NCBI GenBank assembly: GCA_014534095.1
Contig: JACVSD010000057.1
Location: 1 to 11,491, forward strand
Length of the DNA stretch: 11,491 nucleotides
DNA from: Nitrospiraceae bacterium
GTDB lineage: Bacteria > Nitrospirota > Nitrospiria > Nitrospirales > Nitrospiraceae
Direction: 5' to 3'
Each line of letters opens with the position of its first letter. The stretch's first letter is position 1. The position numbers and the translations under genes are program-made. Below are positions 1 to 11,491 of the stretch, piece after piece. Under the pieces are notes generated by a model. That model was not told the DNA's origin. It was given only the letters and a program-made list of their open reading frames with translations, and ran no database searches.

Positions 1-561
1 AATGATCATGGCCTTGGCGGCATAGGTGAAGGCCGTATCCCACGACACGCGCAGCATGTCGTCCAGAAACCGCGCATTGAATTTATATTTCGTCTTGGTC
101 TCCGGCGTCAGCTCGGGGGAGCCGTCATCCATCCAGGCCTTCCAGCCTTTGCGCATCAACGGGCCCTTCAACCGATACGGACCGTAGACCCGGCGATGGA
201 AGGTAAACCCCTTCAAACACATGCGGGGGTTATGGGCAAACGTCCCGCGGTTGCCGTAGAGGTCTTCATAGGTTTGGTGATCATAGTTCTGCTCGACCCG
301 CATGACCACGCCGTTCCGCACAAAGGCCCGAATGCGGCACGCGTGCGTGTCGTTCGGCGAACAACACCACGTAAACGAGGAATCGTACCGGTACTGATCG
401 TGATACACCCGCTCCCACGACCGGTCCGGATAATCGCCCAAGGGGTTCCCCACTTCGATGACCGGCTGGAGCGCGGTCAGCGCCAGGACTTTATCCGCCA
501 CCGCCACCGCGGCGACGGTCCCCACGGACACCTTTAAAAATTGCCGACGTGACAAAAACAT
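1..561 (-). CDS. nxrA: Nitrite oxidoreductase alpha subunit NxrA, N-terminal part (gene runs off the left edge)
   Basis: NxrA is the molybdopterin catalytic subunit that oxidises nitrite to nitrate, and belongs to the type II DMSO reductase family. Only the first 187 codons are present; the full protein is usually about 1,150 residues. Residues 4-10 (SRRQFLK) form a twin-arginine motif followed by a short Ala/Val-rich stretch, consistent with Tat export and a periplasm-facing enzyme. Residues C67, D71, C75 and C115 form C-x3-D-x3-C-x39-C, the expected site for the N-terminal [4Fe-4S] cluster with one Asp ligand. The sequence matches my memory of Nitrospira NxrA closely. The ATG at 559-561 is preceded by AGGGAGGT at 569-576 with a 7-nt spacer. 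An in-frame ATG at 634-636 would add 25 residues but has no ribosome binding site and would bury the Tat motif. The gene lies downstream of two sigma54-activator two-component pairs on the same strand and has its own -24/-12 element. No frameshift is seen. Confidence 0.95.
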   Translation of the reverse strand, partial: MFLSRRQFLKVSVGTVAAVAVADKVLALTALQPVIEVGNPLGDYPDRSWERVYHDQYRYDSSFTWCCSPNDTHACRIRAFVRNGVVMRVEQNYDHQTYEDLYGNRGTFAHNPRMCLKGFTFHRRVYGPYRLKGPLMRKGWKAWMDDGSPELTPETKTKYKFNARFLDDMLRVSWDTAFTYAAKAMII

Positions 562-568
562 ATGATTA

Positions 569-576
569 ACCTCCCT
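569..576 (-). promoter_or_regulatory. Ribosome binding site of nxrA
   Basis: AGGGAGGT on the minus strand is a strong Shine-Dalgarno, 7 nt before the ATG at 561. It fixes the nxrA start so that the twin-arginine motif sits at residues 4-10. Confidence 0.85.
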
Positions 577-593
577 GCTATAAGACGACAACC

Positions 594-620
594 TCAGACC
601 TCTTCCAATTGCTTGCTCAT
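594..620 (-). CDS. Possible 8-residue leader ORF in the nxrA leader (MSKQLEEV)
   Basis: An ATG at 618-620 opens eight codons and stops with TGA at 594-596, 32 nt before the nxrA ATG. It is directly preceded by the purine-rich run GGAGGGGAGGTGGG, which contains two Shine-Dalgarno-like cores, a better site than chance would usually give. It lies inside the leader predicted from the sigma54 element. Such a mini-ORF could couple translation or act as an attenuator, but the peptide has no run of a regulatory amino acid. The purine run might instead be a ribosome standby site or coincidence. This is an inference from sequence only. Confidence 0.25.
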   Translation of the reverse strand: MSKQLEEV

Positions 621-691
621 CCCACCTCCCCTCCATTGAAGAGTCCGGCGTTCTGTTCCATGACACAGACTGAGGCCGGCAGCCGGCGGAG

Positions 692-709
692 AGAGCAAGC
701 TCGCTGCCA
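692..709 (-). promoter_or_regulatory. Sigma54 (RpoN) -24/-12 promoter of nxrA
   Basis: The minus strand reads TGGCAGC-GAGC-TTGCT. The -24 GG (707-708) and the -12 GC (695-696) are separated by exactly 10 nt, as sigma54 requires. The consensus is TGGCACG-N4-TTGC[A/T]; the only departures are the last two bases of the -24 block. The expected transcript start is near 683, giving a leader of about 122 nt before the nxrA ATG. The next two regulators encoded upstream both carry the GAFTGA sigma54-contact loop, which raises the prior for a functional site. No equally good sigma70 promoter was noticed between here and nxrA. Confidence 0.75.
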
Positions 710-1059
710 CAACATGAATGAGGATGTTAGATCGAGTGCAGGCGTGCTAAGTGCTTGTAACTTTGGCTGAAACGGCGTTGATCAAAGATTCGTGTGGAGA
801 CGGGCAGCATCCAGTACCCTCTTCTAACGAATATAGCGGTATGCCCGGCCGATTGGTCCCGATATTAATTCCAAGAATACATTGACTTAAGAGCCGCATA
901 TCTTTGTATTCGCTAGCGCGTCTATCGCACCCCGCCACATTTCCTTACCTATGGGCCCTTCGCCGATGAAATGAGTCGTTACGGATTGGAAGCATGAAGA
1001 GGGAGTTCGAGGGGCGGTGATGGAAAGAGGTGCTCGCAGACGTTACGGGAACGCGACGC
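710..1059. other. Non-coding region between the nxrA promoter and RR1, candidate activator-binding zone
   Basis: These 350 bases separate the sigma54 element from the end of RR1. They are visibly more AT-rich in parts than the neighbouring genes, and no convincing gene is seen. A 63-codon GTG-started minus-strand frame (747-938) has no family resemblance. Sigma54 activators normally bind 80-200 bp upstream of their promoter, so this is where enhancer sites for nxrA would be expected. Candidate elements are a TTGG...CCAA dyad at 852-875 and three closely spaced GTGC copies at 736-754. No clear rho-independent terminator follows RR1, so read-through towards nxrA cannot be excluded. Confidence 0.5.
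852..875. promoter_or_regulatory. Candidate upstream activator site (imperfect dyad)
   Basis: TTGG (853-856) and CCAA (871-874) are symmetric about a central ATAT (862-865). The centre is about 156 bp upstream of the -24 GG, a typical distance for an enhancer used by an NtrC-type activator. The matched arms are only 4 bp, so this is a weak candidate based on symmetry and position alone. Confidence 0.2.
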
Positions 1060-2520
1060 CTATGCCTCCTCCGATTCAGCTCCGAGGAAGCGCTTCATGA
1101 GAAGTGAGAAATGCTGGCGAGGGATCCCGCTGCTCTCCGCCGCCTTCGTGATGACGCCGCCACATTGAGATAGCTTTGCGCGCAGATAGGCTTTCGTGAA
1201 ATCCTCGATTGCCCGTTCTTTCGCATCCGCGTAGGGCAAGGTAGCCAACGCATCATCGTTCGATGTCACACGGTCCGTCGCCACCAGCGGCAATAGAGCC
1301 CGCACATCACTCGCTTTGATTGTATCGTCCATGGCGAGCATCACGGCGCGTTCAATCACATTGCGCAATTCACGGCCGTTGCCCGGCCAGCCGTAGGAGA
1401 CCAGGACGGCCAAAGCGTCCTCCTGGAAGTGGCATCGGGCCCGTCCCATTTCCCGCGCGAGGCGCATGAGCAGATGCCGAGCCATCACGGGAATATCCGT
1501 CGGTCGCTCACGGAGGGGAGGGACCGGAATAGAGACGACAGCCAGCCGATAGTACAAATCTCTCCGGAACGTACCTTGCCTCACACGCTCCTCGAGGTTT
1601 TGATTGGTCGCCGCGACGAACCGCATGTCGATCCGGCGCACTCTCGTCCCGCCAACGGGACGGACTTCGCCTTCTTCCAGGACTCTCAGCAATTTTGCCT
1701 GCAGGATGACGGGCAATTCACCGATCTCGTCAAGAAAGACCGTGCCCCCATTGGCGAGCTCGATCAAGCCCGGTTTGTCGGCAACGGCGCCGGTGAACGC
1801 GCCCCGCACATGCCCGAACAACTCGCTTTCCATCATGCCTTCCGGGATAGACGTGCAATCGATGACTTGGAACGGCCGGTCACGCTCCGGGCTCTGCTGA
1901 TGAATCGCCCGTGCGATCATGCCTTTGCCCGTGCCTGTTTCTCCAGTGATCAACACCGTTGACCGCACACGTGCCGCCTCCTGAACTCTGCGCATGATTT
2001 GATCGAACGCCGGGCTGGTGCCCACCAGGGTATTCGCCTCCACTTCGTGGACCGCCGCCTGCTCGTACACGGCATGCCGCCTCAAGATCTCGGAGATCCG
2101 TATCGCGCGATGCAGCCGCATGCCGAGCGCCTCCGGTGTAACAGGCTTGACGACATAATCAAACGCGCCACGGCGCATAGCATCGACGGCCAGGGTCACC
2201 GTGTTCATGCGTGTAATGACGAGCACCGGCAGATTACGGTCTATCACTTGAATCCGGCTCACCAGATCGAGCCCGTCCATGCCCGGTAACATCATGTCGG
2301 TCAGGACCAAGTCAACGGCCTGTTCGCTCAGCAATTTGAGCGCCCCTTCCGCAGTGGACCGCACCTCCATATCAAAGTCGCCCCCCAAGGGTTTCAAGTC
2401 GGCCTGCTCCAAGGCATGGAGCATCAGCTCGACATCCGTCGCGTTGTCTTCGACGATAAGAATGGTAAAGGGCGCTTTTTTCCGTTTTTCGAGATGTCGG
2501 TCCAGTAGTGGAGCAGGCAT
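1060..2520 (-). CDS. Sigma54-dependent response regulator RR1 (receiver, AAA+, Fis-type HTH)
   Basis: This 486-residue NtrC-family activator would be phosphorylated by a sensor kinase and use ATP to open sigma54-RNA polymerase promoters. The receiver (about 18-135) has acidic residues E24/D25, phosphoacceptor D75, T103 and K125. The AAA+ domain (about 165-400) has Walker A GETGTGKG (193-200), the GAFTGA sigma54 loop (240-245) and Walker B FLDE (262-265). A Fis-like helix-turn-helix closes the protein. Walker A is followed by Gly200 where this family usually has Glu. I chose the ATG at 2518-2520, with GGAGGA at 2531-2536 ten bases away. A GTG at 2583 would add 21 residues ahead of the receiver and has no family support. 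It lies 89 bp after HK1, its likely partner, and is the closest gene upstream of nxrA. That makes it a prime candidate to act on the nxrA -24/-12 element, though the target is inferred. Confidence 0.93.
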   Translation of the reverse strand: MPAPLLDRHLEKRKKAPFTILIVEDNATDVELMLHALEQADLKPLGGDFDMEVRSTAEGALKLLSEQAVDLVLTDMMLPGMDGLDLVSRIQVIDRNLPVLVITRMNTVTLAVDAMRRGAFDYVVKPVTPEALGMRLHRAIRISEILRRHAVYEQAAVHEVEANTLVGTSPAFDQIMRRVQEAARVRSTVLITGETGTGKGMIARAIHQQSPERDRPFQVIDCTSIPEGMMESELFGHVRGAFTGAVADKPGLIELANGGTVFLDEIGELPVILQAKLLRVLEEGEVRPVGGTRVRRIDMRFVAATNQNLEERVRQGTFRRDLYYRLAVVSIPVPPLRERPTDIPVMARHLLMRLAREMGRARCHFQEDALAVLVSYGWPGNGRELRNVIERAVMLAMDDTIKASDVRALLPLVATDRVTSNDDALATLPYADAKERAIEDFTKAYLRAKLSQCGGVITKAAESSGIPRQHFSLLMKRFLGAESEEA

Positions 2521-2538
2521 ATGGTTAACGTCCTCCGC

Positions 2539-2558
2539 GATTACCGGGGGCCGGAATC
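2539..2558 (-). other. Intercistronic stem-loop before RR1
   Basis: On the minus strand GATTCCGG pairs with CCGG-T-AATC around a CCC loop: 8 base pairs with one bulged T. It sits directly upstream of the RR1 ribosome binding site (2531-2536), in the 89-bp gap after HK1. There is no T-tract, so it is not a standard terminator. It could affect mRNA processing or the translation ratio of HK1 and RR1. Confidence 0.35.
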
Positions 2559-2609
2559 CCGACCTGCGCCGCCCGGGTACCACACTGATATGCAGTCTCC
2601 CCGTTCACC

Positions 2610-4625
2610 CTATTCGAACCACGGCAACGTAAATCGTACGGTGCAGCCTTCTTCGTCTTCGCCCTCGATCCAGATCTCTCCTCCATACAACTCCACGATC
2701 CGTTGCACGATCGTCAAGCCGATCCCGCTACCCGGCACGTCGGCCGAACCAAGCCGCACGAACGGCTGAAACACGCGCATACGATGCGGCTCCGGTATGC
2801 CGATGCCGTTGTCTTGAACCGAGAAACAGGCCATGCGTTCCCGCCGCTGGGCACTAATTCGAATCCGGACCGGCCTCTTGGGCGAGGCATATTTGAGCGC
2901 GTTCGAGACCACGTTGTCGAAGATCTGACGCAGATAGGCGGCATGGCATGCCACCAACGGCAAGTCGGGCTCTACAGTAATGCGGCCCTGCTGCCGTTCA
3001 AGCTCGGTGGCCCGTTCCTTCACCACCTCGCCAAGCACCAGGGCAGGATCCACGGCGGTGACCGGTCCGGCTCCCGCCCCGACATGGGCGACAGCCAAGA
3101 TGCCCTCCACCCTCTCCACCAACTCACAGCCGTTTTCCCGGAGGAGCCGCAGCCAGCGATCCACGCGCTCGTCTAATCGACCATGACATTCACGATGGAT
3201 TAACGCCGTCAGTTCCGCCATGCGCTGTCCGGGTCCCTTCAGATCATGGGCCAATGCGGCGGCGAGATGCTCGAGATGACGGAGCCTCGCCGCGAGTCCT
3301 TGTTGCCGCTCTTGCACCGCTTCATACAGGCGCGCGTTTGAAATCGCGACAGCCGCCTGCTGGGCCAATCCGACGGCCAGGCGGCTGTTCCAATGTTCCG
3401 GCTCACGACGATGCCGGCTGACGACAACCAGCACCCCAAACGGCCGGCCTTGGCTCAACAGCGGCACCGACATCATGCTGCTTCCCAACAGGTTTCGACG
3501 CATCACCTCGGGCCCGCAGTCGCGATGCAGGTTGACCCCGTAGGCAACCTGGCGGGTGTCGTAGGCCTGAACCGACACGGGGAACTGTTCCCACAGCATG
3601 ACCGCCTTATACAGTCCCTCGTTCCATGACCCAGACGCCGCTTCGACCACCCAGCAGCCCATCTTGTCATTGCGCAGCATGACGAGGCTCACATCGGCAT
3701 CCGCTAACTCAGCCGCATGATTTGTAATCCGCCGGAGAACCCCGTCCAATCCATCCGGGGCGATCGTGTTGATGTCCTCGCCGATCCCCTCCAATGTTTC
3801 CAGCTCTTTGATTTGCGTGCTGATGCGGACCGCCATCTCATCATAGGCGCGCGCAAGCGCTCCGAGTTCGTCTGTCGCCATGCCGGCCGGCGGCAGGATC
3901 GAGCGAAAACGCGCCGGATCAATTTGTCTGCCGAAGTCGGTGGCGGCTGCCTGCAGCCCTGTGATCCGATCCGTGATCGACCGTGTCAGCAGGCGAGAGC
4001 CGACGAGGCTTAACAGGATAAAGACTGCAAAGGCGCACCAGAGTTCCACAAAGGTCCCCGAAGAGAGCCGCTCGGCCTGCGTATTGAGCGACCGGCGCAC
4101 CACATCCAGGCGGTCCTCAATGCTCCGCAGTTCCTTTCGGAGCCCGTCTGACAGCACATGTCCGTGAGCGGCATTGAGACGTGATAACACGGCGCCATGG
4201 CCGGCGGAGCGCACCAGGTCAATCAACTCCCGCATGGACGTCAAGACCGTCTTCAAGCGTGGGACCAGCGGATAGAGCTCCACGGCGGCGGTTGTACGGC
4301 TGATCTCTTCGGACAAAATATCCCGCAAGACGCCGTCCAGTTCGGATTCCGCTCGCTCGAGTGCGGGTAAGTATTCCTGGTCCTGCGTCAAGACGTAGCC
4401 GTGTAGGGCATCCTCACCGTCGATCGCCAGACGATGAATGACATGGATATACTCACGCGCTTGAAGGACGGATTGGCGCTCCTTTTGGATGGCCAGCAAT
4501 TGACTCGTGACATAGAAATGGACGGCGAGTGATAGCAGGAGAGGGATGAGCAGGAGACTGAGGACGGCCCAGACTTTATGCTGGACGGTCCTCTGTTGCC
4601 ACCATGTCCGGACCGATGACCCCAT
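2610..4625 (-). CDS. Membrane sensor histidine kinase HK1 (CHASE3-HAMP-GAF-HisKA-HATPase)
   Basis: This 671-residue kinase probably phosphorylates RR1, encoded immediately downstream. In order, it has a transmembrane helix (about 18-39), an extracytoplasmic CHASE3-like segment (about 40-190, with HGYVLTQDQEYL typical of the family), a second helix (about 193-213), a HAMP linker (about 214-268), a GAF-type sensory domain (about 290-433), phosphoacceptor H460 in AHDLKGPG, and an ATPase domain. The ATPase has an N-box around N575, DNGIGI (from 605) and GSGIGL (632-637). All catalytic boxes look intact. The ligand of the CHASE3 and GAF regions cannot be read from sequence. I chose the ATG at 4623-4625, with GAGG eight bases upstream. 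A TTG at 4676 would extend the frame across a perfect hairpin in the gap and is unlikely. The gene follows RR2 by 100 bp and is probably in the same transcript. Confidence 0.93.
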   Translation of the reverse strand: MGSSVRTWWQQRTVQHKVWAVLSLLLIPLLLSLAVHFYVTSQLLAIQKERQSVLQAREYIHVIHRLAIDGEDALHGYVLTQDQEYLPALERAESELDGVLRDILSEEISRTTAAVELYPLVPRLKTVLTSMRELIDLVRSAGHGAVLSRLNAAHGHVLSDGLRKELRSIEDRLDVVRRSLNTQAERLSSGTFVELWCAFAVFILLSLVGSRLLTRSITDRITGLQAAATDFGRQIDPARFRSILPPAGMATDELGALARAYDEMAVRISTQIKELETLEGIGEDINTIAPDGLDGVLRRITNHAAELADADVSLVMLRNDKMGCWVVEAASGSWNEGLYKAVMLWEQFPVSVQAYDTRQVAYGVNLHRDCGPEVMRRNLLGSSMMSVPLLSQGRPFGVLVVVSRHRREPEHWNSRLAVGLAQQAAVAISNARLYEAVQERQQGLAARLRHLEHLAAALAHDLKGPGQRMAELTALIHRECHGRLDERVDRWLRLLRENGCELVERVEGILAVAHVGAGAGPVTAVDPALVLGEVVKERATELERQQGRITVEPDLPLVACHAAYLRQIFDNVVSNALKYASPKRPVRIRISAQRRERMACFSVQDNGIGIPEPHRMRVFQPFVRLGSADVPGSGIGLTIVQRIVELYGGEIWIEGEDEEGCTVRFTLPWFE

Positions 4626-4673
4626 GGTGATCGCCTCGCTGCGGGCTACTATGAAGGCGTTCACGCGGACATG

Positions 4674-4700
4674 CAAGAGCCTCTGGCGCTACGGCTCTTG
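4674..4700 (-). other. Intercistronic stem-loop between RR2 and HK1
   Basis: CAAGAGCC (4674-4681) and GGCTCTTG (4693-4700) form a perfect 8-bp inverted repeat with an 11-nt loop, in the 100-bp gap between the RR2 stop and the HK1 start. No T-run follows, so it is not a canonical terminator. It may stabilise or process the polycistronic mRNA, or partly terminate it between the two kinase/regulator pairs. Confidence 0.45.
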
Positions 4701-4725
4701 GTCGGGGGCGATCGGGGTGCGCCGC

Positions 4726-6117
4726 TTATTCGTCGTCTTCGACCTTTTTCAGACGCCGGTCCAGCGCGAAGCGGGTCAACCCAAGGTGCTTCGCCGCCAA
4801 GGTTTTATTGTAGTTTGCCAACCGCACCACTTCATCGATGATGGCCCGCTCGATGTCGGCGAGGGTCTGGTGTCCGAGCTTCATTTCCACCCGGACCATC
4901 GGCTCGGTGCCGGAGGCCGTCGCTACGGCGACCTCCGCGGTCCGCTCGCGCAATTCGCTCGGCAAACATGTCGGAGTGAGCGTCCGGCCTTGGCAGAAAA
5001 TCATCGCGCGTTCGAGAATGTTCTGCAGTTCGCGAATATTCCCGGGATAGGGATACTGCTCAAGCATGACCTGCGCCTCCGCGTCCAAATCGGGTACGGG
5101 CTTGCCGAACTCCTGCGCAAACCGCACAATCGCCCGCCGACACAAGGGAAGAATGTCCTCCACCCGTTTGCGAAGCGGCGGCAGCTCAAACGCCACCACG
5201 TGAAGACGGAAGTACAAATCTTCCCGGAACGTCCCGCGAGCGACTTCTTTCTTGAGATCGCGATTCGTGGCTGTGACGAGACGGAAATCCACGCCGATAT
5301 CGTCGGTTCCGCCCAGCCGCCGGAAGGATCGCTCCTGGATCACCCGCAACAGCTTGGCCTGCATCGGTTGGTCGAGGTCACCGATTTCATCGAGGAACAG
5401 GGTTCCGCCCTCGGCTTTTTCCAGCAGGCCGTACTTACGCTGCGTGGCGCCGGTAAAGGCGCCCCGCTCATACCCGAAGAGCTCGCTCTCGAACAGGTCG
5501 CGGGGAATCGCCGTGCAGTTGACTCCGATGAACGGCCCGGTGGCCCGCGGTCCGTTGTGATGGATCACCCGCGCGAAAAATTCCTTCCCGGTACCCGTTT
5601 CTCCCAGGAGCATCACGGAACTTTTCGGATTGTCCGCCACCTCACGGACCTGTTCGAGCAACTGCTTCATCACGTGACTGTGCGCTTCCAAATTGCTGAA
5701 ATGATATTGGCTGCCCAGTTCATCATGTTCCGACTCGAGACGGCGGCGAAGCGTCAGCACATCCAGGGCACGGGCGATCACAGGATCGATACCCTCAAGA
5801 TCCACTGATTTGATAAGGAAGTCGTAGGCCCCCAGCTTCATCGCTTCCACGGCGTCCTGCACAGTGCCGTACGCCGTCAACATGATCACCATGGCGGCAG
5901 GGGCCAGCTGACGGACCTGCTTCAGCGTGTCGATGCCCCCGAGCCCCGGCATTTTCACATCGAGCAGAATCACGTCGGGCAAATCGTGCTGCAGCGACTC
6001 CAGGAGGGCTTCCCCGGATTCATAGGCCACCACGCGATGGCCTTGCCGGCCCAGCCGTTTGACAATGGCGGCCCGAATCGCCTGTTCGTCATCCGTCACA
6101 AACACCACAGCGCGCAT
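4726..6117 (-). CDS. Sigma54-dependent response regulator RR2 (receiver, AAA+, Fis-type HTH)
   Basis: This 463-residue NtrC/AtoC-type activator has a receiver (about 3-120) with D9/D10, phosphoacceptor D53 and T81. K103 is followed by Ser instead of the nearly invariant Pro. The AAA+ domain (about 140-375) has Walker A GETGTGKE (172-179), GAFTGA (219-224) and Walker B FLDE (241-244). The C-terminus (about 420-463) is a Fis-type helix-turn-helix for DNA binding. The ATG at 6115-6117 has AAGGGA six bases upstream and starts only 3 bp after the HK2 stop, so the two are co-translated and almost certainly a cognate pair. Like RR1 it could drive sigma54 promoters such as the one before nxrA. Which regulator does so cannot be decided from sequence. 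Confidence 0.95.
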   Translation of the reverse strand: MRAVVFVTDDEQAIRAAIVKRLGRQGHRVVAYESGEALLESLQHDLPDVILLDVKMPGLGGIDTLKQVRQLAPAAMVIMLTAYGTVQDAVEAMKLGAYDFLIKSVDLEGIDPVIARALDVLTLRRRLESEHDELGSQYHFSNLEAHSHVMKQLLEQVREVADNPKSSVMLLGETGTGKEFFARVIHHNGPRATGPFIGVNCTAIPRDLFESELFGYERGAFTGATQRKYGLLEKAEGGTLFLDEIGDLDQPMQAKLLRVIQERSFRRLGGTDDIGVDFRLVTATNRDLKKEVARGTFREDLYFRLHVVAFELPPLRKRVEDILPLCRRAIVRFAQEFGKPVPDLDAEAQVMLEQYPYPGNIRELQNILERAMIFCQGRTLTPTCLPSELRERTAEVAVATASGTEPMVRVEMKLGHQTLADIERAIIDEVVRLANYNKTLAAKHLGLTRFALDRRLKKVEDDE

Positions 6118-6120
6118 CAG

Positions 6121-8049
6121 CTATCCCTTTCCGACCGGTATGTCCTGACTTAACGGCATCCAAATCCTCACGTTCGTTCCCGCGCCGAGCTCGCTGACCA
6201 TATGCATTTCCCCCCCATGCGTTTCAACGATGTTGCGGCAAATGGCCAGACCGAGACCGGTCCCATGCCGCTTACCGCTGGTAAAAAACGGCTTAAAGAC
6301 CTGGGACAGCGCCTCGGGAGCAATGCCGATGCCGGCATCCCGGATACTCCACACGATGCCCGGCCGGTCTTGGCGAGGGAGTTCTCCGACGGTGATCTCG
6401 ATCGCCGCGCCACCCGCCGGTGAGGCGTCAATGGCATTATGCAGGACATTTAAGAGGACCTGCTTCATCTGGTCGCGGTCGGCATGCAGGCGGGGCAGTG
6501 CGGGAGCGAACGAAGTTCGCACGACGAGCTGCTTTTCCTTGAGCGGCACATCGAGCAATTTAACCGCCTCCTCGATGAGATCCGACACCGCGAACTGCAT
6601 GGGGGCGAGTTCCCGGGGCCGTGCGTACTCGACGATCTGGTTCACAATCCGATCCAGGCGCCGCGTTTCCTTTAAGATGACCTCGACTTCGGCCCGTCTG
6701 GGATCGGCGTCCTTGAACTCATCCCGCAAGAGAGACGCCGTTGAGCCGATTCCGACGAGCGGATTGCGGATTTCATGGGCAATCCCGGCCGCCACCTGTC
6801 CGAGCGTGGCCAGCTGCTCGGCGCGGCTCAGCCGTGTCTGGAGGTCGTCCAGCTTCGTGATGTCGATGTTGAATCCGACATAGATCGGTTCAGGTCCGTC
6901 CGCATTGGCAATGGGCAGGCGGCGACTCAGGATTGTCCGAACGCCGCCGTCCTTATGCACGAACCGAAACACTGCTTCGTAAGGTCTGGCGGCCGCGACG
7001 GCTTGCGTGAACCCCGACAGCACCCGCTCCCGGTCTTCCGGGTGAATCTGCCGGCGAAAGGTCGACGGGTCGGCCTCTTCGTCGGGATTCAGGCCGGCCA
7101 AGACCTGGTTATACCGGTTGCTGAACGTGACGTGCGTGCCTTTGGTCGTAAAGATGCCAAATGGCGCATGATCCACGAGCCCGCGATACTTCGATTCAGA
7201 ATTCAGTAAGTGCTCATTCAGTTGGAGAAGGGCGGCCTCGGATTTTTCCATTTGGTCCAGGTGCCCGCGAATCTGTCCGCTCATCTCATGCATCACACGG
7301 CTGAGATCTCCTATTTCGTCCTTTCGCTCGAACACCGGAATGAACGGCACCACGCCGCCCGGGGGCGACGCCACGGCGTTGGCCAACCGGGCCAACGGTT
7401 TCGCAATGGACCGGGCGATCAAATACAATGCGGCCACCGTCAGGCCCAGGGTCAGCACGCCTCCGCCCAGGATGATGAACAGGAGCGACGTCCGGTCCTG
7501 GCTGATTTTGCCGAGTTCTTCCATCGCGCCTTGCTGCTCGAGCTGGTCGAACTGTGTCATGAGGTTCCGGATCTCGAGCATCAGGGCGCGCCCGCGGCCT
7601 TCCTCGACATACTCCAACGCCCGCTGCCTATGGCCGCCCTTAACCGCTTCGATCAAGTCTTCTTTCTCGGTAATGAGCTGTGTCACGAGCGTTTGAATGA
7701 CCCGAAAATGTTTGGCTTGTTCCCCGACAATGCGCTGTTCCAAGTCCTGGCCGATCGCCCTGATCCCCTCTTGCGCCACCCGATACGGCCGAAGATAGCG
7801 ATCCTGATTCGTCATCACATATCCGCGAAAGCCTGTTTCAAGATCCACGACCAACCGCATATATTGGGCGGCCTCTTTTTGCGTCACGTACAGATTGTTC
7901 AGATGCTCCTCGTCCAACGAGAACAATTCCACACTCTGGAGAGTGACCAAACTCAGTAGGACCAGCGCGGTCAGGGGAATGGCGGACGCGAGCAACAGCT
8001 TCCGATGTATCGGAAGATGATTGAAAAGACGGGCCACCGACTTTCGCAC
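6121..8049 (-). CDS. Membrane sensor histidine kinase HK2 (CHASE3-HAMP-PAS-HisKA-HATPase)
   Basis: This 642-residue kinase is the likely partner of RR2, 3 bp downstream. It has a transmembrane helix (about 18-40), a CHASE3-like extracytoplasmic region (about 43-183, with FRGYVMTNQDRYL), a second helix (about 188-211) and a HAMP linker (about 212-265). A PAS/PAC sensory domain (about 283-398) is followed by HisKA with H425 in AHEIRNPL. The HATPase has N-box N534/N538, DAGIGI (from 571) and GTGLGL (596-601). The H-box and ATPase resemble the NtrB/ZraS type that partners sigma54 activators. I chose the GTG at 8047-8049 because GGAAGGA lies six bases upstream and a good sigma70-type promoter lies just before it. 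The frame can be extended to a GTG at 8145, but that start has no ribosome binding site and lies upstream of the promoter. What the PAS and CHASE3 domains sense is unknown. Confidence 0.92.
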   Translation of the reverse strand: MRKSVARLFNHLPIHRKLLLASAIPLTALVLLSLVTLQSVELFSLDEEHLNNLYVTQKEAAQYMRLVVDLETGFRGYVMTNQDRYLRPYRVAQEGIRAIGQDLEQRIVGEQAKHFRVIQTLVTQLITEKEDLIEAVKGGHRQRALEYVEEGRGRALMLEIRNLMTQFDQLEQQGAMEELGKISQDRTSLLFIILGGGVLTLGLTVAALYLIARSIAKPLARLANAVASPPGGVVPFIPVFERKDEIGDLSRVMHEMSGQIRGHLDQMEKSEAALLQLNEHLLNSESKYRGLVDHAPFGIFTTKGTHVTFSNRYNQVLAGLNPDEEADPSTFRRQIHPEDRERVLSGFTQAVAAARPYEAVFRFVHKDGGVRTILSRRLPIANADGPEPIYVGFNIDITKLDDLQTRLSRAEQLATLGQVAAGIAHEIRNPLVGIGSTASLLRDEFKDADPRRAEVEVILKETRRLDRIVNQIVEYARPRELAPMQFAVSDLIEEAVKLLDVPLKEKQLVVRTSFAPALPRLHADRDQMKQVLLNVLHNAIDASPAGGAAIEITVGELPRQDRPGIVWSIRDAGIGIAPEALSQVFKPFFTSGKRHGTGLGLAICRNIVETHGGEMHMVSELGAGTNVRIWMPLSQDIPVGKG

Positions 8050-8075
8050 AGCAGGTCCTTCCGTGATGCTTCGAT

Positions 8076-8105
8076 ATGGTAGGAGTGAGATCTCGGCGCT
8101 GTCAA
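8076..8105 (-). promoter_or_regulatory. Sigma70-type promoter for the HK2-RR2-HK1-RR1 operon
   Basis: On the minus strand, TTGACA (8100-8105, a perfect -35) is separated by 18 nt from TACCAT (8076-8081, 4 of 6 matches to the -10). Transcription would start near 8069, leaving a leader of about 20 nt that contains the HK2 ribosome binding site GGAAGGA. The fit with the GTG start at 8049 supports both calls. Confidence 0.55.
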
Positions 8106-8162
8106 ACTCGCTGCCCGGGAGCATGACCATGTTTTCGAGGGGCACCGTGCGGCCGCCGGCAC

Positions 8163-8192
8163 TTGATCCAGTCCGTTACAACAGATCATAAT
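8163..8192 (+). promoter_or_regulatory. Possible sigma70-type promoter for HK3
   Basis: TTGATC (8163-8168), an 18-nt spacer and CATAAT (8187-8192, 5 of 6 matches) precede the HK3 ATG at 8204. The predicted start near 8199 leaves almost no leader, and no Shine-Dalgarno is visible. The mRNA may therefore be close to leaderless. The -35 match is modest. Confidence 0.4.
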
Positions 8193-8203
8193 TTCCGTCC
8201 ATT

Positions 8204-9724
8204 ATGAAGAGACGGCCGCACAAAGAAGGGGCCTTGGCCGGCATGCTGGTCCTCCTGGCGGCAGGCACATTTGTTCTCGACGTCCTCACGCCGCTGAGCT
8301 TCGCCGTCCACGTGCTCTACGCGGCCGTCGTCTTGCTCGCTACCATATCCCGCTTGTCGTGGATACCTCTCGTGACGGCCGGCGTCAGCGCGATCCTCAC
8401 CATCACCGCCGGGTTCTTCAGCCCACCCCTGCCCGGAGTGCCTCAATGGATCCCGATCGGGAACCGGCTGCTCACCATGATCATGCTCTTTATACTGGGA
8501 TGGTTTTCACTGAAGCGGCGGGAGGCCGAAACGGCCCTGCAGGAGGCGAACGAGGGGCTGGAGGCGAAGGTCAAGGAGCGGACGCAGGAACTCGCGGGGG
8601 TCAATCAGGCCTTGGTCTCGGAGGTGACCGAGCGTATGCAAGCCGAGCACGCCTTTCGACTTTCTGAAGGGCGGCTCGCCGGGATTCTCGACCTTGCGGA
8701 AGATGCCATTATCGTCATCGATCAGGACCGGGCGATCGGGTTGTTCAATCAAGGCGCCGTGAAGCTGTTCGGCTATGAGCCGCATGAAATCCTCGGTGCG
8801 CCGATCGACCGCTTGCTGACCGAACCTCTGCATCTTGATCAAGCCCCTTCCGCCGGTCTCCCCACTCCGATAGCCCAGCCGGGACGCCGCCTGGCCCATC
8901 CCCGTGATGTGTTGGCCGTGCGAAGCGACGGAACGGCATTCCCGGCCGAGGCCAGCGTCAGCAAGCTGACGGTCGGCCACAAAACGACCTGGACAATCAT
9001 CTTGCGCGATTTGACCGACCGTTTACGCGCTGAGCAGCAACTGCACTCTCTAACGACGCAGCTGATGAACGCCCAGGAAGAAGAACGACGGCGCATCTCT
9101 CGCGAGCTCCATGACGACATCAATCAACGGCTGGCGCTGGTGGCCATTGAAATCGGTAGCCTGGAAGCCCACCCTCCCACCTCGGCCGAGGCGATTCGTG
9201 GCGCCTTTCAATCGTTAACCCAGCGGCTAGCGTCGATTTCGGATGACGTGCGCCGCATGGCCTATCAATTCCATCCGTCCGTGCTGGACGATCTCGGGCT
9301 ATCGGCCGCCCTTGAGTATCTGACGAATGACTTCTCGGACAAGACCGGCATCAAGATCATTCTCGTGCAGGAAGAGTTTGTGGATCCGTTGCCGAAAGAG
9401 ATTGCATCATGCCTTTATCGCATTACCCAAGAAAGCTTGGCGAACGTGACGAAGCACGCCAAGGCTTCACGGGTAGAACTGGAATTGACGTGCGACGGCC
9501 AAGAGATTACCTTGTCCATACGGGACAGCGGCGTCGGGTTCGATCTCGACCGCGTGCGGGCGCACCACCGAGGCCTGGGGCTCGTCAATATGCGGGAACG
9601 CGTCCGATCGATCCAGGGCCGCTTTGAGATTCAATCGCAAGCGGGTGAAGGCACCCATATTACGGTAACTATTCCATTACCAGGAGCGCCTCATGAGCAT
9701 CCCGCGAGTTCTGTTAGCCGATGA
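8204..9724 (+). CDS. Membrane sensor histidine kinase HK3, NarX/DegS type (HisKA_3)
   Basis: This 506-residue kinase starts with about four hydrophobic segments (roughly 13-29, 33-49, 54-72 and 87-103) with short loops, so it is an integral-membrane sensor without a large periplasmic domain. A coiled coil follows (about 105-150), then a PAS domain (about 155-270). The HisKA_3 dimerisation domain has phosphoacceptor H303 in SRELHDDINQRL. The ATPase has N414, DSGVGF (441-446) and GLGL (457-460). This architecture is that of kinases that phosphorylate NarL/FixJ regulators, and such a regulator overlaps its 3' end by 32 nt. NarX's nitrate-binding P-box region is absent, so sensing of nitrate or nitrite is not shown. 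The ATG at 8204 lacks a Shine-Dalgarno. The alternative ATG at 8243 has a purine-rich run about 11 bases away but would shorten the first hydrophobic segment. Confidence 0.93.
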   Translation: MKRRPHKEGALAGMLVLLAAGTFVLDVLTPLSFAVHVLYAAVVLLATISRLSWIPLVTAGVSAILTITAGFFSPPLPGVPQWIPIGNRLLTMIMLFILGWFSLKRREAETALQEANEGLEAKVKERTQELAGVNQALVSEVTERMQAEHAFRLSEGRLAGILDLAEDAIIVIDQDRAIGLFNQGAVKLFGYEPHEILGAPIDRLLTEPLHLDQAPSAGLPTPIAQPGRRLAHPRDVLAVRSDGTAFPAEASVSKLTVGHKTTWTIILRDLTDRLRAEQQLHSLTTQLMNAQEEERRRISRELHDDINQRLALVAIEIGSLEAHPPTSAEAIRGAFQSLTQRLASISDDVRRMAYQFHPSVLDDLGLSAALEYLTNDFSDKTGIKIILVQEEFVDPLPKEIASCLYRITQESLANVTKHAKASRVELELTCDGQEITLSIRDSGVGFDLDRVRAHHRGLGLVNMRERVRSIQGRFEIQSQAGEGTHITVTIPLPGAPHEHPASSVSR

Positions 9725-10337
9725 CCATACCCTCGTGCTGGAGGGGTTCCGTCGACTGCTGGAAGAGCATTGTGAATTGCTCGGGACGGCGGAAGACGGT
9801 CGGGCCCTGATTCAAGCCGCCGAACGCCTGCAACCCGACTTGGTCCTTCTCGATATTTCCATGCCGCGGCTGAACGGCATTGATGCCGCGAGGATGCTCA
9901 AGAGACAGCATCCTGAGCTGAAGCTCATTTTTGTCACCATGCATGCCGATCCGTCTTACGTGAATGAGGCCTTTAAAGCGGGCGCCTCCGGGTACTTGCT
10001 CAAACGATCGGCCGCACAGGAGCTGATCCAGGCGATCCAGGCCGTCATGAAAGGCGACTATTACGTGACCCCGCTGATTACCAAAGACGTCATTAGCGCC
10101 TTCCTCACCACGGGCCGCCCGCGCATACCTGCCGCGGACGACTTGACGTCGCGGCAACGTGAAATCCTACAATTAGTGGCCGAAGGTTTCTCCGCCAAGG
10201 AGATCGCCGGCCAGCTGAATCTCTCGCACCGCACGATCGAGTTCCACAAAGCGAAGATCATGGAAGTGCTGGACCTCCATACCACCGCCGATCTCGTTAA
10301 ATACGCCGTCGCCCACGGGTTAGTGGCGGCATCATGA
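9693..10337 (+). CDS. NarL/FixJ-family response regulator
   Basis: This 214-residue transcription factor has a receiver (about 4-120) with D10/D11, phosphoacceptor D54, T82 and K104, and a LuxR-type helix-turn-helix (about 151-205, LTSRQREILQLVAEG...). Phosphorylation by HK3 would be expected to promote dimerisation and DNA binding. The ATG is preceded by AGGAG six bases upstream and lies 32 nt inside the HK3 3' end, indicating translational coupling and a cognate pair. All receiver residues are present. The target genes are unknown. A role in the nearby nxrA region or the following receivers is only suggested by position. Confidence 0.94.
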   Translation: MSIPRVLLADDHTLVLEGFRRLLEEHCELLGTAEDGRALIQAAERLQPDLVLLDISMPRLNGIDAARMLKRQHPELKLIFVTMHADPSYVNEAFKAGASGYLLKRSAAQELIQAIQAVMKGDYYVTPLITKDVISAFLTTGRPRIPAADDLTSRQREILQLVAEGFSAKEIAGQLNLSHRTIEFHKAKIMEVLDLHTTADLVKYAVAHGLVAAS

Positions 10338-10348
10338 CCCGGCCGCCA
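10324..10348 (+). other. Stem-loop spanning the stop codon of the NarL-type regulator
   Basis: TGGCGGC (10324-10330) and GCCGCCA (10342-10348) form a 7-bp GC-rich stem with an 11-nt loop that contains the TGA stop. No T-tract follows, so it is at best a weak terminator. It may reduce read-through into the next gene. Confidence 0.3.
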
Positions 10349-10356
10349 ACTGGATA

Positions 10357-10409
10357 CTCCCGTAGTTGTCCTGAAGGAAACTGGTAGGATCCACCAGATC
10401 CTCCCGTAG
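10357..10409. repeat. Short direct repeat CTCCCGTAG x2 in the gap before the receiver gene
   Basis: CTCCCGTAG occurs at 10357-10365 and again at 10401-10409, 44 bp apart. Similarity extends a few bases to the left (CTGGAT-A versus CCAGAT-C). The pair lies in the 145-bp gap between the NarL-type regulator and the next gene, where operator sites would be expected. Nothing else is recognised in this gap, and no good promoter was found. Confidence 0.3.
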
Positions 10410-10482
10410 CCTCTCGCTCCGGTCTCCGGTCCTCGCTCTGTATGCTGACGTCCTTTCCGCCGACGTACTCGCGAGAGGGCCC

Positions 10483-10941
10483 ATGAATCAGCTTCGCGTG
10501 GTGATCGCCGACGATCGTCCCCAGATCGTGACATCCTTACAGCGTCTCTTGGAGCCTGAGTACCGCGTGGTGGGGACCGCGGAAAATGGACGCTGCCTGA
10601 TCGCCGCCGTGGAGGCGCTCCAGCCGGATTTTGTCCTGACTGACATCAATATGCCGGTGATGAATGGAATTGACGCCACCAGAGAGCTGCATGGGAGATA
10701 CCCGGATCTGTGCCTGATCGTTCACAGCTCCGACGCACGGCCTGCCATGATAGCGGCGGCGTACAAGGCCGGGGCGTCCGGATATGTGATCAAAGGCTCG
10801 GCGGAGTCGCTCGTCTTGTCCGTTCGGACATTGGTGGCACCTCTCCGGAAATCTCTCAACGAATCGACCATGAGCATGGCGACTACTTATCGTCCGCCCT
10901 CCATGACAAGCCTCATGCCGTCGTCTCATCGGAATGTCTGA
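10483..10941 (+). CDS. Single-domain response regulator (receiver only)
   Basis: This 152-residue protein consists of a receiver (about 3-120) with D10/D11, phosphoacceptor D54, Ser82/Ser83 at the switch position and K104, plus a Ser/Thr/Met-rich tail of about 30 residues with no helix-turn-helix. It aligns without gaps to the receiver of the NarL-type regulator upstream (GTAE-GR, LQPD-VL, NGIDA at identical positions), so it looks like a paralogue that lost or never had the DNA-binding half. It may be a phosphate sink for, or a competitor of, the NarL-type regulator in HK3 signalling (inference). The ATG has a purine-rich GAGAGGG directly upstream with short spacing. I saw no remnant of a LuxR domain in another frame downstream. 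Confidence 0.85.
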   Translation: MNQLRVVIADDRPQIVTSLQRLLEPEYRVVGTAENGRCLIAAVEALQPDFVLTDINMPVMNGIDATRELHGRYPDLCLIVHSSDARPAMIAAAYKAGASGYVIKGSAESLVLSVRTLVAPLRKSLNESTMSMATTYRPPSMTSLMPSSHRNV

Positions 10942-10970
10942 GCCGGCAGTTCGATGGGCAATCTCCACGG

Positions 10971-11477
10971 ATGGTTTCCGTTTCACGTTACACAAAGACC
11001 ATCGAGACCGCGGATCCAGTCCCGAATCTCGAATGTAGGAGCAGGCAGCCGGTGACTGCGATACCCCGACGCATTCTGATCATCGATCACGACGAACAGG
11101 TCCGAAAGCTGCTGTGCGAGCAATTGACCGGTCTCGGGTTCGCGGTCACCGAAGAAGATTCTGCCCTATCCGGGCTCTCGCGGATGGCATCTCAGGCGGC
11201 CAATACGCCGTTCCATGGCTTACTCGTGGAGCTTCAACTGCCGGTCCTCGGCGGACTCGCGGTCCTGCAGGAAATGAGCGAGCGGTTTCCCACGGTGCCG
11301 GTCATCGCCATGTCTGACACGGCCCATGTCGGGAAGCTCCGACAGGCGGTCAAATTGGGAGCCAGAGAGTACCTGTTGAAGCCGTTTGATACGGAACTTT
11401 TGCGGCGGAAGTGCATGAGTGTCTTTCACGATCAGGACGGCGCCATGACCACCTACCTGAAAGACCACACCGTGTGA
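10971..11477 (+). CDS. Atypical single-domain receiver with Glu at the phosphorylation site
   Basis: A CheY-like receiver occupies most of this 168-residue frame. The acidic pocket (D-H-D-E in ILIIDHDE), the switch Ser (IAMSD) and the conserved Lys (YLLKPFD) are present. The residue that should be the phosphorylated Asp is Glu (LLVELQLP, codon GAG at 11229-11231). No output domain follows. The start is uncertain. The ATG at 10971 lacks a Shine-Dalgarno, while a GTG at 11052 (141 residues) has AGGAG ten bases upstream and begins just before the receiver, so it may be the true start. The frame opens further upstream but would overlap the previous gene heavily. The protein may work independently of phosphorylation or as a partner that mimics the phosphorylated state (inference). 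Confidence 0.8.
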   Translation: MVSVSRYTKTIETADPVPNLECRSRQPVTAIPRRILIIDHDEQVRKLLCEQLTGLGFAVTEEDSALSGLSRMASQAANTPFHGLLVELQLPVLGGLAVLQEMSERFPTVPVIAMSDTAHVGKLRQAVKLGAREYLLKPFDTELLRRKCMSVFHDQDGAMTTYLKDHTV

Positions 11478-11491
11478 CGGTCCGGCGCGCA

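Follow-up and report, generated by a model that had tools for sequence, protein, structure and literature searches.

Nitrospira keep several near-identical copies of nxr, the genes of nitrite oxidoreductase. In the locus described here, an 11,491-nucleotide stretch of a Nitrospiraceae genome (contig JACVSD010000057.1; hereafter the window), an initial annotation had placed a sigma54 motif with GG-N10-GC spacing upstream of nxrA, expected a transcript start near 683, and proposed that two sigma54 activators encoded just upstream control the gene. Our comparison of upstream regions suggests that most nxrA copies are expressed from a promoter that requires an activator, and that each kind has its own recognisable docking sites for one.

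The 5' end of nxrA falls in the window (Table 1); the encoded fragment is 97% identical to N. moscoviensis NxrA and has a TAT signal above the cut-off and a Molybdop_Fe4S4 match just below it (22.6 against 22.7). Upstream on the minus strand lie RR1, HK1, RR2 and HK2, in that order, and a NarX/LuxR-type pair sits at the far end of the window, not adjoining nxrA. The GAFTGA loop ascribed to both upstream regulators could be read in RR1 and RR2, each of which has a receiver and an AAA+ domain. The Fis-type helix-turn-helix of RR1 (HTH_8) scores 19.4 bits, below the Pfam cut-off of 22, and this region is conserved among RR1 orthologs. HK1, the presumed partner of RR1, is kept adjoining it at the loci of relatives.

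Table 1. Features of the window, including predicted sites (A1, nxrA copies preceded by an RR1 ortholog)
Feature	Position	Strand	Basis or remark
nxrA, first 187 codons	1–561	−	ATG at 561; runs off the window
Ribosome site GGAGG	570–574	−	8 bases 5' of the nxrA ATG; GGAGG conserved in A1 alignment
Predicted transcription start	683	−	placed from C695 taken as −12
Predicted sigma54 −24/−12 promoter TGGCAGCGAGCTTGCT	694–709	−	GG-N10-GC; consensus and approximate weight matrix; conserved in relatives
IHF-like site TTACAAGCACTTA	748–760	−	2 mismatches to WATCAANNNNTTR; between enhancers and promoter
Putative inner enhancer palindrome GCATACCGCTATATTC	829–844	−	alignment with A1 relatives; held-out loci
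Putative outer enhancer palindrome GAATACAAAGATATGC	896–911	−	alignment with A1 relatives; held-out loci
Degenerate core box GCTTCCAATCCGTAAC	978–993	−	2 mismatches to GTTAC-N6-GTAAC
Degenerate core box GTCGCGTTCCCGTAAC	1042–1057	−	2 mismatches to GTTAC-N6-GTAAC
RR1, NtrC-type sigma54 activator	1060–2520	−	
HK1, CHASE3-GAF histidine kinase	2610–4676	−	
RR2, NtrC-type activator	4726–6117	−	receiver, AAA+ and HTH all over Pfam cut-off; GAFTGA read in sequence
HK2, CHASE3-HAMP-PAS histidine kinase	6121–8145	−	

The promoter motif was confirmed with its GG-N10-GC spacing at 709–694, the originally noted 692–709 including two flanking bases, and the start that it predicts agrees with the one expected. 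Against the two forms of the sigma54 consensus, TGGCAC-N5-TTGCW and TGGCAYG-N4-TTGCW, TGGCAGCGAGCTTGCT has one and two mismatches, respectively. Matches with up to three mismatches number 22 in the window, compared with 28.8 expected from shuffles, and 5 of the 22 have two. With an approximate weight matrix the motif scores 12.8 of a maximum of 19.3. Among 2000 dinucleotide shuffles of the 498-bp intergenic region, 18 attain this value on the sense strand and 26 on either strand; a stronger match (14.3) lies at 1484, within RR1 coding sequence. A search of 540–1100 for sigma70-like sites gave none, shuffles averaging 0.4. Taken alone the window motif is weak, suggestive evidence; it is comparison that makes it convincing.

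For this comparison, a contig scan with the 187-residue start of NxrA confirmed 222 relatives, from which 78 loci were kept, giving 79 regions with the window. Among the 75 with at least 250 bases upstream, 46 have a sense-strand site of at least 9.5 bits within 300 bp; no region has one on the reverse strand, and 4.2% of shuffles reach this score. The set was then enlarged from the N. moscoviensis genus group: of 79 genomes searched, 60 contained a total of 85 nxrA copies, and upstream regions were fetched for most of those not already in the set. The resulting 160 regions were reduced to 109 by removing 6 with fewer than 250 bases and 45 near-duplicates (at least 97% over the last 230 bp), and were sorted according to what is encoded no more than 900 bp 5' of nxrA: an RR1 ortholog (A1, 8 regions), an RR1 cousin (A2, 4), a LuxR-type regulator (B, 15), another sigma54 activator (D, 3) or none of these (C, 79).

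A strict motif, scored when the best site fits [TAC]GG-N8-TTG[CT], is present in A1 8/8, A2 4/4 (all with GT at −12), C 70/79 and D 1/3, leaving 9/79 class C regions without it, and is absent from class B (0/15). Sites of at least 9.5 bits occur in 8/8, 3/4, 57/79 and 3/3 of the same four classes and in 0/15 of class B, with 1/109 on the reverse strand; in class D, both sites outside the strict pattern score 15.2, having GTGC in place of TTGC. Fisher's test for the strict motif (82/91 in A1, A2 and C together against 0/15 in B) gives p = 2e-12, computed without kinship correction, and as the upstream regions are related such p values overstate their independence. TGGCA-N6-TTGCT is invariant across nine aligned A1 loci, and an alignment of 14 hand-picked class C sequences has no invariant run 5' of the ribosome-site region other than TGG-N8-TTGC. 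The proposal of sigma54 control of nxrA thus gains support from sequence comparison well beyond the window, a check for loss of the GG and GC elements in orthologous upstream regions having found them kept across those 82 regions; class B copies are an exception.

The interval from RR1 to nxrA contains two palindromes of the form GMATA-N6-TATKC, which are 67 bp apart; the promoter is 135 bp from the inner of the two. This rule was derived from three loci, the window, L002 and L007, all with a spacing of 67 bp and an inner distance of 135–136; the inner palindrome of L002 has one mismatch. Searching the 79 genomes for RR1, which matches at E 1e-100 in ten of them, supplied the held-out loci L080, L081 (where only the first nxrA codons are on the contig stretch) and L083–L086; L079 repeats L007, and L082 repeats L002. 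All six held-out loci (five non-redundant ones, L084 and L085 being near-identical) have perfect copies of both palindromes at a spacing of 66–67 and an inner distance of 134–135, together with the promoter TGGCA[AG]-N5-TTGCT. Unlike this fixed geometry, the distance from promoter to ATG varies from 139 to 188. Across the 79 genomes the strict pair pattern matches six times, once at each held-out locus, and its reversed control does not match at all; with up to one mismatch allowed, the pair occurs in 8/8 A1 and 0/101 other regions. The 4.6-Mb genome of N. moscoviensis has six single palindromes, and their sole close pair is the one at nxrA. RR1 therefore emerges as the most likely activator of sigma54 polymerase at the window nxrA, judged from site and regulator sequences, and to this extent the suggested role of the upstream regulators is supported. 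It does not extend to RR2, for which we found no site at, or link to, the window nxrA promoter. The HK2–RR2 pair (4726–8145, minus strand) also occurs near nxr in L077 (RR2 87%), a class A2 copy, and in L062 (RR2 73%), a class B copy without a sigma54 motif.

RR1 cousins with a different recognition helix accompany a different palindrome, helix and site type changing together. Whereas the C-terminal end of RR1 orthologs reads KAA..SGIPRQHFSLLMKRFL, that of the cousins reads.AA.EAG[LV]PR.YFHEIMRRY, and the cousin loci (L013, L091, L092, L077 and L087/L088, the last two outside the 109-region set) carry TGTCA-N8-TGACA. At up to one mismatch this palindrome is found in A2 4/4, A1 1/8, B 2/15, C 0/79 and D 0/3. 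Two mismatches proved too permissive for a class marker (A1 4/8, B 6/15, C 21/79, D 0/3). The rule having been made on the same loci, a genome scan is its sole independent test: in N. moscoviensis it gave two perfect matches, each no more than 370 bp 5' of an nxrA copy, and the reversed control also gave 2 reported matches per strand.

Copies with no regulator gene beside them have a third palindrome, GTTAC-N6-GTAAC (the core box), about 240 bp before the promoter. It is perfect in 25/73 class C regions, whereas in 20 mononucleotide shuffles no dyad, whatever its sequence, exceeded 3. At up to one mismatch the core box is found in 62/73, or 62/79 counted over all of class C, against 0–2 in shuffles. 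N. moscoviensis has one perfect core box, at nxrA_1, and its control also has 1. Core box and sigma54 motif together match 23 times in 21/79 genomes, a count that is weak alone (reversed control, 15); what counts is the location of 21 of the 23 at nxrA, 19 at surveyed copies and two where a contig end truncates the start of nxrA. The remaining two belong to one orthologous locus, present in two genomes, before a 416-codon open stretch (L182 680–932, reverse-complement, G065:C1:2315069-2315321; L185 636–888). A1 regions retain core boxes at up to two mismatches in 8/8 at the outer place and 5/8 at the inner, and at up to one mismatch in 2/8.

As activator of these unlinked copies the best candidate is an NtrC-type regulator encoded with a kinase at 3425257–3429881 in N. 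moscoviensis, a few kb from ethylbenzene-dehydrogenase-family and nitrate-reductase-delta-family genes that we take as nxrC_2 and a TorD-like chaperone; its pairing with GTTAC-N6-GTAAC is conjectural. This nxrC-side regulator (L199:15258-16706, minus strand) has a single ortholog in 71/79 genomes, 79–91% identical in rows outside G001. The excerpt of PMC12342949 that we consulted mentions a two-component system in the nxrC diagnostic cluster. The NifA-like regulator of N. moscoviensis was also considered and was rejected as a universal core activator: 70/79 genomes match it at E 1e-100, and among the matches listed 20 genomes (18 full-length, 2 partial) reach at least 63% identity, the rest being other activators. 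Around nxrC, a search of 80 kb gave a single core box, at 1 mismatch, and next to it no sigma54 motif fitting the pattern used.

In class B, the genes directly 5' of nxrA encode a NarX-like kinase and a LuxR-type regulator. Between the LuxR gene and nxrA, GTAG repeats in a triple 22 bp apart are present in 13/15 class B regions and 0/94 others, and are likely, from this distribution, to be binding sites of the LuxR-type regulator. The arrangement shares its kinase and LuxR-type regulator with two-component control of the NarXL/NreBC kind, and here it goes with the absence of the sigma54 motif (15/15) and with GTAG repeats instead in 13/15. The window has GTAG repeats of its own at 10362, 10384 and 10406 (10362–10409, plus strand), exactly 22 bp apart and just 3' of its LuxR-type gene (9693–10337).

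An IHF site is common, though not required, at sigma54 promoters. The IHF-like site is weak in the window and recurs at offset −51 in six other listed A1 rows, including the duplicate L082. The IHF consensus WATCAANNNNTTR is matched with up to one mismatch 35–58 bp before the promoter in 32/53 loci, whereas the other strand has it in 3/53 and shuffles in 10.5%, and perfectly in 5/53 against 0.7% of shuffles; two mismatches, the level of the window, are uninformative (46/53; other strand 42/53; shuffles 57.9%). Four HU/IHF-family genes are present in N. moscoviensis, and the RpoN DNA-binding domain was found in 72/76 related genomes, a set that lies outside the window's own genome.

The promoter motif, the palindrome pair, their fixed geometry and conservation, and the matching of regulator type to site type are computed results. 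From them we consider it very likely that window nxrA is transcribed from the sigma54 promoter at 709–694 and activated by RR1 at the two palindromes. We infer that RpoN polymerase would wait there in a closed state; phosphorylated RR1 would bind at 911–896 and 844–829, the DNA would loop, perhaps bent by an IHF-like protein at 760–748, and the RR1 ATPase would open the promoter, with HK1 supplying the signal. NtrC-activated promoters of the glnA/nifH type have in common with this scheme the −24/−12 element, a GAFTGA AAA+ activator, two dyad sites 130–200 bp upstream and, should the weak window site prove genuine, an IHF-like site in between. They differ in that the target here is an energy-conserving nitrite oxidoreductase, and in that the palindromes GMATA-N6-TATKC, TGTCA-N8-TGACA and GTTAC-N6-GTAAC were derived here from sequence.

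A sigma54 promoter could also answer to another activator, either RR2 or the regulator of GTTAC-N6-GTAAC, with RR1 acting elsewhere. RR2 is NtrC-type and encoded nearby, and the degenerate boxes at 993–978 and 1057–1042 have counterparts within two mismatches in every A1 region; yet few of these reach one mismatch, the palindrome pair tracks RR1 orthologs and is missing at 0–1 mismatch from all other regions, and HK2–RR2 also accompanies the motif-less class B copy in L062, all of which makes a different activator unlikely.

The motif itself might be a chance match, with nxrA using a housekeeping or unrecognised promoter. Against its conserved position in 82/91 A1, A2 and C regions, the single reverse-strand site at 9.5 bits among 109, and its invariance in the nine aligned A1 loci, the points that speak for chance (a score reached by 0.9% of shuffles, loose matches no commoner than expected, and class B copies without the motif) leave this explanation very improbable. 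Its letters might also be conserved as an inverted repeat forming an RNA or DNA hairpin, for GGCAGC (678–683) and GCTGCC (703–708) are visible in the window and overlap the −24 element; but the remaining A1 loci have not kept the second arm, whereas TGGCA-N6-TTGCT never varies among them, and we give this idea next to no credence. Activation of a sigma54 promoter by RR1 remains our preferred reading.

A broader proposal is more tentative, and we hold it to be possible without quite favouring it: sigma54 may gate nitrite oxidation in Nitrospira by means of an enhancer code. In this scheme the core copy would answer to a near-universal activator at GTTAC-N6-GTAAC, and extra copies to their own two-component systems, namely RR1 at GMATA-N6-TATKC, its cousin at TGTCA-N8-TGACA and, without sigma54, NarX/LuxR at GTAG. 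If so, each nxr paralog would be a version of the same enzyme tied to a particular signal, and the core boxes lingering beside RR1 sites mean that two activators may meet at one promoter. The central energy enzyme of Nitrospira would join the sigma54 regulon, and with a named promoter and site for each copy class, and a named regulator for two, the conditions that select a copy would become testable.

Published expression values fit activator dependence without proving it. In a steady nitrite-fed reactor, the N. moscoviensis copies gave RPKM of 13,027 (nxrA_5), 486 (nxrA_1), 179 (nxrA_2) and 19 (nxrA_3), against a genome median of 97.6 (PMC6606698, Table 2, in the excerpt consulted). From tag numbers and coordinate order, we take nxrA_3 for the copy at 3812697, which is of class A1, and nxrA_5 for that at 4285814, of class A2. 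The A1-type copy would then be nearly off, as expected of a promoter silent without its activator, and at 19 RPKM the window-type promoter may serve a conditional paralog; the most transcribed copy would be driven by an A2 promoter.

Sigma54-dependent regulators adjoining N. moscoviensis nxrAB have already been published (PMC6606698). The excerpt of that paper proposes that nxr paralogs differ in how they are regulated, with reference to Lucker 2010, Koch 2015 and Ushiki 2018, and leaves the roles of the copies to future expression studies. It treats the same genes as we do, with no promoter or enhancer sites and no genus-wide comparison in that excerpt, and the word "promoter" is absent from its main text. 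The other literature searched, which included excerpts of PMC5767232, PMC12342949 and PMC13049253 but not Lucker 2010 or Koch 2015, likewise yielded no nxr promoter or enhancer sites. According to the excerpt of PMC6606698, the top nxrAB copy is preceded by the NifA-like regulator and followed by NITMOv2_4539. In the coordinates used here, where the tags of the 4.27–4.29 Mb regulators are our provisional assignment, the nxrA copies of that region (L013, L101 and L102) are on the minus strand, an NtrC-type gene (4286247–4287647) lies directly 5' of nxrA, and the NifA-like gene (4271451–4273124) lies 3'.
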